A stretch of 64,000 nucleotides of DNA from Fibrobacterota bacterium (GTDB lineage: Bacteria; Fibrobacterota; Fibrobacteria; UBA5070), in assembly GCA_029557215.1 (NCBI GenBank), contig JAKPQQ010000237.1, positions 1-64,000 on the forward strand, in the 5' to 3' direction. Shown piece by piece: positions 1 to 64,000 of this stretch (its first letter is position 1; each line of letters starts with the position of its first letter). The notes under the pieces were generated by a model. It made no database searches and was not told the DNA's origin. It saw only the letters and a list, made by a program, of their open reading frames with translations. The position numbers and the translations under genes are program-made.

Positions 1-515
1 TGTCGGAAAGGGTGGCGAACATCCTCGGTGGGGAACCGATCGTCACGACCGCGACGGAGGCGGTCCGCGACCTGGTCGTGGGGATCGGGTGCCGCAGGGG
101 CGTGGCTTCCGGCGCGATCCTGGCTGCCGTCGACGCGGCCCTGCGTAGTCGGAATCTGACTTTCGAGCGGGTGCGGCTGTTCGCGACCGCTTCGCCCAAA
201 CGCGACGAGCCGGGTCTGCTGGAGGCCGCCGTTTCGCGCGCGACCCCTCTGGTCGTGGTCCACGACCTCGAAATCCGCTCCCGACGCCGGGTCAAGCGCA
301 CGGCGGCGTCCCGCCGCGTGGGTCTGCCCGCCGTTTCCCATCCCGCGGCCCTGGCGGCCGGAAGGAGAACGAAGTGTCTATTGCGACGATTCCGACTGGG
401 GCCGGTGCTGGTGTCCATCGCCCAGGAACGCTGCGGGTGGTGGGAATCGGCCCCGGCCATCCTTTGGACAGAACCCGTCGAGCCGAGGCCGCCATCGCGG
501 CATCCGGGGTCCTGA
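1..515 (+). CDS. cbiG: CbiG, cobalt-precorrin-5A hydrolase (3' end of gene)
   Basis: The gene enters from the left edge; the first complete codon is at base 3. The visible part carries the CbiG C-terminal signature VVGIGCRRGV (near bases 78-107), then a core ending in LGPVLVSIA, which is where CbiG proteins usually stop. CbiG opens the lactone of cobalt-precorrin-5A in the anaerobic corrin pathway, so the host makes B12 by the oxygen-independent route. The frame continues about 33 codons past the family end and overlaps cobJ by 142 bp in another frame, which is odd. The family call is firm; whether the long tail is really translated is not certain. Confidence 0.85.
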   Translation, partial: SERVANILGGEPIVTTATEAVRDLVVGIGCRRGVASGAILAAVDAALRSRNLTFERVRLFATASPKRDEPGLLEAAVSRATPLVVVHDLEIRSRRRVKRTAASRRVGLPAVSHPAALAAGRRTKCLLRRFRLGPVLVSIAQERCGWWESAPAILWTEPVEPRPPSRHPGS

Positions 516-1162
516 TGGGCTACGCCCCGTACCTGGATTCCGTGAAGGATCTCTGGGGCGACAAGGTGGTCGAGCGATCGGCCATGCGCAAGGAGGTCGA
601 TCGTTGCCGCGACGCCCTGGATAGAGCCCGTCGCGGAGAGGATGTCGCCCTCCTGTGTTCCGGCGACGCGGGTGTGTACGGCATGGCCGGCCTGGTCCTG
701 GAACTCGCCCACGGGTCGAACGAGGCGCCTCCCATCGAGATCGTGCCGGGGGTGACGGCCGCCAACGCCGCCGCCGCGAGCCTTGGCGCACCGTTGATGC
801 TCGACTACGCGGTGGTCTCGCTGTCGGATCTCCTGGTTCCGTGGGACAGGATCTGCCGTCGCCTGGAGGACCTCGCCCGCGCCGATCTTCCCGTGGTGCT
901 CTACAATCCGAGATCCAAGGGACGCGCCACCCAGATCGAGGTGGCGCGATCGATCTTCCTGGAACACCGCCCGCGGAACACGCCCGTGGCCGTGGTCACG
1001 GCGGCATCCACCGACCAGGAAGCGCGGGAGATCTCGGATCTGGACCGGTTCCTGTCGCTGGAGATCGGGATGCGTTCGGTGGTGGTCGTTTGCGGTTCCG
1101 ACGCGCGCATCCTGGGCGATCGACTGGTTGCGCCGCGCGGCTACCCCGTGGGCGGCTCGTGA
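374..1162 (+). CDS. cobJ: Precorrin-3B C17-methyltransferase (CobJ/CbiH)
   Basis: A 262-residue SAM-dependent tetrapyrrole methylase that contracts the corrin ring by methylating C17. The N-terminal VVGIGPG motif (about residue 21), the LCSGDAGVYGM motif (about residue 95) and a PGVTAANAAAASLGAP segment are all family hallmarks. The GTG start at 374 is chosen because AGGAG lies at 362-366 and because later starts would cut off the VVGIGPG strand. It sits between cbiG and cobK in one operon and ends with a GTGA overlap onto cobK. Fused CbiG-CbiH proteins are known in other bacteria; here the two domains lie in different frames. Confidence 0.93.
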   Translation: MSIATIPTGAGAGVHRPGTLRVVGIGPGHPLDRTRRAEAAIAASGVLMGYAPYLDSVKDLWGDKVVERSAMRKEVDRCRDALDRARRGEDVALLCSGDAGVYGMAGLVLELAHGSNEAPPIEIVPGVTAANAAAASLGAPLMLDYAVVSLSDLLVPWDRICRRLEDLARADLPVVLYNPRSKGRATQIEVARSIFLEHRPRNTPVAVVTAASTDQEAREISDLDRFLSLEIGMRSVVVVCGSDARILGDRLVAPRGYPVGGS

Positions 1163-1911
1163 TCCTGCTGGCGGGAGGCACGACGGAAAGCGTCCATATC
1201 GCCCGATGGTTGACGAACGCGGGACACCATGTCCTGGTCACCCAGGCGACCGAGATCCAGCTGGATCTTCCGGATTCCCCGTTGTTGCGGTTGCGACGCG
1301 GACGGCTCGATGCGCAAGGGTTCCAGGAACTGCTGGGCCGGGAACGGATCCGCGCCGTGGTCGATGCGTCCCATCCGTTCGCGGGGCGGCTGCGGTCCGA
1401 GCTGGAAGCCGCGTGCCGAAGCCGTGGGATCTCGCGGATCCGGTTCGAACGGAGCGCTCCGCCGTTGCCATCCGGAGCGGTCCTCGCCCAGGACCATGCC
1501 GATGCCGCGCATCGGGCGTTCGCGCTTGGCAGGACCGTGCTGCTGACCACGGGATCCCGGACGTTGGGTGTCTACGCCGGGATCGCCCGGTGCCACGGCG
1601 CCGTGCTCTGGGCGCGGATCGCTCCTTCGGAGGAATCGGATGCCGCCGTGCTGGAGTCGGGATTGGACCAACGGCGGATCGTCCGGGCCAAGGGGCCGTT
1701 TTCCGTCGAAGACACGATGGCGCTCCTGGAACGATCGGGTGCGGATGTCCTAGTGGCCAAGGATTCCGGAGATGCGGGGGGCATTCTCCGGAGGATCGAT
1801 GCCGCATGGCGGTGTGGCGCCCACGCGGTGGTGGTGCGCCGTCCCGACCCCGAGCGGGGAGCGGTCACTTGCCCGCGGGAGCTGCTTTCGCGGCTTTGGG
1901 CCTCGGAGTAG
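1159..1911 (+). CDS. cobK: Precorrin-6A/cobalt-precorrin-6A reductase
   Basis: A 250-residue NAD(P)H-dependent reductase of the corrin macrocycle. It opens with ILLAGGTTES, the CobK/CbiJ nucleotide-binding start, and has VVDASHPFA and LLTTGSRTL segments, both typical of the family. The GTG start at 1159 shares the sequence GTGA with the cobJ stop, so translation is probably coupled. The last 47 bp overlap, tail to tail, with the metallophosphatase-like gene on the other strand. With cbiG and cobJ it forms the visible end of a cobalamin operon that begins outside the window. No cobalamin riboswitch is in view. Confidence 0.93.
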   Translation: MILLAGGTTESVHIARWLTNAGHHVLVTQATEIQLDLPDSPLLRLRRGRLDAQGFQELLGRERIRAVVDASHPFAGRLRSELEAACRSRGISRIRFERSAPPLPSGAVLAQDHADAAHRAFALGRTVLLTTGSRTLGVYAGIARCHGAVLWARIAPSEESDAAVLESGLDQRRIVRAKGPFSVEDTMALLERSGADVLVAKDSGDAGGILRRIDAAWRCGAHAVVVRRPDPERGAVTCPRELLSRLWASE

Positions 1912-3382
1912 CCGCGGGCTTCTTGGGCTTCGCCGGTTCCGACGCGGCGGGAGCCGACGCCCCGTACATCGCGGGCACCCTTCCCAGGGTGGTCGCGAGG
2001 CCCTTTTCGCGCGCGTACTTCTCGATCATGTCGCGATCCCAGCGCTCCATGTACACCGGCCCGGCGCTCTGGAGCGACAAGCCGGTGAGATCGTAGATCC
2101 GGTTCCTGACGGAAAGCGGGATCGCGATCTTGTAGCGCCCGGAGGATTGGATTGGCTTGCCGTCCACGAAGACCTGCATGGACGAGCCGCCGAACCGGGA
2201 ACTGTCCGAGGTGCAGCTCGCTCCGGAAAGGAACAGGAATTCCTTGGGCTGCCGCATCTGCCGCAGGAGCACTTTCTGGACATCGGATCCGGGCAGCTCG
2301 AACAGGGAGACCTGTTCCGGAGGGGGGGTGGTCTTCCAAAGATCGCCCATGGTCACCTTGCCTTTGGGAAGGCCGGCGATCACCGCGGAAGCCGGCCAGA
2401 AGGCGATGTCGGCACCGGACTCGTGGCGCAGGGCGTCGGCCAGGAAGTTCCCCAGATGTCCTTCGCGCGCCGTTTTTGGCCAAGGTTCCGGCAAGGTGCC
2501 CGCCACCGCTTCGGATTTCGATTTCAGGAAGGTCGCCAGGCTGTCGAAGGTGGGTTTCCATTCCGGCACGATGGCGATTCCGGCCGGCGGGGACGTGAGG
2601 CTTTCCGTGATCGAGACGGTGCCCCCGCCCAGAGCGATCTCGATCTCCTTCAGCGAAGACGAACCGCTCGGTGCGCGCACGATCCAGGTGTCGCCCTCCT
2701 TGCGCATGTCGGCCGTCTGGGATTCGTCGCGGGCTCCGACGATGAGATGGATCCCCGGGACGGTCCGGGCCAGGATGGCGTCGGCATCGGCGCCCGCATG
2801 GGACAGGACCACGACAAGTTCCGCGTTGCGCTGCTTGAGAGCCTCGATCGCGGTGGCCACGTGTTCCGCGGGTTCGTTCGCTCTCAGGTCGTAGGCTTTG
2901 CTCGGACGTTCGGCGGCGTCCAATTCCGGGTCGGCGACCCCGACCACCCCCACTCGCAGACCGTCGAAATCCCACATCGCCCAGCTCTTGCCGCCATAGG
3001 GCTTGTCGGAGAGGGCATGCAGGATGTTGGACGTGAGCACGGGAACCTGCAAGGATCCGATGATCGAATCGAGCCGGTCGCGGCTCCACCAGAAGTCCCG
3101 CGTCCCGAGGGTGATGGCATCGGGCTGGACGAGATTCATGACCGTCGCCTGGGATGTCCCCTGCGAAGCGAAGGCCAGGTCGGAACCGAAGATCGCGTCT
3201 CCGGCATCCAAGGCCAAAAGCGGGTAATGCTGGGTGTCGGCCTTGCGTCGAAGGCTGTCGACCCACGAAAACAGTTTGGGGGCGGGGTCGCCATGCAAAT
3301 CGCCCCAGACGAGCAGGGACAAGGCGCGGGGTGGTTCTGCGGCGGTGGCGACCGCCAGGGCCAGGGCGGCGATCCGGATCAT
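1865..3382 (-). CDS. 5'-nucleotidase/UshA-like protein with altered metal site
   Basis: 505 residues: a short signal peptide (IRIAALALAVATAA), then a metallophosphatase-like domain (about residues 23-260) and a 5'-nucleotidase C-terminal domain (about 270-450, with GHLGNFLADALR), then a Pro/Ala/Lys-rich tail. The fold-defining GDLHGD and LDAGD motifs are present. The usual GN-H-E/D motif reads LGTRDFWW, and the usual GHTH motif reads VGARD, so bridging and second-metal ligands appear to be missing. It is probably periplasmic. The family is clear but hydrolase activity is doubtful. Start at 3382: an ATG followed directly by the signal peptide; longer in-frame extensions do not look like protein. 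Confidence 0.8.
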   Translation of the reverse strand: MIRIAALALAVATAAEPPRALSLLVWGDLHGDPAPKLFSWVDSLRRKADTQHYPLLALDAGDAIFGSDLAFASQGTSQATVMNLVQPDAITLGTRDFWWSRDRLDSIIGSLQVPVLTSNILHALSDKPYGGKSWAMWDFDGLRVGVVGVADPELDAAERPSKAYDLRANEPAEHVATAIEALKQRNAELVVVLSHAGADADAILARTVPGIHLIVGARDESQTADMRKEGDTWIVRAPSGSSSLKEIEIALGGGTVSITESLTSPPAGIAIVPEWKPTFDSLATFLKSKSEAVAGTLPEPWPKTAREGHLGNFLADALRHESGADIAFWPASAVIAGLPKGKVTMGDLWKTTPPPEQVSLFELPGSDVQKVLLRQMRQPKEFLFLSGASCTSDSSRFGGSSMQVFVDGKPIQSSGRYKIAIPLSVRNRIYDLTGLSLQSAGPVYMERWDRDMIEKYAREKGLATTLGRVPAMYGASAPAASEPAKPKKPAATPRPKAAKAAPAGK

Positions 3383-3494
3383 GGGAGGGGTTCCTCGTGT
3401 GGGGCCGAGTCGACAGGACTCGGTTCCTGGTGATGCATGGAAAGTAGCACCTTGGAAGACCCAGATGGTATCCTCTGCCCCAGAGAGGTGACAT

Positions 3495-4580
3495 TTGGGC
3501 TTGAAGAATTTCTTGTCGCATCTGATGGAAGACGACTCCAACCATCCCGGACAGGTGGAGGTGGGGGATGCCGATTCCGCACCTGTGGTTCGTCCGTCGA
3601 GTCCGGGACCGGTCCATCCGGCCGTGTTCGCGTTGGGCAAGACCTTGCGCGCGATGGGCGAGGACGCCTTCGAGATGGATCAGGACATCAGGACCCGGTA
3701 TCTGGCCTTGGCGGAATTGGCCGAATCGGGCGACGCCACCGCGCTGGGGCGGATTCCGGGAAAGGTCTCCGACCACCGCAAGGCGGAGCGCGCCTGGGTC
3801 ACCCGCAACATCCGGGAACTGGCGGAAACGATCGTGGGGCTGGTCACGCGACTCGGGCGCAACGTGTCCATGGACCGGGAATCGGATCGCCAGATGGAAG
3901 GCCAGCTCGAGAGGCTGCGCGGGGCGGTCAAGCACGAAAGCCTTCCCGAGCTGCGCCGTGAAGTGCTCGGAGCGGTGGAGACGCTTTCCGTGGTGATGAA
4001 GCAGCGCGACGAGCGCCAACGCGGCGAGATGGCCGCGGTCAGCCGCGAACTGGAGAACCTGAAAGCCGAGCTTTCCCATGCCCGCAATGAATTGGCCGTG
4101 GATCCCCTGACGCGCCTGTACAACCGCGCGGCGTTCGACGAACACGTCAAGACCTGTCTGGCGCTTGCCACCTTGGCGGGGAGGGATTCGTGCCTTCTCA
4201 TGGTGGACATCGACAATTTCAAACGGGTCAACGACGAACACGGGCACCAGGCCGGCGACGCCGTCCTGCGGACCGTGTCGGGGGAGCTCGCCAAGGGATT
4301 CCCGCGCAAATCCGATTTCGTCGCCCGCTACGGCGGCGAGGAGTTCGTCGTCGTGCTTTCCGAAGACGGCGAAGAGGTCGGGCGCATGCTCGCCGAACGG
4401 TTCTTGGAGAAGATCCGCGGGTCGGTGTCTGTCTGGGAAGGCGCCGAGATCGGGGTGACGGTGTCCATCGGGGTCGCCCAACTGCAGCCGGGCCAGAGCG
4501 TCCAGGGATGGATCGCCCTGGCCGACGAGCGGTTGTACCGCGCCAAGGCGGCGGGGCGCGACCGGATGGTCGCTTCCTGA
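3495..4580 (+). CDS. Diguanylate cyclase (GGDEF domain)
   Basis: 361 residues. The C-terminal GGDEF domain (about 195-361) has LTRLYNRAAF, MVDIDNFKRVND and an intact RYGGEEF active site near residue 280, so it should make c-di-GMP from two GTP. RKSD, five residues before GGEEF, is the RxxD inhibitory site, implying product feedback. The first 170 residues are helical, with coiled-coil character near 110-190, no membrane segment and no recognised sensor domain. It starts at TTG 3495 behind an AGAGAGGTG ribosome site; a TATCCT -10-like hexamer lies near 3468. It stands alone between a convergent pair and the alpha-2-macroglobulin gene. Its input signal cannot be read from sequence. Confidence 0.93.
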   Translation: MGLKNFLSHLMEDDSNHPGQVEVGDADSAPVVRPSSPGPVHPAVFALGKTLRAMGEDAFEMDQDIRTRYLALAELAESGDATALGRIPGKVSDHRKAERAWVTRNIRELAETIVGLVTRLGRNVSMDRESDRQMEGQLERLRGAVKHESLPELRREVLGAVETLSVVMKQRDERQRGEMAAVSRELENLKAELSHARNELAVDPLTRLYNRAAFDEHVKTCLALATLAGRDSCLLMVDIDNFKRVNDEHGHQAGDAVLRTVSGELAKGFPRKSDFVARYGGEEFVVVLSEDGEEVGRMLAERFLEKIRGSVSVWEGAEIGVTVSIGVAQLQPGQSVQGWIALADERLYRAKAAGRDRMVAS

Positions 4581-4701
4581 CGGATCCCGCCGTCCGGAGC
4601 GTATTTCCGGGGCGACCGCGATGGATGTTCCGGTAACTATCATTTTTTGTCGAAGCCGTCATCGAGGACATCGTCCCGCTTCGAACGGCTGGAGAACCGC
4701 G

Positions 4702-7700
4702 ATGTCTCGATCCAGCAGCAGAATCCTCGCCGCAGCCTTTTTCGCGACCCTGGCCGTCCTGTCGGTCGGATGCCGCAAGCCGGTCGTGTTCGACCCCATG
4801 TCCGCGACGGAAGAGGCCTTGGCCTCCCGCGAACTGGAGTCGGTCACCCAGGGCGTCGTGGGCGCCCGCGGTCCCATCGTGATCAAATTCCGCCATCCCT
4901 GGGCGGCCGACGACGAGGTCGGCAAGGACGCGTCCTCCAAGTGGCTCAAGTTCGAACCCTCGATCGACGGACGCCTGTGGTGGAAGGACCACCAGACGCT
5001 CGTGTTCGAACCGGAAGACGACCTCGAGCCGGGCGAGCTCCATGTCGGAAGCCTGGATCTGCCGGGACTCGCCGACGACAAACGCCTGCCCGAATACCGG
5101 TTCGCGGTGGTTTCGGCCACCCGCACGGTGGAGCTGGAGCCCCAGGGGTTCGAGAAGTCGGAGGGCGACCTGTGGAAGCTCTCCGTGAGGGTGGAATTCA
5201 GCTCCCCCCCCAAGGGGGCCGCGGAAAAATGGTTCGACATCGACCAGGACGGAGCGGACCCCAAGGTCAAATGGACTCCTTCGGGGGCCGAGGACGGTTC
5301 CGGAGTCCTCGTCGTCGACGGAATCCGTCGCAACGGCGAAAAGCTGTCCATCAAGGTGGATGCCGGCGAGGCGGGACTGGAATCGGACGTTTCCCTGCCC
5401 GCCATGAGGATTCCCCTGGCCGACCGGCTCGGTGTCCTGTGGGCCGGCCAGCGCGGCTCGGAAGGCCGCAACGGATTCGACGTCCTCTTGTCGGATCCCG
5501 CCGCGCCCGTCGCCGACCTGGAGGGATTGGCGAAGGTCGAAGGCGTGCCGGGTGCGGTGCAGATCGAACAGAACGGGGCGCGGCTGCGCCTGTCGTGGAC
5601 GGCCAAGCCGGGCGAGGCGAATCTTGTCCTGGAAAGCGGTCTTCCCGGAGCGGACGGGCGCAAGCTGGAAAAGCGGTTCGAGCTGGCCGGCGAGTTCGCC
5701 GATTCCAAGCCCATGGCGATGTTCCGGGGATCGGGCAACATCCTGCCTTCGCCGGGCGGCAACCAGGTCCACTTCTTTTCCGTCAACCTGTCGCGCCTTC
5801 GCGTCGTCGTGCGCCGGGTGGATCCCTCCAACATCCCCGAATTCCTGTATTCCAGCAACCTGTCGGGCAACGGCGGATACCACCGGCAGCTGGGCGAGGT
5901 CGTCTGGGATCGCGTGATCCAGCTGGGCGCCAAGCGCAACACCACGCTCGAGGGAAGCCTGGATCTGGGACAGATGTTGTCCAAGAACGGGGCGGGTCTC
6001 TACACGGTGGAGCTGGAAAAGCAACGCCAGGGCATGCTCTACGCCTGCGACGAGAAGACCAAGCCTGAATCCGGCGCGATCGGGGAGCGCCGCGACGACG
6101 AACACGAAGGATCGGAAGGGGACGAGGACTACGAGGACATGCGCTGGGGCGAGCGCGACAATCCGTGCGCTCCGAGCTACTGGTACCAGGGATGGGGCGA
6201 GCGGGTGTCGCGCAATGTCCTGGTTTCCGACCTGGGGCTCATGGCCTGGCGCGATCCGAACGGGAACCTGGTGGGCGTGGCCCACGACCTGGTCACCGCG
6301 GATCCCTGGAAGGGCGTGAAGATCGAGGTGCTCAAGCCCAACGACGCCGTGGCCGCCCAAGGCCAGACCGACGGCGAGGGATTCGCCGAACTGGCGGGGA
6401 CGCTGTCGGGGACTCTCGTGCGCGCCAGTGCGGAGAAGGACGGCAAGACGCATCTGGGGTATCTGAGGTTGAACGACGGCGAAGCGCGCAACGTCTCCAA
6501 GTTCGACGTGGGAGGCGAGTCGGATCCCGACGGATTGCGTCTGTTCCTGTATTCCGAGCGAGGAGTCTACCGCCCCGGCGATTCGATCTTCCTGGGCTGC
6601 ATCCTGCGCGGCGAGGACGGCCGGATCCTGGACAAGCTTCCGCTGAAGATGACGTTGCGCGATCCGCAAGGACGTGCGGTGGCGACCACCGTTCAGAGGT
6701 CGGCCGCCGACGGCCATTTCGCATGGCGTCTGGCCACGCGACCCGAGGACGCCACCGGGCGCTGGTCGGTGCTGGCCGAAGCCGGTCCCGCCCAGACGGC
6801 GCTTTCCGTGCTGGTGGAAACGGTTCGCCCGAATCGGATGAAGATCGAGCTGGATGCCAAATCCATCCAGGTGGGCGGGCAGAACACCACGATCCGGTCG
6901 CATTGGCTTTCCGGAGGTTCGGCGGCGGGGCTCAAGGCGAAGGTGGAAATGTCCCTTTCCCCCAAGCGGGTCGCCCCGAAGGGAATGGAGGGCTATTCCT
7001 TCGAGGATCCCACGCGCGAACGTTCCGGCACCGACGAAGCCGTCGTTTGGGAAGGCGTGCTGAACGCCGAGGGCGCCGCGTCGTTCCGCTTGCCGGTTCC
7101 CGACGAGGGTGTTTCGGGGCCCATGACGGCCTGGGTCCGCTCGCGCGTCTTCGAGCCGGGTGGCCAGGCCTCGGTGGACCGTGTCGGGCTTCCGCTCTGG
7201 CCGTTCGGGCACTACGCGGGATTGCGCATCCGCACCCGCGACGGCTGGGATTGGACCTCCACGGGCGAGCCAGTCGACTTCGACGTGGTGTCGGTGGGAA
7301 CCGACCTGAAACCCGCGCAGGGGCGCAAGATGGAAATCGTGGTCTATCGCAATTCGCGCTGGTGGTGGTGGGAGAACGGCGAACGCTACCTGGGATTCCT
7401 GGATCGTTCCGAGACCCGCGAGGTCGCGCGCCTGAACACGGTGTCGGGCCAGGGCGTGGTCTACAAGCCGGATTCCAGCGGACAGTATCTGGTCCTGGCG
7501 AAGGACCTGGAGAGCGGTCACGTCTCGGGGGCGTCGTTCCACGCCTGGGGGCGCGGCGACGACGCCGGAGGCCAGGCCGGCCAGGCGCCGGTCATGCTCC
7601 GGCTGCAGGCGGTCAAGGACACGGTGGAGCCCGGACAGCAACTGGAAGTCCGGTTCCCGTCGGCCAAGAACGGCAAGGCCCTGGTGCAGGTGATGCGCGG

Positions 7701-10179
7701 CCGTCGGATCCTGTCGCAGGAGTGGATTTCCACGTCCGGTGGCGAGGCGAACTGGAAGACCAAGGTCACCGAGGAGATGCGGCCCGGGGTGTACGTCCAG
7801 GTGACCCAGTTGCAGACCTGGCCGGTGCCCACCGACAGGCCTCTGCGCATGTGGGGTCTGGTGCCGGTCGCCGTGGTGGATCCCGCCACGCGATTGAAGC
7901 CGGAAATCGAGCTTCCCGCCGAACTGCGCCCGGAAAGCAAGGCGAAGATCCGGATCCGCGAAGGCGGCAAGAGAGCGATGCAGGCGATGGTTGCGGTGGT
8001 CGACGAAGGCCTGTTGGACCTCACCCGGTTCAAGACGCCCGAACCGTGGCCGGGCTTCTACGGCAAGGAAGCCCTGCGGGTCGTGGGCTGGGACATGCAC
8101 GACCAGGTGATGGAAGCCTGGGAGGGACGGGTGGATCGCCTGTTCGCCGTGGGTGGCGACGACGATGCGCGCCGCAAGATGGACGGGGCCAAGGGCAATC
8201 CCTTCCCGCCGATGGTGGTCGTGATGGGGCCGATCGAAATCCCCAAAGGGGGCAAGGAGATCGAGATCGACGTGCCGCGCTACACCGGCTCGGTCCGGGT
8301 GATGGTCGTGGCGTCGTCGGGCGTCGCCTTCGGATCGGCCGAAAAGGCCGTGCCCGTGCGGGCTCCTGTCATGGCGCTGCTCACCGTGCCGCGCGGCATG
8401 GCTCCGGGCGACAAGGCCGACATCCCCGTCACGGTGTTTTCCGACCGCGAGGGATCCGTGTCGGTGAAGCTTTCGCTGGAAGGCGGGGCCGTGATCGAAG
8501 GTGGTGCCGAACGGACCGTGCGGTTCAAGGAGGCGGGCGACCAGGTCGTGACGTTTTCCGTCAAAGCTTCCGCGCTCGGCACGGTGGCCGTCCACGCCGT
8601 GGCGTCGGGAGCCCACGGCAAGGCGAGCGTCGACCAGCCGCTGGAAGTGAGGCTGCCCGGCGAAATGCGGGCTATCGTGCAGGAGGGTTCTCCGATTGCA
8701 GGCCAGGTCTGGAGCGTTCCGTTCGAGGCGTTCGGGGCCGAAGGCACGCGGAAGATGCGCCTGGAATTCTCTTCGATCGGCCTGTTGGGCCTGGAGAAGC
8801 GTCTTGACGACCTGATCCGCTATCCCCACGGATGCCTGGAACAGACGATGTCGGGCGCGTTGCCGCAGGTGTTCCTGCGAAAGCTCCTGCCCGATGCCGA
8901 CGAAGCGCGTTTGAAGCAGGCCGATGCGAATGTCGCGTCGGGACTGGAGAAGCTTCGGACCTTCCAGACCGCGTCCGGCGCATTCTCCCTTTGGCCGGGC
9001 GAGGGGCGTCCCTACGAATGGGGCACGCTGTGGGCGGGACGGTTCCTGTTGGCCGCCAAGGCGGCCGGTCACGCGCCGCAGGCCACCATCTGGGATCCGT
9101 ACCTTCTGCATCTGGTGGATGCATCGGCTCGCTGGAAGCCGGGAGCCTACGCGCGCCGCGGCGACACCCTGGCGCAGGTGGTGCGTCTGGACATCCTCGC
9201 CCAGGCGGGCAAGCCCGATCTGGCACGCATGAACCAGCTGCGTCCGGCGAACCTGAGGGATCTGGAACGCTGGATCCTGGCCGCGGCGTACGTTTCCGCG
9301 GGGCGCTCCGATGCCGGACAGGAACTGGCATCCAAGGCCGGAACCTCGGTTTCCGACGCGCGCAGCCTGGGCGAATGGCTGTGGTCCGACGTCCGCGACC
9401 GCGCGATGATGCTCGAGGCCATGGTGCGCGTCGGCGAACAGGAGAAATCGCTCGAGCTGTTCAAGTCGCTGCGGGCCACGGTGCGCGACGGGAACATGTG
9501 GCTTTCCACCCAGGAAGGCGGCACCGCCCTGTGGTCGTTCGCGAGCTGGCTGGACAAGCGCGGTTCGGGTCCCGCCTTCGAAGGCCAATGGCGCGTGGGC
9601 GGCGGCGCCTGGAAGAACGTCTCGGGGAGCAAGGGGACCGTGCTGGTGGAACTCCCCGCCAACGCCACCGGGCCGCTGGAAGTCCGCAATTCGGGCAAAG
9701 GGGCGCTGGACGTCCTGTTCACGCGGATCGGCATCGATCCTCCGGGGACGCCTCCTCCTCCCGCCAAGGGACTGGCGCTTTCGATCGAGTACCGCGACGC
9801 CAAGGGGACGTCCATCGATCCCGCTTCGATCAAGCTCGGCGACGATTTCCGCATCCATGCGACGATCTCCAACACGACCAGCCAGTACCTGGACAATCTC
9901 GCGATGGTCCAGGTGTTCCCGGGCGGCTGGGAGATCCGCAACGACCGCCTGGAAGGCGCGGCGGGAGTCGAATCCAACGCCATGCGCAGGGTGGAGTTCC
10001 GCGACGATCGGGTGTTCCACTACCTGGCGCTGGCCCCCGGCAAGTCGACGAGCGTGGTGGTTGGCGCCAGAGCCGCCTATGCCGGCACCTACCTGCGGCC
10101 CGGCGCCTTCGTGTCGGCGATGTACGACGGCTCGATCCAGGCCGCGGCCACGGGCGGGACCGCGGTGGTCGCGCCGTAG
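4702..10179 (+). CDS. Bacterial alpha-2-macroglobulin lipoprotein
   Basis: 1825 residues, close to the usual size of the family. The N-terminus has a lipoprotein signal peptide ending in LSVGC, so it should be a lipid-anchored periplasmic protein. A long series of macroglobulin beta-domains follows, with ERGVYRPGDSIFLGC (about residue 620) typical of the MG domains. The thioester motif YPHGCLEQ has its cysteine near residue 1378, followed by the helical complement-like domain. These proteins trap proteases that cut their bait region and couple to them through the thioester. Many bacterial relatives are paired with a PbpC peptidoglycan synthase; that partner is not next to it here. An acidic low-complexity stretch (DEHEGSEGDEDYED, near residue 470) is unusual. 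The ATG at 4702 follows GGAG. Confidence 0.92.
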   Translation: MSRSSSRILAAAFFATLAVLSVGCRKPVVFDPMSATEEALASRELESVTQGVVGARGPIVIKFRHPWAADDEVGKDASSKWLKFEPSIDGRLWWKDHQTLVFEPEDDLEPGELHVGSLDLPGLADDKRLPEYRFAVVSATRTVELEPQGFEKSEGDLWKLSVRVEFSSPPKGAAEKWFDIDQDGADPKVKWTPSGAEDGSGVLVVDGIRRNGEKLSIKVDAGEAGLESDVSLPAMRIPLADRLGVLWAGQRGSEGRNGFDVLLSDPAAPVADLEGLAKVEGVPGAVQIEQNGARLRLSWTAKPGEANLVLESGLPGADGRKLEKRFELAGEFADSKPMAMFRGSGNILPSPGGNQVHFFSVNLSRLRVVVRRVDPSNIPEFLYSSNLSGNGGYHRQLGEVVWDRVIQLGAKRNTTLEGSLDLGQMLSKNGAGLYTVELEKQRQGMLYACDEKTKPESGAIGERRDDEHEGSEGDEDYEDMRWGERDNPCAPSYWYQGWGERVSRNVLVSDLGLMAWRDPNGNLVGVAHDLVTADPWKGVKIEVLKPNDAVAAQGQTDGEGFAELAGTLSGTLVRASAEKDGKTHLGYLRLNDGEARNVSKFDVGGESDPDGLRLFLYSERGVYRPGDSIFLGCILRGEDGRILDKLPLKMTLRDPQGRAVATTVQRSAADGHFAWRLATRPEDATGRWSVLAEAGPAQTALSVLVETVRPNRMKIELDAKSIQVGGQNTTIRSHWLSGGSAAGLKAKVEMSLSPKRVAPKGMEGYSFEDPTRERSGTDEAVVWEGVLNAEGAASFRLPVPDEGVSGPMTAWVRSRVFEPGGQASVDRVGLPLWPFGHYAGLRIRTRDGWDWTSTGEPVDFDVVSVGTDLKPAQGRKMEIVVYRNSRWWWWENGERYLGFLDRSETREVARLNTVSGQGVVYKPDSSGQYLVLAKDLESGHVSGASFHAWGRGDDAGGQAGQAPVMLRLQAVKDTVEPGQQLEVRFPSAKNGKALVQVMRGRRILSQEWISTSGGEANWKTKVTEEMRPGVYVQVTQLQTWPVPTDRPLRMWGLVPVAVVDPATRLKPEIELPAELRPESKAKIRIREGGKRAMQAMVAVVDEGLLDLTRFKTPEPWPGFYGKEALRVVGWDMHDQVMEAWEGRVDRLFAVGGDDDARRKMDGAKGNPFPPMVVVMGPIEIPKGGKEIEIDVPRYTGSVRVMVVASSGVAFGSAEKAVPVRAPVMALLTVPRGMAPGDKADIPVTVFSDREGSVSVKLSLEGGAVIEGGAERTVRFKEAGDQVVTFSVKASALGTVAVHAVASGAHGKASVDQPLEVRLPGEMRAIVQEGSPIAGQVWSVPFEAFGAEGTRKMRLEFSSIGLLGLEKRLDDLIRYPHGCLEQTMSGALPQVFLRKLLPDADEARLKQADANVASGLEKLRTFQTASGAFSLWPGEGRPYEWGTLWAGRFLLAAKAAGHAPQATIWDPYLLHLVDASARWKPGAYARRGDTLAQVVRLDILAQAGKPDLARMNQLRPANLRDLERWILAAAYVSAGRSDAGQELASKAGTSVSDARSLGEWLWSDVRDRAMMLEAMVRVGEQEKSLELFKSLRATVRDGNMWLSTQEGGTALWSFASWLDKRGSGPAFEGQWRVGGGAWKNVSGSKGTVLVELPANATGPLEVRNSGKGALDVLFTRIGIDPPGTPPPPAKGLALSIEYRDAKGTSIDPASIKLGDDFRIHATISNTTSQYLDNLAMVQVFPGGWEIRNDRLEGAAGVESNAMRRVEFRDDRVFHYLALAPGKSTSVVVGARAAYAGTYLRPGAFVSAMYDGSIQAAATGGTAVVAP

Positions 10180-10199
10180 GCCGGCACGGGCCTTGGGAT

Positions 10200-10207
10200 T
10201 ACCTTTC
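10200..10207 (+). promoter_or_regulatory. TAnnTTTS -10-like box, ADP-ribosylglycohydrolase gene
   Basis: TACCTTTC, five bases before the ATG at 10213. There is no Shine-Dalgarno sequence between box and start, so the transcript should begin at or very near the ATG. No -35 hexamer is recognisable. Confidence 0.45.
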
Positions 10208-10212
10208 GCTCC

Positions 10213-11136
10213 ATGACAGAATCCATTGAACAGTCCCTTTCCAACCGCGCCCAAGGCTGCCTCCTGGGGTTGGCTTGCGGCAACGCCCTGGGAGTCCCGT
10301 TCGAGGATGTCTGGCCGGCGTCGGAAATCTTCAGGAAGACCTCGGGGAGCGTGCGGGAAATCGATCCGTCGGAAAAGGAAAAGCCTTGGGACGACGACAC
10401 GGCCCAGGCCGTCGTCGTGGCCGAGGCGTTGGCCGATGCGGGACAGCTGGGGATGCGCACCCTCGCGCAGCGCCTGGTGGTCTGGCGCTCCCGCTCGCCC
10501 CGCGGGATTCCCACCCTGGTCGATCGCGTCCTGGACGAGGTCGAGGGCGAAGTGCCCGTGGAAGAGGCCAGCGAAGACGCCTTCCAGCGCCTGGGACGCA
10601 ACTGGAGCGCCAACAACGCGGCCGTGGTCCGTTCCATTCCCGTCGCGATCAAATTCTGTCGGGATCCGCACAGGATCGCTTCCGAAACCGGAGTGGCCGC
10701 CAAGGTCACGCATTGGAATCCGTTGTGCGTGTGGTCGGCGGTGGCCCTGAACCTGGCCATCGCCACGGTCCTGCGGGAAGAAGCTCTGCTTCCAGCCGCC
10801 TTGGCCGAAGAAGTCCGCGGCCACGGCGCGCCGGATTCCGTCTGCGACGCCGTTCGCGCTTCGCGGGCGCCGCTTTCCATGTTCCTCCTGGACGGCAAGG
10901 CGAAGTCCTACACGCTCAAGGCGATGCAGGTGGGGCTGTGGGCCCTCCAGACCGAAGGAAACGTGGAAGATCTGCTGGAAGCCGTGATCCTGGAAGGTGG
11001 CGACACCGACACCAACGCCGCGGTGGCGGGGGCTGCGCTCGGGGCGCGCCATGGGGTCCAAGCCTTGCCGGGACGCTGGATCGCCGCGATCCGCGATGCG
11101 GAACAGATCGCCCAATTGGCGCAACGGCTGGTTTAG
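10213..11136 (+). CDS. ADP-ribosylglycohydrolase family protein
   Basis: 307 residues of the DraG/ARH family, which remove ADP-ribose from proteins or related substrates using two magnesium ions. GCLLGLACGNALGVPFED opens the domain. The metal-binding clusters DDDTAQ (about residue 57) and GGDTDTNAAVAGAALGARHG (about residue 260) are both present, so the enzyme should be active. It has no signal peptide and is probably cytoplasmic. It lies directly after the alpha-2-macroglobulin gene but has its own -10-like box 33 bp downstream of that stop. No ADP-ribosyltransferase gene is nearby, so the substrate is unknown. Confidence 0.9.
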   Translation: MTESIEQSLSNRAQGCLLGLACGNALGVPFEDVWPASEIFRKTSGSVREIDPSEKEKPWDDDTAQAVVVAEALADAGQLGMRTLAQRLVVWRSRSPRGIPTLVDRVLDEVEGEVPVEEASEDAFQRLGRNWSANNAAVVRSIPVAIKFCRDPHRIASETGVAAKVTHWNPLCVWSAVALNLAIATVLREEALLPAALAEEVRGHGAPDSVCDAVRASRAPLSMFLLDGKAKSYTLKAMQVGLWALQTEGNVEDLLEAVILEGGDTDTNAAVAGAALGARHGVQALPGRWIAAIRDAEQIAQLAQRLV

Positions 11137-11137
11137 A

Positions 11138-12892
11138 TCAAAGCGACTGTTTGGCTCCGAAGCTGACCAGCCACGATTTGCGTTCGCCGTCGCCGATAGG
11201 GCGGCTGATCGAGAGGTGGTTCACCACGCCGCTGATCGAGCGGGTCATCCCGAAGCGCAAGCCCACACCCATGCCCGTCTTCCAGTCGCCGCGGTCACTC
11301 CATGTGGCTTCGTTCGAGACCCGCCCCGTCCCCCCGAAGACGGCCAGCGCCGGGGCCACCGTGAGCGCCTCCAAGGGTGGAGTCCAGCGAAGCTCGGCAC
11401 CCGACAGAAAACGTCCGCGCCCCGTGAACGCGCGGGCGGGGTATCCCGGAAGGCCGTTGTCCTCGCCCAAGGAAAGCTGGGAGCGGTACACGGGTACCCC
11501 GTAGATCGCATCGTTGCTCACAGAAAGGATGGTCTGGAAACGCGACGAAGGGATCCAGCGTGCCTCGAGCCTGGTGGTGGACGTACCCTTGCGGGCATCG
11601 GCGCCTTCGAAGAAACTCTTCCAGGTGGTGGCAGCGGTGTGATAGACGTTCCACGCAATTCCCGTCCACGAAGCCGATGCCTGGGCCAGGCCGTCGTCGC
11701 GCACGTCGCCGCTCGAAAGTACGTTCGCGTAGGCCGACATGGCGAGCTGCCATCCCAGCGGGATGTCTTCCGTCCACTTGAGGTTGTTGAAGTTGTTCAA
11801 CCGCACGTGGTCGATGCCGCGCACGGAGAGCGCCAGCCCCAGGCGTCGATCGTCGCGGTGAGGTTGAGGCGCGCGCCAGGCGAGGTAGTATGGGTCCTGG
11901 CGCGTCGCGTCGAGCTTGGCCGAGTCCACCGTGAACGCCCCCTTGGCCGATGCGACGCTGTCGAGTTCGCTCTCGGCGACCAACGAAATCCCCAACCGGG
12001 TGCTTTCGCCCCAATAACGGATGAGCGACGCGCGTGTCCAGCGGAACCGGCTGTCGGGCTGCACGGCGAAGAGCGCGTCGTTGCTCCAGGTCGCCCCGTA
12101 CTCCCGCGTGAAGCGCTCGCGCACCGACGGAGTCGCCAGGATCCGCCGCTGGTAGACCCTGTCCCTCCCCTCCAGCGTCCAGGCCCAGCGCTGGTAGCGC
12201 GAGCGGTTGGGGTAGCCGACCGTGAAGGCCAGGTCGTGGCCGTCGTTGAGGTCCACGTAGGATGCCTGAATCTGCCCGCCCGGCGCGAAAACCGCGGTGT
12301 TCGCGTAGTCGAATGTCCAGCCGCGCTGCAGCTCGGTGGATGAATACACGATGCTCAGATCCTGCCCTGTGCCCAGCAGGTTGGCCTCGCGGATCCCCAG
12401 GAACCAATTGAACTCACCGCCCGAACGACCCATGCTGAAGGGAGTCGCCGAACTCCAGCGGTCCCACGATTCAGCGCGTAGAGCCAGACGCCCGTCGTCC
12501 AGGCGCAGGGTATCGACACGCGCGTCGGCGAGAAACCTCTCCAAGCGCAGAAGCCTCCCCGCCTCCTTGAGCCGGAGGGAATCGGGCCGGTCGCCGGGTT
12601 TCAGGATCAGGCGCTTGCGGATGGTCGCGTCCGATGTGCGCGAATGGAGTACGTGGTCGCGCAGCCATTCCAACACTTGGAAGGCCAGGCTGTCGCCGGC
12701 CGTGAGGACCTTCGCGTCTTCCAATGCGCCATGTCGCAGCACGATCACGGTGTCCAGGTGTTCCGAAGCTGCAGGAACGGACGGCGTCGGGGCGAACGGA
12801 TCGGCAAGCGTGTCCCCCAACGGAGACGATGGCGCAGAAATGGCGATTGTCGCGAGCAGGATGGCGAGCATTCGAGCCAAAATAGCTGCCAT
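11138..12892 (-). CDS. Omp85/BamA-like outer-membrane barrel with a single POTRA
   Basis: 584 residues. After a signal peptide (MAAILARMLAILLATIAISA), residues of roughly 75-125 look like one POTRA unit (RKRLILKPGD followed by RLLRLERFL). The rest is rich in alternating, aromatic-bounded beta strands as in a 16-strand barrel, and NGLPGYPARAF near residue 480 is reminiscent of the conserved loop-6 region of Omp85 proteins. It is much shorter than BamA, closer to short Omp85 or surface-antigen proteins. It probably assembles or exports another envelope protein, but no substrate gene is adjacent. Start at 12892 gives a normal n-region; 12904 (GTG) or 12871 (ATG) are possible. It is divergent from ruvB with about 30 bp between starts. 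Confidence 0.7.
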   Translation of the reverse strand: MAAILARMLAILLATIAISAPSSPLGDTLADPFAPTPSVPAASEHLDTVIVLRHGALEDAKVLTAGDSLAFQVLEWLRDHVLHSRTSDATIRKRLILKPGDRPDSLRLKEAGRLLRLERFLADARVDTLRLDDGRLALRAESWDRWSSATPFSMGRSGGEFNWFLGIREANLLGTGQDLSIVYSSTELQRGWTFDYANTAVFAPGGQIQASYVDLNDGHDLAFTVGYPNRSRYQRWAWTLEGRDRVYQRRILATPSVRERFTREYGATWSNDALFAVQPDSRFRWTRASLIRYWGESTRLGISLVAESELDSVASAKGAFTVDSAKLDATRQDPYYLAWRAPQPHRDDRRLGLALSVRGIDHVRLNNFNNLKWTEDIPLGWQLAMSAYANVLSSGDVRDDGLAQASASWTGIAWNVYHTAATTWKSFFEGADARKGTSTTRLEARWIPSSRFQTILSVSNDAIYGVPVYRSQLSLGEDNGLPGYPARAFTGRGRFLSGAELRWTPPLEALTVAPALAVFGGTGRVSNEATWSDRGDWKTGMGVGLRFGMTRSISGVVNHLSISRPIGDGERKSWLVSFGAKQSL

Positions 12893-12904
12893 TCTTCGGG
12901 GCAC

Positions 12905-12912
12905 TAACTTTG
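12905..12912 (+). promoter_or_regulatory. TAnnTTTS -10-like box, ruvB
   Basis: TAACTTTG, nine bases before the ruvB ATG and without a Shine-Dalgarno sequence. The box lies between the divergent ruvB and Omp85-like genes. Confidence 0.45.
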
Positions 12913-12921
12913 ATGTGATCC

Positions 12922-13947
12922 ATGAGCGAAGACAGACTTCTGAATCCGGTGCAAAGGCCCGAAGATCTCGACAACGAGAACGTCCTGCGGCCGCGTCGGC
13001 TGGACGATTTCGTCGGGCAGCCCGAACTGCGCGAGAACCTGGGGATCTTCCTGCAGGCCGCCAGGGAGAGGAGCGAACCGCTGGACCACGTCCTGTTCGC
13101 CGGACCTCCCGGCCTGGGCAAGACCACGCTGGCGGCGATCATCGCTTCCGAAATGGGCTCCAGCCTCAAGGTCACGTCGGGACCGGTGCTCGACAAGCCT
13201 TCGGATCTCGCGGGCATGCTCACCAACCTGCAGCACGGCGATGTCCTGTTCATCGACGAGATCCACCGCCTGAGCCGCACCGTGGAGGAATACCTGTATC
13301 CCGCCATGGAGGACTTCGCGATCGACATCCTCCTGGAAAGCGGGCCTTCGGCGCGCTCGGTGCATCTGCCGCTGCCGCGCTTCACCCTGGTTGGGGCCAC
13401 CACCCGCACGGGCATGCTCACGGGGCCGCTGCGCGACCGGTTCGGACTCACGTTCCGGATGGACCCCTACAAGCCGCAGGAGATCGAAACCATCGCCCGC
13501 CGCACCGCGTCCATCCTGGGGTTCGGGCTCGACGCGGAAGCCGCCTCGCTGCTGGGCCGCCGCTGCCGCGGCACGCCGCGCGTGGTCAACCGGGTGGTGC
13601 GCCGGTGCCGCGACGTGGCGCAGGTCACCCGCAAGGAGGCCATCGACGCCGCGGTGGTGGAAAAGACGCTCGCGATCCTGGGGCTGGACGCGCTGGGTCT
13701 CGACGAGATGGATCGACGGATCCTGTCGACCCTGGTGGTGCGGTTCGACGGCGGCCCGCTGGGGCTGTCCACGTTGTCGGCGGCGCTCAACGAGGAGCCC
13801 GACACGATCGAGGAAGTCTACGAACCCTACCTCATCCAGTTGGGCCTGCTCGCGCGCACGCCGCGCGGGCGGGTGGCGACTCCCGCCGCCGCGCGCCACC
13901 TGGGCGTCAAGCCGACCGGCGCGTTCCAGGAAGGCCTGTTCGACTAG
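12922..13947 (+). CDS. ruvB: Holliday junction branch-migration helicase RuvB
   Basis: 341 residues, full length. RPRRLDDFVGQ, the Walker A motif GPPGLGKTT (about residue 61), Walker B FIDEIHR (about 111) and sensor region LVGATTRTGMLTGPLRDRFG identify the AAA+ motor; the C-terminal winged helix follows. RuvB drives branch migration with RuvA during recombinational repair. Neither ruvA nor ruvC is next to it. The stop codon shares the palindrome CTAG with the stop of the convergent hemerythrin-like gene. Confidence 0.97.
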   Translation: MSEDRLLNPVQRPEDLDNENVLRPRRLDDFVGQPELRENLGIFLQAARERSEPLDHVLFAGPPGLGKTTLAAIIASEMGSSLKVTSGPVLDKPSDLAGMLTNLQHGDVLFIDEIHRLSRTVEEYLYPAMEDFAIDILLESGPSARSVHLPLPRFTLVGATTRTGMLTGPLRDRFGLTFRMDPYKPQEIETIARRTASILGFGLDAEAASLLGRRCRGTPRVVNRVVRRCRDVAQVTRKEAIDAAVVEKTLAILGLDALGLDEMDRRILSTLVVRFDGGPLGLSTLSAALNEEPDTIEEVYEPYLIQLGLLARTPRGRVATPAAARHLGVKPTGAFQEGLFD

Positions 13948-14414
13948 GCTTGGAACCCCGACGAACCGGGGGCGACGTTGGTGCTTTCGTGCCAGGCCTT
14001 CGAGCGTTCCACCATGTCCTTGACCACGCGCCCCAGGTTCGCGTTCATCAGTCGATGGTGGTCGTAGAGCCACTCGATGCATTCCTTGCGCAGATCCTGC
14101 GCGAGCGCCACCGACGGCCCCTGGCTCGCGCAGGTGGAGCGGATCGTCGCGAAGGTCTTCAGGAACTTCTGGTGGGCGCTCTTGTGCTGCAGTTCGCCGC
14201 GGTCCCTGCAAAGGCTCATCGCTTCCTCTTCGCGTCGGAACGCCCGGATGGCCAGCGCGCCCACGAGCTTGAACCGGGCTTCCAGATGCGGCCAGTCCTC
14301 GTTGTTCAGCACCGACACCTGCAGCTGCTGGAGATGGTCCAACAGCTTGGGCAAGGCGTCGTCGACGTCCGGAAGGTGCACCGAAATGCTTGTGATGCGC
14401 TTCGAGATGGTCAT
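13944..14414 (-). CDS. Hemerythrin-like helical protein, degenerate iron site
   Basis: 156 residues, all predicted helical. The segment REEEAMSLCRDRGELQHKSA and, later, WLYDHHRLMNANL match the EE, H-x-x-x-H and WL-x-x-H regions of bacteriohemerythrins. The first H-x-Q-H helix is not recognisable, and the Asp ligand expected after WL-x-x-H is replaced (H-R-L-M-N). Oxygen or iron binding is therefore doubtful; a four-helix sensor or storage protein is possible. There is no signal peptide. It is convergent with ruvB and lies 87 bp beyond the purU stop, so it could be the last gene of the pepP-purU operon or stand alone. Confidence 0.6.
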   Translation of the reverse strand: MTISKRITSISVHLPDVDDALPKLLDHLQQLQVSVLNNEDWPHLEARFKLVGALAIRAFRREEEAMSLCRDRGELQHKSAHQKFLKTFATIRSTCASQGPSVALAQDLRKECIEWLYDHHRLMNANLGRVVKDMVERSKAWHESTNVAPGSSGFQA

Positions 14415-14500
14415 GATCCTGCTGCCCCAATGATAGCTTGGACACGGGTGCGGCGCCACCCGATTCGAACCCGAAGCGGATCGCGCGGGCCCGACATCGC

Positions 14501-15361
14501 CTATTCGAACACGATGGTCCGGTTGCGGTGGCGGATGACCCGGTGGGACAGATGCAGCCGCACCGCGCGGGAAAGCACCATCTTCTCCAGGTCGCGCCCC
14601 TTGCGGACGATGTCGTCGACCGTGTCGCGATGGCTGATGCGCACCACGTCCTGCCCGATGATGGGGCCTTCGTCCAGGTCTTCGGTCACGTAGTGGGCCG
14701 TCGCGCCGACGATCTTCACGCCGCGTTCCCAGGCCTGGTGGTACGGACGTCCGCCCTTGAAGGCGGGAAGGAACGAGTGGTGGATGTTGATCACCGGCGC
14801 CCGGCTTTGGGACAGGAATCGTCCCGACAGGACCTGCATGTAGCGCGCCAGCACGAACAGCTCCACCCCGGTCTCCGATGCCTTTTCCAGCACGGCGGAT
14901 TCCGACAGGGCCTTGGCCTGATCGTCGCCGGCCTTGGCGGGCAGGTCGATCCAGGGAATCCCGTAGTGGTCCACCAGCGGTTTGGCGTCCCGGTGGTTGC
15001 CGGCCACGAACGCGACCCCGCCCGGAAGTTCGGAGATGGAGAACCGGTGCAGGAGATCCACCAGGCAGTGGTCCTGCTTGGACACGAGGATCCCGATCTT
15101 GGGACGGTCGCTGGAAAAGCGCAGGCTCCAGTCCATGCCCATCGAGGTCGCGATGGGGGAGAACGCCGCCTTGAAGGATTCTGCGTCCAGCGAAAAGCCT
15201 TCGAGCTCCCATTCCAGTCTCAGGAACGAGGTCTTCTCGGCGAGATCCGCATGGTGGTCGGCGTGGACCAGGTTCGCGCCGTAGGTGTGCAAGAAGCCCG
15301 TCACGCGCGCCACGACGCCTTTCGCGTCGGGGCAGGACGACAGCAGGATGGCCGTCTTCAA
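14501..15361 (-). CDS. purU: Formyltetrahydrofolate deformylase PurU
   Basis: 286 residues: an N-terminal ACT-like regulatory domain (to about residue 80) and a formyltransferase-fold domain. INIHHSFLPAFKGGRPYHQA carries the catalytic Asn-His pair, and GATAHYVTEDLDEGPIIGQ the catalytic Asp; all are intact. The enzyme hydrolyses 10-formyl-THF to formate and THF, balancing one-carbon units and supplying formate to PurT. The TTG start at 15361 follows GGAG and overlaps the upstream lipoprotein stop as TTGA, so it is translationally coupled. Sharing an operon with a peptidase and a lipoprotein is unusual for purU. Confidence 0.95.
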   Translation of the reverse strand: MKTAILLSSCPDAKGVVARVTGFLHTYGANLVHADHHADLAEKTSFLRLEWELEGFSLDAESFKAAFSPIATSMGMDWSLRFSSDRPKIGILVSKQDHCLVDLLHRFSISELPGGVAFVAGNHRDAKPLVDHYGIPWIDLPAKAGDDQAKALSESAVLEKASETGVELFVLARYMQVLSGRFLSQSRAPVINIHHSFLPAFKGGRPYHQAWERGVKIVGATAHYVTEDLDEGPIIGQDVVRISHRDTVDDIVRKGRDLEKMVLSRAVRLHLSHRVIRHRNRTIVFE

Positions 15362-16110
15362 GGGATCTCCACCAGGAACGGATCCGAGCCGATGGACTTC
15401 AACGAGCCACCGGCGAACAGCAGGGGGCGCGTGGAGGCGATGTCCAGGCGGGGGAGGGAGTCCTCGTCGTCGAGCAGGCTTCCCGAGCGGACCTTCACCC
15501 AGATCTTCAACGTGGCGCCTTTTCGAGTCGTGATGGAGCTTTCGAGCGGACGGGCCAGGGTGGTCATCTTGGCCACCACGACATGTTCGATCGTGGTTGG
15601 ATCGATCACCTGCCACGCAGTGGTGGCAACGGACGCGAGGTTCTGGTCGCTCGGCGAATTCCATTTGAACATCAGGGTGTCCGACGACTGGACCTTCACG
15701 TCGAAGATCGTCTTGCGATTGTAGGTGTCCAGCTTGTCGGCATCGGAACTGGCGACCATGTGGAGCGTGGAATCGACCAGGTAGAACACGAGTCCCCTGG
15801 CCTGGCCGCCGGGAACGTTCGGAAATCCCGCGAGGGAGCTCGAGAAAAGCGTCTTGACCGCGGTTCCGGTGTCCCATGCGGGTTCCCAGAACGCCGAAGA
15901 GGGCGTCTCGCCGGAGGGCTCTCCGGTTCCGTCGGAGTCGCCGTCGCCGCCGTTGTTCCCGCCGTTGTTTCCGCTTCCGGAGCTGGAGGTCGACCCTCCG
16001 ATCGCGGTCGTCGCGCAGGTGCTGTCGGAGTCGGCGCAGCCGGGCGCCGTGCCCCGGTCGCAGGCGGCCAGCACGATCGCAGAAGCGAGAAGGATGGTTC
16101 CTGTCTTCAT
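15358..16110 (-). CDS. Uncharacterised lipoprotein with Gly/Ser/Asn linker
   Basis: 250 residues. A lipoprotein signal peptide (ILLASAIVLAAC) is followed by a low-complexity linker rich in Ser, Gly, Asn and Asp (about residues 38-68), then a roughly 180-residue globular, beta-rich domain with no recognised family. The linker suggests a domain held away from the membrane. It starts with ATGA overlapping the pepP stop and ends with TTGA onto purU, so the three genes are probably one transcript. Function unknown. Confidence 0.8.
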   Translation of the reverse strand: MKTGTILLASAIVLAACDRGTAPGCADSDSTCATTAIGGSTSSSGSGNNGGNNGGDGDSDGTGEPSGETPSSAFWEPAWDTGTAVKTLFSSSLAGFPNVPGGQARGLVFYLVDSTLHMVASSDADKLDTYNRKTIFDVKVQSSDTLMFKWNSPSDQNLASVATTAWQVIDPTTIEHVVVAKMTTLARPLESSITTRKGATLKIWVKVRSGSLLDDEDSLPRLDIASTRPLLFAGGSLKSIGSDPFLVEIP

Positions 16111-17564
16111 GGTTTCTCTCCTCGGATGAGGCGTTCCAGTTCGTCGGGCTGTTTCGGGATCGATTTCGACAGATTCTTGCATCCACGTCCGGACACGACC
16201 AGGTCGTCCTCGATGCGGATGCCCAGGGAACGGGTCCAGGTCCGGCCTTCCAGCCTGATCTTGAACGTGCCGTACAGCCCGGGTTCGTTCGAGATCATCA
16301 GACCTTCGCGCAACGGCTGGTCCTGGTAGATGCGGAACGGGTCGCCGTCGTGTTCCTGCTCGCCCATCAGGTGCGACAGCCCGTGCGGTTGGCGCGGGTG
16401 CGCCTTGGCCTTGTTGGGAAGCGTCTTCAGGGCGCCTTCCACGTACGGACGGTGCATGGTACCGCCTCTGGAGACGAACCGTTCCTCCAGGATGTCTTCC
16501 AGACGCTGCCAGACTTCGCGGTTCAGCTCCCGGATGGTGATCCCGGGCTTGACGAGCGATTCGGCGTGGGCCTGGGTGTCGAGCACGGCCTGGTAGAGCA
16601 GTCTCTGGAGCGGATCGAAGGTTCCGTTGGCGGGGATCGTGCGGGACAGGTCGGCGTGCATGGTGGCCGACCTCGCCCCGAAGTCCAGGAGCACCATGGA
16701 GCCTTTTTCCACGGGTTCGTCGTTTTTCATGTAGTGGAGCGTTCCCGCGTTGGCTCCGGCCGCGCAGATCGTGGGGAACGCCAGGCCCCAGGCGGTGCGG
16801 CGCAGCATCGCGCCTTCCAGGACTCCGGCGATCTCGTGCTCCGAACGCAATCCGGGTAGCTGCGGCAGAAGCTCCAGGAACGCATCGCGGGTGGCGTCCT
16901 GCGCCAGCTTGCATTCCCGTTTTTGCCAATCGTCCAGAGGCAGGCGCAAACCGTAGTGTTCGGACGCGATGGATTCCACCCGACATTTCGTGTCGCGAAG
17001 CAGCGAGCCCACCCGTCGGGCGAAGGCCGCCGTCGGGTCGTCGCGCAGCGACTTGCCGCCGGGGTAGCTGTGGTGGAACACGCCCATGCGGCGGTTGCGC
17101 TTCCCAAGGGCGTGCAGGAAGGCGGGAAGCTCTTCGGCGGGGCGGATGTCGCGGATCCCGAGCAGCTCGCGCAGGAAAACCAGGTTCGCTCGGGCTTCGC
17201 GTCCTCCGGGCGGGAGAAGCCCAAGACGGATTCCGTCCCAGAATTCCTTGGCAGGATCCTTCCACGGGAGGAACAACGTTTCGCGGGCGGTTCGCGGCGC
17301 TCCCGGATCCAGGACCAGGCTGGCTCCGGTCTGGTTCAGGCCCGTCAGGTACATGACGGATGGTTCCTGGAACACGCGCACGCCGCTCATCAGGTACGGA
17401 AGCTCGCCACCGGGCTCGCGTTCCAGGCCGTGGAACACCCATGGGAATTCCGCCGCGGCCAGATGCTCCCGCCTGCGACGGGAGTAGTGTTCGCGGGCCT
17501 CGGTTCCCGCCGACGCGGTCACGTAGACGCGCGACAACTTCTGCAACATCCGTTTATCGACCAT
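16107..17564 (-). CDS. pepP: Xaa-Pro aminopeptidase (M24B, PepP-like)
   Basis: 485 residues: N-terminal creatinase-like domain and C-terminal pita-bread domain. All five dinuclear metal ligands can be placed: LLDFGA and MHADLSRT (Asp, Asp), PHGLSHLMGEQEHD (His), ISNEPGLY (Glu) and GIRIEDD (Glu). It should release N-terminal residues preceding proline in the cytoplasm. The ATG at 17564 has AAGGCAGG before it, and TAGAAT 10 bases upstream of the start is a likely -10 box. It is the first gene of the pepP-lipoprotein-purU operon and divergent from hslO. Confidence 0.93.
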   Translation of the reverse strand: MVDKRMLQKLSRVYVTASAGTEAREHYSRRRREHLAAAEFPWVFHGLEREPGGELPYLMSGVRVFQEPSVMYLTGLNQTGASLVLDPGAPRTARETLFLPWKDPAKEFWDGIRLGLLPPGGREARANLVFLRELLGIRDIRPAEELPAFLHALGKRNRRMGVFHHSYPGGKSLRDDPTAAFARRVGSLLRDTKCRVESIASEHYGLRLPLDDWQKRECKLAQDATRDAFLELLPQLPGLRSEHEIAGVLEGAMLRRTAWGLAFPTICAAGANAGTLHYMKNDEPVEKGSMVLLDFGARSATMHADLSRTIPANGTFDPLQRLLYQAVLDTQAHAESLVKPGITIRELNREVWQRLEDILEERFVSRGGTMHRPYVEGALKTLPNKAKAHPRQPHGLSHLMGEQEHDGDPFRIYQDQPLREGLMISNEPGLYGTFKIRLEGRTWTRSLGIRIEDDLVVSGRGCKNLSKSIPKQPDELERLIRGEKP

Positions 17565-17602
17565 CCTGCCTTGAATTCTAGCAGGTTTCGGGCCGAACCA
17601 GG

Positions 17603-17610
17603 TATTTTTC
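17603..17610 (+). promoter_or_regulatory. TAnnTTTS -10-like box, hslO
   Basis: TATTTTTC, seven bases before the ATG at 17618, with no Shine-Dalgarno sequence in the gap. Confidence 0.45.
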
Positions 17611-17617
17611 GTCCGCT

Positions 17618-18424
17618 ATGGACATCATCACTCGCTGGATCGACCGCTCCGCCACCCTACGCATCACGGCTCTGGACGCCACCCGCGCCTGTCGGACCAT
17701 CTGCCTGATCCACGGCCTGGACGGCGAACCCGCCCGCGCATTGTCGCAGGCGATCTGCGGGGGACTCCTCATGGCCTCCGATCTCAAATCCATGCAGACA
17801 TTCTCGTTGCAGCTGGATTGGGGCGGGTGGACCAGCCATGTCGACGCGACCTTGGAAGGGCTCGTGCGCGGACTTCTGGTGAAACGCAGCCACGAATCGA
17901 CTTCGGCCAGGGTCCAGGGAAGGCGGTTCGGGCAAAAGGGATTGGTGTACCAGAGCATCGTCGACGTGGCCGCGACCGATCCGGCCGGAGCCCTGGAAGG
18001 CTTCCTGCTGCAGTCCGACCAGCAGCCCACTCTGGTCGATCTGCAGGTGGATCTCGATCGCGAAGGATTGCCCTCGTCGGCTCGCGGCGCCTGGCTCCAC
18101 GGGTTCCCCGACACCAAGCCCGAGCACCTGGCCCAATTCCTGTCGTCGTGGCGCTCGCGTGGCGAAGGCTGGAACGCGGTTTCGCCGTGGATGGGTCTGG
18201 TGGTGGGGCCATGGGACGCCTTGGGTTCCAAGGAGCCCCAGGCCTTCTGCCCGTGTTCGGAAGAAAAGGCCATGGGCGCCCTGGTGGCCCTGGGGCGCAA
18301 GACCCTGGAAGAAGCCCACGAAGAAGGACGCGACCTGGAAATCATCTGCGATTTTTGCCACAGCCGCTACGCGTTCCAGGCCGGAACGCTCCTTTCGCTC
18401 CTGGACGGCGCCGCGCAAGCGTGA
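17618..18424 (+). CDS. hslO: Hsp33 family redox-regulated chaperone
   Basis: 268 residues, slightly shorter than the E. coli protein. The C-terminal redox switch is intact: CPC (about residue 213) and CDFC (about residue 250) give the CxC...CxxC zinc site that releases zinc and forms disulfides under oxidation. The N-terminal substrate-binding domain contains GLLMASDLKSMQTFSLQL. Hsp33 holds unfolding proteins during oxidative heat stress in the cytoplasm. It is a single gene, divergent from pepP. A hairpin at 18526-18540 in the downstream gap has no U-run and is not a clear terminator. Confidence 0.9.
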   Translation: MDIITRWIDRSATLRITALDATRACRTICLIHGLDGEPARALSQAICGGLLMASDLKSMQTFSLQLDWGGWTSHVDATLEGLVRGLLVKRSHESTSARVQGRRFGQKGLVYQSIVDVAATDPAGALEGFLLQSDQQPTLVDLQVDLDREGLPSSARGAWLHGFPDTKPEHLAQFLSSWRSRGEGWNAVSPWMGLVVGPWDALGSKEPQAFCPCSEEKAMGALVALGRKTLEEAHEEGRDLEIICDFCHSRYAFQAGTLLSLLDGAAQA

Positions 18425-18565
18425 GCTTTCGGCTCCGGCAGCGTTTCCTGTTCGAGTACGGATTTCGTTTCCAGGAGCGTCCCGATCGGGTGCGTCGGGT
18501 TTCCAGGGAATAGACTTGGAACATCGGAAGACGATCTTCCACCTTAGAACCTGGAGCAACCCGCC

Positions 18566-21037
18566 ATGATCCGAACCCTTCGAAATTCCGCCGTCGGCCT
18601 GATCGGGGCCGCCGCTGTCTGTTTTGGGCAGTGGGACGTCAACCAGCTTTGGGCCAGCACGGTCAAGCAGGGAACCGCTTGGGGACAGGTCCACTTGGCC
18701 CTGGATACCCTCGACCTGGATGTGACGGTTTCTGGCGGTCTGATCCGCACCAAGGCCACCATGTCCTGGACGCCCGGGCTCCTGAGCACGGTCGCTTCGC
18801 GATGGGTCTCCGACTGCTCCGTCCAGCTCAAGATGGCCGATACTGTGACGGTATGCGCCGGCGGCTACAGCGTGTACGACACCATAAGGAACGAAGTGGC
18901 CGACAGCCTGGAGATGCGAAGCTACCTCCAGCTGCCCTTCGACGCCGCCGCCACGGGACTGTGGCTATGGGTGGGCGACCAGAAGCAGACCGCCTACGTC
19001 ATGGATAGATGGAAGGCCAGGGAGCAGTACAACCAGATCGTCGGCGCGCGTCGGGATCCGGTTCTCCTGGAAACCTGGGGCAACGGCTCCTACAACATCA
19101 ACCTGTTCCCCATGAAATCGGGCGAGACCCGCAAGATGCAGATCGAGATCGTCCAAGCCATGAAGGAAGGTCTCGCGCTGCCCATCCTGGCCCGCAGCCG
19201 CAAGGTCTACGACGACGTCAAGCGGGCCTATGTGGACGATCTCTCGAGGGCGGGATTCGTCCGCCTCGCGGTGCGCTCCGACGTCAACACGAACACCACC
19301 TTGGACCTTGGCGCCTTGGGACGGATTCCGGTGGTGACGGGCACTTCCCTCCATTCGTGGAACTCCCCCGACAGCGTGGTCATGACGGTTTCCGGCAAGC
19401 AGCCGGATGTCTGGACCGCTGTCCGCGACGGCAAGGGCGCATTCGGTGGCAACCCCACGTTCAAGGGCGCCGACCTGCGATTCGAGTCCGAGCCCATGGA
19501 GCGTCTGATCGTCCTGGACGCCGACGACAGCCTGGAACGCGTGCGCAAGATCGCCCTGCTTTCCCTGCTCAAGTACGGCAAGGCGCCCTACAGGGCGAAT
19601 CTCGCTTGGTTCGACGGCAACGGGATCCAGAAGCTCTGGAGCGAATCCAAGAGCATGGATGCGGGTACGGCGGCGCTGGATGCGTTGGCGTTCCTCAAGG
19701 ACTGGAAGCCCTACGTCAAGGCCGACGCCAGGCAGGTCCTGGGCGAGGTGGCCAAATCCGATACCGGAGCGGTTGTGGTCCTCGTTTCCACTTCGCCGTA
19801 TCCTGCCAGGAATTGGAACTGCGTCTATCCCGCCTCGGGAGGCGCCGATACCGAGGGTGTCGCACGCTACTACGCCTGCAGCCAGGCCTACAGCGACTAC
19901 TGGAACGCCTACTCGGCGACCTGGAGCAAGCTGGGCCAGGTCTTGACAGGAGCCAAACTGACCTTGTTCGGGTGGTGGAACAACTACTACGTCTCCAACA
20001 CGGCGACCGCGACCGGTGGATTCTCGTTCGGTTCCGTCGCCTACCCCTGGAACTACTGGCGGGTGAAGAGCGATTCCGTTTCGGCGCCCGCGATGTACGG
20101 TCCCAACCGCCTCGGGTATCGCGAATCGCCCCAGAATCTCAAGCTCGAGATCGACGGGATCGTGCTCGACAGTTTGGCGTACCTGTTCCAGCGGACCAAC
20201 AACTATTGGTACTGGGGGGACGTGTTTATCCGGCCATTGATCTCCAGGAACATGGACATGATCGCGACGCGCAAGACATCGTCCGAATACGTGAACACCT
20301 ACGACGATTCGCTTCCCTTGGTGTTCGCCGCGCGCTACGCCAAGGGCGGTGTGGCGAATCTCAAAGTGACCGGAACCTGGGGAGGGCTCCGGTTCCTGGG
20401 GACACGCTCCGTCGTCGTTCCGGATCCTTCGGGAACGGAGTGGGGGACCCGTGTCTGGGCAGGCGAATACGCCAACATGCTCCAGCCCGACATCTGGGCC
20501 GACACGACGATCCAGAGTTCGGTCCGCGCCATCGGCAAAGGGTACGGCATCGTGACTCCCGCCACGTCGTTCCTGGCACTGGAACCCGGCATGAAGCCAC
20601 TGGACAGTTTGGCCGGCACCGCGAACGGGACCTCCGACGCCAAGGCTGGAATTCTCTCCTACAGCAGTTTGAATCGATCCACGGTCAATTCGGAAGTGGT
20701 CCTGGTTTCGCAGGAAGCCAGCGCCTTGGACGCCACCAGCCTGGAAGACCTGCTGGCAGGTCGGATCACCTCGGTCAAGAAGTCTGCCGTGCTGCCCGAA
20801 GTCGGCCTGAAGATCCGCACCGGAAGCGTCGTCGATCTCGAGGTGCTCGGACATGAAGAAGGATTCGCCAAGGTCCGCATCCTCGATCTGAAGGGGCGCG
20901 AGATCGCGAGCGTCCCCATGGCGCGCTCGGGTGGTCGCCTGGTCGCCTCCTGGAAGCCCACCGGTCGAGGCCTGTTCTTCGCCGTGGCCGAAGGCGCGCG
21001 CTGGAAGCACACGAGCACCTTCACCGTCGGGCGCTGA
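18566..21037 (+). CDS. Secreted VIT-domain protein with C-terminal sorting-like domain
   Basis: 823 residues. A signal peptide (about 1-21) is followed by a VIT domain (about 30-200); KAREQYNQIVGARRDPVLLE is its most diagnostic stretch. A 450-residue middle region, rich in Trp and Tyr, has no clear match; a degenerate von Willebrand A-like fold is possible but no MIDAS motif was seen. The last 70 residues (VRILDLKGREI, then WKPTGRGLFF) resemble a T9SS type A or FlgD-like tail, also seen on the xylan-degrading enzymes of this window. It is probably exported or surface-attached. It follows CTGGAG ribosome-binding sequence, and a strong bidirectional terminator lies at 21178-21218. Function unknown. 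Confidence 0.75.
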   Translation: MIRTLRNSAVGLIGAAAVCFGQWDVNQLWASTVKQGTAWGQVHLALDTLDLDVTVSGGLIRTKATMSWTPGLLSTVASRWVSDCSVQLKMADTVTVCAGGYSVYDTIRNEVADSLEMRSYLQLPFDAAATGLWLWVGDQKQTAYVMDRWKAREQYNQIVGARRDPVLLETWGNGSYNINLFPMKSGETRKMQIEIVQAMKEGLALPILARSRKVYDDVKRAYVDDLSRAGFVRLAVRSDVNTNTTLDLGALGRIPVVTGTSLHSWNSPDSVVMTVSGKQPDVWTAVRDGKGAFGGNPTFKGADLRFESEPMERLIVLDADDSLERVRKIALLSLLKYGKAPYRANLAWFDGNGIQKLWSESKSMDAGTAALDALAFLKDWKPYVKADARQVLGEVAKSDTGAVVVLVSTSPYPARNWNCVYPASGGADTEGVARYYACSQAYSDYWNAYSATWSKLGQVLTGAKLTLFGWWNNYYVSNTATATGGFSFGSVAYPWNYWRVKSDSVSAPAMYGPNRLGYRESPQNLKLEIDGIVLDSLAYLFQRTNNYWYWGDVFIRPLISRNMDMIATRKTSSEYVNTYDDSLPLVFAARYAKGGVANLKVTGTWGGLRFLGTRSVVVPDPSGTEWGTRVWAGEYANMLQPDIWADTTIQSSVRAIGKGYGIVTPATSFLALEPGMKPLDSLAGTANGTSDAKAGILSYSSLNRSTVNSEVVLVSQEASALDATSLEDLLAGRITSVKKSAVLPEVGLKIRTGSVVDLEVLGHEEGFAKVRILDLKGREIASVPMARSGGRLVASWKPTGRGLFFAVAEGARWKHTSTFTVGR

Positions 21038-21045
21038 GGCTCGCT

Positions 21046-21166
21046 CCCTTCCGATACAACCAGCCACAGGCCGGCCACTCAGGGAGCGCCCCATACCTGG
21101 ATCCAACGAGCGTGAAGGAACTGCCGCCGTTCCCTGAGTGACGGCGACAGCCGTTGTATCGAAGGG
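21046..21166. repeat. Long imperfect palindrome downstream of the VIT gene
   Basis: Bases 21046-21060 pair with 21153-21166 (14 pairs with one bulged C), and 21076-21085 pair exactly with 21131-21140. An internal loop separates the two stems and a 45-base loop sits at the tip. The structure lies just after the VIT gene stop and before the terminator at 21178. It may be a structured 3' UTR, a small RNA or a remnant of a palindromic mobile repeat. Confidence 0.65.
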
Positions 21167-21177
21167 CGGCGGACAAG

Positions 21178-21218
21178 AAATGGAAAGGGCATCCCCGCCG
21201 GGACGCCCTTTCCATTTT
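21178..21218. terminator. Bidirectional intrinsic terminator
   Basis: A perfect 10-bp stem (21181-21190 with 21205-21214) is flanked by AAA on the left and TTTT on the right, so it can end transcripts from both the VIT gene and the convergent gltA. Confidence 0.85.
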
Positions 21219-21237
21219 CCGTCGCTTTCGAGGCGGG

Positions 21238-22524
<1,287 letters not shown>

Positions 22525-22621
22525 GATGGCGTTCCTCCAGGTTCGATTCTTGCGCTTAGGTCTCAAACTAGCAAGTCGATCCCGTCGCCGAGGAGGACAA
22601 TTCGCGCCCCGACCGCACCGA

Positions 22622-24031
22622 TCAAACCGTTTGGCTGTACCTGCCTTCGCCGGTCCCCAGGAGCGGGTCGAAGAGGAATGCGATGTTGCGCACCGCGAGC
22701 CGGCCGGCCGTCGTCACCTGGAGCGTCGTGCCGTCGAATTCGCACAGGCCGTCCTGGCGGAATCCGTCCAGGCGTTCGATCCCCGCGGCCAGCAGATCGC
22801 GCGTTTCCCGTTCCTGAAGGCCTTCGTCCGTTCCGATCCTGTCCAGCTCCAGCCGCCCCTGGCACATGATCGAATTGATCACCTGGCGGGTGAACCGCTC
22901 CTGGCGGGTCAGCACGTAGGCGCGTTCCACGGGCAAGGTTCCGGCATCCGTCGCAAGCGTGTACTTGGAGCTTTCCTTGACGTTCTGCACGTAGCCTTCG
23001 TGGAGCTGCGAAATGGCCGACGCCCCGAACGACACGACCTGTCCGGTCGTCCGCTTGGAGCAATACCCCTGGAAGTTGCGGTGCAGGTTGCCGGTCGCCA
23101 ACGCGACGGCCAGTTCGTCGTCCGGACGCGCGAAGTGGTCCATCCCGATGGGCACGTATCCGGCGGCGGAAAAGCCTTCGTAGGCGGCCACGGTCATGGC
23201 GATCTTGGACTCGGCGTCGGGGAGCCCCTTGGCTTCCAGCGCCTTCTGGTGTTCCTTGGCCCACGGGACGTGGGCGTAACTGAAGGTGGCCACCCGGTCG
23301 GGGGCGGCTTCGATGGTCTTCCGCACGGTGTCGGAAAACGTCTGCGGCGTCTGGTGCGGCAGTCCGTAGATCAGGTCCAGATTCACCCCGGTGAACCCCA
23401 GTGAATGGGACTGGGCCACCAGATCGGCGGGTTCGATGCGCGGGAACCCGCGGTTGACCGCGTCCAGGGTGGCTTTCTGGAAGTCCTGGAGCCCGAACGA
23501 GATGCGGTTGAACCCGGCCGCGCGGATCTCTTCGAGCTTCCTGGGCGTGATCAGGTTGGGGTCGCATTCGATCGCGATTTCCGCATGGCCGGCCAAGGGG
23601 CGTCCTTGCAGCAACCGACGCACCACCTCGGCCAGATGCTTGATCGGAGCCGCGTTGGGGGTGCCGCCTCCAAAGTGGATCTGGGTCACCGGGCGCGAGG
23701 CGTCCAGCAACGGCAGGACGCGGTCCATTTCGCGGTGGAGCGACTCGAAGTACCCCGTCACCGCCGATCCCGGTTTGCCGATCTCCGTCGTGCATCCGCA
23801 GAACAGGCACTGCTTGGGGCAGAACGGGATATGCACGTAGAACGACAGGTTCCGGTCGCCGATCCCGTTGGACCGCTCGAACAGGGCCAGGATGTCGGAT
23901 TCCGACCATCCCGTCCTGAAGTGCGGCGCGGGTGGGTACGACGTGTAGCGAGGACCGGGAACGTCGTACTTGCGCAGGAAATCGGCGGTTAACGAAAAGG
24001 GAGGCTCTCGCCTCCCGTCTTGGTGGGCCAT
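22622..24031 (-). CDS. hemN: Oxygen-independent coproporphyrinogen III oxidase HemN
   Basis: 469 residues. The radical-SAM cluster motif [10 protein letters not shown] (near residue 72), the GGGTPN motif and the C-terminal HemN domain (from about 370) identify the anaerobic enzyme that turns coproporphyrinogen III into protoporphyrinogen [16 protein letters not shown] at the N-terminus is typical of true HemN rather than the HemW paralog. With the cobalamin genes it points to an anaerobic or facultative life. No Shine-Dalgarno sequence; a TATCTTTC box sits six bases upstream of the ATG. Confidence 0.96.
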
Positions 24032-24037
24032 GGAACG

Positions 24038-24045
24038 GAAAGATA
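24038..24045 (-). promoter_or_regulatory. TAnnTTTS -10-like box, hemN
   Basis: Read on the minus strand, TATCTTTC ends six bases before the hemN ATG. A TTG lies 21 bases upstream of the box, a spacing reminiscent of Bacteroidota -33/-7 promoters. Confidence 0.45.
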
Positions 24046-24074
24046 CCCGTCCACGCCCGGAACACCCAATCAGA

Positions 24075-25247
24075 TCAGAACGAGAACTGGTGCTGCACGC
24101 GCAGGATGTTCGCGCTGGCGTCCGAGGCTTCCGCTTCCCAGCGCTGGAACCCGATCTGCACCTTGTTCGAGTGGCCCTTGAAGTAGATGTTCAGGCCGAC
24201 TTCGCCTTCGTAGCCGGAGTTGCCGTGTTCGGCGACGGCGCTGGAGGAGTAGGTCTTGACCGCCTCGTCGACATCGACGTCCTTGTCGATGATCGATCCG
24301 CGCAGCGCGGGTTCGAGCACGATCCCTGCCGCGGCGACAGGAATGGCGTAGCCTGCCTGCACCGACACGGCGTAGGAAAGCACCTTGTTCTCGGGACGGT
24401 AGAACTTCTGGATGCGGGCGTCGGCCACGGCGGTCAAGTTGTCCATATGGAACAGGATGTCGGCGCCGCCGCTCAGGTACGAAGCGGTCACGATGCTTCC
24501 GTTGCTTTCCTTGAGAACATGCGAATGGTCCATGGTGCCGTCGATACCGATCGCGAGCCCCATGCCTGGTTCGCCTGCAAACGATTCCGTCCGCTTGGGC
24601 AGCGCCAGACCCGGGATCGGCGAGGCGACCAGGCGAGCGCCGTAGAACAATCCGTCGGTCTCGGTGCTGTCCACCTTGCCCTGGTCGCGATTGTTCTGCA
24701 CGTCCACGGAGAACTGGAACTGCTTGTGGTTGAGCTGGTAGCGAGCGCCGTACCCGATGTAGGCGCTCGGGAACAGCACCGTGGCGCGCGGCACGGGCAG
24801 CAGCAGTTGGCTGGAGGGGTCGCGGTAGGCGGGCTGCACGTTGGGCTGGTCCTGGCCCACGGTGATCACGTGGGAGAGCGATCCGGTCTTGATGGTCTTG
24901 GCCGCCCACAGGTACACCAGGTCGACCGCGCGTTCCTTCTTGCCGGTCTTGTCGGCGTTGTCGGCGGCGAACGAGATCAAACCCTTCCAGCCTTCGCGCT
25001 CGGCCGACACGGTCAGGCGGGCGCGGCGGTTGTAGAAGTCCACCGGATCGGATTCCCCGAGCTTCCCGCGGTTCACGTCGAACGCGTTGCCCTTGCTGTC
25101 TTCCGCCCAGTTCATTTCGGCGCGGTTCTGCATGACCGCGCCCACGTCGAGCTTCACGGTGGAATCGGCGAGGGAGACGGGAATGCTCCAGGCGGCCGGC
25201 GCGAATGCCAGTCCGAGAACGGAAAGTGTCAGGGTCGATCGACGCAT
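24075..25247 (-). CDS. Outer-membrane porin (phosphate-selective porin O/P-like)
   Basis: 390 residues with a classic signal peptide (residues 1-21) and a beta-barrel ending in phenylalanine (VQHQFSF), as outer-membrane barrels usually do. NRRARLTVSAEREGWKGLIS and the alternating strand pattern resemble the OprO/OprP porin group. It would form a diffusion channel, possibly for anions; the substrate cannot be read from sequence. GAAAGGA precedes the ATG. It ends 43 bp upstream of the hemN start on the same strand, but hemN has its own promoter-like box. Confidence 0.72.
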   Translation of the reverse strand: MRRSTLTLSVLGLAFAPAAWSIPVSLADSTVKLDVGAVMQNRAEMNWAEDSKGNAFDVNRGKLGESDPVDFYNRRARLTVSAEREGWKGLISFAADNADKTGKKERAVDLVYLWAAKTIKTGSLSHVITVGQDQPNVQPAYRDPSSQLLLPVPRATVLFPSAYIGYGARYQLNHKQFQFSVDVQNNRDQGKVDSTETDGLFYGARLVASPIPGLALPKRTESFAGEPGMGLAIGIDGTMDHSHVLKESNGSIVTASYLSGGADILFHMDNLTAVADARIQKFYRPENKVLSYAVSVQAGYAIPVAAAGIVLEPALRGSIIDKDVDVDEAVKTYSSSAVAEHGNSGYEGEVGLNIYFKGHSNKVQIGFQRWEAEASDASANILRVQHQFSF

Positions 25248-25396
25248 GGATGGTCCTTTCGTTGGGAACAGACCGTGATGGAAGCACGGAATGGTGCCTT
25301 GCCTCCAAATGGCGGTTGCTGCCTATAGAGTAGCGTTCCGGAGGAAAGGTTACAATGCCATTTCTCGTCGGTTTCTGTCTCCGACGGGAACGCCGG

Positions 25397-26083
25397 TCAA
25401 CCTCCGAGGGCGGCTTCGATGCGCGAGATCCGCGTTTCTAGGTCGGCGACCCGGGCCTTCAGGACTTCGACGTCGTCGCTGCGGACGGGGATCGCCGTCG
25501 CCGGAATCTGCACCGGCAGTTGCGGCATCTCGTCGGAATCCGCGTCGTCCAGCTCGGGGACGAGCGACGGATCGATCATTTCCGCCAGACCCACCTTGTG
25601 CCGCCAACGCGGTTCGCGTTGGCCGGGTTGGCGCGGGACGCGGGCCACCGGAGCGTCTTCCATGGCGACCATCGCCTCGAGCGATTCTTCGGTCTGCTGC
25701 GGCGAAAGGTCGATCATCTTTTCGCGGGCGCGGGTGCGCAATTCGGAAGCGGTCTGCTCGCCGCGCAGCAACAGCAGGCTGAACAGGGCGACCTGGCCCT
25801 TGTTCAGGCCCCAGCGGTGTTCCTCGAACAGGGTGTGCTCGTATTTGCGGACTTCGTGACCGCCCTTGGGTTCGATGAAGTACAACAAGCCCTTGAGCTT
25901 GAGCGATTTCACGCCCAGCTCCACGTCCAACTCCTCGTACTCGGTCACCGGGTTGCGGTTGGTCGCCTGGTTGCAGCCGGCACGCAGAGATTTCAGCGTC
26001 AACGGATAGTACTCGGGCGTGGCCATCGATTTCTCGATCAGCGTCCCCAAGATCCGGATTTCCAGCTCGGTCAGCGCGTCCAA
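25397..26083 (-). CDS. yceH: YceH family (DUF480) protein
   Basis: 228 residues. Two winged-helix units make up the conserved part: LTELEIRILGTLIEKSMATPEYYPLTL and later LLLRGEQTASELRTRA plus REPRWRH. It closely parallels E. coli YceH but adds an acidic linker and a C-terminal coiled-coil (LKARVADLETRISRIEAALGG). The TTG at 26083 is preferred: AGGAGG lies six bases before it and the protein then starts at the family's usual point. An upstream in-frame ATG at 26104 would overlap yciO. Function in the family is poorly defined; DNA binding is plausible. Confidence 0.88.
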   Translation of the reverse strand: MDALTELEIRILGTLIEKSMATPEYYPLTLKSLRAGCNQATNRNPVTEYEELDVELGVKSLKLKGLLYFIEPKGGHEVRKYEHTLFEEHRWGLNKGQVALFSLLLLRGEQTASELRTRAREKMIDLSPQQTEESLEAMVAMEDAPVARVPRQPGQREPRWRHKVGLAEMIDPSLVPELDDADSDEMPQLPVQIPATAIPVRSDDVEVLKARVADLETRISRIEAALGG

Positions 26084-26084
26084 T

Positions 26085-26711
26085 CTATTCCTCCTGAAGG
26101 CCAAGGGGGGCCAGGGGCCCGATCCCGGGTCGAACCAGACGGATCTCGTCGTCCAGCAAGCTCACAATGGTAGTTCCGATGGCTGGAATATCGCCCGAAT
26201 CGACCACCAGGTCCACCGATTTCCCGTACTGCGATTCCACGGCTTCGCCGGTTTCGAACACTTCCAGTTCGCGCTCGGAAAAACGTGCTGCGGCGTTCAC
26301 GATCGGGTGTTCGTGGGCCTCCAGCAAGGCGCGCAGGAAGGGGTGCTCCGGCATGCGCACACCCACTTCGGGGCGCTTGACCCCCAGAAGCTTGGCAGTT
26401 CGATGGCGGGCGGGAAGAATGAACGTGTAGGGTCCGGGCATGACGGGTTTCATGGTCCGGAAGGCCATGTTGGACACGTCGGCGTATTGCGAGATCTGGG
26501 AAAAATCGGCGAACAGGAGCGCCAGGACCTTGGCTTTCACGGGGCTCACCACCCGGTAGAGCTTGGCGAGCCCCTTGGGCGATCCGGCCGAACATCCCAT
26601 CCCGTAGCCGGATTCCGTCGGGTAGACCACGATCCCGTCCTTGGACAGGATCTGGGCGGCTTGCTCCACCATCCTGGGCTGGGGCGTGACGGCGTGGGCG
26701 CGGATCAACAT
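26085..26711 (-). CDS. YrdC/Sua5-domain protein, YciO-like
   Basis: 208 residues, a single YrdC domain. PTESGYGMGC, SPVKAKVLALLFADFSQISQYA and PGPYTFILPA match the threonylcarbamoyl-AMP synthase fold, with closest resemblance to the YciO branch. The canonical members make the t6A37 tRNA precursor from threonine, bicarbonate and ATP. No other tsaC/sua5 candidate is in the window, so a role in t6A cannot be excluded. It sits between aroF (7-bp gap) and yceH (1-bp gap), so the three are probably one operon. Confidence 0.85.
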   Translation of the reverse strand: MLIRAHAVTPQPRMVEQAAQILSKDGIVVYPTESGYGMGCSAGSPKGLAKLYRVVSPVKAKVLALLFADFSQISQYADVSNMAFRTMKPVMPGPYTFILPARHRTAKLLGVKRPEVGVRMPEHPFLRALLEAHEHPIVNAAARFSERELEVFETGEAVESQYGKSVDLVVDSGDIPAIGTTIVSLLDDEIRLVRPGIGPLAPLGLQEE

Positions 26712-26718
26712 TTCGGGT

Positions 26719-27774
26719 TCACGCCTTCTGCACCGGCACCAGGTAGCCGGCCGACCGCGAGTGGATTTCCTTGCAATCGCGGATCAGCTTGGCGAGCGTG
26801 GCCGGAGTGATGGATTGCTTGGGGTCGTCGCCGATTCCCTTGGAACCGCAAACGTGGGTCTCCACGTTCAAGCCGTCGGCTCCGTAGGCGGCGGCGGCCA
26901 GCGAAGCGAAGGGCACGTAGGCGGCCTTGCCGACCGAATGGGACGGATCCACCACCACGGGAGCCCAGGTGCGGGCCTTCAGAAGCGGCGAGATCGATTC
27001 GTCCGGGAAGTTGCGGTAGCCGTCCAGTTCGGGTTTGGTGCCGCGCGGGCACAGGACCACGTTGGGGTTGCCTCCGGCGGCGATGTATTCCGCCGCGCAC
27101 AGGAATTCGTCCACCGGACCCATGTGCATGCCGCGCTTGAGCAGCACGACCATCCGGGTGCCGGCGGTGCCCTTGCCCACCTGCTTGAGCAGCCCGTAGT
27201 TCAGGGCGTTGCGGGTCCCGATCTGGATGATGTCCACCCCGGCGTCCATGACCACCTGGAGGTGGCGGTCTTCCATGACTTCGGTGCTCACGGGCAGGCC
27301 GGTTTCGGCACGGGCGCGCAGCAGGATTTCCAGCGCCTTGTCGTCGCCCTGGTAGGCGCCGGGGCTGGTGCGCGGCTTCCAGACGCCGCCGCGGATCGCC
27401 ACCGCGCCGGCTTCCTTGACGGCATGGGCGGTCTCCAGGAAGTACTGCGGATTCTTGGGATCGATCGTGCATTGGCCAGCGATCACGTGGAATCCGTCGC
27501 CCAGGAAGGCCGATCCGATCTTCACCCGGTGCGAGGCGAGGTCGGACGCCCGGTGCATCAGGCGGTAGGGTGCCTGGATCCGGTCGAACCGTTCCACGAA
27601 GTCCAGGCCTTCGATGCGGGCGACCATTTCTTCGTCGCGCTCGTCGCCGGAAATGGCGTAGATGGTGCGGGTGGTTCCGGCGATGACGGTGACGGAACAG
27701 CCGTACTCGGCCAGGATTCCTTCGACTTCGGCGAGCTGCGCCGACGTGAACGCTTTTTCTCTGGGCAGGATCAT
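26719..27774 (-). CDS. aroF: DAHP synthase, type I-beta (AroF)
   Basis: 351 residues. An N-terminal ferredoxin-like domain (about 1-75) precedes the TIM barrel, the architecture of the Thermotoga and Bacillus-type enzyme. IAGQCTIDP, RGGVWKPRTSPGAYQG, QIGTRNALNYGLLK, LLKRGM and DPSHSVGK are the substrate and metal motifs. It condenses PEP and erythrose-4-phosphate to start the shikimate pathway. The first domain probably mediates tyrosine feedback. TACCTTGG lies seven bases before the ATG; there is no Shine-Dalgarno sequence. Confidence 0.96.
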   Translation of the reverse strand: MILPREKAFTSAQLAEVEGILAEYGCSVTVIAGTTRTIYAISGDERDEEMVARIEGLDFVERFDRIQAPYRLMHRASDLASHRVKIGSAFLGDGFHVIAGQCTIDPKNPQYFLETAHAVKEAGAVAIRGGVWKPRTSPGAYQGDDKALEILLRARAETGLPVSTEVMEDRHLQVVMDAGVDIIQIGTRNALNYGLLKQVGKGTAGTRMVVLLKRGMHMGPVDEFLCAAEYIAAGGNPNVVLCPRGTKPELDGYRNFPDESISPLLKARTWAPVVVDPSHSVGKAAYVPFASLAAAAYGADGLNVETHVCGSKGIGDDPKQSITPATLAKLIRDCKEIHSRSAGYLVPVQKA

Positions 27775-27781
27775 AGTGCTT

Positions 27782-27789
27782 CCAAGGTA
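27782..27789 (-). promoter_or_regulatory. TAnnTT -10-like box, aroF operon
   Basis: Minus-strand TACCTTGG, seven bases before the aroF ATG, with no ribosome-binding sequence between. Confidence 0.4.
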
Positions 27790-27827
27790 CCAAATCCTCC
27801 CAGGGATGCTTCGCGGGCGGTGCCGGT

Positions 27828-28463
27828 TCAGAAGACTCGAAAGCCCAGGGTGGCGCTCAGAAGCAGGGAATAGGGATTGCCGTCGGTCTTGCTGGTCTGG
27901 GTGATTTCGGGAAGGACGCCGCCCGACTTCACCAGCCAGGAATTCCAGTACATCTGGGCGATCGCCGAAAACTCCACGAACCACAGGCGCCCGGCTTTCT
28001 CGTTGTTGAACAGGTTCATGACCGAGATCCCGTAGAGCGGACCTTCCTGCTGCACTCGGCTCCCTCGGATCTCGTCGTGTTTGGGGAGATTGCTCCAGGT
28101 GGGGTAGCCCACTCCCGCTCCGTAGCCGCTCAGGAGCTTGATCCACGGATCGAAGTGCCCGCGAGGACGCGTTCCAGGCACCCGCGCGCGCACGGCCAGG
28201 AAAAGGGCTGTCTCCCACATCCACAGGTCGATGTCGAATTCCCGGTCCAGGTATTCGACATCCAGTTCGTCGTAGTAGTTGAAGCTCACCTGCGATCCGA
28301 TCTCCAGGCAGTAGGCCTGGAGATCGCAATAACCCACCGCGGTGGAAAAATGTCCGCCGTGTCCTTCCACTTCGATCGACTGGTTGTTCGTGACCAGCTG
28401 CGAACGGGTGCCCCCCATGCCGTAGAGCCAAGCCGAAAGCCCAAAGCGCGAACGCGAGCGCAC
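27828..28463 (-). CDS. Outer-membrane beta-barrel protein, probable frameshift at signal peptide
   Basis: 211 residues as read, rich in amphipathic strands, aromatic residues and a terminal phenylalanine (LSATLGFRVF), as in an outer-membrane barrel. No family was recognised. The open frame starts with a weak GTG and has no signal peptide. In the neighbouring frame an ATG at 28488 begins a good one (MTTPRGSSRALAFALWAFGLA). The two frames join if one base is removed from the C6 run at 28420-28425. The gene may therefore extend to 28488, with a sequencing error or a phase-variable tract. It lies 53 bp upstream of aroF on the same strand. Confidence 0.6.
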   Translation of the reverse strand: MRSRSRFGLSAWLYGMGGTRSQLVTNNQSIEVEGHGGHFSTAVGYCDLQAYCLEIGSQVSFNYYDELDVEYLDREFDIDLWMWETALFLAVRARVPGTRPRGHFDPWIKLLSGYGAGVGYPTWSNLPKHDEIRGSRVQQEGPLYGISVMNLFNNEKAGRLWFVEFSAIAQMYWNSWLVKSGGVLPEITQTSKTDGNPYSLLLSATLGFRVF

Positions 28464-28640
28464 GGCTGGAGCCGCGTGGCGTCGTCACGTGGTGGTGGCT
28501 TCACGGACTGCGCCGGAAAACTCCCGCGTGTCCTTGGACGATATGGACGGATGTGCCAAAGCGGCGGATCCCTTGTTTGGGACAAACCGCGAAAAATAGA
28601 ATGCGATCGGAGCTTCGCCTGCTGGCAGGTCAAGCCGCGA

Positions 28641-29000
28641 TCACGAACAAACCGAATCCAGGCCCAGCACCAGTCTCAGGCCGTCGTCCAAGTCCTCCAG
28701 GTAGGCTTTGGGGAGGCTCGATACCGCATGGTCGTCCAGTTCCGACCTGTCCACGGTCAGGATCTGCGAAACGTTCGCGACGGAATCCTTGGGCAGACCC
28801 GTGGCCGATCTGGGCAACAGCACGTTGCCTGGCGCACGGGCCAGCTCCAGATTGGACGTCAAGACCGCCACGATCACGGTGGCGATCCGGCTTTGGTTGA
28901 ACGGATTCGATTGCACTACCACGACGGGGCGCCGGTAGCCGGGCTCGGATCCGCGAGGTTCGCCCAGATCCACCCAGTAGACCTCGCCGCGCCGAATCAC
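28641..29000 (-). CDS. mazF: MazF/PemK-like endoribonuclease toxin
   Basis: 119 residues. RRGEVYWVDL, RRPVVVVQSNPFNQSRIATVIV and GLPKDSVANVSQI are the conserved parts of the PemK/MazF fold, which cleaves mRNA at short sequences. The first Arg, the VVVQ strand and the DSVANVSQI segment are intact, so it is probably active. The GTG start overlaps the antitoxin stop as GTGA, the usual order of antitoxin first and coupled toxin second. Confidence 0.92.
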   Translation of the reverse strand: MIRRGEVYWVDLGEPRGSEPGYRRPVVVVQSNPFNQSRIATVIVAVLTSNLELARAPGNVLLPRSATGLPKDSVANVSQILTVDRSELDDHAVSSLPKAYLEDLDDGLRLVLGLDSVCS

Positions 29001-29230
29001 CAGTCGCTTGTCTTCAGGACCGCGCGGTTGGCGCGCTTGCGGGATTTCCGGTTGGCGTCGGGTGCGGGATGCACCTGGTTCAGGCGCTCCGTGATGTCCA
29101 GCGGGTCCTGGTGTCGCAGGTATTGCCGCACCGCCTCGGTGTACAGGTGCGAGCGTGTCCAGCCGCGCGCCTCCACCACGGCTTCCGCGGCCATGAACAC
29201 GTCGTCGGGCATGGAAATCGCCGCTTTCAT
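28997..29230 (-). CDS. Ribbon-helix-helix antitoxin (MazE-like)
   Basis: 77 residues. The first 45 form a ribbon-helix-helix DNA-binding domain (MKAAISMPDDVFMAAEAVVE then SHLYTEAVRQYL); the rest is a charged, probably disordered tail that should wrap the toxin. It should repress its own promoter. A near-consensus promoter sits so close to the ATG that the mRNA would be leaderless or nearly so. Together with mazF it forms a complete type II toxin-antitoxin module. Confidence 0.88.
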   Translation of the reverse strand: MKAAISMPDDVFMAAEAVVEARGWTRSHLYTEAVRQYLRHQDPLDITERLNQVHPAPDANRKSRKRANRAVLKTSDW

Positions 29231-29554
29231 ACCTGGTAGTATACGTTCCCCCAATCCAGAAAACAAGCGCATCCACAATCCCCCGATCGGATCTTCCTCT
29301 GCAAAAGCGACCTTCGCGCGCCTTTGATGTTTTAACAAAGCCGACACGGTGGATTCGCGCTTGCGTATTCGACGTGGCGCCTATCCTAAATGCGAAAGAC
29401 CGGTTTCTCGCCTCTCCCGGACCGGCGCCGATCCACTCGACGCCTCTCCGCTTGGATAGGGTGGAATCGTGCGTGCAAAACCGACATCGCCACCCAAAGC
29501 GCACTCCGGCCTCCAGCTTCGACGGGAGTGGGCAGCATCAGAAAGAGACCGACC
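29231..29554. other. Intergenic region between the toxin-antitoxin operon and the xylanase
   Basis: Holds the toxin-antitoxin promoter at the left. TATCCT near 29390 may be a -10 for the xylanase, leaving a leader of roughly 155 bases. No gene, tRNA or clear terminator is seen in it. Confidence 0.4.
29238..29266 (-). promoter_or_regulatory. Sigma-70 promoter of the toxin-antitoxin operon
   Basis: On the minus strand TTGTTT (29266-29261), a 17-base spacer and TATACT (29243-29238). The -10 ends seven bases before the antitoxin ATG. A GTATAC palindrome covers the -10 and may be the operator. Confidence 0.7.
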
Positions 29555-30796
29555 ATGGAACGCAATCCATCGAGATCGACCCTCGGCAGGAACATCGCGT
29601 TGGGTATTGCCTGCCTTGGTGCGGCTTCGCATGCCCAGATGGCCAAGAACGCCACCAAGTTCCTGGGAAACATCACCACGAGCGGGTCGGTGCGCGCGGG
29701 CTACGCCACGTATTGGAACCAGATCACCGGCGAGAACGAGCACAAGTGGTCGTCGGTGGAAGGCACCCGCAATTCGATGAACTGGAGGGGCGGCGATGCC
29801 ATCCGGGACTACGCGGAAAAGAACAACATGCCCTGGAAGTTCCACACGCTGGTCTGGGGCAGCCAGTATCCCGGCGAGCCCAACACACAAGGGATGAGTG
29901 CGGCGGAAGCCTGGCAGAAGAAGATGACTTCGGGATGGCTGATGCAGCTTTCCAAGGCCGACCAGCTCAAGGAAATCACCGAGTGGTACGATGCGGCCGC
30001 AGCCAGGTACCCCAACGTCGACATGATCGACGTGGTGAACGAGGCTTACATGTCGGATGTCAACGATCCGACCAAGGGCAAGCATGCGCCGCCGCCGTTC
30101 CGCGATGCGCTGGGGGGCACGGGTGCCACCGGCTACGACTGGATCGTCACCGCGTTCAAGATGGCTCGCCAGCGCTGGCCCAAGGCCATCCTGATCTACA
30201 ACGACTACAACACCCTGGAATGGGGCAACGAGATCAACTGGATCAAGCAGATCATTCCCAAATTGGTGGCTGCGGGCGCGCCCATCGACGCCGTGGGATT
30301 CCAGGCGCACGGTCTGAAGGGAACTTCGGCCACGACCCTGAAGTCGCGCTTGGACGACATCGCCAACGCGATCAAACTGCCCATGTTCATCACCGAATAC
30401 GACATCGGGAACAGCGACGACAACGGGCAGAAGAACGACATCGCCGCCCAGTTCCCGGTCATGTGGAACCACCCCAAGGTCGTGGGCATCACATATTGGG
30501 GCTACATCATGGGGCGTACCTGGGTGACAGGAACTGGCTTGATGTCCGACGCCAACGTGGAGCGTCCTTCGCTGGTCTGGATGAAGGATTTCGTGGCCAA
30601 GAATCCCAACCCACCTTGCGACTATCCAGAAATGGCGAAACGTCTCAAGAAATCCAGTTCGAGCGTCGCCACCGGTCGTACGGGCCGAGGCCCTGTCGCC
30701 GCAGGGCTTTTGGTGCGCAACCTCCAGGGGCGCATGGTCATGGGGATCGAGCGCGACGGGGTGTTCCAGGAAGTGAGCGCGCTCGGCCGGAACTGA
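29555..30796 (+). CDS. GH10 endo-beta-1,4-xylanase
   Basis: 413 residues, secreted (signal peptide 1-28, ending SHAQ). All GH10 hallmarks are present: GENEHKW, HTLVWGSQYP, acid/base Glu163 in DVVNEAYM, GFQAHG, nucleophile Glu281 in ITEYDI and the final YWGYIMGRTW. It should cut internal xylan bonds. A short C-terminal region (about 350-413) after the barrel ends with a truncated version of the sorting-like tail found on its neighbours (LLVRNLQGRMV). The ATG at 29555 is preferred over upstream in-frame starts because the signal peptide begins there; AAAGAGA precedes it. First gene of the xylan cluster. Confidence 0.95.
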   Translation: MERNPSRSTLGRNIALGIACLGAASHAQMAKNATKFLGNITTSGSVRAGYATYWNQITGENEHKWSSVEGTRNSMNWRGGDAIRDYAEKNNMPWKFHTLVWGSQYPGEPNTQGMSAAEAWQKKMTSGWLMQLSKADQLKEITEWYDAAAARYPNVDMIDVVNEAYMSDVNDPTKGKHAPPPFRDALGGTGATGYDWIVTAFKMARQRWPKAILIYNDYNTLEWGNEINWIKQIIPKLVAAGAPIDAVGFQAHGLKGTSATTLKSRLDDIANAIKLPMFITEYDIGNSDDNGQKNDIAAQFPVMWNHPKVVGITYWGYIMGRTWVTGTGLMSDANVERPSLVWMKDFVAKNPNPPCDYPEMAKRLKKSSSSVATGRTGRGPVAAGLLVRNLQGRMVMGIERDGVFQEVSALGRN

Positions 30797-30970
30797 TCGA
30801 TTCCCGGCGACTGGACGGTTCACGCCGTGTCGGCGGGCCGTCCATGCCCTGGTCGGATGGATCCAGGCCGGATCGAAGTTCCCCCGATGTCTGTTGATGT
30901 GCGGATGCGTGAGCGGATCGCGCTTCCGGATCGTCGTTTTCCGTCCGATCCGCGATCGTGGAGGATTCCC

Positions 30971-32041
30971 ATGGGAATCGGTCGTCTGATCCGGTTGGCG
31001 CCTCTGCTGGCGCCCGTTCTTTCGTGGGGCGCCGACGCGCGGCCCTGGAAGGTCTTCCTTCTGTTCGGGCAGTCGAACATGGCGGGTGGTTCGGCCTCCG
31101 AGGCGCAGGACAGGATCGTGCATCCCCGCGTCAAGGCGCTGGCCTACACCAATTGCCCAAGCCAGGGCAGGACCTACAACCAGTGGTACGCCGCCGCACC
31201 GTCGCTGCATGGATGCGGCACCGGCGTCGGGCTGGGCGACAGTTTCGGGCGGATCGTCGCCGATTCGCTCGAGTCCGACACCATCGCGTTGGTCCCGTGC
31301 GCGATCCCCGGCGTGGACATCAGCTTCTTCGGCAAAGGGGTGGTGTCCAGCCGACGCAAGGATTTTTCCATCCCTCCCGACAACCACTGGACCGGAGCCT
31401 ATCCGTGGATGGTCGAACGCATCCGCAAGGCTCAGGAAAAAGGTGTCGTTTCGGGAATCCTGTTCCACCAGGGGGAGGCGGACTGGACCGACACCGCTCG
31501 CAAGGTGTGGGTGAGCCGGGTGGTGGCCATCGTCAAGGATCTCAAGTCGGATCTGGGGATCGGCGATGTCCCGTTCCTGGCGGGCGAGCTTCGCGCCAGG
31601 CAGAACCGCTCGACCAACGAAAGCTGCTGCTTCGCCCACAATCCCTACGTCGCGACCTTGGCAAAGACCGTTCCCAACGGACACCTGGTCTCTTCGCAAG
31701 GATTGGATCCCGCCAACGATCCCTACCATCTGTCGACTCCCGGGTACCGCGAATTCGGCAAACGCTACGCGGCGTCCATGCTCGCCGCGCTGGCGAAATC
31801 CAGCGGGACCCTCCAGGCCCCGTCGCGAGCGGGCGCGTGGCGCCTCGATCGCGGCGCCGACGGATCCGTCGTGCGGTTCGAGTCCAAGCAGGATCGAATC
31901 GAACTGCGCGACCTGCGCGGGACCCTGGTGGTTCGCGGTTCCGGACACGAAATCCGCCTTCCAGGATCCCATGGCGCCTTGTTGCTGCGATCCCAAGGAG
32001 GGAGCGGGCGCATCGTCGCCACGCTCCCGATCTCGCCATGA
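30971..32041 (+). CDS. CE6-type carbohydrate acetylesterase (SASA domain)
   Basis: 356 residues with a signal peptide (about 1-21). The SGNH-like esterase domain has the nucleophile motif FGQSNMAGG (Ser35), a central GILFHQGEADW and a C-terminal DPYHLSTPGYREFG supplying the catalytic His. CE6 enzymes remove acetyl groups from xylan, exposing it to the xylanase encoded upstream. The last 75 residues (IELRDLRGTLVV, then GALLL) form a sorting-like tail. GGAGG precedes the ATG at 30971. Co-oriented with the GH10 and GH43 genes. Confidence 0.88.
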   Translation: MGIGRLIRLAPLLAPVLSWGADARPWKVFLLFGQSNMAGGSASEAQDRIVHPRVKALAYTNCPSQGRTYNQWYAAAPSLHGCGTGVGLGDSFGRIVADSLESDTIALVPCAIPGVDISFFGKGVVSSRRKDFSIPPDNHWTGAYPWMVERIRKAQEKGVVSGILFHQGEADWTDTARKVWVSRVVAIVKDLKSDLGIGDVPFLAGELRARQNRSTNESCCFAHNPYVATLAKTVPNGHLVSSQGLDPANDPYHLSTPGYREFGKRYAASMLAALAKSSGTLQAPSRAGAWRLDRGADGSVVRFESKQDRIELRDLRGTLVVRGSGHEIRLPGSHGALLLRSQGGSGRIVATLPISP

Positions 32042-32120
32042 TCTGGGAAACGATCGCCCAAGAGGGGTGTCGGCCACGCTCGGTGGAACCACCCCGCCAA
32101 CTCGAGGAAGGACGGAGCGC

Positions 32121-33407
32121 ATGCGGAACGTATTGACAACGATTGTCGCCGGGGTCCTGGTCGCGAACGCGACCTGCGACGCCCAGAGCCGGCTCGCGCC
32201 GACCCCGCCCATGGGATGGAACAGCTGGAACATCTTCTACGGCAACATCGACGAGACCAAGATCAAGCAGATCATCGACGCGATGGTTTCCACCGGCATG
32301 CGCGACGCGGGCTACAAGTACGTGAACCTCGACGACAACTGGATGGCCAATCCGGCCCGGAACGCCGCGGGCGATCTGATCGCCGATCCGGTCCGGTTCA
32401 AGAGCGGGATCAAGAGCCTGTCCGACTACGCCCACTCCAAGGGGATGAAGCTCGGGATCTACGGCGACCGCGGGTCCATGACCTGCATGAACATCCCCAA
32501 GAGCGGAAGCTACGGGAACGAGGAGCGCGATGCGAAGACCTTCGCCTCGTGGGGAGTCGACTATCTCAAGTCCGCGGCGACCGCCGACATGACCGTCCGA
32601 TGGAGCGAGCTGGGACTGGGGTCGTCGGTTTTCGTCCGCGACGTGTGGGAGAGGAAGGATCTCGGAGTGTTCCCCGACGTGTACACGGTGTCGGTGCCGT
32701 CGCACGGACTGGCTCTGGTGAAGGTCAGGGGATGGCGCGACCCGAAAGCCACGATCTGGCTTTCCGATCTCCACATCCATTCGACCACCAACGCCTGGAA
32801 GTTCCTCGGGGTCGACAGGAGCGTGGCGGGGAACGCCTTGAAGATCGGGAACAAGTCCTACGCCAAGGGCCTTGGCGCGCACGCCGCCTCGCGGACCGTG
32901 GTCGCGCTGCGCGGCAAGTACGCGAAGTTCCAGTCCGACATCGGGATCGACGCGGAGACATCTTCCGGAAGCGCCGTGTTCCAGGTGTTCGGCGACGGAA
33001 AGAAGCTCTACGAAAGCCCCGTCCTGAAGGGCGGATCGGCGCCGGTGGCCATCGACGTGGCCGTGGAAGGTATCGACAGCCTCGCCCTGGTCGTGACCGA
33101 CGCCGGCGACGGCAACGCCAACGACCATGCGGATTGGGGCGGCGCCAAGCTGGTTCCTGAGACCTCGGGCGTCCTGGACCGGGGCGCGGTGGTCGGGAAT
33201 TGGCAAGGTGTCGTGCGTGGCCGGACGCTGGTGCTGGATCGCACCTCGAGGGCGGCGGCGGACCTTCGCGTCGTCGATCTTCGCGGGCGCGCGGTGCTGA
33301 GCCGTCGGGTGGCGGGCGACCATGTGGAGATTCCCCTGGAAGGGTTGTCGAGCGGCGTCTACGCCGTCGGGCTGGGAGCGTCGTCCCGGTCGTTCGTCCT
33401 GGATTGA
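32121..33407 (+). pseudogene. GH27 alpha-galactosidase with internal deletion, NPCBM and sorting-like tail
   Basis: 428 residues in one open frame, with a signal peptide (ending CDAQ). Residues 26-153 are a clear GH27 start (PTPPMGWNSWN, NLDDNW, GIYGDRG, GVDYLK). In GH27 the next residues should be the nucleophile YDNC. Here GVDYLK runs directly into SAATADMTVRWSELGLG and VRDVWERKDLG, which belong to the C-terminal beta domain. Both catalytic Asp residues are missing, along with roughly 150-180 residues. An NPCBM carbohydrate-binding domain (about 205-355) and a sorting-like tail (LRVVDLRGRAV, then SGVYAVGL) follow intact. It should be inactive as a hydrolase but could still bind polysaccharide. 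GAGGAAGGACGGAG precedes the ATG. Confidence 0.85.
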
Positions 33408-33628
33408 GCCGGAGACCCCAACGGCGCCACGAGTCGGGACAATCGCTTGCCGGGAGGGGCGTTGGCGCGGGGGGGGGGCTGCTGCGTGGTGGAGCTGCGA
33501 AGCGAATCGCGGCGCGGTCGGCATCGCGATTCCGTGATCCATGACAAAACCACAAGGCTCCGGGGGAGATTCGGGTCGCGATCGATCGCGGATCCACGGC
33601 ATATTCCACCCATGCGGGAGGTCGCCTG

Positions 33629-35536
33629 ATGGACAAGATCGAACATCGCCAAAACCGGAAAACGTCTTCGCTTGCCTCGATCGCGGTGGGTCTTCTGGCA
33701 TGCCTCGCGCTGTCGGCGCAGGCCCAGACCACAACGGTCAAGAACCCGTTCCTGTGGGCCGACATTCCCGATCCTTCGATCGTGCGCGTGGGCGACGCCT
33801 ACTACATGAGCTACACCACCATGCATCTGGCGCCGGGCGTCCCGATCCTGAAATCCACCGACCTCGCCAACTGGAGGACGGTCGGCTACGCGTATTCCAC
33901 GTTGGCCGACAACGACGCGATGAACCTGGCCAACGGCAAGAACGCCTACGGCAAAGGTTCGTGGGCGGCCTCGCTCCGGTACAAGGACGGCAAGTTCCAC
34001 GTCCTGGTTCCTTCCTACACCACGGGAAAGACCCACCTCTACACCACCGCCAACGTGGAAAAGGGGCCCTGGACGGAGGTTCAATTCCCGTTCTACCACG
34101 ATCCTTCGCTGCATCTGGGCGAAGACGGCAGGAACTTCGTGGTCTACGGCGCCAACGACATCCGGATCGTGGAACTGAATTCCACGCTCACCGGAGTCAA
34201 GTCGGGCGGGGTCTCCAAGATCCTGATCCCCAAGGCCCAGTCCATGGTGGGGGATTTCATCCTCAACGCCGAAGGCGCCCACATCGAGAAGATCGACGGC
34301 TGGTACTACGTCTTCCTGATCACTTGGCCGCGCTCGGGCTACGACGGGCGCACGGAACTTGTCTGGCGCTCCCGGACGATCGACGGGACCTACGAAGGCA
34401 AGGTCGTGCACAGCAGCAAGGGCGTGGCCCAGGGTAGCGTGGTGCAGGATGCCAAGGGCGCCTGGTGGGGATACCTGTTCCAGGACAACGGCTCGGTGGG
34501 ACGCTCGCCTTGGATCATGCCGGTGACGTGGTCCAACGGCTGGCCGGTGTTCAACGGAGGGACTTCGCCGACCTCCGTCGCCATGGAGACGCATTCCGCC
34601 ACCGGGACGGGAATCGTCACCTCCGACGATTTCGAGACGCCCGCCATGAAGCTCGAATGGCAATGGAACCACAACCCCGACAGCGCGAACTGGTCGCTGT
34701 CGGCGCGACCGGGCCACTACCGGATCAAGACATCCAGGGTGGACGCCCAGGTGGTGAATGCGCGCAACACGCTGTCCCAGAAGAGTTTTGGCCCCAAAAG
34801 TTCGGGTCGCATCGCCTTGGACGCCAGCGGCATGAAGGACGGCGACGTGGCGGGCCTGAGCGCCTTCCAGGCCGGCTACGGCTACGTGGGAGTCAAGAAG
34901 AGCGGGACATCCAACTCCATCGTGATGGTCAACGCCCCGAAGGGGGCGCCCACGGAGGTGGCGAGCGTCCCCGTGTCCCAGAACCGCGTCTTCCTGCGGG
35001 TCGACATGGACTTCACCAACCGCACCGACAAGGCGACGTTCTACTACAGCCTGGACAGCGCGACCTGGAAGCAGATCGGCAACACCTTGCAGATGTCCTA
35101 CACCCTGGACCATTTCATGGGGTACCGCTTCGCGTTGTTCAACTTCGCCACCAAGGCGGCGGGAGGCCACGCGGACTTCGACTGGTTCAAGATCGGCTCG
35201 ACCGCCAACGAATCCATCGACCTGTACCGCACGGCCGCGATCGGCGGCGACATCGGCCGCCAAGCGCGTCCGGGCCGGATGGCGTTGGGATCGGTGGTCT
35301 CGCGATCGGGACGGGAACTGTCGATCGGCTACGAGGTCGAACGCGATGGACGGGTGGAGATCCTCCTTGCGACGCCCGACGGCAGGATCCTGCAGACGCT
35401 CGTCGACCGGCACCACGCGCAGGGGGCCTACGACGCCTCCTGCACGGCCGCCCAGCTGCCGCGAGGCCGGTACCTGGTGCTGGCGAGGTTCGACGGCGCT
35501 CCCGCGCAGGCCGTGCCGGTGGTCCTGGTGGAGTGA
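33629..35536 (+). CDS. GH43 beta-xylosidase/arabinofuranosidase with beta-sandwich and sorting-like tail
   Basis: 635 residues, secreted (signal peptide ending SAQAQ). The five-bladed propeller (about 35-330) has the three acidic residues: base Asp48 in IPDPSIV, Asp in YHDPSLHLGEDG and the acid Glu in NAEGAHIEK. A GH43-associated beta-sandwich follows (about 335-530), ending in FNFATKAAGGHADFDWFKIG. The last 75 residues (VEILLATPDGRILQ, then LPRGRYLVLARFDG) form a FlgD- or sorting-like domain. It should release xylose or arabinose from xylan fragments. GGGAGG precedes the ATG. Last gene of the xylan cluster, tail to tail with trmD. Confidence 0.93.
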   Translation: MDKIEHRQNRKTSSLASIAVGLLACLALSAQAQTTTVKNPFLWADIPDPSIVRVGDAYYMSYTTMHLAPGVPILKSTDLANWRTVGYAYSTLADNDAMNLANGKNAYGKGSWAASLRYKDGKFHVLVPSYTTGKTHLYTTANVEKGPWTEVQFPFYHDPSLHLGEDGRNFVVYGANDIRIVELNSTLTGVKSGGVSKILIPKAQSMVGDFILNAEGAHIEKIDGWYYVFLITWPRSGYDGRTELVWRSRTIDGTYEGKVVHSSKGVAQGSVVQDAKGAWWGYLFQDNGSVGRSPWIMPVTWSNGWPVFNGGTSPTSVAMETHSATGTGIVTSDDFETPAMKLEWQWNHNPDSANWSLSARPGHYRIKTSRVDAQVVNARNTLSQKSFGPKSSGRIALDASGMKDGDVAGLSAFQAGYGYVGVKKSGTSNSIVMVNAPKGAPTEVASVPVSQNRVFLRVDMDFTNRTDKATFYYSLDSATWKQIGNTLQMSYTLDHFMGYRFALFNFATKAAGGHADFDWFKIGSTANESIDLYRTAAIGGDIGRQARPGRMALGSVVSRSGRELSIGYEVERDGRVEILLATPDGRILQTLVDRHHAQGAYDASCTAAQLPRGRYLVLARFDGAPAQAVPVVLVE

Positions 35537-35563
35537 TTCGACGATTCCCGACCGAGCGTCGCG

Positions 35564-36289
35564 TCAGGTCAGGGTTTCGTCTTCCAGCAGCTTCCAGTCT
35601 TCCTTGGTCATTTCGTGCGCCTTCCACAGGTCGGGACGGCGCTCCATGGTCCAAAGCAGTTGCTGCTTGCGCTTCCACTTGCGGATGCGGTCGTGGTTCC
35701 CGGAAAGCAGCGCGTCGGGCACCTTGAGGCCGTTCCAGACTTCGGGTCGGGTGTACACGGGCCAGCCCAGCAAGGGCTCTTCGAAGCTGTCGGTGCGGGC
35801 CGAACCTTCGTCGCCCAGCACGCCGGGCAGCAGGCGCGTCACGGCGTCCAGGAACACCAGGCTCGCCATTTCGCCGCCCGAAAGCACGTAGTCGCCCACG
35901 GAAAATTCGTGGGTCACGTATTCGTAGCGGAACCGCTCGTCGATGCCCTTGTAGTGCCCGCAGATCAGCACGATTTCCGGCACTTCGGCCCATTCGCGCA
36001 CGTCGGATTGCGTGAGCGTCTTGCCGTGGGGGTGGGGATACACCACGGGAACGCCTTGGCGGCCCTCCAGGGCCTTCAGGAGCGAATCTTCCAGCGGCTG
36101 GGCGTGAAGCACCATGCCGGGTTCGCCACCGTACGGGTAGTCGTCCACGGCTCCGTAGCGGTTGAGCGGGAAATCGCGCAGGTTGTGCAGTCGCAGGTCG
36201 AACACGCCGGCTTTGGCGGCCTTGGCCGGAATCGAATGCTCCAGGGTGCGGAACATGTCCGGAAAGAGCGTGATGACATCGGCCCTCAC
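35564..36289 (-). CDS. trmD: tRNA (guanine-N1-)-methyltransferase TrmD
   Basis: 241 residues. The knotted SPOUT fold is shown by VITLFPDMF, GGEPGMVLHAQPLED, LICGHYKGIDERF and DYVLSGGEMASLVFLDAVTRLLPGVLG. It methylates G37 next to the anticodon to prevent frameshifting. The GTG at 36289 overlaps the rimM stop as GTGA. The order rpsP-rimM-trmD is the conserved one; rplS, which often follows, is missing here, since the next gene is the convergent GH43. Confidence 0.96.
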   Translation of the reverse strand: MRADVITLFPDMFRTLEHSIPAKAAKAGVFDLRLHNLRDFPLNRYGAVDDYPYGGEPGMVLHAQPLEDSLLKALEGRQGVPVVYPHPHGKTLTQSDVREWAEVPEIVLICGHYKGIDERFRYEYVTHEFSVGDYVLSGGEMASLVFLDAVTRLLPGVLGDEGSARTDSFEEPLLGWPVYTRPEVWNGLKVPDALLSGNHDRIRKWKRKQQLLWTMERRPDLWKAHEMTKEDWKLLEDETLT

Positions 36290-36813
36290 GAGAGGGCGTC
36301 CCACGACTCCTTGTCGACCCGCAGCAGCTTGGCGTCCAGATCGACGACGGGAGCCAACGGGCCTTCCAGCGGGAAGATCACCTGCTTGCCGGTCGCCGTC
36401 GTGACGGTGATCGACAGGGTGGGTAGATCGGCCAGACCGCGGCAGGTTCCCAGCACGGTTCCGGTTTCGTCGACCACGGGCAAGCCGATCAGGTCGGCTT
36501 CGATCCAGCCGTCTTCGGGGCGTTCGGCTTGTTCCGCGGGGACGCAGATCCAGCAGCCGTTGAGCAGACGCGCCGTCTCCGGATCGGAGATTCCCTCAAA
36601 CCGCAAACGCCACCCCGCAGGTTGCGGGATGGCCTCGACGATCCTACGGATTTCTTCGCGGACAGGGGACCAGAGAACCACCTCGCGCAACCGCCCCAGA
36701 CGTTCTGGATCCCAGCTGTGCGACTCCGCCTTCAGGTGCCCTTTCAGGCCATGCGGAGAGAGAAGTCTCCCGACCGCCACAAGACGATCGGGAAAGGTCT
36801 CGGAGGAAATCAG
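36286..36813 (-). CDS. rimM: Ribosome maturation factor RimM
   Basis: About 175 residues. AVGRLLSPHGLKGHLKAES opens the RimM N-terminal barrel, and the PRC-barrel follows (IEADLIGLPVVDETGTVLGTCRG). RimM helps assemble the head of the 30S subunit and binds S19. The only canonical start near the right place is GTG 36780, which would remove the first beta strand and has no ribosome site. CTG 36813 or ATT 36810, overlapping the rpsP stop and preceded by AAGGAAG, gives the normal N-terminus; I list the CTG. The start is therefore uncertain but the gene is not. Confidence 0.88.
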   Translation of the reverse strand: MISSETFPDRLVAVGRLLSPHGLKGHLKAESHSWDPERLGRLREVVLWSPVREEIRRIVEAIPQPAGWRLRFEGISDPETARLLNGCWICVPAEQAERPEDGWIEADLIGLPVVDETGTVLGTCRGLADLPTLSITVTTATGKQVIFPLEGPLAPVVDLDAKLLRVDKESWDALS

Positions 36814-37184
36814 GCTTCCTTGGCGTCCGCTGCGGCCTTGGCCAAAGCCTTCTTGGAGGCTTGAGGCTTCTTGGCCTTTTCGGTCTTGACGGTGTTGCCG
36901 ACCGTGGTCGGGTCCTGTCCGGCCATCACGGCTCCGTGCTTGGCGAGCAGTCCGTGGCGACGGAAGATCGACTTGACGGTGTCGGAGGGGGTGGCGCCCT
37001 TGGCCAGCCACTCGAGGATGGAAGTTTCCTTGAGCTGGATGGAAGCAGGGACGCTCAGGGGGTCGTAGGTACCGACTTCTTCCAGGAAGCGGCCGTCGCG
37101 CTTTTGCGTCGAATCGGCGACCATGATGCGGAAGTAGCTTCGGTTTTTGCGGCCGCCTCGCTGTAGGCGGAAGATCGTGGCCAT
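36810..37184 (-). CDS. rpsP: 30S ribosomal protein S16
   Basis: 124 residues. The S16 core is MATIFRLQRGGRKNRSYFRI to about residue 80, including VGTYDPL. The Ala/Lys-rich extension (TEKAKKPQASKKALAKAAAD) is longer than in E. coli, as in several phyla. AAAGGAC precedes the ATG at 37184. It heads the rpsP-rimM-trmD operon, divergent from murJ. Confidence 0.96.
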   Translation of the reverse strand: MATIFRLQRGGRKNRSYFRIMVADSTQKRDGRFLEEVGTYDPLSVPASIQLKETSILEWLAKGATPSDTVKSIFRRHGLLAKHGAVMAGQDPTTVGNTVKTEKAKKPQASKKALAKAAADAKEA

Positions 37185-37285
37185 GAGAGTGTCCTTTTCC
37201 TCGTATGAAAATCGAGGGGCGAAATGTATGAACCTGATCCCGACCCAGCAAGGGGCCCATTCCTGGGGTACGGGATTTCCTGGTC

Positions 37286-37293
37286 TAGATTTG
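37286..37293 (+). promoter_or_regulatory. TAnnTTTG -10-like box, murJ operon
   Basis: TAGATTTG, ten bases before the murJ ATG at 37304, without a Shine-Dalgarno sequence. Confidence 0.42.
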
Positions 37294-37303
37294 CGATGGA
37301 CCG

Positions 37304-38845
37304 ATGGAAACCGACACGCAAAAAGGGATGACCAGGGCCGCCCTGGTCCTGATGGCATCGACTCTCGCCAGCAGAGTTCTGGGCCTTGTCCGCGAGGCGC
37401 TGCTGGCCGCGCGACTGGGAACCGGAGTGGAAGCCGACGCCTACGCGACCGCTTTTCTGCTTCCCGACCTGGTGAACACGCTGCTGGCGGGCGGATTCCT
37501 GTCGCTGTCGTTCGTGCCTCTGTACATGCGCGCTTTGCGCGAGCGGGGCCAGATCCAGGCTTCGAGGTTTCTTTCTGCTGTTGCGCTGTTTTTGGCCACG
37601 GGCGGCCTGGTGGCGATCGGACTTTTGTGGATCTGGGCCGAACCTGCCCTCCTGTTGATGCAGCCCGGGCTCGCCGGCACGGTCGCCATGGAAAAATCGG
37701 TCCATCTCACACGCATCTTGCTGCCCGCACAGCTGTGTTTTCTGCTGGCAGGTGCTTGGAACGGCGTGCAATACGCGCATCGACGATTCCTGTATCCGGC
37801 CATGGCCCCCTTGGTCTACAACGTGGGCATCTTGGCGGGAGGATGGTTCCTGGCGCCCTGGATGGGCGCCGAGGGTTTTGCTTGGGGAGTGCTCGCGGGC
37901 GCCGTGGTCGGACATCTGATCCTGCAAGCCTGGGGGGTGTCCAGAACGGGTGCGGGCATGGTTTCCCCTGTCGGGGTATGGGCCGACTTGAAGGCGTTCC
38001 TGTGGCGATCCTTGCCTCTCATGCTGGGGCTCACCCTGGGTTTTTCCAGCGAATTCCTCTTGCGCCGCTTGTCGGGGTATCTGGGCACGGGCGCCGTCGC
38101 CGAGGCCAGCTACGCGTTCCGCTTGGTGATGGTGCTGGTGGCGTTGTTCGGGCAATCCACCGGTGTGGCGTCCTACCCCTACATGGTGGAGCTTGCCGGA
38201 GCGGGGGAATGGACCAAGCTGCAGGGGTTGATCAATCGAACCCTCAAGCAGCTGGTGGTGTTCCTGGTCCCGGTGTCGTTCCTGGCTTCCGTCTTCGCCC
38301 ACGACGTGGTCCGGTTGGCGTTCCAGCGCGGCCGGTTCGACGAAGCCGCGGTGGTGGCGGTGGCGCTGCCCTTGACCACCATGGTCTGGTGCGTCTTCCC
38401 GTGGTGCGTGCAGATCGTCCTGGCCAGGGCCATGTACGCGCGCGGCAAATTCTGGCTGGGCGCCGCTTTGGGGACTGTTTGCGTCCTGGTGGCGTGGCCC
38501 GCGTGGGCTTTCGCGATCGACCATCTGGGCAAGCGGGGGATCGGTCCGGGGCTCGTGTTCCTGGTCCTGGTGCAGGCGGCGGTGTTCTCGGTGGCCTGGC
38601 GCCGCGAGCCCGACGGGCGCGAGGCGTTCGCCGGCGTCGCCAAGTTGGGGTTGGAGGTGGCCCTGTTCTGCGCGGGGGCGAGCGCGGTCGGTTGGTGGAT
38701 CGGGCGGTTTCTGCCGGGGCCGGTTTCCGGCATCGCAGGAGCGTTCCTCGCAGGGGGACTTGTCGCGGGTGCCGCGATAATGAGACATTGGCCAGGAATC
38801 GATTCGATCTTGTCAAGACTCCGCACTAGATTTGGACGTACATGA
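37304..38845 (+). CDS. murJ: Lipid II flippase MurJ (MviN family)
   Basis: 513 residues and about 14 membrane helices. ASRVLGLVREALLAARLGTG at the N-terminus and FLLPDLVNTLLAGGFLSLSFVPLY are the MurJ signature; the functional Arg residues of the first helices are present. It moves the peptidoglycan precursor lipid II to the periplasmic face. It overlaps the next gene, a CHASE2 kinase, as ATGA, and starts a four-gene operon with an LpoA-like protein. That context suggests control of wall synthesis by phosphorylation. Confidence 0.95.
   Translation: METDTQKGMTRAALVLMASTLASRVLGLVREALLAARLGTGVEADAYATAFLLPDLVNTLLAGGFLSLSFVPLYMRALRERGQIQASRFLSAVALFLATGGLVAIGLLWIWAEPALLLMQPGLAGTVAMEKSVHLTRILLPAQLCFLLAGAWNGVQYAHRRFLYPAMAPLVYNVGILAGGWFLAPWMGAEGFAWGVLAGAVVGHLILQAWGVSRTGAGMVSPVGVWADLKAFLWRSLPLMLGLTLGFSSEFLLRRLSGYLGTGAVAEASYAFRLVMVLVALFGQSTGVASYPYMVELAGAGEWTKLQGLINRTLKQLVVFLVPVSFLASVFAHDVVRLAFQRGRFDEAAVVAVALPLTTMVWCVFPWCVQIVLARAMYARGKFWLGAALGTVCVLVAWPAWAFAIDHLGKRGIGPGLVFLVLVQAAVFSVAWRREPDGREAFAGVAKLGLEVALFCAGASAVGWWIGRFLPGPVSGIAGAFLAGGLVAGAAIMRHWPGIDSILSRLRTRFGRT
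38827..38834 (+). promoter_or_regulatory. TAnnTTTG -10-like box inside the 3' end of murJ
   Basis: TAGATTTG, seven bases before the kinase ATG at 38842. Because it lies in murJ it may be an internal promoter for the last three genes, or chance. Confidence 0.35.
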
Positions 38846-41031
38846 TCCGGAAGATCCTGGCCATCGCTTCGGGAATCGCCGTGCCACTCCTGGGATTGCT
38901 CCTGCTCTCCTTTGGTCTCGTGTCGACGGAAATCGGTTACTCGACGGCCCTGCACATGCTGGGCGCTTCTTCGCGTTCCGGCCGCGAGGGGGCCGCTCCC
39001 GTGGTGCTCGTCAGCATCGACAACGCCGCGCAGGACGCCGAAGGCCCTTGGCCGTGGCCGTCCGAGCGCATCGACGCCTTGGTGCGCTCCGTGGCCCAGG
39101 GTGGCGCCCGGGCGATCGTGCTCGACAAGTCGCTCTTTGCCGATCCGTTCCATTCGCCCACGCAGGCCTTGTGGAACGGGCTTCCGGGCGGAGTGCCCGT
39201 GGTGGTGCCTTCCAGGCTCCGTTCCGGTCCCGACGACTTCAGTTGCCGTCTGTGGCCCACGCCTTCCGGTGTTTCCGAGTCCGGATTCGGTCGCGTGGCC
39301 GTCCAAGATGTCCCTCAGGGCGTGCCTTGCGACGAACGCATCCTGGTGGGCGTGGATTCCCTTTCCGAAGACCAGGACATCCTTTCCTTGCCTCTGGTCT
39401 GGAACGACGGCCGCCATCTGGTGCCATCGCTGGCCTTGGCCGGCTTGCTCGCGTCCACGCCCAACGGCATTCCCGAAACCTGGTGGTCTTCCAAGGATCG
39501 ATCCATCTTGGCGGCGCACGGTTCGTTCAAGCTGGATGCCAAAGGGTGCTTGATGCTGCGGCCGCTGGGAGCGCCCGGGCAGGGCGTGCCCAACGTGAAC
39601 GCCGCCACCGCATTGGCGAGCCAGGCGGGAACCGATCTTTTCCAGGGGCGCGTGGTGGTGGTCGGAGTCACCTCCTCCAGTCTGGTTCCGTCCCTCGAAG
39701 TGCCGTTTTCGGCGCCGCTTGCCGGAAACCGTCTTCCGCGCGCAGAAGTCACGGCGACCCTCCTGCAAGGCTTGATGGACCAGGTCGTGGTGCGCGAACC
39801 GGCCTGGGGCAAGGCCATCGGCTGGTGCTTCCTGGTGCTCGTGGTGGGGCTGCTCGCCGTGGGGTTGCGTCATTCGCGTCGGCGCTGGACCCTGATCGCC
39901 TTGGCCGTGCTCACCGGTGCCGGGTTCGCCTGCTGGTGGATCGTGCTGCGGCTGGATCTCTGGTTCACGCCTCTTTCCATCGTGCTGCCTGCGATCGGTG
40001 CGGCGCTCAGCGTCCTGCTTTGGCCCAAGGAACACTTCAAGTCCCACTACAGGCCGCGTCGCGAATCGCCTTCCGTGGCGGGCCTGCCGCCGCGTCCGCC
40101 GGTGCGTTCTTCCGAGACCCAGCGCTATTCCATCACGCCGCCCGGCTCCAGCTCCACCCTGGAAATCCCCGTTTCCCAGCCGGGGGTCGACGGCCAGCTG
40201 CAGCGCGGGCCCGATGGCGAACTGCTGCGCCTTGGCCGTTACGTGGACCTCCAATCCATCGGAACCGGAGGCATGTGCAAGGTCTACGCCGCGCTCGATC
40301 CGGTCATGGACCGCAGGGTCGCCATCAAGATCCTGCGCGCCGATCGCACCAAAGGGCAGACCACCGAACAGCGATTCCTGCGCGAAGCGCGGATCGCCGG
40401 ATCGCTCCACCATCCCAACATCAACACCGTGTTCGATTTCGGGCAGGCCGAAGATCTCCTGTACCTGGTGCTGGAGTACGTGGAAGGCGAAACCCTCGCG
40501 CAGTGGGTCAAGGAGCACAACGGCGTGCGCGCCAAGGCCATCGTGCCGTGGGTCAGGCAGATCGCCGACGCCCTGGACACCGCCCACGCCTCGCAGGTCG
40601 TGCATCGCGACGTGAAACCGTCCAACTTCATGATCGTGCGCCAGAGCGGGGCCATCAAGCTCATGGATTTCGGGGTCGCCCGCACTCCCGACGTCACGCT
40701 CACTCAGGCCGGCACCACGGTGGGGACTCCCAACTACATGTCGCCCGAACAGCTCCAGGGCTCCAAGGTGGGGCCATCGTCGGACCTCTATTCCTTCGGG
40801 GTGGTGGTCTACCAAATCTTGTCGCAGCGCTTGCCGTTCCACGGCGAAGGTCTCACGGCCCTGTGCAGCGCCATCCTCAAGGGCAACTGCACCAAGTTGT
40901 CCGTCCACCGGCCGGATCTTGCCGGCACGGTGGAAAACGTGGTCCACAAGGCGTTCGCGGTGAAGGCGGAAGATCGCTTCGCGTCCGGAGCCGAATTCGC
41001 CGAGGCGTTCGAACGGGCGGTCCAGGGTTGA
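38842..41031 (+). CDS. CHASE2-domain Ser/Thr protein kinase
   Basis: 729 residues. One N-terminal membrane helix (about 6-30) and three more (about 335-400) flank an extracytoplasmic CHASE2 sensor domain (VVLVSIDNAAQDAEGPWPWPS, then ARAIVLDKSLF). The cytoplasmic Hanks kinase (about 470-725) is complete: GTGGMCKVY, VAIKIL, HRDVKPSN, MDFGVA, SPEQ. A Pro/Ser-rich juxtamembrane linker precedes it. It should sense an envelope signal and phosphorylate Ser/Thr. It is coupled to murJ upstream (ATGA) and to the LpoA-like gene downstream (TTGA). In actinobacteria MurJ is controlled by a Ser/Thr kinase, so MurJ is a reasonable candidate target; this is inference. Confidence 0.93.
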   Translation: MIRKILAIASGIAVPLLGLLLLSFGLVSTEIGYSTALHMLGASSRSGREGAAPVVLVSIDNAAQDAEGPWPWPSERIDALVRSVAQGGARAIVLDKSLFADPFHSPTQALWNGLPGGVPVVVPSRLRSGPDDFSCRLWPTPSGVSESGFGRVAVQDVPQGVPCDERILVGVDSLSEDQDILSLPLVWNDGRHLVPSLALAGLLASTPNGIPETWWSSKDRSILAAHGSFKLDAKGCLMLRPLGAPGQGVPNVNAATALASQAGTDLFQGRVVVVGVTSSSLVPSLEVPFSAPLAGNRLPRAEVTATLLQGLMDQVVVREPAWGKAIGWCFLVLVVGLLAVGLRHSRRRWTLIALAVLTGAGFACWWIVLRLDLWFTPLSIVLPAIGAALSVLLWPKEHFKSHYRPRRESPSVAGLPPRPPVRSSETQRYSITPPGSSSTLEIPVSQPGVDGQLQRGPDGELLRLGRYVDLQSIGTGGMCKVYAALDPVMDRRVAIKILRADRTKGQTTEQRFLREARIAGSLHHPNINTVFDFGQAEDLLYLVLEYVEGETLAQWVKEHNGVRAKAIVPWVRQIADALDTAHASQVVHRDVKPSNFMIVRQSGAIKLMDFGVARTPDVTLTQAGTTVGTPNYMSPEQLQGSKVGPSSDLYSFGVVVYQILSQRLPFHGEGLTALCSAILKGNCTKLSVHRPDLAGTVENVVHKAFAVKAEDRFASGAEFAEAFERAVQG

Positions 41032-42581
41032 TCCGTCCCGTCCCGCGCAATTCCTTCCAGTACTCGGGGTTCCCCTTGGTTTCCATCGCCACCTTGGCGC
41101 TTTCGCTCGCATCCGCGGTTTTTTCCAATTCCGTCGCCGAGCTCCGGCGGCTTCCGTCGGAAGACGCCCTTTCGCGACTGACGGACAGTTCCGAAGCGTC
41201 CGTGTTTCTGCGCGCCGAACAGACCCTGCGCGCGGGCCGTGCTGTCGAAGCCCTGGTGATCGCCCAGGGCTTCGAGGCTTCGTTTCCCGGGTCCGGCCTC
41301 GCGTTCCGGTCTCGCCTGATCGAAGCTTGGAGTTCCCTTGCGCTTGGCGACCATCGCCGCGGTTGCCGGATCCTGACCGAGGTCATGGCCGGAACCGATC
41401 GCGGCGCGGCGGTGCAGGCGCGCGAAACCCTGCGCGAATGGGCCAAGTCGGGCAAGCTCGCGCCGGAAGAACTGCTCGCCATCCCGTCCAGGCTTTCGGC
41501 GGGCGACACGTTGGCCTCCGAGCTGGCCGCCTCGTTCGCCAGCTTGGTGGGCAAGGATCCGCTGGTCGTGCTGCTTCCCGCCACCGGTCCGTACGCGCCC
41601 ATCGGCAAGCGCGTGGCCAAAGGGGCGATGCTCGCGGCCGAGGCGTCCGGCGTGAAGGCGGTGCTTCTGGACGAACCATCCGATCCGATCGAGGCCGCGT
41701 TGCTCGTGCGCGGCATGCTGCGGGTGGTCGTGCCGCGCGCGGTGGTCGGACCGTTGCTGTCCAACACGGCATCCTCCGTGGCCCAGGAAATGGCGCGTTG
41801 GGCCCCTAGCGTCCCTCTTTTGCTGCCCGCGGCGACCAGTCCCGGCGTGGCGAAACTTTCTCCGTCGGCCTGGCAGGTGAACGTCACGACCTCGCAGCAG
41901 GGGGTCGAGGCGGCCCGACGTGCCAGGAATTGTCTGAACGCCTCCGAAGCCTACGTGCTCTCGCCCAAAGGCGAGTTCGGCGAGACCGTGGCCGACGGGT
42001 TCGTGACGGAATTCGTCCGCTTGGGCGGCCGGATCGCCTGGCAGCGCGCCTACAACGCGGGCGCCACCGATTTCCGGACCGCCCTCGAAGCATTGAGGCG
42101 CACCGCCGCCGAGCTCGCGCGTCGTCGCGGCCAGGACACGACCAGGCTTTCTCCGGTGGTCTTTTCGCCGGGCGAAAACGCGACGGAAGCCGCCTCCATG
42201 GGCGGGCAGGCGTCCGCCATCGGCCTCAGGCCGCGTTGGATCGGGGCGTCGGGATGGCACTCCAGGCAGTTCCTGCTGGAAACCGCCGGCAGAATGGAAG
42301 GTGCGATCGTGGTCACCGACAACATTCCCGACGAATCCCGCACGGCCTGGAAGGCCTTCGCCCAGAAGTGGCGCGCCGCGGGAACCGATGTTCCCGACCG
42401 CCTCGCCGCGTTGGGTTGGGATGCCGCGCAACTGGCGCTGCAGCCCCGGATTCCGGCCGCAACCCATGCCGGAGCCCAGGCCGACATCCGGTTCGATCCG
42501 GTCGGGCGCAACAACGTCGAGGTCGGCGTGCTGCAGGTGGGAAAGAACGCCTTCGTCGCCCACGCCTGTACGGAAAAGTGA
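41028..42581 (+). CDS. LpoA-like/type 1 periplasmic-binding-fold protein
   Basis: 517 residues. A signal peptide (about 1-31) leads into a helical segment of TPR type (about 45-165) and then a Leu/Ile/Val-binding-protein fold (PLVVLLPATGPYAPIGKRVAKGAMLAAEA, about 183-500). TPR plus LIVBP is the architecture of LpoA, the periplasmic activator of penicillin-binding protein 1A, although no lipobox cysteine is evident. The TTG start overlaps the kinase stop (TTGA). It may detect or activate wall synthesis, or act as a solute-binding partner for the kinase. No ABC-transporter genes are next to it. Confidence 0.75.
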   Translation: MIRPVPRNSFQYSGFPLVSIATLALSLASAVFSNSVAELRRLPSEDALSRLTDSSEASVFLRAEQTLRAGRAVEALVIAQGFEASFPGSGLAFRSRLIEAWSSLALGDHRRGCRILTEVMAGTDRGAAVQARETLREWAKSGKLAPEELLAIPSRLSAGDTLASELAASFASLVGKDPLVVLLPATGPYAPIGKRVAKGAMLAAEASGVKAVLLDEPSDPIEAALLVRGMLRVVVPRAVVGPLLSNTASSVAQEMARWAPSVPLLLPAATSPGVAKLSPSAWQVNVTTSQQGVEAARRARNCLNASEAYVLSPKGEFGETVADGFVTEFVRLGGRIAWQRAYNAGATDFRTALEALRRTAAELARRRGQDTTRLSPVVFSPGENATEAASMGGQASAIGLRPRWIGASGWHSRQFLLETAGRMEGAIVVTDNIPDESRTAWKAFAQKWRAAGTDVPDRLAALGWDAAQLALQPRIPAATHAGAQADIRFDPVGRNNVEVGVLQVGKNAFVAHACTEK

Positions 42582-43729
42582 AGCTCCAGCTCCGCTGCGA
42601 ATCGCTCGCCACCGGCGGCAAGGCGGTGGCGCGCCACGAGGGGCGCGTGGTGTTCGTGGAAGGCGCCGCGCCGAACGAGACCGTGCTCGCCGAAGTCGTG
42701 GTCGACAAGGGGCGGTTCCTGGAAGCGCGCGTCCTGGAAATCATCGAGCCCTCCGCCGATCGTGTCCAGCCGCGCTGCCGGCATTTCGGGGACTGCGGCG
42801 GGTGCTCGTGGCAATATCTGTCGTACCCGGCCCAGCTTTCCGCCAAGAAGTCCATGCTGGAAGACGCGTTCCGTCGCCTGGGCAAACTCGGATCGTGGCC
42901 CGCGATCGAACTCGTCTCCGGGGAACCGTGGGGGTTCCGCAACCGCGCCCAGTTCCAGCCGCCGGAACGCGACGGCGCCTGGGGATTCTTCGCGGCGGGG
43001 TCGCGGCGCGCGGTGGCGCTCCAGGAGTGCCCCGTCCTCGCCGACGAACTCCAGGGTGCATGGGACGAGCTGGCCTCCCGTCGAAGCGATCCGTGGGCCG
43101 ACCGTCGCCAGCGCACGGTGTTCGCTTGGGGTGCGCAGGGACGCCGCTGGTTCCGCGGCCCCGGCGATCCGCCGGGCGAACCCGCCGAGGCCGTGGTGGG
43201 AAGCCGAGCGCTGAAGTTCGCCGTCGACGGATTCTTCCAGAGCAATCTCGCGTTGGTGCCGCGCATGGTGGAACTCGCCACCGGAGGCGCGCAGGGGACC
43301 GAGGCTTGGGACCTCTACGCCGGAGTGGGGTTGTTCGCGAGCCATCTGGAAGACCGATTCGGCACGGTCCATGCCGTGGAAAGCGACCCCCTCGCGGCCA
43401 AATGGGCGCCGGCCAATCTCGCCAAGGCGATCTACCACGACCTGCCGGTGGAACAGTGGCTGCTTTCCAGGCTGGAATCGGGGCGCACCGGGCCCGACCT
43501 CGCGGTGGTCGATCCGCCGCGACAAGGATTGACCGGCATCGCCCTGGAACGGCTGGTGGCCTGCAAGCCCAAGGCGTTGCGCTACGTGAGCTGCGGGCAC
43601 GACACCCTGGCCCGCGATCTCAAGGCCTTGGTCGGAGCGGGTTACGTCCTGGACAAGGTCTTTCTGCTGGATCTGTACCCCCACACGCCGCATCTGGAAG
43701 TGGTGGTGCATCTGTCGGCACCGGCATAG
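42578..43729 (+). CDS. rlmD: RlmD/TrmA-family RNA (uracil-5-)-methyltransferase
   Basis: 383 residues. A TRAM-like N-terminus, an iron-sulfur cysteine cluster (CRHFGDCGGC), the SAM site WDLYAGVGLF, the DPPRQG motif and YVSCGHDTLARDL with the catalytic cysteine are all present. It methylates C5 of a uridine in 23S rRNA or tRNA; the exact target within this family cannot be told from sequence. The GTG start overlaps the upstream stop as GTGA. It is the odd member of a wall-related operon. Confidence 0.9.
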   Translation: MKLQLRCESLATGGKAVARHEGRVVFVEGAAPNETVLAEVVVDKGRFLEARVLEIIEPSADRVQPRCRHFGDCGGCSWQYLSYPAQLSAKKSMLEDAFRRLGKLGSWPAIELVSGEPWGFRNRAQFQPPERDGAWGFFAAGSRRAVALQECPVLADELQGAWDELASRRSDPWADRRQRTVFAWGAQGRRWFRGPGDPPGEPAEAVVGSRALKFAVDGFFQSNLALVPRMVELATGGAQGTEAWDLYAGVGLFASHLEDRFGTVHAVESDPLAAKWAPANLAKAIYHDLPVEQWLLSRLESGRTGPDLAVVDPPRQGLTGIALERLVACKPKALRYVSCGHDTLARDLKALVGAGYVLDKVFLLDLYPHTPHLEVVVHLSAPA

Positions 43730-43762
43730 CGGGATCGGCAGGATCGCGGCTTCCGTCGCGAG

Positions 43763-45253
43763 CTATTTCGAAGCGACCGTGGCGGCCATGCGCTGCCGGG
43801 CGACGTGGTCCAGGCCCAAGTTCGCCTGGTGCACGAACAGCTTGAAGCTTTCGAAGGCCTCGCTGTCCAGGTCGCGCTTGCTGGGGTGGCGGTCGGCGTA
43901 GAAGATCCCGATCGTCTGGCCGGCGAACACCACGGGTTCCGCGAAGAACTTCGCGCGGTCGATCGCCTCGAAGATCGTCCCGAACAGCTGCCCGTTCCAT
44001 TCCGGTGCCGCGTAGTCCGACACCCACACCGAGCGAGGCTTGTCCATGAGCTGGGAAAACAGGTTCTGCGGTCGCGTTCCCAGTTCGAACAAGAATTTTT
44101 CCGTGAACTTGATCCGGTCCTGGCCCAGAACGAACTTCGCCTTGACCAGGGTGCGGCGCGGAGCCACCAGGGCCAGCACCGTGCGGTCCATGCCAACGCC
44201 GCGGTGGATGCCTTCCAGCACCATCTCCAGGATCACGTTGATGTCGGGCTTGGACATCATCATGGACGTGATCTCGCGCAGGATCTTCAGTTGCAGCATC
44301 GGGTCGGGCTGCACCCATTCCTGCTCGGCGTCCCAGGTGGATTCGTTCGAACTTTCGTCCTTGCGGGCCACGGGGATCATCTTGGCGGCGGTTCCCGCGC
44401 CCATCGATTTCGCGGTGTTCACGGCCTCTTCCGCGATCGCCTGGAGCATCACGCCCATCTCGTTCACGTTCTTCCCGACCAGCTTGGCGGCCTCGGTGGC
44501 CACCTTCTTCATGTCGTTGGTGGTCCAGCCGTTCTCCGATTCGCGCGCGATCTGGTGGCCGATGTCGATGCAGCGCCCCTTCGGGTCCTTGGACGACTTG
44601 CCCTTCAGAGCCTCGCCGACAAGAGGTGTCAATTTCCATTCGTCGGCCAGCGCGGCGGTGAGGTGCATGAGTTTGAACCCCAGCACGCGTTTTTCCACTT
44701 CGGTCGGATCGGCTTCGGTGGATGTGCTCAACGCCTTGTCCAGGTCGTCGCCCTCGGGACCGGCAAAGCACCAGAACGCCATCTGGCCCAGGTTCAGGAG
44801 CAGAGCCGCGATGAACACTTCTTCGCTGGACGATTCCTTCATGGCCAGCGCCAGGCTGCGCGCCTGGGTGGCGGCGTGGATGGACCTCGCCAATTCCCGT
44901 TGCACGCGATCCTTGGCGTTGCCGCGTAAAAGAGACTCGATCACCGCGATGGAAATACAGATCGCCTGCACCGCGTTGAACCCCAGCACCACCACGGCGC
45001 GGCTGATCGTGCTGATGGCCGTGTTGCCGGGATTGTAGAAGGCCGAGTTCGCGAGCTTCAGCACTTTGGCGGTCATGCTCGGGTCCTGCAGGATCACTCG
45101 CGCCAGCGCCAGGCTGGAATACTCCTCCTTGCCCAGGATGCGGTTGATCTCCGAGACGGTCTGCGCGAAGATGGGCATCTCCTCCTCGGAGAGCTTGGCG
45201 ACCCATCCGGCGAGCGGCGGCGGGAGATGCGAGCGGTCGGGGGCGTCGTTCAC
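43763..45253 (-). CDS. HDOD-GAF signalling protein
   Basis: 496 residues. HDOD domain at about 20-230 (VILQDPSMTAKVLKLANSAFYNPG, then ISRAVVVLGFNAVQAICISIAV), a linker, and a GAF domain at about 330-480 (ILEMVLEGIHRGVGMDRTVLALV). HDOD proteins lack HD phosphodiesterase activity and act as scaffolds in signalling; the GAF domain would bind a ligand. No membrane segment is seen. The GTG at 45253 overlaps the stop of the cyclic-nucleotide-binding gene (GTGA), so both are probably made together and act in one pathway. Confidence 0.88.
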   Translation of the reverse strand: MNDAPDRSHLPPPLAGWVAKLSEEEMPIFAQTVSEINRILGKEEYSSLALARVILQDPSMTAKVLKLANSAFYNPGNTAISTISRAVVVLGFNAVQAICISIAVIESLLRGNAKDRVQRELARSIHAATQARSLALAMKESSSEEVFIAALLLNLGQMAFWCFAGPEGDDLDKALSTSTEADPTEVEKRVLGFKLMHLTAALADEWKLTPLVGEALKGKSSKDPKGRCIDIGHQIARESENGWTTNDMKKVATEAAKLVGKNVNEMGVMLQAIAEEAVNTAKSMGAGTAAKMIPVARKDESSNESTWDAEQEWVQPDPMLQLKILREITSMMMSKPDINVILEMVLEGIHRGVGMDRTVLALVAPRRTLVKAKFVLGQDRIKFTEKFLFELGTRPQNLFSQLMDKPRSVWVSDYAAPEWNGQLFGTIFEAIDRAKFFAEPVVFAGQTIGIFYADRHPSKRDLDSEAFESFKLFVHQANLGLDHVARQRMAATVASK

Positions 45254-45942
45254 TGGGCCGTCTCCTTGGATTCGTGCTGTCTGCCCGACGCGATGCGCAA
45301 CGCCACGCGCACCCGCGACAGGAACGACTTGAACTGCGTGACCACGATCTGGGCATCGTCCCCGTCCGTGAGGGTGACCAGCTTGGCTTCCTGCATTTCG
45401 CGGACGATCTCGATCGTGTCGTCCTCGGAAATCCCAAGGATTTCGGGAAGCCGTTCCAGCAGCTTGGAAAGCGGCACCACGACGGAATCCGACTCGCCGC
45501 GAGGATGCTCCGCCTTGGACAGGAGGTCGATCATGTGCGCGACCGCGAGCCACGATTCCATGTTGGCGCTGGATACGAGCTTGGTGTTCAGCTTGCGCAC
45601 CCGGCTGACCAGGCTGTCGACCATGGTCTTCACGAACGGCGGACACGAATCGACCATCTCCCTGAAGCCTTCGGTGCGGATGCACCACAGTTCGCAAGAG
45701 GTCGCGGCGCTGGCCGTGGCGCTGCGCAGGCCGCCGTCGAACGGAGCCATCTCGCCGAACAGCGCGCCTTCTCCCAGCGTCGCCAGGATCACTTTCCGTC
45801 CTTCGCGCTGGACGCTGATCTCCACCTTGCCCGCGCGCACCACGTAGGTGCTGGTTCCGGGCAGTCCTTCCCGGAAGATGATCTGCGAAGGCAGGTAGGT
45901 TTTCAGAAGCGCGGTCAAGTTTTCTCCAGGCAGGGTGTCCAC
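45250..45942 (-). CDS. Cyclic-nucleotide-binding (Crp/Fnr-like) protein
   Basis: 230 residues. A cNMP-binding domain (about 10-125) has FREGLPGTSTYVVRAGKVEISV and GEGALFGEMAPFDGGLRSATA, which is the phosphate-binding cassette including the Arg. The C-terminal part (about 140-215) contains a winged-helix-like stretch (LPEILGISEDDTIEIVREMQEAKLV), so DNA binding is possible but not certain. GTG start at 45942. Coupled to the HDOD-GAF gene and divergent from the phosphatase gene, with only 32 bp between starts. Confidence 0.85.
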   Translation of the reverse strand: MDTLPGENLTALLKTYLPSQIIFREGLPGTSTYVVRAGKVEISVQREGRKVILATLGEGALFGEMAPFDGGLRSATASAATSCELWCIRTEGFREMVDSCPPFVKTMVDSLVSRVRKLNTKLVSSANMESWLAVAHMIDLLSKAEHPRGESDSVVVPLSKLLERLPEILGISEDDTIEIVREMQEAKLVTLTDGDDAQIVVTQFKSFLSRVRVALRIASGRQHESKETAQ

Positions 45943-45974
45943 ATGGCTTGCGCCATCTTATCGTTTTTCCGCAC

Positions 45975-46454
45975 ATGAAAAAAGACCCGATTCGATTTCT
46001 CTTCGTCTGCACCGGGAACATCTGCCGGTCGCCCACCGCCCACGCCATCTTCCGGCGCCGGATCCAGGAGCGCGGACTGCAGTCCCGACTGGAATGCGAT
46101 TCGGCCGGGACGCACGCCTACCACGTGGGGGAGGGCGCCGACGCCCGGTCCGCCCTACACGGAAAACGCCGCGGCTACGATTTTTCCTTCCATCGCGCGC
46201 GCAAGGTGAACGCGGCCGATTTCCACGACTTCGACTGGATCCTGGCCATGGATCGCAGCCACCTGGAAATCCTGCAGGACATGGCGGTACCCGACCAGCG
46301 CGCCAAGTTGGCCATGTTCCTGTCCGTCACCCCCGATTGCGGCACGCAGGACGTTCCCGATCCCTACTACGGTGGCGACCAGGGGTTCGAACACGTGCTC
46401 GATCTGTGCGAACACGCCTGCGACGCCTGGATCCATAAGGCTTTGGGCGAGTAA
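45975..46454 (+). CDS. Low-molecular-weight protein tyrosine phosphatase
   Basis: 159 residues. The P-loop CTGNICRSP supplies the nucleophilic Cys and the Arg of CX5R, and VPDPYYGGD carries the general acid Asp, so the enzyme should be active. Bacterial members dephosphorylate tyrosine kinases of capsule or envelope systems; no such kinase gene is nearby. Start at ATG 45975; a longer frame from 45948 is less likely. No Shine-Dalgarno sequence; TATCGT 11 bases upstream of the ATG may be the -10. Confidence 0.92.
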   Translation: MKKDPIRFLFVCTGNICRSPTAHAIFRRRIQERGLQSRLECDSAGTHAYHVGEGADARSALHGKRRGYDFSFHRARKVNAADFHDFDWILAMDRSHLEILQDMAVPDQRAKLAMFLSVTPDCGTQDVPDPYYGGDQGFEHVLDLCEHACDAWIHKALGE

Positions 46455-46501
46455 GGGCAATTCGGGCGCCTCCCCGGCCTGTATCCTTCAAACCTAAATC
46501 A

Positions 46502-46521
46502 GGGCGGTTCGTGAACCGCCC
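46502..46521. repeat. Short perfect palindrome
   Basis: GGGCGGTTC and GAACCGCCC separated by two bases. It opens the hairpin-rich segment after the phosphatase gene. No U-run follows, so it is not an obvious terminator. Confidence 0.6.
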
Positions 46522-46559
46522 CTACGCCGATGTTTGTGTATGGGCCGGGGCCGCCGTCC

Positions 46560-46725
46560 CCCTTGGCACCAAAGGTGCCCTGCCGAGGATGTGTACACGT
46601 AGCAGTCGACACGGCACCAAAGGTGCTTGCTCAGGGCAAGTCCGGGCTACCCTCCGGTCGGTGCCTTCGGCACCCGCACCCGTACCGGGTGCGGCCCTCC
46701 GGACGGCTGGCGCGGAGGTGCACTG
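46560..46725. repeat. Hairpin-array repeat, copy A
   Basis: A chain of short hairpins with three-base loops: GGCACC-AAA-GGTGCC (46565-46579), nearly the same hairpin again at 46614-46628, GGTGCC-TTC-GGCACC (46660-46674) and a fourth at 46676-46692. A 28-base core at 46634-46661 is identical to 61326-61353 in copy B, and both copies have GGCTGGCGC after the last hairpin. The hairpin stems differ between copies but stay paired. No protein is encoded with confidence. Confidence 0.7.
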
Positions 46726-46919
46726 TGGCAAATGCCCTGCCAAGTCTTCACGAAGACGATTTGTCGACCCAATTCCATGAGCTTTTCTTCGGCGGTCAGC
46801 TCGACAAAGGGGCGGTGACCTGTGAAATCCCAGAGCGGATCGATGGGCGCGGTCAAATCGACCTGCGCGTCGGCAAGTTCTTCCAGTGCGTGGATCAGCA
46901 ACAGACTGGAATCCATCAC
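46647..46919 (-). CDS. Small hypothetical ORF running into the hairpin repeat
   Basis: 90 codons. The first 65 or so look protein-like (MMDSSLLLIHALEELADAQV, then FVELTAEEKLMELGRQIVFV), acidic and helical, with no known family. The frame then enters the hairpin-array repeat and stops inside its conserved core. It has no good ribosome site. It may be a truncated gene whose original 3' end was replaced by the repeat, or not a gene at all. Confidence 0.3.
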   Translation of the reverse strand: MMDSSLLLIHALEELADAQVDLTAPIDPLWDFTGHRPFVELTAEEKLMELGRQIVFVKTWQGICHSAPPRQPSGGPHPVRVRVPKAPTGG

Positions 46920-46967
46920 TTGAATCTAGCCATTTTGAGCTTTGATCACTACCTTTGTTTCTCCACT

Positions 46968-47038
46968 GGTGCCATACCCAAGTGGCTAGGGAGCGGTCTG
47001 CAAAACCGTCAACCCCGGTTCGAATCCGGGTGGCACCT
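46968..47038 (+). tRNA. tRNA-Cys (GCA)
   Basis: 71 bases fold into a full cloverleaf: a 7-bp acceptor stem (46968-46974 with 47031-47037), an anticodon loop CTGCAAA giving GCA, a T arm with GGTTCGAATCC and discriminator U, as expected for cysteine. CCA is not encoded. A T-run follows at about 47040. Confidence 0.97.
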
Positions 47039-47564
47039 CTTTTTTCGCCCGCCTCGCGGCGCATCCTCGCGACCTTCACCACTCGGCGTCCCTGCGCGGA
47101 CGCCTTCGGATTCAGGTCTCTTCGGCTGCATCCACGATTCGGGCAAAAAAAACCGCCTGAAAAATTGGATCGTGGTTTCGACCGCATTCGCGATCTACGG
47201 CTGAAATTCTGCCTCGCGGCACATCGTGGTACTAGTAATCACCGAAGTGTTGAGGTTCTCTCGCGTGGTATCTGACAAGGGCGCCACGGAGATCGAGTCT
47301 TCGAATGGGGGGCGACTTCCCTGGGGTTGTTCATGGAAGAGTTTCCGTCCAAGGTGGATGGTTGCGGTACAACTCGCCTGGAAAAGGCTGGGCCGGGCTC
47401 CGATGTGAGAGTGGCTGGGCCGAGGATCCCACCTTCTGAATTTAGTTTTTTTAGAAATTAAGTTTTGACGTTGGTGTGACGGATGTTTTCTTGGGTTGGC
47501 ACGACCTGTGATTGTATGCATGGTCATGATCGGGGATGACCCCCCGGCAAACAAGGAGAAAACC
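47039..47564 (+). other. Intergenic region between tRNA-Cys and pilA
   Basis: About 520 bases without a convincing gene. The left part is GC-rich and the last 110 bases are AT-richer, with T- and A-runs near 47450. A sigma-54-like element precedes the first pilin. The GGCTGGGCCG sequence occurs twice near 47388-47425. No RNA gene was recognised. Confidence 0.4.
47496..47512 (+). promoter_or_regulatory. Candidate sigma-54 promoter for pilA
   Basis: TTGGCACG matches the -24 element exactly. The -12 element reads GTGA where TTGC is expected, so the match is partial. It lies about 52 bases before the pilin start, and type IV pilin genes are often sigma-54 dependent. Confidence 0.3.
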
Positions 47565-48053
47565 ATGAAGTCGCTCAAGAAGGGGTTCACCCTCGTCGAA
47601 CTGATGGTCGTGATCGTGATCATCGGCATCCTCGCCGCCCTGGCCATCCCCCGCTTCCTGGCTGCTACCTCGAAGGCAAAGCTCTCCGAGTTCAAGCCGG
47701 TCCTCAAGCAGATCTACACTCTGCAGGAAACCCGTTTCCAGGAAGTTGGCTCTTACAGCGCCACTGCAACCGACATCGGTTATACGGAACCGGGGGCTAA
47801 GTCCAACTTTGTCTACGGACTATTGGATGGTACAGGTGGCGACTCGACCCTCGCTCGTGCAACGACCAAGGCTGGTTTCTCGCTCAAGCTTTCTGATGGC
47901 ACCTCGACCATTCCTGGGAATACGCTCACAGCCTGTATCAATCAGCGTGGCGTGATCGCAGCGAATTCGGCGTTGTCCTATGCGGCCCAATTGGCGAGGG
48001 ATGCAGCCATGCTTAATGATGCAAATGCCGCAATCACTTCTGCTTGCCAATAA
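47565..48053 (+). CDS. pilA: Type IV major pilin PilA (copy 1)
   Basis: 162 residues. A short basic leader (MKSLKKG) is followed by the prepilin peptidase site G/FTLVELMVVIVIIGILAALAIPRF, with Glu5 of the mature protein. The globular part has two Cys residues near the end for the D-loop disulfide (TACINQ and ITSACQ). It should be cleaved and methylated by PilD and polymerised into type IV pili for adhesion or twitching. AAGGAG precedes the ATG. A strong terminator follows at 48076. Confidence 0.95.
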   Translation: MKSLKKGFTLVELMVVIVIIGILAALAIPRFLAATSKAKLSEFKPVLKQIYTLQETRFQEVGSYSATATDIGYTEPGAKSNFVYGLLDGTGGDSTLARATTKAGFSLKLSDGTSTIPGNTLTACINQRGVIAANSALSYAAQLARDAAMLNDANAAITSACQ

Positions 48054-48075
48054 AGTCTGCATAAACTTGGATGGG

Positions 48076-48105
48076 AAGGCGTGCGCGGAGCGTACGCCTT
48101 TTTTG
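48076..48105 (+). terminator. Intrinsic terminator after pilA copy 1
   Basis: A 10-bp stem with one G-T pair (48076-48085 with 48091-48100), followed by a run of six T. Confidence 0.88.
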
Positions 48106-48213
48106 TTCAAAGAACGAAGCATGACTGACGTTAGTAGTTACAGATTGTGAATTCTACTATATTGGGTTGTATCATGGGGATATGGCTCGAATAGGGAGAA
48201 AGGAGAGTGTGCC

Positions 48214-48714
48214 ATGAGTCGAAATATCAAAGGCTTTACGCTCGTCGAACTCATGGTTGTTATTGTGATCATTGGGGTGCTGGCAGCCTTAGCTATTCCT
48301 CGGTTCCTTGGTGCTACGGCGAAGGCGAAGCTTTCAGAGTTCAAGCCAGTACTCAAGGAGATCTTTACCCTCCAGGAAATCAAGTTTCAGGAGGCGGGCG
48401 TTTATTTAGGTGCAGGTCAGGAATCAGATCTTGGTTTTGCTAGCCCAGGTGCAAAAGTTAATTTTAGTTATGGAATCTTGGATGGCACTGGCGGAGCGCA
48501 AACACTCGGGACTGCGACATCGAAGGCTGGGTTTGCGCTGCGGCTCTCTGACGGAATTTCGGTAATTTCTGGTGGGGATCTGGTTGCTTGTGTGAATACA
48601 TCCGGCCTAACTTCTGCATCGACAACTCTTGGAATGGGTAGAGCAACGCAAGTCGCAAAAGATGCAAGCTTGGTTGATCCAGCCGGAACTGTGGCTATTT
48701 CCGCATGCGATTGA
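48214..48714 (+). CDS. Type IV pilin (copy 2)
   Basis: 166 residues, a tandem paralog of the first pilin. Leader and N-terminal helix are almost identical (GFTLVELMVVIVIIGVLAALAIPRF), and KAKLSEFKPVLK is shared. The globular half has diverged, but the two late Cys residues remain (VACVN, ISACD). Codon and base use are visibly AT-richer than in copy 1, even where the protein is identical. AGGAGAG precedes the ATG. It overlaps the next gene by 10 bp. It may be a minor pilin or an alternative fibre subunit. Confidence 0.93.
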   Translation: MSRNIKGFTLVELMVVIVIIGVLAALAIPRFLGATAKAKLSEFKPVLKEIFTLQEIKFQEAGVYLGAGQESDLGFASPGAKVNFSYGILDGTGGAQTLGTATSKAGFALRLSDGISVISGGDLVACVNTSGLTSASTTLGMGRATQVAKDASLVDPAGTVAISACD

Positions 48715-49628
48715 AGAAAATGTGGATTTGGAATGGATCTTCATTGTATAGGATGCATACGTTTATTTTGTTTTGTGTGGCGATTGTGTCGTATCTGATT
48801 TGTGGGTTCGTTTCGAAAGCGTCTATTCGTACTCTTCCAAGTGTTAAATCTGAAGCAGAAGTGACGCTTGATCCAAAGTTCGTTGCACTTGGTGTTGATG
48901 GATATTCTGGCTTTGTTGCATCGATCGCTTGGGTGGAATTACTTCAGTCTTTTGCCGATCTGGTCTTGGACGGAAAGCCGATTGTTCAGCTTGCTGGGAA
49001 GGTAAGGTTGGTGACAACCCTTGATCCAAAATGGTCTTACCCGTTTGAATTCGCGGGATTGATGCTATCTGATTCAAATGGCCGATCATCACATGCTGCA
49101 GTCAAAATTTTGGAGGCTGGGATTTTACAGCATCCCTTGGACTGGCGGATGCGAGTGTACTTGGTTCATGCACTGCAAGATGGCGATTTTAGGATGAAAA
49201 AGACGGTTCTGTTTGATTCGTGCGCAAAGGTGCTGCTGCCAATAACATCGGGTTCAGCTAATGCTCCCCAGTATGCTCGAACCTTGGCGTTTACGATGAT
49301 TCAGGCTTCAGGGAACTCTGTCAAGGCGATGGATGCTCTTGTTTCTACATACCTTACAACACCAGACCCCTTAGTGCGGTTTCAATTGCGTTCAAAGTTT
49401 GGTGACATCCTTAAAAAGGAAGGCGCCCTACTGGGTTCGGATAGTTTAAGTTTTGTATCTGCGATCGGACAGATGCTTGATTCTGATGAGCAACAATCTC
49501 AAATAATCAATTCCCTACTCATCCGCCTCGTTCAGCCCGAGACCAAGGATGTGGCGCTCCAGGAGGCGCGGCAGTTGGCTCGTCAGTTCCGAGCGTATCA
49601 GGCGGCGCAGCTCGGAACACAGCGATAG
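48705..49628 (+). CDS. Membrane-anchored helical-repeat protein, pilin-linked
   Basis: 307 residues. One N-terminal membrane helix (about 17-37: MHTFILFCVAIVSYLICGFV) anchors a mostly helical domain that probably faces the periplasm and looks TPR-like (about 95-300). No family was recognised. It overlaps the end of pilin copy 2 by 10 bp, so a role in assembly or display of that pilin is likely but inferred. The DNA is markedly AT-rich for this chromosome until about 49520, then returns to normal, suggesting recent transfer with the second pilin. Confidence 0.75.
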   Translation: MRLKKMWIWNGSSLYRMHTFILFCVAIVSYLICGFVSKASIRTLPSVKSEAEVTLDPKFVALGVDGYSGFVASIAWVELLQSFADLVLDGKPIVQLAGKVRLVTTLDPKWSYPFEFAGLMLSDSNGRSSHAAVKILEAGILQHPLDWRMRVYLVHALQDGDFRMKKTVLFDSCAKVLLPITSGSANAPQYARTLAFTMIQASGNSVKAMDALVSTYLTTPDPLVRFQLRSKFGDILKKEGALLGSDSLSFVSAIGQMLDSDEQQSQIINSLLIRLVQPETKDVALQEARQLARQFRAYQAAQLGTQR

Positions 49629-49643
49629 CGGTTCTGGCGGGAG

Positions 49644-49651
49644 TATCTTGT
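49644..49651 (+). promoter_or_regulatory. TAnnTT -10-like box, AAA-ATPase gene
   Basis: TATCTTGT, six bases before the ATG at 49658, with no Shine-Dalgarno sequence. Confidence 0.4.
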
Positions 49652-49657
49652 CCAACA

Positions 49658-51211
49658 ATGGCCATCCGCAAGTTACCCATCGGCATCCAGGATTTTCCGT
49701 CGCTTCGCGAGGACGGGTATCTGTATGTGGACAAAACGGCATGGGTCCACAAGTTGGCCTCCGAAGGGCGCGTCTATTTTCTGTCGCGGCCTCGCCGGTT
49801 CGGGAAGTCGCTTCTGGTGTCCACCCTTGGAGCCTACTTCGAAGGTCGCAAGGATCTGTTCCATGGGCTGGCCATCGAGCGGCTTGAACAGGACTGGATC
49901 GAGTATCCGGTGCTGCGGTTGGACCTGAACGCCGAGAAGTACGACGCCCCCCAGGCGCTTCATGGGATCTTGAACAGCCATCTGTGCCGTTGGGAGGAGC
50001 GGTTCGGGTCACCTATGGCCGACCAGGATACCTTGGCTCGGCGTTTCCAAGGGGTGATCCAGCGCGCGCACGAGCAGACGGGTCACCGAGTCGTTGTCCT
50101 CGTCGACGAATACGACAAGCCTCTGCTTCAGGCGATCGGCCATTCGGACTTGATGGATTCCTACAAGAGCATTCTCAAGGCGTTCTACGGCGTACTCAAG
50201 AGCACCGACGCCCACTTGAAGTTCGTGCTGCTCACCGGGGTCACCAAGTTCGGGCAGGTGAGCGTATTCAGCGACCTGAATCAGCTCAAGGATCTGTCGC
50301 TGCATCCCGCCTACGCTGGGTTGTGCGGCATCACCGAAGCGGAGCTTCTCGAAACGTTCCAACCCGAGCTGGTGTCGCTCGCCGAACGTCAGAAATTGAC
50401 GTTCGAGGACTGCGTGGCCGAAGTGCGTCGCATGTACAACGGATACAGGTTCCATCAGGACGGGCCCAGCGTCTACAATCCATTCAGTACGCTCAACCTG
50501 TTGGATGCCAAGGAGTTTCGGGACTACTGGTTCCAAACCGGTACGCCCACGTTCCTGGTGGAGTTGCTCAAACGGTCCGATACGGATTTGCGCCAAATCG
50601 ACAATCTCGAGATCGTCGCCGAGGATTTCGCCGATTACCGGCAGGATCCCGATCGGCCGATTCCGGTGATCTACCAGAGCGGCTACCTGACCATCCAGAA
50701 ATACGATCCTCGCTACGGCCGCTACACGCTCGGTTATCCGAACGCCGAGGTCCGCAACGGATTCCTGAATTTCCTGCTGCCGAGCTACACCGGCGCAGAA
50801 AAAGGGCGTGGAGGGTTCCATATCGGCAAGTTCGCCGAAGAGCTGGAAAACGGGGAGGTGGATGCCTTTCTGACCCGGCTCCAGGGATTCTTCGAAGGAA
50901 TTCCCTACGACCTGTCCGACAAGACGGAACGACACTACCATGTGGTCTTTTATCTGGTTTTCACGCTCATGGGGCGATTCGTCCAGACGGAGGTCAAATC
51001 GGCCAAAGGTCGTGCCGATGCCGTGGTCCAGACCGATTCGCGTGTCTTCGTGTTCGAATTCAAGCTCAACGGCACCGCCGAGCAGGCGCTGGCCCAGATC
51101 GAAGCGCAAGGCTACGCCGTACCATACCAGGCCCAAGGCCGCGAAGTGGTCAAGGTGGGGGTGGAGTTCGACAAGAATACCCGCAACCTGGGGCGTTGGC
51201 TGATCGGGTGA
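49658..51211 (+). CDS. AAA-ATPase-like/PDDEXK nuclease protein (DUF1703 type)
   Basis: 517 residues. The N-terminal AAA-ATPase-like domain starts LPIGIQDFPSLREDGYLYVDKT, with a Walker A variant RPRRFGKS (about residue 47) and Walker B VVVLVDEYDKPL (about 145). The C-terminal PD-(D/E)XK nuclease-like domain (about 430-517) has GRADAV and VFVFEFKLNGT, which supply the D and E-x-K residues. Such proteins are abundant and multicopy in some anaerobes; their role is unproven, with defence or mobile-element functions suggested. It overlaps a heme-motif fragment (GTGA). Confidence 0.9.
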   Translation: MAIRKLPIGIQDFPSLREDGYLYVDKTAWVHKLASEGRVYFLSRPRRFGKSLLVSTLGAYFEGRKDLFHGLAIERLEQDWIEYPVLRLDLNAEKYDAPQALHGILNSHLCRWEERFGSPMADQDTLARRFQGVIQRAHEQTGHRVVVLVDEYDKPLLQAIGHSDLMDSYKSILKAFYGVLKSTDAHLKFVLLTGVTKFGQVSVFSDLNQLKDLSLHPAYAGLCGITEAELLETFQPELVSLAERQKLTFEDCVAEVRRMYNGYRFHQDGPSVYNPFSTLNLLDAKEFRDYWFQTGTPTFLVELLKRSDTDLRQIDNLEIVAEDFADYRQDPDRPIPVIYQSGYLTIQKYDPRYGRYTLGYPNAEVRNGFLNFLLPSYTGAEKGRGGFHIGKFAEELENGEVDAFLTRLQGFFEGIPYDLSDKTERHYHVVFYLVFTLMGRFVQTEVKSAKGRADAVVQTDSRVFVFEFKLNGTAEQALAQIEAQGYAVPYQAQGREVVKVGVEFDKNTRNLGRWLIG

Positions 51212-51435
51212 TCCAGCCCTTGATCGAGGAGCGCTGCGCTTCCTGCCACTACCAGGGAAGCGAGAACATGCGCACCTACGAGACCACGAAGATGCACGCC
51301 TACGGGATCTACCGGGAGGTCATGTCGGGGAACAAGAGCATGCAAGGTCGTTTGACCAGCGCCGAAAAGAAGCTGTTCGAAGCCTGGCACATCGCAGGGG
51401 AGCCACGCTGCCAAGATCCGAATCGGAAGAAGTGA
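51208..51435 (+). pseudogene. Cytochrome c-like C-terminal fragment with CxxCH motif
   Basis: 75 codons from GTG 51208, which overlaps the ATPase stop. The sequence IQPLIEERCASCHYQG, then LRSAEKK-like LTSAEKKLFEAWHIAGEPRC, looks like the last domain of a c-type cytochrome. It lacks a signal peptide, so heme attachment in the periplasm is not possible as read. It is probably a remnant of a larger gene whose 5' part was replaced by the ATPase gene. Its final codons (CQDPNRKK, stop) are nearly repeated at 52816-52845. Confidence 0.6.
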
Positions 51436-51624
51436 TCTTGCTGCCGAGCTTTGTTCAATCAAGGGCGGCCGACATCTTGGGAAGCTTGTTTCTATTGGCC
51501 AACACGCACGTGAGCCAGACACGGGCGTAGGAAGTCCATAACCGCTGTCACCCGTTGGAACAACAGAAATTGTCCTGAGCTTGTCGAATGGAACGGCGAA
51601 CGGAACGGGGCTACATTGATGGAA

Positions 51625-52515
51625 ATGTCCAAACTCAAGCCGGTACAGGATCTGCAGCGCGAACGCTTGACCAACCTGGATCAAGGGATCAAGCAGCTTC
51701 TGAAGGATCATCCTGTCGATACGCTGGAATTCCTGCTTCCCGATGCCTCCAAGGCGTGGGGCAAGCCCTTGTCGTGGGAGTTTTTGAACACCACCACGCG
51801 CAAGCACGATCTGGCCCGCAAGGGTTACGTGATGGACCTGAACGTCCGCTACACCTTCGCCAAGCGGTCGGTGGTCCTGGTGGTGCTGATCGAGCATTGG
51901 GCCACGGCCCAATCGGTGAACCTGCACCGTACGGCGCACTACTATCTCGATCTTCTGGAGCGGTTCCCGAAGGACGAGGTCGTGCCGGTGGCCTTGGTGA
52001 CCGATCTCAAGCCCGCCCGGATCGCCAACAAGGTCCATTCGGAAAGCCGTGGCCGGGTGTGGCTGCACTTCGAGACACTGGTGCGCGAGGTGTCCCGCGA
52101 GGAGTATTCCGCCTGGGCGGGGGCTCGCAACGCGATTGCCCAGGCCTTGCGAGGTGCTATGGCCGGGCCACAGAGCCGGGCGGAGAAGGTTTTCCGGGGA
52201 GCCGAGGCGTTGAAGGGCATCGTTTCTCCCGAGGAATACCGCAACCTCTTCACTTTGGCCGCAGAAGTCGGTAAATTGACTCTCAAGGAAGTCGAGGCAT
52301 ACATGAAAAAGACACAACTCCGATCCGAAGCTCTCGAGTGGCTGGAATCCCAGGCCCAGGCCAGGGGCGAACAAGCCAAGGCGATTGCGACTGCCAGGAA
52401 TCTTCTGGAACACGGTGTTTCGTGGGACATCATCACGAGTTCGACGGGCCTCAAATCCACTGAATTGAAGAAGCTCGCGAAGCCTGCTTCTGCCCGCAAG
52501 CTCGCCAAGAAGTAA
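51625..52515 (+). CDS. Rpn/YhgA-type PD-(D/E)XK nuclease (transposase-like)
   Basis: 296 residues. MDLNVRY, then VVLVVLIEHWATAQS and RTAHYYLDLLERFPKDEVVPVALVTD match the Rpn/YhgA nuclease core. The C-terminal part with ARGEQAKAIATARNLLEHGV and an HTH-like end (IITSSTGLKSTELKKL) is the usual variable tail. Rpn proteins promote recombination in E. coli and occur in many copies. TACATTGA lies five bases before ATG 51625; the ATG at 51619 or TTG at 51616 are alternatives. It sits between the two copies of the cytochrome-tail sequence. Confidence 0.8.
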   Translation: MSKLKPVQDLQRERLTNLDQGIKQLLKDHPVDTLEFLLPDASKAWGKPLSWEFLNTTTRKHDLARKGYVMDLNVRYTFAKRSVVLVVLIEHWATAQSVNLHRTAHYYLDLLERFPKDEVVPVALVTDLKPARIANKVHSESRGRVWLHFETLVREVSREEYSAWAGARNAIAQALRGAMAGPQSRAEKVFRGAEALKGIVSPEEYRNLFTLAAEVGKLTLKEVEAYMKKTQLRSEALEWLESQAQARGEQAKAIATARNLLEHGVSWDIITSSTGLKSTELKKLAKPASARKLAKK

Positions 52516-52851
52516 CCGACTTCAAAGCCGCATGGAATTTGGTGCCCTGGTCCTTAGATGGATCGGGGCGCTTTCGTTTCTGGAAACACAGCCACCCCGC
52601 CGCGGGCCTCCAGACCCTGACGGGGCTTCGGCCCAGCCGCCCCGCATTCGCTGGGCCCATCCTTGGGCCGTCGCCGCATCCGGCGGCTTGTCACGAGCAC
52701 GGGGCGGCAGATCGTGCCGCCAGAACGCGCCACCCGCCCGCAAGCGCACGGGCGGCGCTGCAACATAATGGCAATTGCGCGTCTTGCCACTCGTCCATGC
52801 CGCGCATTCCCTCGCGCTTGCCAAGATTCGAATCGGAAGAAGTGATCCCCC
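52516..52851. repeat. Hairpin-rich intergenic segment with second cytochrome-tail copy
   Basis: From about 52615 to 52765 there is a chain of short GC hairpins: GGGC-TTC-GGCCC type, GGCCCA/TGGGCC, CGCCG/CGGCG, GGCGGCA/TGCCGCC. The overall design resembles copies A and B of the hairpin repeat but the sequence is different. Bases 52776-52790 encode a CASCH-like motif and 52816-52847 almost repeat 51409-51436, so this is a broken second copy of the cytochrome tail. No intact gene is seen. Confidence 0.55.
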
Positions 52852-53789
52852 TCACACCTTCAGCCGCTTGCGCACCTTTTCCGTGTCGAATCCCGCCAGG
52901 GTCTGCTGGTCCAGCCATTTCCGCAAGCGCAGTCTGCCCAGTTCGTTTTTGGATGCCGCCATCGGGGTTTGACCTGCCAGTTCGGCGAGGGGAGTGTCCA
53001 AGATGGCTTCGCCCAGGGGCTTTGATCCACCTGGGCTAGGATTGGCTTTGGGCTCGGTGGTGGACGGAGCGACGCCGAGGGCGAATCCGAGCAGGTCTTC
53101 GTGCAGCGCGAGCCAGATTTCGTTGTGGATGTCGGGGCGCAGCCGAGTCTGCGGTGCGAATCCGAACTTTTTCGCCAGCGCGTTCCAGAACGATTCCAGG
53201 CGGTGGACGCCTGCCGAACCGTGAAACCGTGCCGTGTGCAACCCCGCAAAATCGTGGCCGGCGTGGTGAAGGATCCGCGTCAGCAATGCGTCGCCAATCT
53301 TCCAGTCTTGCGGGGCGAACGATTCCATGACTTCCACCTCGCGGTGGCAGCCCAATTGCATCAGATGCCACCGCCCGTTGCCAAAACCTTGGACCACCCA
53401 AGGCTCCGTCGGAGCCAGGCTCCAGCTGTCCAGATGGTTGGCGAGCCTCAGGTCGGTCGGTTCAAAGAAACGGGCCACCCGCACGATAGGCCGTGCTTCG
53501 GAATATTTCTTGAACCAATCCCACAAGAAATGATCCAGGAACGCCTGCTGGTTGGATGGCTCGTCGAACGCCGATCGCAGAGGGTCGGACAGGTTGTCGA
53601 TGCAGGAAAACCAAAGCTCCTGCATCCCCGCCGAGACTCGTACCATTTCCAGCAAGTGTCGACGCAACGATGCGTGCGCTTCCTGGGCGGAGGCGTCGCC
53701 GGAACGCATCGGGCTTTCGGCGAACCGGCCGCAACAGTCGGAATACGTCCGACCCGAGAGGCAGGGGCAGAGCTGCGCCCCCTTCGGCA

Positions 53790-53790
<1 letters not shown>
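52852..53790 (-). CDS. SEC-C motif protein coupled to gyrB
   Basis: 312 residues. The N-terminus has the zinc motif CPCLSGRTYSDCCG of SEC-C domains (about residues 8-21), which bind SecB or ribosomal partners in other proteins. The rest has no recognised family: a mixed region to about 225, then an Arg/Lys-rich C-terminus. Its ATG shares one base with the gyrB stop (TGATG), so it is probably translated by coupling from gyrB. Function unknown. Confidence 0.75.
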
Positions 53791-55988
<2,198 letters not shown>

Positions 55989-56041
55989 CGCAATTTAGTT
56001 TGTTTCCGGTACCTTCTGCTTGTCCTGAAGGGAGGGGCGTC

Positions 56042-56866
56042 GTGTCCATCGACATCTACCAATACGAAGAGTATCGCAAGGCGCTGGCGGATCTGTGGCG
56101 CGCCAAATGCGAAATCGACCCGGAACTCACGCATCGGGCCTTCGCCAAGGTGGCGGGGTTTTCCAATCCCGGTTTCCTGGGAGACGTGATTCGCGGTCGC
56201 CGCAAGCTCAGCGAAGAAGCCGTGACCAAAATGGTCAAGGGGTTCGGATTGCGCGGAAGCGACGCCGAATTCTTCCGGTTGCTGGTCAAGCACAACCAGT
56301 CCAAGCATCCGGACGACCGCGAAGAATACTGGCGACAGATCCTGCAGCGTCGTTCGCGTTCCAGTTTCGTCAAGATGAACCCCGCGCTTTCCAGGTACTA
56401 CCAGGACTTCCGGTATCCGCTGGTGCGCGCGGCTCTGCAGTGCCTGGAATGGAAAGGCGACGGTGCCGAACTCGGTGCGTTCATCGATCCTCCGCTGGCC
56501 CCGGCCGTGGCGCAGAAACTCGCGCAGGATCTGGTCGATTGGGGACTGGTCAAGATCGACCCCCAAGGCGTCCACCGCGTGACTTCGGCGTTCGTGGAGC
56601 CGCCCGCGACCATGCACGAGCAGGTGCGCCAGCTCAACCGGACCTGGATCACGCAGGGGGCAGAATCCATCTCGCGTTTCCCGGCCGACCGGCGCCACGT
56701 GTCCACCATCCTTCTCACCGTTTCGGAATCCACCCGCCGCGAAGTCCAGCGGCGCATCGACCGGTTCCGCCAGGAAATCTTCGAACTCCTCCGGGCCGAC
56801 CAGAAGCCCGACCGGATCCTCCAACTGTCCATGCAATTTTTTCCGCGTTCGCGGGAAAGGAACTGA
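56042..56866 (+). CDS. TIGR02147 family putative transcriptional regulator
   Basis: 274 residues. It starts IDIYQYEEYRKALADLWRAK, the typical opening of this family, which is expanded in Fibrobacter. Residues of about 25-70 (THRAFAKVAGFSNPGFLGDV, then SEEAVTKMVKGFGL) form a Cro/C1-like helix-turn-helix. The remaining 200 residues are the conserved TIGR02147 region. No membrane segment. The GTG at 56042 follows GGGAGGGG. The next gene, a lipoprotein, starts 3 bp after its stop, so the pair is one operon. Regulation of the lipoprotein or of itself is likely, but no target is proven. Confidence 0.9.
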   Translation: MSIDIYQYEEYRKALADLWRAKCEIDPELTHRAFAKVAGFSNPGFLGDVIRGRRKLSEEAVTKMVKGFGLRGSDAEFFRLLVKHNQSKHPDDREEYWRQILQRRSRSSFVKMNPALSRYYQDFRYPLVRAALQCLEWKGDGAELGAFIDPPLAPAVAQKLAQDLVDWGLVKIDPQGVHRVTSAFVEPPATMHEQVRQLNRTWITQGAESISRFPADRRHVSTILLTVSESTRREVQRRIDRFRQEIFELLRADQKPDRILQLSMQFFPRSRERN

Positions 56867-56869
56867 GCC

Positions 56870-58159
56870 ATGAAACGATTCATCTCCATCCTCTGCGCGG
56901 CTCTCGTCATGGCCGCCTGCGACGCCAGCTCCACCGCCAACGGCCCGCGTGCCGGCGGCGAAGACTTCCCCAACACCATGCAGGCGCTGGGCCGGGCCTT
57001 GGCGCTCGGCGCCGACTCGTCCGGCGACTGGAACAGCCTCGATTCGGCCGACATCGCCGTTTCCGGTGACGCGTCGCTATCCGACACCGCGCGGTTGGTG
57101 GCGGCTCGGGGACAGGGCCTTTGGTGCTCCGACACATCGTACGATGGCGTTCTCTCGGGCGGCATCTACTTCAAGGTCGGCGTCAAGTGCCCCAAGATCG
57201 GCCTCATGATCCAGGATTCGCTCGCCTTGTCGGTGGTCGATCGGGCGGATGGGGGCAAGGACACGGTCTTCAAGGTGGTCCAGGTGGATTCGACCCTTCT
57301 GGGCGAATACCGCAAATTGATCACCATCGTCGATGCCGACGGCGATGGCGGATTCCTGCTCCGCAACGATCCGGGGCGCGCCGTGTTGTCGGCCCGCAAG
57401 ACGGCTGGACGCTGGACGCTCTGGAATCGCATGGTCATGGATCCCGGGCCGGATGGTCTCTGGGATCCGGGCGAAGACAACCACGTCTACTCCGGGTCGC
57501 GGACCCTCCTGCTTCTCGCCGACACCATCCAACATGAACAGTACACGCCCCATGTCGCGGGAGCTCCGTTGCTTGCCGGAAAGACGGATTCCAACCTGGT
57601 TTGGGTCGACAAAATCCGTCGTCATCCCTTGAGGGTGCGCACGGAACGGGGGGTGCTCATGGCCTTCCGGGACTCATCCCGCAACTATCCGGCCTTCTGG
57701 AGGTCCAGGACGGAATGGGTGGGTGGGGGAGTCCGCTTCGAAACGGTGTTCGGTTCGCGTGCCGACAGCCAATTCGTGGCCGGCGATACGGTCACGATCC
57801 TGGATCGAGCCATGCGCGACGGCGACTCCTTGCGGGTGGAAGTGCGTGCGAAGCTCTCCCCGGTTCCCAGCGATCGGACGAGAGACTCCCTCCTGAGCCT
57901 GCGAGCCGAGCGTTATCGTCCCGGTCGCTTCGAGCGCAATTCGGTGTGGGAGTTCGTCTCCGATCGGCCCATCGGCAATGGCAAGGACGCGGACTCGGGC
58001 GATCTGTTCGCCCGGGTCGATTTCTCCGACGGCCGTTGGATCCAGTTCGACGGTCGCTGGGAGCTTGGAGTGTTCTCCGGAACCTTCAGCACGGGCAACG
58101 ATTCCGGGAGCATCGTCGTGAACCGCGACGGCTCGGTGCGTTCGCTCGTGCGCAAGTAG
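56870..58159 (+). CDS. Large lipoprotein paired with the TIGR02147 regulator
   Basis: 429 residues. A lipoprotein signal (ILCAALVMAAC) is followed by about 410 residues of beta-rich, Asp/Gly-rich sequence, including a DADGDGG stretch that looks like a calcium-binding loop. There is no family match. It starts 3 bp after the regulator stop with AAAGGA upstream. Regulator-plus-lipoprotein pairs suggest an adaptable surface component. Anchoring face and ligand are unknown. Confidence 0.78.
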   Translation: MKRFISILCAALVMAACDASSTANGPRAGGEDFPNTMQALGRALALGADSSGDWNSLDSADIAVSGDASLSDTARLVAARGQGLWCSDTSYDGVLSGGIYFKVGVKCPKIGLMIQDSLALSVVDRADGGKDTVFKVVQVDSTLLGEYRKLITIVDADGDGGFLLRNDPGRAVLSARKTAGRWTLWNRMVMDPGPDGLWDPGEDNHVYSGSRTLLLLADTIQHEQYTPHVAGAPLLAGKTDSNLVWVDKIRRHPLRVRTERGVLMAFRDSSRNYPAFWRSRTEWVGGGVRFETVFGSRADSQFVAGDTVTILDRAMRDGDSLRVEVRAKLSPVPSDRTRDSLLSLRAERYRPGRFERNSVWEFVSDRPIGNGKDADSGDLFARVDFSDGRWIQFDGRWELGVFSGTFSTGNDSGSIVVNRDGSVRSLVRK

Positions 58160-58250
58160 GCGATCCGTCCCGGATCCGGCGCGACACCGGGGGCTTCGCG
58201 CTTCCGGCATCGTTTGGCAACGATCGCGGGCAGGAATGCTCGCGATCATC

Positions 58251-58258
58251 TATTTTTG
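58251..58258 (+). promoter_or_regulatory. TAnnTTTG -10-like box, rpiA
   Basis: TATTTTTG, nine bases before the rpiA ATG, with no Shine-Dalgarno sequence. Confidence 0.45.
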
Positions 58259-58267
58259 CCTCCCACT

Positions 58268-58957
58268 ATGGATACGCTCGAAACCGCCAAAAGGACCGCC
58301 GCCGCCGCCGCACTCAAACTCGTGGAAGACGGAATGGCCCTCGGGCTCGGAACCGGCTCCACCGCCCGCCACCTGGTCCAGTTGTTGGCCGAGCGCATCC
58401 AGATGACCGGTCTGCGGGTGCAGTGCTGCGCCACTTCCCGCGATACCGCCGACCTGGCCCGCTCTTTGGGCATCGAGATCTTCGACCTCGACGACCTTGG
58501 CGAGCTGGATCTGGCCATCGACGGAGCCGACGAGATCGACCCCAGGCTGAATCTCACCAAGGGCGGAGGGGCGGCCCATTTCCGGGAGAAAGTCGTCGAG
58601 AAAGCCGCCAAGCGGTTCGCGGTCATCGCCGATTCCACCAAGCTCGTCGAAAAGCTCGGATCCACCCGCCAGATTCCGTTGGAAATCCTCCCCTTCGCCT
58701 GGAAGACCACTTGCCGGCACATCGAGGCGTTGGGAGGCAAGGTGACGCCTCGCATCGGCGCCGACACCGAGATCGTCCGCACCGACAACGGGAACCTGAT
58801 CGTGGACGGAGATTTCGGATCCATCGCCGATCCCGGGGCGCTGGCGAAGAAACTCGACACGGTGACGGGCTTGTTGGAACACGGCCTGTTCGTGGGGATG
58901 GCCGAGGTCGCTTTCGTGGCGCACCCCGACGGCCATGTCCAGACAATCAAGCCCTAG
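58268..58957 (+). CDS. rpiA: Ribose-5-phosphate isomerase A
   Basis: 229 residues. GLGTGSTARHL, DGADEID and LTKGGGAAHFREK are the phosphate and catalytic motifs of RpiA, which interconverts ribose-5-phosphate and ribulose-5-phosphate in the pentose phosphate pathway. It fits the pentose supply expected from xylan breakdown, though it is housekeeping. The ATG at 58268 is preferred over an upstream ATG at 58214, because the -10-like box lies between them. Confidence 0.96.
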   Translation: MDTLETAKRTAAAAALKLVEDGMALGLGTGSTARHLVQLLAERIQMTGLRVQCCATSRDTADLARSLGIEIFDLDDLGELDLAIDGADEIDPRLNLTKGGGAAHFREKVVEKAAKRFAVIADSTKLVEKLGSTRQIPLEILPFAWKTTCRHIEALGGKVTPRIGADTEIVRTDNGNLIVDGDFGSIADPGALAKKLDTVTGLLEHGLFVGMAEVAFVAHPDGHVQTIKP

Positions 58958-59039
58958 AGGCGAAGAGCCGCCACGCGGGCCGGCGACACCCTATATTCAC
59001 ACCAGTCGATCCCATCCTTCCACCCGGAGGCACCAGAGC

Positions 59040-60017
59040 ATGCGATTCGTCCTCGTCCAGGCAGTCCTCGCCGTGTCCGGGTTGGCTATCGCCCAGGAGC
59101 CGTGCCTCGACACACTGCTCCTGAATTCCATCCAGGTCGAACGCCAGACCCTGCGCAATTCCGCGACCTTGGGTGGATGGAGTTCCGTGGTTCTGAAAAC
59201 CTTCGACGCCAACAGCCTTCGTGCCGCGGCTCCGCTGGCCCAGCCTCCGGTGTCCGATCTCCCCGAAGAGATCGCTTTGACCGACGTCCGTCATTTCACC
59301 CGCATCGTGTCCAACGCCTGCTCCGACATGGTGTCTCCGGTCGAATTCTGGCGTGTGACAGATACCTTCAAACTCTCCGGAGTTGCCGCGATCGAACCCG
59401 CGGTTCGCGAGACGGATTCGATTCTCGTGACGCGCCGCTCCGACGAGGCGGTCCTGGAAAGCGGGAAGCCCCAGGAGTTGAAGTACCGCTGGACCTCCGA
59501 CGATTTCGACCTGGCCTTGGTGGACGCCGCCGATACCGTGGACGCCTGGAGCATTTGGTTCGTGGGGCGATCGTTCCGCAACACGAATGTTGGCGTACCC
59601 GTCTCGGGTGTTCGTGCTTACCGGATGTTCCAAAGCAAGGTGACCGGCTACTTGGCCGAGGCTCTGGCTCTCTTCCAGGCGTCCGTCGATTCGGTCGGTC
59701 GTGGGGAACTCGATTCCACGCGCTTCGACATCGTGCGGATGCGGCATGTCTACCAGCGTCCTGTTTGGGTCGGCGTGAAGGGAAAACGTCTTGCGCCAAG
59801 GCTCCAGGCGGTCCGCGAGGGAGACGGCTGGCGGTTTTCGCTTTCGGGTGCGTCCAGCCTCTCGATCTCGGGTTTGGATGGGCGTGTCGTTCGGCGGTTG
59901 TCCGGCGCTCGTGACGTATTCTGGGACGGGCACGACCAGGAAGGGCGTCGAGTCCCTGCCGGAATCTGGCTGGTGGGTGGTGTCGGCGCCGGTTCATCGA
60001 CAATCTTTGTCCGCTGA
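59040..60017 (+). CDS. Secreted paralogous protein 1 with sorting-like tail
   Basis: 325 residues, with a signal peptide (ending AIAQ). The mature start CLDTLLLNSIQVERQTLRNS and the segment ATLGGW are shared with the next gene, so the two form a paralogous family. No known domain was found in the first 250 residues. The last 55 (LSISGLDGRVVRRLSG, then FWDGHDQEGRRVPAGIWLVG) are a FlgD/T9SS-like C-terminal domain. GGAGG precedes the ATG at 59040. It is probably exported. Function unknown. Confidence 0.8.
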   Translation: MRFVLVQAVLAVSGLAIAQEPCLDTLLLNSIQVERQTLRNSATLGGWSSVVLKTFDANSLRAAAPLAQPPVSDLPEEIALTDVRHFTRIVSNACSDMVSPVEFWRVTDTFKLSGVAAIEPAVRETDSILVTRRSDEAVLESGKPQELKYRWTSDDFDLALVDAADTVDAWSIWFVGRSFRNTNVGVPVSGVRAYRMFQSKVTGYLAEALALFQASVDSVGRGELDSTRFDIVRMRHVYQRPVWVGVKGKRLAPRLQAVREGDGWRFSLSGASSLSISGLDGRVVRRLSGARDVFWDGHDQEGRRVPAGIWLVGGVGAGSSTIFVR

Positions 60018-60151
60018 CTTCCCGGGAGTGTACTCCTCGCGAGTATGATCCCGGGCGAAATGGGCTGAACTTGGGTAGCCCGGCTCGCCCGGCTGGAGTT
60101 ATTCTGGGAAGAGAGGCGCCACTCCGTCGCCGCCCTTGGAGGATCCTCCCA

Positions 60152-61132
60152 ATGCGTCCAACCCGTTTCCTGCTGGCTTCCGCCCTTTCCGCAGCCGCTT
60201 CCACAGGTGCCGCCTGCACCGATTCGTTGTTCCTGCAATCCATCACGGTCTTTCGGCAAAGCCTAAAGAACACGGCCACCCTGGGTGACTGGGACAGCGT
60301 CAAGGTGAATCCCTGGGATGCGAACGATCTGCTGAAAGCCGCTCCGCTCGGGTACCCGTACTCCAACGATGCAGACGTGGCTACCCATTATCTGGCATTC
60401 AAGTTCGATTGTGGCGCCGATACCGCTTCGGCGGTGCAAGGGGCCAGGGTTATCACCAAGCGCGTCCGGTCCGGCGAAGAATATCGTCATCAGACGACAT
60501 TGGAGTCCTTCACGACGGATGCCAGTGTGATCATGATCGATGGCGACGGAAAAGGAACATCTCTGAACGGCGTGCCATTCAGTAATCTGTGGAAGTCCAA
60601 CCTGTTCTACATCGGGAAAAAAACAGCATCGTCGCCGCGCCAGAGTTACGGCCAGGTTGCGGTCGCGGACATCTATTCATCTACCAGCACGAGCACATCC
60701 TGGAAGAGCAGATCAGCAGCTGGATATGGTGTCTATCCGGTCCTGGCCGATCACGACAACGTCCTTTCTGAATTTCTGGAAGATACGGTCAGCCTCTATG
60801 TCGCCAAGTTGGGCTCAGGAGTCGATTCGGTCCGCACCCAGATCGTCCGCTTCCGCTACGAGTACGACTACACCAAGCCCGCCACCGGAATCCGTTCCTC
60901 CGCACCGCGCGCCGCGTTCCGGGTGAACGCTGGGGCCAACGGTTGGAGCATCCAGCTCACCCAAGCCGCTCCGGTTTCCATCTATTCCACCGAGGGACGG
61001 CTGATTCGTCAATTCTCGGCGGCACGTTCAGTGTTCTGGGATGGCCGTGATGCTTCGGGCGCCAAGGTCCGGCCTGGGTTGTGGGTGGTGCGCGCTTCGG
61101 GGCACGGTGCTGTGCCCGTCCTGGTCCGCTGA
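60152..61132 (+). CDS. Secreted paralogous protein 2 with sorting-like tail
   Basis: 326 residues. Signal peptide to about residue 20, then CTDSLFLQSITVFRQSLKNT and ATLGDW, matching paralog 1. The middle part is Ser/Thr-rich. The C-terminal domain (VSIYSTEGRLIRQFS, then FWDGRDASGAKVRPGLWVV) is nearly identical in design to paralog 1. GGAGG lies before the ATG at 60152. The terminator at 61164 suggests the two paralogs are transcribed as a unit or separately, ending there. Function unknown. Confidence 0.8.
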   Translation: MRPTRFLLASALSAAASTGAACTDSLFLQSITVFRQSLKNTATLGDWDSVKVNPWDANDLLKAAPLGYPYSNDADVATHYLAFKFDCGADTASAVQGARVITKRVRSGEEYRHQTTLESFTTDASVIMIDGDGKGTSLNGVPFSNLWKSNLFYIGKKTASSPRQSYGQVAVADIYSSTSTSTSWKSRSAAGYGVYPVLADHDNVLSEFLEDTVSLYVAKLGSGVDSVRTQIVRFRYEYDYTKPATGIRSSAPRAAFRVNAGANGWSIQLTQAAPVSIYSTEGRLIRQFSAARSVFWDGRDASGAKVRPGLWVVRASGHGAVPVLVR

Positions 61133-61163
61133 CCTCCTTCAAGCACAGGCAACCAACCATGCG

Positions 61164-61199
61164 ACAACCCTGCGATCCGTTCGCGGGGTTGTTCGTTTC
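61164..61199 (+). terminator. Intrinsic terminator after paralog 2
   Basis: ACAACCC (61164-61170) pairs with GGGTTGT (61186-61192), extended inward by TGCGA/TCGCG pairs, followed by TCGTTTCTT. Confidence 0.7.
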
Positions 61200-61269
61200 T
61201 TGCTTCGGGCGCCTCCCGCGGCGGTAACCAGATTCTGTCCACCAGGGTGATCCTCGTGTTTCCTGGTGT

Positions 61270-61425
61270 TTCCTCGCCGCGGGCCGCCGCCTCCCCTCGA
61301 CACGCCACCTGCCGTGGCTGCTCGGGGGCAAGTCCGGGCTACCCTCCGGTCGGCCCTCGCGCTTGGCGCGCGGGCTGCCTGCGGCACCCTCCAGGCGGCT
61401 GGCGCATTCGTTGGCCGCTCGCCGT
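61270..61425. repeat. Hairpin-array repeat, copy B
   Basis: Shares with copy A a TCGACACG box, then a hairpin (here GCCAC/GTGGC), the identical 28-base core (61326-61353), a second hairpin (CGCGC-TTG-GCGCG) and the ending GGCTGGCGC (61397-61405). The hairpin stems have different bases from copy A but are still complementary. Confidence 0.7.
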
Positions 61426-61532
61426 GGGGCCCCGGTCGTGGGCGATCCGTACGCCCCTTGCGCAGTTTGAACCAGAGTGTTCCGTGCGCATCCAACGCCG
61501 TGGAAACGATCCCGACAGATTTTGGAGCACGG

Positions 61533-61571
61533 CAAAAACGAAGAAGGCCGGAGTGCTGTCCTCCGGCCTTC
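61533..61571 (-). terminator. Intrinsic terminator serving alkD
   Basis: A perfect 11-bp stem (61543-61553 with 61561-61571) and, on the minus strand, TTCGTTTTT after it. It lies about 265 bases past the alkD stop. Confidence 0.85.
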
Positions 61572-61834
61572 CCATATCACACTCGAACTCGAACGCTCCC
61601 CCGGAAAACCGCACAAGGCGGGACCGGCAAAGGAGTCGGAACCCCACACGCAGAGGTTCTTCTCGCTATTCCATCCGCACGAACGAGGGTTCGTCGGATC
61701 TCATTTTGATCGTACGAATCTCGATAGAGCTACCTGTTCTCTTCCGCGGCCCTGAGTGGGCCACTTCCCATACGTTACGGTCGGATTTCGCAGAAAGCAA
61801 CAGTCTCGACCGTCAAAATTTTTCGTCGGGTTCG

Positions 61835-62551
61835 TCATCGAAACTTCGCGCGTCCCATCCAGAACTTCCGTTCCGAATCTTCCAGCTTCTCGATCGCATA
61901 GCGCAGCATTGTCCGTGGCATCCGGGCCGCGTATTTCTCGAGGAATTCCAGCAACACCCCCTTATTCCGGTTTCCGGCTTCCCGCAACATCCAGCCCGTC
62001 GCCTTGTGGATCAGGTCGTGATCGTCAGTCAGGAGCGCTTCGCAAACTTCCACACAGGGGCTCATGTGGCCGTTGCGAATTTCGTGGAACGTGCTCATCA
62101 CCGCGATACGGCGATCCCAGACCCTGCCGCTCCGGGCCAGAGTCCAAAACGTGTCTGGATCGGGGTGTTTCTCCCACCAAGGCCCCAAGATGAGATGGGC
62201 GCTGGAATCCACAAGGTCCCAATTGTTCACATGCTCCTTGTGCTGCAGGTACAGGGCGGCGATTTCGGCTTGGAAGGTTTCCGATTTCGCCCGGGAATAG
62301 GCATCCACCCAGCTAAGCAGTCCCGCCAGACGCTCCTCGTGCCAGTCGGACTCGACCAGTCTGACAGCATCCTTCGGAGTCATTCCCCGGAATTGCCGCA
62401 CTCCGCGACGGATTTCGGGAACCGGAATCCCCAGGAATCTGTCGTGCTCGGCATATCCGCCCGGTCCCGCCTGGAAGAACCGGGCTTGCCCCTTCGCCCT
62501 TTCCGGATCTTGTCGCTCCCGGAGCCATTTCGAGAAGTCCTTCGCTCTCAT
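61835..62551 (-). CDS. alkD: AlkD-type DNA alkylation repair glycosylase
   Basis: 238 residues of HEAT-like helical repeats. [29 protein letters not shown] with the catalytic Asp and [12 protein letters not shown] with the DNA-contacting Arg are the family landmarks. It removes alkylated bases such as N7- and N3-methyl purines without flipping them. TAGATTCC lies four bases before the ATG and no Shine-Dalgarno sequence is present. It is divergent from alaS. Confidence 0.92.
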
Positions 62552-62631
62552 TCCCGGAATCTATTCCGATTTTCGGCAGATTCCCCCTCCGCTTCCTCCC
62601 GGGCCGGTCCCAAATCCCCGGGAGCAGGTTT

Positions 62632-62639
62632 TACCTTTC
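62632..62639 (+). promoter_or_regulatory. TAnnTTTS -10-like box, alaS
   Basis: TACCTTTC, seven bases before the alaS ATG, no Shine-Dalgarno sequence. Confidence 0.45.
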
Positions 62640-62646
62640 CGCGCCT

Positions 62647-64000
<1,354 letters not shown>

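Follow-up and report, generated by a model that had tools for sequence, protein, structure and literature searches.

What do a lipid II flippase, a receptor kinase and a periplasmic binding protein do together in one tightly packed bacterial operon? The window (the whole stretch of 64,000 nucleotides that was analysed, from genome G000 of Fibrobacterota family f1) raises this question with four consecutive genes on the + strand. A murJ-type lipid II flippase gene (37304..38845, 513 aa) is followed by the gene of a membrane Ser/Thr kinase with a CHASE2 domain (38842..41031, 729 aa), by that of a TPR-like plus type-1 periplasmic-binding protein, labelled BP here (41028..42581, 517 aa, TTG start at 41028), and by rlmD, which encodes a 23S rRNA U1939 methyltransferase (42578..43729, GTG start). 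An earlier note on this DNA had stated that these genes overlap by 4 bp each, and the junctions were confirmed as ATGA (38842..38845) for murJ/kinase, TTGA (41028..41031) for kinase/BP and GTGA (42578..42581) for BP/rlmD, all on the + strand. Such 4-base overlaps are frequent in bacterial operons and, taken alone, are weak proof of anything. The same note knew of no module described with such a composition, which agrees with the open-access literature, where we found no paper on the combination and none that joins MurJ with CHASE2.

A counterpart of the set is found in genome G165 of the same genus, where murJ, kinase and BP share a contig that breaks off within BP (locus L006), and the remaining part of BP, followed by rlmD, lies on another (locus L150). 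The ATGA and TTGA overlaps are present there as well; the GTGA overlap is absent, and BP and rlmD do not overlap. When G000 and G165 were compared over murJ, rlmD, the kinase (whole and for each of its two domains) and only the C-terminal 352 codons of BP, dN/dS was 0.08-0.16 at a dS of 1.2-2.2, indicating purifying selection. Hence, murJ, the kinase, BP and rlmD have been kept by selection.

RlmD scored 209.8 bits with NCBIfam TIGR00479 (cut-off 183.55); it shares the operon and is probably a passenger that forms no part of a signalling pair. The unrelated function of rlmD, together with the commonness of dense overlapping operons, would fit a loose housekeeping operon in which the genes share a promoter and no common pathway, the kinase and BP being independent of each other. 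On the opposite strand, trmD, rimM and rpsP lie upstream of the four genes, and genes for an HDOD protein and a cyclic-nucleotide-binding protein lie downstream. About 2.2 kb 3' of rlmD there is a gene for a low-molecular-weight protein tyrosine phosphatase (45948-46454, +, PF01451 146.6 bits), and nothing tying it to the kinase unit was found. The window also encodes a bacterial alpha-2-macroglobulin with bait region and TED domains (4621-10179, +, 1852 aa), a family 43 glycoside hydrolase that also has a beta-xylosidase C-terminal domain (33629-35536, +), which fits a plant-fibre degrader, and a pilin-like protein with an N-terminal methylation motif (47496-48053, +).

MurJ of the window matched Pfam PF03023 at 153.9 bits (cut-off 27.4), and its best solved-structure matches are MurJ structures; for the NCBIfam equivalog TIGR01695 it reached 202.2, below the cut-off of 235.55. 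As a side observation, solved MurJ chains carry R-R after LPNL-L, and the clear Fibrobacterota MurJs sampled carry N-T or N-H (aa 57-58 in the window protein).

The kinase scored 80.4 bits for CHASE2 (PF05226, cut-off 26.3) and 173.9 for Pkinase (PF00069, cut-off 31.7). Its chain runs from a transmembrane segment through CHASE2 (aa 45-337), three more hydrophobic stretches and a linker to a PknB-like kinase domain starting at aa 467; one N-terminal hydrophobic stretch and three past the CHASE2 domain, as seen in the hydropathy profile, are the usual CHASE2 layout. The catalytic motifs K496, E515, HRD (588-590) and DFG (609-611) are invariant in 7/7 aligned kinases, and an AlphaFold model built from this 7-row alignment had a pLDDT of 43.7, too low to be of use. 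A CHASE2 sensor in place of PASTA repeats, as the earlier note had it, was borne out: the Pfam scan gave no PASTA in this protein, which scored 280.6 with NF033483 against a cut-off of 450. Elsewhere, PASTA proteins occurred in 16/16 genomes checked, mostly as frames of fewer than 300 aa or of at least 600 aa; many of the frames below 300 aa hold two or three PASTA repeats and are too short for kinases.

BP matched Peripla_BP_6 (PF13458) at 71.9 bits. The TPR plus type 1 binding fold previously ascribed to it is also what its AlphaFold model predicts, with TPR-like helices, a type-1 binding fold and a mean pLDDT of 88.9. Its single hydrophobic stretch (aa 13-33, with the sequence A-S-A near residue 30) is consistent with a signal peptide. 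In fold, BP comes nearest to LIVBP-type amino-acid-binding proteins, and within the BP family (24 members) GP..S is invariant and an A-T motif is conserved. These features could be taken to mean that BP is an ordinary binding protein of a branched-chain amino-acid type ABC transporter. However, neither a permease nor an ATPase gene is found in the operon, BP carries an N-terminal TPR-like region, and where the amino-acid binding protein 4gnr has an acidic residue, which we take to bind the amino group, 24/24 members have S, N, T or R. We regard the transport reading as very unlikely.

How far BP resembles LpoA bears on the larger proposal of the earlier note, a lipid II and wall module. In such a module the kinase would phosphorylate MurJ or wall enzymes, and BP would activate a class A PBP in the manner of LpoA. 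The two-domain layout supports the name LpoA-like. In a Foldseek search with BP, LpoA (5kcn) aligned over 574 columns at E 2.5e-15 with an rmsd of 22 A, which means that the domains are arranged differently, and among the best 50 rows only LpoA structures (5kcn, 5vbg, 5vat) were aligned over both domains. A profile search with the 24 family members likewise found LpoA, at E 1.2e-5, over the junction of TPR region and binding fold and thus in both domains. LpoA was absent among the best 50 VIA-align rows, all of which were binding-fold rows, and this excludes nothing. The LppC/LpoA family PF04348 was over cut-off in 6/9 BP family members scanned, whereas the window protein (P0003, 17.3 against 28.8) fell below it, as did L153 and L155.

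Other parts of the LpoA comparison did not hold. Of the BPs with the N-terminus in view (L150 is cut there), 0/23 have a lipobox where the signal peptide ends; two matches to the pattern are found elsewhere in the proteins. PCB_OB (PF17092), presumably the PBP1A docking domain (ODD) for LpoA, was over cut-off in 0/16 genomes, with two weak matches. BP is therefore best called LpoA-like in layout, and stimulation of a class A PBP is only putative. It should be further pointed out that BP of the window genus is strongly diverged, with a stem branch of 2.72 and part of the TPR region missing. A second BP copy as the true orthologue was looked for with the f4 relative, and none was found in G000 or G165.

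The distribution of the genes was followed in a phylum sample of 167 Fibrobacterota genomes, with gene positions in relatives' loci taken from tblastn. BP, which occurs in 159/167 genomes, belongs to the phylum's core proteins; a relative of the window murJ was found in 147/167, a CHASE2 match in 133/167 and an RlmD relative in 160/167. The earlier note had looked to conservation of the gene order in other Fibrobacterota, and here its proposal was upheld only in part: the full four-gene order is confined to its own genus, in 2/167 genomes (G000 and G165, spanning two contig ends in the latter).

Part of the order reaches further. murJ directly followed by BP, with no kinase between, occurs in G041 and G042 (f2), G044 and G147 (f3) and G154 (f4). 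Among the matches listed, the two genes are neighbours on one strand in 5/131 genomes with both placed, a count that includes G000, where the kinase separates them, and leaves out second fragments, the murJ match of G162 and the split BP of G165; G042 and G165 add two cases seen in loci, making 7 genomes among these matches. In 36 further genomes murJ and BP share a contig at a distance of at least 8 kb, again among the matches listed, and in families f7 to f12 no placed genome showed murJ-BP neighbours among them. Chance was set aside as the cause of this neighbourhood, because four families (f1, f2, f3, f4) share the arrangement, which is a minority one. For the lipid II and wall module, the adjacency in f1 (with the kinase between) to f4 is a point in favour, although it involves only these 7 genomes and the order that includes the kinase is confined to one genus.

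When the phylum was searched with the full kinase sequence (E 1e-50), 20/167 genomes had matches. After G165, the best were six genomes of genus g15 in family f5, and in 6/6 of them BP, on the same strand, is the next gene after the matched kinase. rlmD is in the same neighbourhood and not adjacent. In these six genomes no murJ stands beside the kinase-BP pair and no clear MurJ was found in the genome. PF03023 matches in f5 are weak, the best having an E of 1.0e-19 in G160, with the exception of G162, which has a clear match; the search gave none in G164. Taken by genome, PF03023 matches are weak or absent in G155-G161, G163 and G164. Because the g15 pair has no clear MurJ, the kinase accompanies BP with or without MurJ. 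Thus, the conserved neighbour of the kinase is BP, not MurJ.

The kinases of the two families also belong together. A maximum-likelihood tree was built from 124 kinase-domain rows, which are selected matches. It unites the two kinases of f1 and the six of f5 in one clade with support of 100/99, apart from another CHASE2 kinase of G000 and from the sampled kinases of the rest of the phylum; the program gives a warning for the f1+f5 branch, which meets a second long branch. f1 and f5 kinases align over their full length at 30-31% identity, and the sensor domain of the f5 kinases is weakly CHASE2, being over cut-off in 1/5 scanned. For BP, the tree gives the window-genus protein a long branch of 2.72 and no settled place relative to the f5 BPs.

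These observations weigh on both readings introduced above. The kinase-BP pair of f5, which has neither a linked nor a clear MurJ, counts against the lipid II and wall module, as do the missing lipobox and PCB_OB; the LpoA-like layout and the precedent of PknB and MurJ in mycobacteria (PMC6180346) count for it. The murJ-BP adjacency and the layout of BP thus survive from the earlier note, while a link of the kinase to MurJ was not seen beyond the genus in the genomes sampled, and we consider the module unlikely. The genes next to BP do differ across the phylum (DUF151-type nuclease, sigma-54 activator, murJ), as a loose operon would allow; the gene 5' of BP belongs to one cluster in four loci from f7, f9, f11 and f13, whose member L163 is a bifunctional-nuclease (DUF151-type) protein. 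Yet two families share the kinase-BP order, with kinases of a single clade, and four share murJ-BP, so that a loose operon appears quite improbable.

A sigma-54 activator gene (L161 4745-5719; L162 13959-15113; L203-L206) lies directly upstream of the kinase in 5/5 g15 genomes whose contig reaches there, the contig of G157 stopping inside the kinase, or upstream of BP, as in the one g16 genome examined, G164, which has no kinase at this place. Two of the activators were scanned, L162 being the g15 one, and no N-terminal sensor domain was found. The activator is a possible output of the pair in f5.

The recurrence of kinase and BP in a distant family suggests a two-protein envelope sensor. Our preferred reading, held tentatively and at somewhat less than even chances, is that the CHASE2 receptor kinase is served by BP as a dedicated periplasmic co-receptor, by analogy with LuxP-LuxQ or TorT-TorS. 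BP in the periplasm would bind a ligand or a wall component and would make physical contact with the kinase by docking on the CHASE2 domain. Docking would alter the activity of the kinase inside the cell; LuxP and TorT have such an effect on histidine kinases. As to substrates, the likeliest outputs in the window genus would be envelope or wall proteins and a wall-related signal would be favoured, since the pair sits within a murJ operon; in f5 the likeliest output would be transcription, since the pair stands behind a sigma-54 activator that has no sensor domain of its own. Counting against the co-receptor reading are the activator-BP arrangement without kinase in G164, the weak CHASE2 domain in f5, the long branch and incomplete TPR region of BP in the window genus, and the selected rows and branch warning of the kinase tree. 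Most of the phylum moreover lacks the pair and has BP unaccompanied by the kinase, which means that BP must serve some other function.

If a Hanks-type Ser/Thr receptor kinase relied on an LpoA-related protein with TPR region and type-1 binding fold, encoded by a separate gene, as its periplasmic co-receptor, this would be a new receptor architecture, a claim we find doubtful at present. To our knowledge the signal sensed by CHASE2 domains is not known, and wall regulation in Fibrobacterota has been little studied. The four-gene set is genus-specific; the kinase-BP pair, which recurs, offers a lead on the CHASE2 signal that can be tested, and the linked periplasmic binding protein is a concrete candidate partner for this CHASE2 kinase clade. 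If the co-receptor reading is true, one wall-linked protein reports the envelope state to a kinase that serves lipid II flipping in one lineage and sigma-54 transcription in another. The principle of binding protein and sensor kinase would then extend from histidine to Ser/Thr kinases and be tied to the Fibrobacterota wall.

Several known systems share parts of this arrangement. Control of MurJ by PknB in mycobacteria is described in PMC6180346, where Gee et al. 2012 is cited; with PknB, CwlM/FhaA and MurJ, a PknB-like kinase shares a regulatory circuit with MurJ. Mycobacterial PknB, however, carries PASTA where the window kinase has CHASE2, mycobacterial MurJ contains an intracellular pseudokinase domain that would not fit into the 513 aa of the window MurJ, and here kinase and MurJ are linked by gene order only. 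LpoA (LppC, PF04348), the PBP1A activator of gammaproteobacteria, whose structure and role are reviewed in PMC4632607, shares with BP a TPR-like N-domain and a type-1 binding-fold C-domain; unlike LpoA, BP has no lipobox and no PCB_OB partner over cut-off, and amino-acid binding proteins match it better.

CHASE2-Ser/Thr kinases as such are already known, as a cyanobacterial survey (PMC2176072) describes. Like cbSTKII and others there, the window kinase has an N-terminal CHASE2 domain, membrane helices and a Hanks-type kinase domain; it differs from other CHASE2-Ser/Thr kinases by the binding-protein gene directly downstream and by its separate clade. Our genome scan placed such kinases in loci of several phyla, among the matches listed, and of at least 80 loci listed, many with short flanks and 19 of 80 with the CHASE2 part visible, only L006 (of G165) has murJ or BP relatives. 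The same survey (PMC2176072) includes a cyanobacterial Ser/Thr kinase with an ANF receptor domain, which is by analogy a fused counterpart of the kinase-BP pair. Binding proteins that act on histidine sensor kinases are known from LuxP-LuxQ, TorT-TorS and XylFII-LytS (PMC6321045). There the binding protein acts on the kinase, whereas here it is only encoded alongside, and the pair described here is set apart by a Ser/Thr in place of a histidine kinase, a CHASE2 sensor and a TPR region on the binding protein.
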